NCBI GenBank assembly: GCA_016292295.1
Contig: JADNEJ010000156.1
Span: 1-13,978 of the forward strand
Source: Candidatus Thiodictyon intracellulare
GTDB taxonomy: Bacteria; Pseudomonadota; Gammaproteobacteria; Chromatiales; Chromatiaceae
DNA length: 13,978 nt
Direction of reading: 5' to 3'
The notes under the pieces were generated by a model. That model ran no database searches, was not told the DNA's origin, and was given only the letters and a program-made list of their open reading frames with translations. Position numbers and translations under genes: made by a program. Below are positions 1-13,978 of the stretch, piece by piece (position 1 is the first letter of the stretch; each line of letters starts with the position of its first letter).

Positions 1-57
1 CCAGATTCTGCGTAACAAATTGATTCGATAACTATGTGCAGTTGCTACATAATACCG
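1..57 (+). repeat. Right end of MITE-like element, copy A (cut by the window edge)
   Basis: The first 57 bases match the right ends of the two complete copies (4726-4927 and 7110-7311) almost base for base. The shared stretch begins CCAGATTC, passes a TAAC.AATTGATT core and ends GCTACATAATRC. The terminal GCTACATAATAC (44-55) is the inverse of the left terminal repeat GCATTATGTAGC of the other copies. Under the geometry of those copies the element ends at about 57, and the predicted target duplication would begin at 58 (CGCATAT). The left end lies outside the window, so the duplication cannot be confirmed. No protein is encoded here. Confidence 0.85.
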
Positions 58-73
58 CGCATATCTATGAAAC

Positions 74-512
74 CTACTTCATCGTGAAGAGGGTTCTGGG
101 TCGACCACCGTGCCGCCGGTTTGCGCGTGCCGCCTTGGTCTTGGCCGCGCTCTTGACGCTGCCGCCCTTCTTGCCGAGCCGTGCCGCGGTCCACTCGTGA
201 CTCCCGAGGAATCCTTCCAGCAGAGCGGGCAGGTAGAGGTCCGCATCCAGCTTCGGAAAGCGTAGGCCCAGGCCGGAGGGCTGATCTCAATGAGGTCAGG
301 TCCAGATCGGCCGGTTGCGCCGCTTCGAGTCCTTGGGCATCGTGCGGTACGAACGAAAGCTCGATACCGCTTGCGAGACCGATGACGATGCGATGCACAC
401 GCTTTTTGTAGCGTGCGGAAACCGCGATCGGGCCTGTTTCACGACGTGATTCAACACGGGTTAGGCGTTTCTTCAATTGGGTCCGCGGACGTGAGACACT
501 CGCACACTTCAC
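74..512 (-). pseudogene. DUF2442-domain protein gene, frameshifted
   Basis: The minus strand from 512 opens a frame whose product includes VSARYKKRVHRIVIGLASG and then IELSFVPHDAQGL.AAQPADLDL. This is the N-terminal half of a DUF2442 protein. Near 290 the family pattern jumps to another frame (IEISP), and near 277 to a third. The third frame continues SGLGLRFPKLDADLYLPALL, then WTAARLGKKGG, an Ala/Lys-rich stretch and GGRPR, ending at a TAG at 74-76. These are the typical DUF2442 C-terminal features. Two single-base losses explain the pattern. DUF2442 proteins are small and often sit beside DUF4160 partners in presumed toxin-antitoxin pairs; no DUF4160 gene is visible here. The start at 512 is the only ATG that gives a full-length N-terminus. 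The gene is probably dead, although sequencing error is possible. The family call is fairly firm; the function is unknown. Confidence 0.65.
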
Positions 513-524
513 CCTCTGACGGCC

Positions 525-1580
525 ATGCCGGTGCCCGCGACCAAGACCAGACTGCGCCTCATCTGCCCTGGGCTGTTCGGCACCGCCGCCTTGGTTGCGG
601 GGCTGGACGCGCCCACCCCCAGCCTGGACCGCCTGTTGTCTCGTGCCGACTGCCGAGAGACGGCGCCCCGCAATCCCCTGGAAACCCTGGCCGGCGCCTT
701 TGTCGTGCCGGCGTCACCGGACTCGGACCTGCCCAGCGCGCCGCTGTGCCTGCTCGCGCAGGCGTCCGTCCTCGCCGGAGACGGCTGCTGGTTCCACGCC
801 GATCCGGTCCAACTGCACCCGGACCGGAACCGGCTGCGGCTCTTTGCCGGCCCGGCGCTCGCGGTCCTGCCCGCGGAGGCTGCGGCCCTGGTGGGGACGT
901 TCAATGCCCATTTCGTTGCTGATGGCCTGCGCCTGGCGGCGCCGCAGCCGGGGGCCTGGTACCTGCGGGTGGACCAGGCCCCGCGGCTGCGCACTCGGCC
1001 CCTGCACACCGTGGCCGGGCGCGCCCTGGATGGCCTTCTGCCCGCGGGTCCGGACGCCCGCGCCTGGAACCGTTGGCAGAACGAGGCGCAGATGCTCTTC
1101 TACCAGCACCCGGTCAACCAAGAACGCGAGCGCCTGGGGCGCCCGCCGGTGAGTGGGGTCTGGACCTGGGGCGGCGGGGTCCTGCCCCGGGTGTCCGGTG
1201 GGCCTGTGCTGACGATCGCCGACCACCCCTTGGCGCTGGGTCTGGCGCGAGCGGCGGGCGGGAGCTCCTTGGGATTGGGGGAAAGGTCCCGGACGCCGCT
1301 CGCGTGGGCGGCGCCTGAAGCGGGGCCGCCGCCCTGGGAAGTGCTGATCTTCTGGGACGCGCTCTGGTGGCCGGCCCTCACGGGGGACGCTGACGCCTGG
1401 TGTGCGGCGCTACAGGACCTAGAGGCCCTGACGGCGCGGCTCTGCGCCGAATTGACCGCCGGGCGCGTGCGTTCACTGGTGCTTGATGACGGGCAACGCT
1501 GGACTTTTACCCTGACCGCGTGGGACCAGCGCCGCTTCTGGCGCCGCGGCGGGCTCAGGGAACTCAAGTATTCTCGATGA
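525..1580 (+). CDS. RpfE/COG4255 family protein (often named 'phosphoglycerate mutase-like')
   Basis: A 351-residue protein. It carries the family signatures HADPVQL (residues 91-97), WNRWQNEAQMLF followed by HPVNQERE (181-202) and WTWGGG (213-218). This family is annotated as a cofactor-independent phosphoglycerate mutase relative, or as RpfE in Xanthomonas. I do not see the metal-binding motifs of a true iPGM, so catalytic activity should not be assumed. There is no signal peptide or membrane segment; the protein is probably cytosolic. The ATG at 525 starts just before conserved sequence and has no clear Shine-Dalgarno. The gene is divergent from the broken DUF2442 gene, with only 12 bp between the two starts, and convergent with the SDR gene. 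In other gammaproteobacteria this gene can lie near recJ, which is not seen here. The family is confident; the function is unknown. Confidence 0.85.
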   Translation: MPVPATKTRLRLICPGLFGTAALVAGLDAPTPSLDRLLSRADCRETAPRNPLETLAGAFVVPASPDSDLPSAPLCLLAQASVLAGDGCWFHADPVQLHPDRNRLRLFAGPALAVLPAEAAALVGTFNAHFVADGLRLAAPQPGAWYLRVDQAPRLRTRPLHTVAGRALDGLLPAGPDARAWNRWQNEAQMLFYQHPVNQERERLGRPPVSGVWTWGGGVLPRVSGGPVLTIADHPLALGLARAAGGSSLGLGERSRTPLAWAAPEAGPPPWEVLIFWDALWWPALTGDADAWCAALQDLEALTARLCAELTAGRVRSLVLDDGQRWTFTLTAWDQRRFWRRGGLRELKYSR

Positions 1581-1625
1581 TCCTGACGGGCATGCACATA
1601 GACCCCAGCGGGATCACACATACCA

Positions 1626-1646
1626 GCCCAGGGCAAGGCCCTGGGC
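1626..1646. terminator. Hairpin between convergent genes, possible terminator
   Basis: A perfect 9-bp stem, GCCCAGGGC / GCCCTGGGC, with a 3-base loop AAG. It sits in the 147-bp gap between the convergent COG4255 and SDR genes. On the plus strand only a short run of four T (1652-1655) follows after a six-base gap, and none follows on the minus strand. It is therefore a weak candidate for a bidirectional terminator and could instead be a dispersed palindromic repeat. The same CCCAGGG/CCCTGGG stem occurs at 3673-3689. Confidence 0.35.
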
Positions 1647-1727
1647 GAGCATTTTCATCATGCAACGCGGTGGTCCGAGTCATGATCGAGTTGGCACGTG
1701 CCTTTGGGGCTTCGCCGGCGTCGCGGC

Positions 1728-2429
1728 CTACCAAGGCTCCCCGAATGGCCGCAGGTCCAGTTCGAAGGTCCAGGCGGACCTGGGCTGGCGGGCGAGGAAG
1801 AAGACCGATTCGGCGATGTCGTCGGATTTAGCGAAGAAGCTGTCCGGGGCCGCCGGCATTTGGGCGCGGGTGGCGGGCAGGTCGACCACCGCATCGATGA
1901 TCACATAGGAGACGTGGATACCCTCGGGACCCAACTGGCGGGCGAGCGATTGGGTCAGGCTGCGCTGGGCGGCCTTGGCCGCGCCGAAGGCGACGAAACC
2001 CGCTGTGCCCTTCAGCGAGGCGGTGGCGCCGATGACGATGATATTCCCCTGGCCCGCGGCGCGCATGGCCGGGACCATCTGTTGGGCGGCGAGCAGGCAG
2101 CCGTAGGCATTGACCCGCCAGGCGCGCTCGAAGGCGTCTGGGCTCGTGGCATCGAGGTCGCCGAATTCCCGGGTGGAGGCGTTGTAGATCAGGGTTTGGG
2201 GCTCGCCCAGGTCCTGGCGGATCGCGGCGAAGACGCGCTCGGCGTCCGCCGGGTCCGTAGCGTCGTAGGTGTAGGGGCGCACGCCGGCGATCTCCGACAC
2301 CAGGGCGTCGAGGGTCTCGCGCCCGCGCGCGAGCAGGGCGACATGGTAGCCGGCGCGACTGAACTGGCGGGCAAAGGCGGCGCCGTTGCCGGGTCCGGCA
2401 CCGACGATGACGCAGACTGGGACCTTCAT
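1728..2429 (-). CDS. Atypical SDR-family protein lacking the catalytic Tyr
   Basis: A 233-residue Rossmann-fold protein of the short-chain dehydrogenase/reductase superfamily. The nucleotide-binding loop is GAGPGNG (residues 10-16). LLAR (32-35) ends the second strand, IYNAS (81-85) stands for the usual NNAG, Asn107 is in RVNAYG, and Ser138 is in GATAS. Where classical SDRs have YxxxK this one has F148-G-A-A-K152, so the catalytic Tyr is Phe. A known SDR subgroup has this change along with an altered glycine motif; its substrates are poorly defined. The start at 2429 is supported by a Shine-Dalgarno AAGAGG (2440-2435) five bases upstream. The SDR could bind NAD(P) without classic ketoreductase chemistry. 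The gene follows the DUF938 gene in the same direction, but 270 bp of repeats separate them, so a shared operon is doubtful. Confidence 0.85.
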   Translation of the reverse strand: MKVPVCVIVGAGPGNGAAFARQFSRAGYHVALLARGRETLDALVSEIAGVRPYTYDATDPADAERVFAAIRQDLGEPQTLIYNASTREFGDLDATSPDAFERAWRVNAYGCLLAAQQMVPAMRAAGQGNIIVIGATASLKGTAGFVAFGAAKAAQRSLTQSLARQLGPEGIHVSYVIIDAVVDLPATRAQMPAAPDSFFAKSDDIAESVFFLARQPRSAWTFELDLRPFGEPW

Positions 2430-2529
2430 TCAGACCTCTTCGGTAGCGTGGCGGACTGGGTGGGTGGTGAGATTGTGAGATTGTCGCCTCAGACCGCCAT
2501 ACTGACTAGGCGTTCCCCCTATAGAAAGC

Positions 2530-2688
2530 GCAGTTCTCACGCCAAGGCGCCAAGCTCGTCGATGTTTTTCAGCATCTTATCTGCCTTAGGCCATTAACCC
2601 GGCGGGTGATTTGGTGGCTTTGCCTACCCCATTTGCCTACCCCAATTGTATTTCTTGGCGAGCTTGGCGCCTTGGCGTGAGTAACTGC
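2530..2688. repeat. Long inverted repeat enclosing a tandem 13-mer
   Basis: A perfect 23-bp inverted repeat occupies 2536-2558 (beginning CTCACGCCAAGGCGCCAAGC) and 2659-2681. With one bulged base the arms extend to 2530 and 2688 (GCAGTT against TAACTGC). The arms enclose 100 bp that include two adjacent copies of TTTGCCTACCCCA (2619-2631 and 2632-2644). The arms are of the 'ACGCCAAGGCGCCAAG' type of short repeat found dispersed in many bacterial genomes. The block fills most of the 270-bp gap between the SDR and DUF938 genes, with no open frame of coding quality. In RNA it could form a very stable stem across the gap. A tandem TGAGATTG pair lies nearby at 2468-2483. Confidence 0.85.
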
Positions 2689-2699
2689 CGGATTTAGGC

Positions 2700-3362
2700 T
2701 CATCCCCAACGCGGCAATTCCTGTTCTCGGTTCGGGGTCGCGTCCGCCGCGCGCTTCTGCCACACGAGCGTCCGGTTGTTCACCGGCATCGGATGGTTGG
2801 CGACTAGGTCCAGGCCGGCGGCGTCCGCCAGTTGCCGCAGATCGCCCAGGTCGCGTACCCCCATGCGCGGATGCCGTGCCTTGAGCCAAGCGTCGAAGCG
2901 GGCGTTGCTCTCGCTAGTATGGCGCCGGTCGTAGCGGAATGGGCTGTAGAGGGCGAAGGGCGCCCCGGGGGCCAGGACCCGGCCCACGCCACGAAACAGC
3001 AGGGCGACGTCGGCTTTTCCCAAAATATGGGCGGTATTGGCGCTGAAGACCCCATCGACGGGCCCCGCGGGCCAGTCACCAGCCACATCCAGGCTCAGCG
3101 GCGGCGGTAGGTTGGGCAGGCAGGCTTGCGCCAGCCACTGACGGATGCCGGGCAGGCTGGCCGCGACATCGCTGGTCTGCCAGACGAGGTGGGGCAGGTG
3201 GGCACCGAACCAGGCCGCGCGCTGGCCGGTCCCGCTGCCGATCTCCAGCACCCGGCGGGCCGCGCTGAACAAGGGCGCGATCACGGCAAGGATGGATTCC
3301 TTGTTCTCATCGCATGCCTTAAAGTAGGGTTTATCCGGAAACAAATCGTCAACCATCAGCAT
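2700..3362 (-). CDS. DUF938 family SAM-dependent methyltransferase-like protein
   Basis: A 220-residue protein with the DUF938 layout: YFKACDENKESIL near the N-terminus (residues 13-25), a class I methyltransferase motif I VLEIGSGTGQ (38-47), WQTSD (61-65), FSANTAHI (106-113, the family's motif IV region), LYSPFRYD (138-145) and WQKR at the end of the domain (201-204). S-adenosylmethionine binding is expected from motif I; the substrate is unknown. There are no membrane segments or signal peptide. The ATG at 3362 is followed by a second in-frame ATG at 3356, and neither has a Shine-Dalgarno. A TATAGT sequence (3371-3366, minus strand) is close enough to suggest a leaderless or very short-leader transcript, but its -35 is poor. 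The tail after residue 204 is not typical of the family, and it ends 12 bp from the inverted-repeat block at 2530-2688. Confidence 0.85.
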   Translation of the reverse strand: MLMVDDLFPDKPYFKACDENKESILAVIAPLFSAARRVLEIGSGTGQRAAWFGAHLPHLVWQTSDVAASLPGIRQWLAQACLPNLPPPLSLDVAGDWPAGPVDGVFSANTAHILGKADVALLFRGVGRVLAPGAPFALYSPFRYDRRHTSESNARFDAWLKARHPRMGVRDLGDLRQLADAAGLDLVANHPMPVNNRTLVWQKRAADATPNREQELPRWG

Positions 3363-3772
3363 TTAACTATATCAATAGAAATTTTTATGGATGAGGCACG
3401 CAGCGCTCGGCAGCGGTTGGTACCGCGAAAGGGAATTTTTGATCCCAGTCCGGCGAGCGGGCAAGAGCCAAGAAATTAGACAGGATTAACAGGATTTTGC
3501 AGGATTAACAAGATAAATCAGAGTGCGCCGAGCAGCGAACAAGATAAATCAGAGTGTGCCGAGCAGCGACCGTACATCCTGTAAATTCTGTCCATTTCCT
3601 GAACTCAGAGCGGTGGTCGAATGGTATCTGGATCTGCGCTTCGCAGCAGCGCGTCGAGGTCCCGCGAACTCTCCCAGGGAAACCCTGGGTCGGACCGTCT
3701 CTCGGTGTTAGACTGCACGCCTCGGCCCCATATCGGGGCGCGTAAGCCGCCCTACCAGCCGGACCTCGCCCC
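3363..3772. other. 410-bp repeat-rich gap between divergent DUF938 and lipA genes
   Basis: No gene is seen. The first ~110 bp are relatively AT-rich and would hold the DUF938 promoter. From about 3477 come several ACAGGATTAACAGG-type short repeats, a 31-bp tandem duplication (3507-3568), and an inverted degenerate partner (ATCCTGTAAATTCTGTCC, 3577-3594). Two hairpins lie nearer lipA: CCCAGGG-AAA-CCCTGGG (3673-3689) and GCCCC-ATATC-GGGGC (3725-3739). The lipA promoter is expected between these, but I cannot identify it with confidence. Confidence 0.7.
3507..3568. repeat. 31-bp tandem duplication in a palindromic ACAGGATTAAC repeat block
   Basis: Two head-to-tail 31-bp units occupy 3507-3537 and 3538-3568. 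Each starts AACAAGATAAATCAGAGTG and ends GCCGAGCAGCG. They differ at a single base (C to T at the second unit's 20th position). Upstream lies ACAGGATTAACAGGATTTTG (3479-3498); downstream lies its degenerate inverse (3577-3602). The duplication therefore sits in the loop of a larger imperfect palindrome. The small number of differences indicates a recent duplication. Confidence 0.9.
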
Positions 3773-4738
3773 ATGACCGATCCGATCCCGCTCACCGCCC
3801 CCTCACGCGCTACTCCGCAGACCCACCAGCGGGGCGCTGACAAGGTCGCGCGCATCCCGGTCAAGGTGGAGCCGCTGGCCGCGATGTTGCGCAAGCCGGA
3901 GTGGATTCGCACCAAGGCGCCGGTCGGGCCGGAGGTCGCGCGGATCAAACGGCTCCTGCGCGAGGCGCAACTAATCAGCATCTGCGAAGAGGCAAACTGC
4001 CCGAATCTCGGGGAGTGCTTCAATGAGGGTACCGCGACCTTCATGATTTTGGGGGATGTCTGTACCCGCCGCTGCCCCTTCTGCGACGTGGCCCACGGCC
4101 GACCAGGGCTGGTTGACCCGGCGGAACCAGAGCACCTGGCCCAGTCTATCGCCGCCATGGGGCTCAACTATGTGGTCATCACCTCGGTGGACCGCGATGA
4201 CCTGCGCGACGGCGGCGCCGGGCACTTCGCCGCCTGTCTGGAGGCAGTGCGGGCACGCTGTCCGCGGACCCGGCTAGAGATCCTGGTGCCGGACTTCCGC
4301 GGTCGGATGGCGCTCGCCCTGGACCAGTTTGCGGGCGCGGCGGTGCCGGATGTTTTCAATCACAACCTGGAGACGGTGCCCAGGCTCTATGCCCAGGCGC
4401 GACCCGGGGCAGACTTCCAGGGGTCCCTGCACCTGCTGGCGCAGTTTAAGGCACGCCATCCGGAGGTGCCCACCAAATCCGGGCTCATGCTCGGCCTAGG
4501 GGAGGAGGTCGAGGAGGTCCTGGCGGTCATGGCGGTGCTGCGCGCTCACGGCGCCGAGATGCTCACCCTGGGCCAATATCTGCAGCCGACCCGCGCCCAC
4601 CTGCCGGTGCGCCGCTACTGGGCACCAGCGCAGTTCGAGGCCCTGCGCCTAGCGGGGGAGTCGATGGGATTCTCCAACGTCGCGAGCGGGGCCATGGTCC
4701 GGTCTTCCTATCACGCCGATCGCCGCGGCATTATGTAG
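3773..4738 (+). CDS. lipA: Lipoyl synthase LipA (C-terminus replaced by element insertion)
   Basis: A 321-residue radical SAM enzyme. It inserts two sulfur atoms into octanoyl groups on lipoyl domains, giving the cofactor of pyruvate and 2-oxoglutarate dehydrogenases and of glycine cleavage. The auxiliary [4Fe-4S] cluster motif is [12 protein letters not shown] (Cys71, 76, 82). The radical SAM motif is CTRRCPFC (Cys97, 101, 104). The RSSY motif, whose Ser ligates the auxiliary cluster, is at 310-313. All catalytic features are present. The last residues, RGIM, and the TAG stop come from the MITE-like element starting near 4726. The tail that normally follows SYHAD is displaced to 4928 onward. 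The start at 3773 lacks a clear Shine-Dalgarno but gives normal length. No lipB is adjacent. The enzyme is likely functional, because only residues beyond RSSY-HAD changed. Confidence 0.97.
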
Positions 4739-4927
4739 CAAACGCACATGGCTATTTATTCAGTGGCTTGGCTACGACTTCCCGATTCTGAGCCAGCCCA
4801 GGCAGCCGGATTTCTCACCGAAACCTAGCAGATTCCGGCGCCCACCCGCCCGCATCGCACTGAGTTGCTGCCAGATTCTGCGTAACCAATTGATTAAATA
4901 AGTATGTGCAGCTGCTACATAATGCTT
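4726..4927 (+). mobile_element. MITE-like element, complete copy B, inserted in lipA
   Basis: A ~202-bp non-autonomous element with imperfect terminal inverted repeats about 40 bp long. The left end reads GCATTATGTAGCAAACGCAC. The inverse of the right end reads GCATTATGTAGCAGCTGCAC. Both continue into CAT...TATTTA.TCA. It is flanked by GATCGCC at 4718-4724 and 4928-4934, a 7-bp target duplication (8 bp with one mismatch if one more base is counted). The copy at 7110-7311 has the same length by the same rule. The element encodes no transposase; the conserved middle holds a GGCGCCCACCCGCCCGCATC block. It supplies the lipA stop codon. Boundaries are good to about one base. The transposase family that moves it is not identified. 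Confidence 0.9.
4895..4923 (+). promoter_or_regulatory. Possible outward promoter at right end of element copy B, towards aroK
   Basis: The terminal repeat contains CATAAT (4918-4923), five of six matches to a sigma-70 -10 box. It lies 17 bp downstream of TAAATA (4895-4900), a poor -35 (three of six). Transcription would start near 4930, about 117 bp before the aroK ATG. It matters because the insertion separates aroK from any lipA-linked transcript. The evidence is weak and sequence-only. Confidence 0.25.
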
Positions 4928-5044
4928 GATCGCCAGGCCCATGGGCTCGACGCGCGGTACCCGGGAGCGGCCGAAGGACCCCAAATCGACCGCGATATGG
5001 CGTTTAAGCCTTGCCCATCCGGTCACAATCTGGCATACCTGTAG
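4928..5044 (+). pseudogene. lipA: Displaced 3' end of lipA
   Basis: Joining codon GAT at 4718 directly to the right target-duplication copy (4928) restores an uninterrupted lipA frame: SYHAD-RQAHGLDAR. This resembles the common LipA C-terminus SYHADLQAKGMEVK of E. coli. The frame stays open to a TAG at 5042-5044, two bases before the aroK ATG, which would give about 353 residues. The later half of this tail loses typical third-position GC, so the ancestral stop may have been earlier. The segment is no longer translated as part of lipA. Confidence 0.7.
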
Positions 5045-5046
5045 AG

Positions 5047-5571
5047 ATGATACGCGCGCAGAACATTTTCCTCGTGGGCCCCATGGGTGCCGGCAAGAGT
5101 ACCGTTGGCCGGCAACTTGCTGAATCTCTGTCTTTTACCTTCAAGGACAGCGACCACGAAATCCAGCGACGAACCGGCGTCGACATCGCTACTATCTTTG
5201 AATTCGAGGGTGAGGCAGGCTTTCGCGCCCGCGAGAGACAGGTTATCGAGGACTTGGTGGCGGAGGAGCGCATCGTGCTCGCCACCGGCGGTGGTGTAGT
5301 CCTCGACGCCGAGAACCGCCAGAACCTGGCGTCGCGCGGCGTGGTGGTCTACCTGCACTGCACCCCGGAGCAGCAGTTCAGCCGCACCTCCCGGGACCGC
5401 GGCCGACCGCTGCTCCAGACCGACGACCCGCTGCAGAGCCTGCGTGACCTGATGGACGAGCGCGATCCCCTGTATCGGCAGGTCGCTGACCTAGTGGTCT
5501 CCACCGAAAAGCGCGGCACCGCCTCGGTGGTCAAAGAGATCCGCCGTCGGCTCGAGTCGGAAGAGTCGTAG
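5047..5571 (+). CDS. aroK: Shikimate kinase
   Basis: A 174-residue P-loop kinase that phosphorylates shikimate at the 3-OH in the cytosol, the fifth step of the shikimate pathway. Visible are Walker A GPMGAGKS (residues 11-18), the shikimate-binding DSD (34-36), FR (59-60), ATGGGVV (79-85) and the lid segment SRDRGRPLL. The length matches AroK. The ATG at 5047 is chosen because the family begins a few residues before NIFLVGPMGAGKS. An in-frame ATG at 5011 would add 12 non-homologous residues from the old lipA tail. The Shine-Dalgarno is weak (AGAG). aroB follows after 88 bp in the usual aroK-aroB order. The common upstream neighbour in gammaproteobacteria, pilQ, is absent; lipA with an inserted element is there instead. 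Confidence 0.96.
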   Translation: MIRAQNIFLVGPMGAGKSTVGRQLAESLSFTFKDSDHEIQRRTGVDIATIFEFEGEAGFRARERQVIEDLVAEERIVLATGGGVVLDAENRQNLASRGVVVYLHCTPEQQFSRTSRDRGRPLLQTDDPLQSLRDLMDERDPLYRQVADLVVSTEKRGTASVVKEIRRRLESEES

Positions 5572-5637
5572 GGTGGACTAAGGCGCGCGGCATCACGGTT
5601 TAGTCCGTCCGCAACGCTCGCCCGCGCTGCATCCACC
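5571..5637. repeat. Palindromic repeat between aroK and aroB
   Basis: From the last base of the aroK stop, GGGTGGACTAA (5571-5581) can pair with TTAGTCCGTCC (5600-5610) as an 11-bp RNA stem with two G-U pairs. TCCACC (5632-5637) offers an alternative partner for GGTGGA (5572-5577). The GTAGGGTGGA start is typical of a dispersed palindrome class common in gammaproteobacteria. There is no T-tract, so it is not a standard terminator. It could modulate aroK-aroB transcript processing. Confidence 0.5.
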
Positions 5638-5659
5638 AACACCCTGGCGTAATCAGCCC

Positions 5660-6733
5660 ATGTCCACGACCCTGAACGTCGCGCTCGGCGCGCGCAGCTA
5701 TCCCATCTTCATCGGCAGCGGCCTCCTCGCGGACCCCGCCTGCTACCGGCCCTATGTCGCCGGCCGCCAGGTGATGATCGGCACCAGCGAGACGGTGGCC
5801 CCGCTGTACCTGGAGGCCGTGGCGGGGGCCTTGGACGGCCTGCGCGTCGAGACCCTAATCCTGCCGGACGGTGAGGTCTACAAGACCCAGGCTCAGCTTG
5901 AGCGCATCTACGATGCCCTGCTCGGAGCCTGCTTCAGCCGTGACTGCACCCTCGTCGCCTTGGGCGGCGGGGTCATCGGGGACATGGTCGGGTTCGCCGC
6001 CGCCTGCTACCAGCGCGGCGTAGCCTTCATCCAGGTCCCGACCACGCTGCTCGCCCAGGTGGATTCGTCGGTCGGCGGCAAGACCGGGATCAATCACCCG
6101 CTGGGCAAGAATATGATCGGGGCCTTCCATCAGCCCCGGGCCGTGATCGCCGACACCGTGACCCTGAATACCCTGCCGGACCGGGAACTCTCCGCCGGGC
6201 TCGCGGAGGTCATCAAATACGGCCTGATCCGCGACGGTGCCTTCTTCGATTGGCTCGACACCCATCTCGACGCCCTGCGCGCCCGCGAACCGGCGGCGCT
6301 GGCCGAGGCGATCCGCCGTTCCTGCGAGAACAAGGCGCAGGTGGTGACCGCTGATGAACTGGAGGCGGGCGAGCGCGCCCTGCTCAACCTGGGCCACACC
6401 TTCGGCCACGCCATTGAGACCGGCGCCGGCTACAGCAACTGGCTTCACGGCGAGGCGGTCGGGGTCGGCATGTGCATGGCCGCGGACCTGTCGGCGCGCC
6501 TGGGATGGCTCGGTCCCGCGGACCTGCGGCGCACCCGCGACCTGATCGAGCGCGCGGGTCTGCCGACCGCCCCGCCGCCCGAACTCTCCGCCGGGCGCCT
6601 CCTGGACCTGATGGCCGTGGACAAGAAGGTCCTGGACGGTCGCCTGCGCCTGGTCCTGCTGCGCGGGATCGGCGAGGCGGTGGTCACCGACCAGTTCGAC
6701 ACGGCGCTCCTGCAGGCGACCATGGGAGGCTGA
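5660..6733 (+). CDS. aroB: 3-dehydroquinate synthase
   Basis: A 357-residue NAD- and divalent-metal-dependent enzyme that converts DAHP to 3-dehydroquinate, the second step of the shikimate pathway. Clear family blocks are ILPDGE.YK (67-75), the NAD-binding [15 protein letters not shown] (101-115), [20 protein letters not shown] (126-145), GLAEVIKYG (180-188, metal ligand Glu183), [12 protein letters not shown] (242-253, His246 and His250) and [10 protein letters not shown] (261-270, His263). Length and order match E. coli AroB (362 residues). The ATG at 5660 gives the standard N-terminus; no clear Shine-Dalgarno is visible. It is probably co-transcribed with aroK through the palindromic repeat. 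No damX or other usual downstream partner follows. Confidence 0.97.
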
Positions 6734-6772
6734 GTCACGAAGATTTTTTGTCTGCAAATGAACGCAAATAGG

Positions 6773-6904
6773 ATGAAGAGTCTCAGGGTTCGCTATGTGG
6801 ACCGGGCGCCGCGTGCCGACGCGGTGGCCTTGTTCATCGTTCCGGCCGGCGGCCACCTGCTGGAGTCCAAGGCTTCAGCCTTGGTCATGGACATCCAAGG
6901 CTGA
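6773..6904 (+). CDS. Short hypothetical ORF or gene fragment ended by a palindrome
   Basis: A 43-residue frame, including VALFIVPAGGHLL, starts at ATG 6773 and stops inside the palindromic repeat at 6864-6915. The first ~32 codons show the strong third-position GC of real genes in this window, which suggests a remnant of a longer gene cut by the repeat. I do not recognise the product. The sequence preceding the ATG is itself a dispersed repeat, and no good Shine-Dalgarno is present. It may well be non-coding. Confidence 0.25.
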   Translation: MKSLRVRYVDRAPRADAVALFIVPAGGHLLESKASALVMDIQG

Positions 6905-6915
6905 AGCCTTGGACT
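6864..6915. repeat. Double palindrome, 21-bp stem with self-complementary arms
   Basis: GTCCAAGGCTTCAGCCTTGG (6865-6884) and its exact reverse complement (6895-6914) flank a 10-base loop. One further A-T pair extends the stem to 6864-6915. Each arm is itself a hairpin (CCAAGGCT-TC-AGCCTTGG), so the block can fold as one long stem or as two small ones. Its form is that of a REP-like dispersed repeat. It is not followed by a T-tract. Confidence 0.9.
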
Positions 6916-7014
6916 GCGGCCCGGATGCGCCGAGATGGTGCGGTGTGCACCCATTCGGCGCAGATTCCGGGTCCGCGCCGCCCCCCCGCTCGGTCCCCGT
7001 CCCGTCACGCGGCC

Positions 7015-7044
7015 ATGGCACACCGAATGCCTGCGCGTTATGAT
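7015..7044 (+). promoter_or_regulatory. Possible sigma-70 promoter upstream of element copy C
   Basis: ATGGCA (7015-7020), then 18 bp, then TATGAT (7039-7044; five of six -10 matches). It could be the ancestral gltBD promoter, now separated from gltB by the element at 7110-7311. The spacing is slightly long and the GC-rich context makes chance matches less common, but the evidence is weak. Confidence 0.2.
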
Positions 7045-7109
7045 CGCGGGTCCCGCGTCGTCGACCGTCCCGAAGAGCCGGCGACGCTAGAGCCCCGTTT
7101 CCAGTTTCC

Positions 7110-7311
7110 CGGCATTATGTAACAAACGCAAATGCCTATTTATTAAGTAAGTTGGATGCGACTTCTCGATTCTGAGCCAGCTCTGGCAACCGGATTTCTC
7201 ACCGAAATCTGACAGATCCTGGCGCCCACCCGCCCGCATCGCACTGAGTTGCCGCCAGATTCCGCGTAACCAATTGATTCGATAACCATGTGCAGTTGCT
7301 ACATAATGCCG
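7110..7311 (+). mobile_element. MITE-like element, complete copy C, upstream of gltB
   Basis: A second full-length copy, in the same orientation as copy B and clearly similar over its whole length. The left end is CGGCATTATGTAACAAACGC; the right end inverts to CGGCATTATGTAGCAACTGC. The flanks CAGTTTC (7102-7108) and CAGTTTT (7312-7318) match at six of seven bases, consistent with a target duplication at the same offsets as copy B. The element starts and ends CGG...CCG in this copy. It carries no transposase gene. It lies 175 bp upstream of the gltB start. Confidence 0.88.
7279..7307 (+). promoter_or_regulatory. Possible outward promoter in right end of element copy C, towards gltB
   Basis: TCGATA (7279-7284; four of six -35 matches) and CATAAT (7302-7307; five of six -10 matches) with an ideal 17-bp spacer. 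A start near 7314 would give a leader of about 173 bases before gltB, containing the stem structure at 7375-7454. If real, the mobile element supplies expression to gltBD. This is inference from sequence only. Confidence 0.35.
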
Positions 7312-7374
7312 CAGTTTTCTGACTGGTGACCGCTTGAGCGGCCGCCCGTTGGGGTCCGAAGACACCGGATTTCG

Positions 7375-7454
7375 GGGATTGTGTCGGCTGGCCCGGGTCA
7401 TGCGATCCCGGCCTTTGCCAGGTGGATGCGTGACGCCCCGCGCGACACAATCCC
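7375..7454 (+). promoter_or_regulatory. Potential structured 5' leader of gltB
   Basis: GGGATTGTGTCG (7375-7386) and CGACACAATCCC (7443-7454) are a perfect 12-bp inverted repeat. Nested inside are CTGGC (7388-7392) with GCCAG (7417-7421), and CCGGG (7393-7397) with CCCGG (7407-7411), giving a stacked inner arm with a 5-base bulge and a 9-base loop. A small GCG-TGA-CGC hairpin (7428-7436) follows. The fold ends 32 bases before the gltB ATG. It resembles a junction-type cis-regulatory RNA, but I recognise no known riboswitch class. High GC can produce some inner stems by chance. Confidence 0.35.
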
Positions 7455-7486
7455 AACCGTTACTCCAGGTACCTACGAGGTCAGCG

Positions 7487-12146
<4,660 letters not shown>

Positions 12147-12154
<8 letters not shown>

Positions 12155-13613
12155 GCCGACCGGATTCATGGAATACGACCGGCGCGACCGCCGCTACGAG
12201 CCGGTGTCCGACCGCGTCGTGAACTATCAGGAGTTCATCATCCCGCTGACCGACGCCGAGGTCAGCACCCAGGCCGCGCGCTGCATGGACTGCGGCATCT
12301 GCTTTTGTCACCAGGGGTGCCCGGTCAACAACATCATCCCGGACTGGAATGACCTGAGCTACAAGGGCGACTGGCAATTGGCCATCGAGGTCCTGCACTC
12401 CACCAACAACTTCCCCGAGTTCACCGGCCGCATCTGCCCCGCCCCCTGTGAGGCCGCCTGCACGCTCAACATCGGCGACGCCCCGGTGGCGATCAAGACC
12501 ATCGAATGCGCCATCGTCGACAAGGCCTGGGAGCAGGGCTGGATCAAGCCCCAGGTCCCGGAGCGGCGTACCGGCAAGCGCGTCGCGGTGGTCGGCTCCG
12601 GCCCCGCGGGGCTGGCCTGCGCCCAGCAGCTCGCCCGCGCCGGACACCAGGTCGCAGTCTATGAGAAGGCCGACCGCATCGGCGGTTTGCTGAGCTATGG
12701 CATCCCGGACTTCAAGCTGTCAAAGAAGCTCATCGACCGGCGTCAATCGCAGATGCGCACCGAAGGGGTGGAGTTCCACACTCACGCCCACATCGGCCGC
12801 GATATCCCGGTCGCCAAGCTGCGCGCCGACTACGACGCGCTGGTTCTGGCCGGCGGCTGCGAGCAGCCGCGCGATCTGCCCGCGCCCGGTCGGGAACTCT
12901 CTGGCATCCACTTCGCCATGGACTTCCTCACCCGCAACAGCAAACGGGTGCAGGGTTCCTATGTCCCGGACGAGGAGTTCATCAACGCCCAGGGCAAACG
13001 AGTACTGGTCATCGGCGGCGGCGACACCGGTTCCGACTGCATTGGCACCTCCAACCGCCACGGCGCCAAGTCGGTTACTCAGATCGAGATCCTGGACAAG
13101 CCGCCGGTCAAGGAGGACAAGGGCCTGACCTGGCCGGACTGGCCGAACAAGCTGCGGACGTCCAGTTCACAGGAGGAAGGCTGCGAGCGCCACTGGAACG
13201 TGCTGACCAAGGGCTTTATCGGCGACGACCAAGGTCGGGTCCAGGCGGTCAAATACTGTCTGGTCCAGTGGGACAAGGACGTCCAGGGCCGCTGGCAGAT
13301 GTCCGAGGTCCCGGGCTCCGAGGCCGAGTTCAAGGCGGATCTGGTGCTGCTCGCCATGGGCTTCGTGCACCCGGTGCACGCCGGCATGATCGAGGCGCTC
13401 AAAGCCGAGACCGGACTCGAACTCGACCCCCGCGGCAACGTCAAGGCCACCACCGAAGGCGTCGGCGCCTACCAGACCTCGGTGCCCGGGGTCTTCGGGG
13501 CAGGGGATATGCGGCGCGGGCAGTCGCTGGTCGTGTGGGCGATCCGCGAGGGGCGGCAGTGTGCGCGGGCGGTGGATGAGTGGTTGATGGGGCGGTCGGA
13601 TTTGCCGCGTTAG
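12147..13613 (+). CDS. gltD: Glutamate synthase small subunit (NADPH-dependent)
   Basis: A 488-residue beta subunit that takes electrons from NADPH through FAD and passes them by iron-sulfur clusters to GltB. The N-terminal cluster motifs are [13 protein letters not shown] (Cys46, 49, 54, 58; residue 52 is Cys where Pro is common) and CPAPCEAAC (Cys97, 101, 105). The FAD-binding loop is [10 protein letters not shown] (148-157) and the NADPH-binding loop is [10 protein letters not shown] (288-297). The C-terminal FAD block [13 protein letters not shown] is typical. The ATG at 12147 is used because family homology begins there and GGGAG (12135-12139) precedes it; it overlaps the gltB stop as ATGGGTAA, suggesting translational coupling. 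The open frame further upstream is gltB sequence in another frame. A strong terminator follows 32 bp after the stop. Confidence 0.97.
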
Positions 13614-13645
13614 AAATCATGTCGGCTAACTGAGACCCGGAAAGA

Positions 13646-13672
13646 AGCGGCCTTCTGGCCGCTTTTTCTTTT
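13646..13672 (+). terminator. Rho-independent terminator of gltBD
   Basis: AGCGGCC (13646-13652), loop TTCT, GGCCGCT (13657-13663), then a T-rich tract TTTTCTTTT running to 13672. It has all the elements of an intrinsic terminator and is placed 32 bp after the gltD stop, so it closes the operon. Confidence 0.93.
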
Positions 13673-13800
13673 GGCCATTCGGTTCGCGATGCCCCTACCG
13701 CCGCAGTAATATCCGCCGTAGCTGGTTCGTGGACGTGGCGGCGGGCGTGGGCGCTCGAAGCGGTACTGCGGGGATACCCCCGGCGCAGATTCAGCCGGTT

Positions 13801-13977
13801 CTACCGAAGCATCCGGCCAGGCATGATCCGCGATGCGTCGTCGGTGAGATTGATCTGGTCATCCACTCGTGGACCGGGTGTCGGGGCCTGGGGGGCGGTG
13901 CCGCCGAGCTTCTTGCCGGTGGTCGCGACGCGGGCAGCACGCGCCGCGCGCTTCGCCTCGTACTCGGCGTGCTCACG
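13801..13977 (-). pseudogene. Remnant of an IS1182-like (DDE) transposase
   Basis: Read on the minus strand from the window edge, an ATG-less frame gives REHAEYEAKRAARAAR, then TGKKLGGTAPQAP, then GPRVDDQINLTDDASRIMP, and stops at a TAG (13801-13803) after GRMLR. The order (Ala/Arg-rich helix, TGKK, PP-rich linker, then DQINLTDxxSRIMP) matches the middle of IS1182-family transposases. The usual continuation (VSGGGFEQ.YNAQ) is missing, so the gene is broken at this end. The rest would lie beyond the window. It is not the source of the small elements here as far as can be judged. The family assignment is from memory of the motif pattern. Confidence 0.6.
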
Positions 13978-13978
13978 C

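Follow-up and report, generated by a model that had tools for sequence, protein, structure and literature searches.

What is the 202-bp unit that occurs twice in full and once in part within a single stretch of 13,978 nt (hereafter the window; 66% GC), from what kind of element does it derive, and is it still moving? The window belongs to the draft genome (2.96 Mb in 673 contigs) of 'Ca. Thiodictyon intracellulare', a purple bacterium that is probably a reduced ciliate endosymbiont. Read from the letters alone, the original prediction described a family of MITE-like elements with imperfect terminal inverted repeats, and the two complete copies lie exactly where it had placed them.

The 202-bp unit as an inserted element

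The features of the window, all on the + strand, are the following:

1..57, + strand, MITE copy A, right end only, with the expected target duplication CGCATATC at 58-65
3773..4738, + strand, lipA (lipoyl synthase) reading frame, ending in codons and a stop (RGIM*) that target duplication and MITE now supply
4718..4725, + strand, left 8-bp target duplication of copy B, GATCGCCG
4726..4927, + strand, MITE copy B, complete (202 bp), in the 3' end of lipA, with an empty site in three relatives
4728..4769, + strand, left terminal inverted repeat arm of copy B, 42 nt, 76% complementary
4884..4925, + strand, right terminal inverted repeat arm of copy B, pairing with the left arm
4928..4935, + strand, right 8-bp target duplication of copy B, GATCGCCA, 7/8 identical to the left one
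7102..7109, + strand, left 8-bp target duplication of copy C, CAGTTTCC, identical in the empty sites of relatives G007 and G005
7110..7311, + strand, MITE copy C, complete (202 bp), between aroB and gltB, with an empty site in relatives
7110..7139, + strand, left terminal inverted repeat arm of copy C, 30 nt, 80% complementary
7282..7311, + strand, right terminal inverted repeat arm of copy C, pairing with the left arm
7312..7319, + strand, right 8-bp target duplication of copy C, CAGTTTTC, 7/8 identical to the left one

Both complete copies have the outer ends CGGCATTATGTARCA...TGCTACATAATGCYK, and the arms are inverted and imperfect, as had been predicted. Chance ORFs overlap the copies in the window, and the copies differ from each other, as judged by eye, by indels whose length is not three bases. 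The unit is a gene-less insertion flanked by target duplications, and its description as MITE-like and devoid of transposase holds. Copy A is incomplete because base 1 of the window is the end of contig C17. The best candidate for its left end, at C155:5661, carries 7 of the 8 bases of the expected duplication and belongs to a copy broken by other DNA after ~53 bases; synteny with relatives gave no placement for this end.

The family extends far beyond the three copies in the window. At least 86 distinct loci (copies or pieces) were found genome-wide, 56 of them nearly complete, a count that leaves out C265, which consists of two overlapping half-matches on opposite strands. MITE termini were found 144 times at two or fewer mismatches and a reversed control pattern not once. 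The predicted target duplications exist, but their length is 8 bp instead of the 7 bp proposed: an 8-bp duplication with at most one mismatch flanks 26 of the 47 near-full copies (14 of them exactly), as compared with 0.15% of random flank pairs, and lengths of 5, 6, 7, 9 and 10 bp fit 3, 2, 3, 0 and 0 of the 47 copies, respectively, which rules out the 7-bp length. At this threshold the other 21 copies show no 8-bp duplication, in part owing to decay or nested insertions.

Insertion is also apparent from the comparison with sister genomes: five sites were examined, and each is empty in all Thiodictyon relatives where it was looked for and found. The lipA and aroB-gltB sites are empty in all three relatives fetched (G007, G005 and G003), the C66 site in seven of seven, and both C112 sites in the four of seven that hold the region. 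The empty site of copy B reads GACCGCCA in G007 and G005 and GATCGCCA in G003, and that of copy C reads CAGTTTCT in G003. Four of the five sites fall within reading frames; at one of them, lipA, the frame extends for another 18 residues in G007 and G005 (a count read from the sequence).

The uniform length of 202 bp and the inverted ends could also belong to a REP/BIME-like repeat, domesticated as a regulatory element or structured RNA, which selection maintains and which does not move. One of four folded pieces has z = -2.1, two promoter-like matches occur in 4600-7600 where 0.5 are expected, and one of these two, at 7279-7307 within the right end of copy C, is directed at gltB. However, the other three pieces fold like shuffles (z = -0.3, -0.7 and -0.3), the window has no Rfam match at gathering scores and 4600-7600 no terminator-like site, so that a structured RNA or terminator function was ruled out. 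The 8-bp duplications and empty sites, the location of four of five sites in reading frames, the GC-to-AT bias of the decay and the lack of any copy in the seven other Thiodictyon genomes searched further leave such a repeat with hardly any credibility.

Relationship to IS1595 elements

A full-length IS sharing the ends of the MITE is present in a relative, Thiodictyon sp. Loclat_bin-12166 (G005). This IS, the best annotated of those compared, is 1,667 bp long, has the ends CGCCATTATGTAGCARCCGCACATG, differing from the MITE end at one base in the first 15, and is flanked by an exact 8-bp duplication, GAATTTCG. Its 342-aa transposase matches PF12762 (E 7.5e-43), PF12760 and NF033547, all above cut-offs, and these profile matches identify it as the DDE type of ISXO2/IS1595 with an N-terminal zinc ribbon. 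The terminal sequence that the original prediction could not name is thereby assigned to IS1595, through an IS with nearly identical ends and an IS1595 transposase. Two such ISs occur in G143 (Chromatiaceae genus g24), one of which, 1,665 bp long, has an exact 8-bp duplication. Among six ISs read, the duplication is exact in G005 and at G143 C51, 7/8 identical at C35 and C124 of the host, and absent at G143 C57 and in G030. The transposase matched 289 plasmid records, all less than 60% identical. An IS end at 4.94 Mb of G030 was discarded as the mark of a nearby complete parent, only one end being present in the stretch fetched.

The ISs of 1,661-1,667 bp in these three genomes (G005, G030 and G143) share with the MITE near-identical termini of ~25 bp at both ends and a collinear subterminal stretch, and are its putative parent type; they carry a transposase, together with a 143-aa passenger ORF in G005, whereas the MITE carries neither. 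Positions 61-81 of the MITE have a match at an unchanged offset, 61-81, in the IS (twice in G143, and in G030; 1-2 of 200 shuffles were as good), and five ISs contain, at their positions 1071-1097, a match to MITE positions 118-137 that keeps the same orientation (0-1 of 200 shuffles), although these matches are short and come from ~40 uncorrected comparisons with ISs that are related to each other. The left interior of the MITE also beats most shuffles when compared with passenger-side ends (8/500 shuffles as good for G143 and 3/500 for G030), and side-specificity is therefore not clean. Past the ~25-bp terminus, the similarity of the right arm mostly does not exceed that of shuffles. Three transposase-side IS ends in the host match the left interior poorly (83, 123 and 464 of 500 shuffles), and for this reason the direct parent of the MITE may differ from the IS now present in the host.

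Several IS families make 8-bp target duplications, and the likeness past the ~25-bp end is modest and on the right arm mostly absent, as it might be if the MITE belonged to another transposase family and had come to resemble the IS1595 end by convergence. Against this stand the near-identity of the termini at both ends in the ISs of three other genomes, the equal duplication length wherever it is preserved, and the collinear interior matches; we consider convergence very improbable.

MITEs of this kind also occur in genus g24: that of G030 is 201 bp long, shares 76% identity with a window copy along its full length and is flanked by the exact 8-bp duplication GGTCATTC, without a match to IS 1071-1097, and that of G144 is ~194 bp long and, across 192 aligned columns, 78% identical to the consensus. 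In each of these genomes one full-length MITE was found (among 11 candidates scored per genome), as opposed to dozens in the host.

We therefore read the 202-bp unit, with a probability of about 0.92, as a non-autonomous MITE of a 1.66-1.67-kb IS1595-family IS that spread, lost its source of transposase and then decayed. The unit would have arisen by internal deletion, retaining the ~25-bp terminal inverted repeats of the IS, no gene and, probably, ~55 bp from the subterminal region on its transposase side. To judge from this anatomy, an IS1595 transposase acting in trans would have recognised the MITE ends and placed the unit in AT-rich targets of 8 bp, which were thus duplicated. The MITE would in this way have reached 80 or more places in the host lineage, the five examined sites having been filled after the split from the sampled Thiodictyon relatives; the transposase genes then decayed, mobility presumably being lost, and the copies drifted under GC-to-AT-biased mutation.

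Age and decay of the family

Four copies of the IS1595-family parent were found in the host genome, all of them broken, and one sits inside a MITE copy. The search of this genome yielded no intact IS of the parental type, which is why we infer an active helper IS from the relatives and from these wrecks.

The original prediction took the high local density as a sign of recent or ongoing activity, a claim that the divergence of the copies does not support. Mean divergence from the consensus is 7.0%, no two copies are more similar than 3.5% apart, and for just 4 of 46 is there any other copy within 5% (46 of the 47 copies were used here and in the decay spectrum, one being dropped by the length filter). 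A young and still active family would agree with the absence of the five examined insertions from the sampled relatives and with the IS at C185, whose transposase frame is close to complete and interrupted by one stop, at residue 37, but which lacks a recognisable transposase-side end. It would agree, too, with five pieces at contig ends, 109-163 bp long (C10, C316, C326, C364 and C222), that are just 3.1-4.5% from the consensus and with seven of 54-73 bp that differ by 0-2%, short ends at assembly breaks being expected to be shared; given this low divergence, some young copies may hide in assembly gaps. Pooled, however, the 18 pieces that lie no more than 60 bases from a contig end diverge by 5.2%, equal to the full copies (5.2%; six subfamily columns discounted, and C327, which is not at a contig end, outside the set). 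Recent activity was thus rejected on divergence, absence of close pairs and the broken state of the ISs, and we regard a family that is still transposing as very unlikely.

Decay has been mostly from GC to AT: per site, GC-to-AT changes are ~3-4 times as frequent as AT-to-GC changes in the MITE copies, corresponding to an equilibrium GC of ~20-24%.

Comparison with known MITEs and possible significance

IS1595 MITEs and MITE bursts in endosymbionts are already known, and the present family is a new example. The ISHwa6 MITE of Haloquadratum walsbyi is 165 bp long, with 25-bp inverted repeats, 8-bp direct repeats and 7 copies listed (PMC3852290); it likewise belongs to the IS1595 family but is archaeal and has fewer copies, the likeness being one of description. 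The Cardinium endosymbiont of Oedothorax gibbosus has a lineage-specific IS982-derived MITE and many pseudogenised ISs (PMC9769881). The Cardinium MITE and the present one are both IS-derived and spread in one lineage of a host-restricted endosymbiont; in Cardinium, however, the IS982 parent has intact copies and the MITE is regarded as actively maintained, whereas here the parent is IS1595 and the four copies of it that were found are broken. Our literature search returned no paper linking Thiodictyon with 'miniature inverted' elements, and the main text of the 2021 and 2026 symbiont papers makes no mention of transposons, mobile elements or insertion sequences.

The genomes of the sampled Thiodictyon congeners are at least twice as large as that of the host and yielded no copy. 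The MITE burst in the host lineage is clear, and it connects the breaking of genes in genome reduction with a named transposon family. Tentatively, a single early burst of the IS1595 MITE in this photosynthetic endosymbiont could have helped to inactivate genes and died with its IS, leaving the 80-odd copies as a neutral record of the mutation spectrum and of the relative date of the symbiosis, although we hold this to be possible rather than probable. All copies would have begun as almost identical units of 202 letters and been left alone since, hence their potential value as a neutral record: if so, both the spectrum and the date could be read from them. Being many, independent and apparently unselected, the copies offer a direct measure of mutation bias in an uncultured endosymbiont. 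Some of the breaks in the draft assembly are likewise explained by the MITE.

The MITE family in the window and in the genome

Two complete 202-bp copies of a gene-less element (MITE) and one right end were found just where the original prediction had placed them:

Window 1-57: MITE copy A, right end
Window 4726-4927: MITE copy B, complete, 202 bp
Window 7110-7311: MITE copy C, complete, 202 bp

Copy A is cut by the contig edge, since the window is the entire contig C17. In the whole genome (2.96 Mb, 673 contigs) a pattern search with the 15-bp terminus, allowing up to two mismatches, hit 144 sites (73 forward, 71 reverse), against none for the reversed control pattern. A MITE profile built from sequences alone (31 copies) gave at least 124 matches at E ≤ 0.001 when 150 of the 843 first-look candidates were scored. 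After 31 matches that were antisense doubles of copies already counted had been left out, the remaining 93 collapsed to at least 87 loci, that is, at least 57 near complete (≥175 positions), at least 16 partial by contig ends and at least 14 partial within contigs. Two pieces on C124 are a single copy split by an insertion sequence (IS), and the C265 locus, made up of two right halves overlapping on opposite strands, was not counted as near complete. Further copies, as expected by the prediction, do exist, and the family totals at least 86 loci, at least 56 of them near complete.

When 210 genomes of the family were searched with the profile (11 candidates scored per genome), the MITE was found only here and in the Chromatiaceae genus g24. 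Two g24 genomes (G030 and G144) carry full-length copies, and two (G143 and G145) gave partial matches at IS-like ends. No MITE was detected in seven other Thiodictyon genomes with the profile under stricter filters (11 candidates scored per genome), and the sole blastn match in Thiodictyon relatives was a 28-bp IS end in G005 (uncultured Thiodictyon sp. Loclat_bin-12166). Those seven congeners have genomes of 6.0-7.8 Mb, against 2.96 Mb here. 'Ca. T. intracellulare', to which we infer that the window belongs, is described as the purple endosymbiont of Pseudoblepharisma, with a 2.9-Mb genome and extensive pseudogenisation, and 'Ca. T. syntrophicum' as having a genome of 7.74 Mb (PMC8195481).

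Empty sites and target duplications

Five insertion sites, four of them within reading frames, were compared with relatives, and all five were empty wherever the region was present, as had been anticipated. At lipA a single GACCGCCA (G007 and G005) or GATCGCCA (G003) occupies the site and the gene continues past it; our reading of the sequence is that the lipA frame here terminates at ...ADRRGIM*, lacking the 18 C-terminal residues of the G007/G005 lipA. The aroB-gltB site is empty in the same three relatives, with the first ~40 bases rightward not aligning in G003. The MITE copy on C66, missing from 7/7 relatives, interrupts a reading frame of 511 aa, which G007 retains intact and for which Pfam gave no match. 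The two C112 copies, missing from all four of the seven relatives holding the region, sit in sequence that in G007 is a RES-domain gene.

The target duplications described at the flanks are present, but with a length of 8 bp rather than 7 bp. In all, 26 of 47 near-full copies show 8-bp agreement with at most one mismatch (14 exact; 31 with at most two mismatches), compared with 0.15% of random flank pairs at up to one mismatch, whereas lengths of 5, 6, 7, 9 and 10 bp account for 3, 2, 3, 0 and 0 copies, respectively. With a mean GC of 39%, against 66% for the window, the 31 duplications are rich in AT; positions 2 and 4 tend towards A and, symmetrically, positions 5 and 7 towards T.

Relationship to IS1595 elements

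The full-length IS with similar termini that the prediction had proposed to look for was found in three genomes, and its family is IS1595. G005 holds a 1,667-bp element with ends nearly those of the MITE, flanked by an exact 8-bp duplication (GAATTTCG) and encoding a 342-aa IS1595-family transposase and a 143-aa passenger ORF (L082:180-611, on G005 C175) that matches nothing in Pfam or NCBIfam. G030 has one similar element and G143 two, all of 1,661-1,665 bp; one of the G143 elements has an exact 8-bp duplication, and the other and the G030 element have none. All four IS copies found in the genome under study are broken:

C185: a single stop (residue 37); transposase-side end not recognisable
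C311: five stops
C35: in two pieces that lie in different frames, with stops
C124: in pieces, one piece with three stops

The C124 copy, with the duplication GAATAAAT/AAATAAAT, is nested in a MITE copy, so such an IS transposed in this genome after that MITE had arrived. It also retains a 114-aa relic of the passenger ORF (L075:1311-1655).

Sequence comparison suggests that the MITE likely arose by internal deletion of such an IS. In both G143 elements and in G030, positions 61-81 of the IS match the same positions of the MITE, equally far from the end (1-2 of 200 shuffles, uncorrected), and the G030 MITE matches a G143 IS across positions 35-81 (1 of 200, uncorrected). Each of the five ISs compared also matches MITE positions 118-137 at its positions 1071-1097, with orientation conserved (0-1 of 200, uncorrected); this match is not present in the G030 MITE. 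The origin is put no higher than likely because three observations count against it: past the terminus, the right arm for the most part does not outscore shuffles; the left interior reaches high scores against passenger-side ends of G143 and G030 too (8 and 3 of 500 shuffles); and it scores poorly against the transposase-side ends in its own genome (83, 123 and 464 of 500). The direct parent may thus have been a g24-like IS and not one now resident here.

The kind is already known, both as IS1595 MITEs and as endosymbiont MITEs, and the Thiodictyon family is a further member. An IS1595 MITE tabulated for Haloquadratum likewise has 25-bp inverted repeats and 8-bp duplications (PMC3852290), and a lineage-specific IS982 MITE has been described from a Cardinium endosymbiont (PMC9769881). 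Less usual here is the combination of copy number, a wrecked parent and copies serving as a mutation record.

Age, mutation spectrum and neighbouring repeats

The suggestion of recent or ongoing activity was not borne out: besides the broken ISs, 46 MITE copies diverge from their consensus by 7.0% on average (range 1.5-10.4%) and from one another by 12.1%, the closest pair differing by 3.5%. Nearest neighbours average 7.8%, with only 4 of 46 copies having one below 5%. A near star-like burst would produce distances of this kind; six columns divide the copies into subfamilies. With subfamily sites discounted, full copies and 18 pieces within 60 bases of contig ends (pooled) both stand at 5.2% from the consensus, the pieces being uneven (five of 109-163 bp at 3.1-4.5%, others reaching 17.6%). 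Some younger, unresolved copies may exist. Among the 46 copies, GC-to-AT changes affect 9.2% of G/C sites and AT-to-GC changes 2.9% of A/T sites, a ratio of 3.2 (3.9 on near-fixed columns) that implies an equilibrium GC of 20-24%; C-to-T change at CpG was not raised.

Other repeats accompany the MITE. A second family resembling a MITE, ~155 bp long and with the ends CTGAAGTTTCC...GGAAACTTCAG (C24:10204-10568, L079; C90:577-950, L159; L174), sits, by eye, inside 202-bp copies on C24 and C90, with an apparent flanking 8-bp repeat, GTAGCAAA, on C24. Also by eye, MITE copies on C117, C170 and C278 lie inside another repeat (CGATCATAAGC...CCAGAATAT), at a seemingly identical target point on C117 and C170. 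A TTTGGCCATTTTAGGCGACCCC-like repeat, common to C155:5720-5848 and C219 right of 4748, breaks up the MITE on C155. In the window, perfect 23-nt inverted arms (CTCACGCCAAGGCGCCAAGCTCG) separated by 100 nt at 2536-2681 represent a third dispersed repeat, recurring, often as inverted pairs, across this genome and another Thiodictyon, G001 (L024, L059, L096, L114, L232). A promoter-like match (9/12) in the right end of copy C (7279-7307) faces gltB, two such matches being observed in 3 kb vs 0.5 expected. A strong 26-nt inverted repeat of CCAAGGCTTCAGCCTTGG type (92%, 10-nt gap) lies 3′ of aroB at 6859-6920, and GATTAACAGGATT-type repeats lie 5′ of lipA at 3480-3545.
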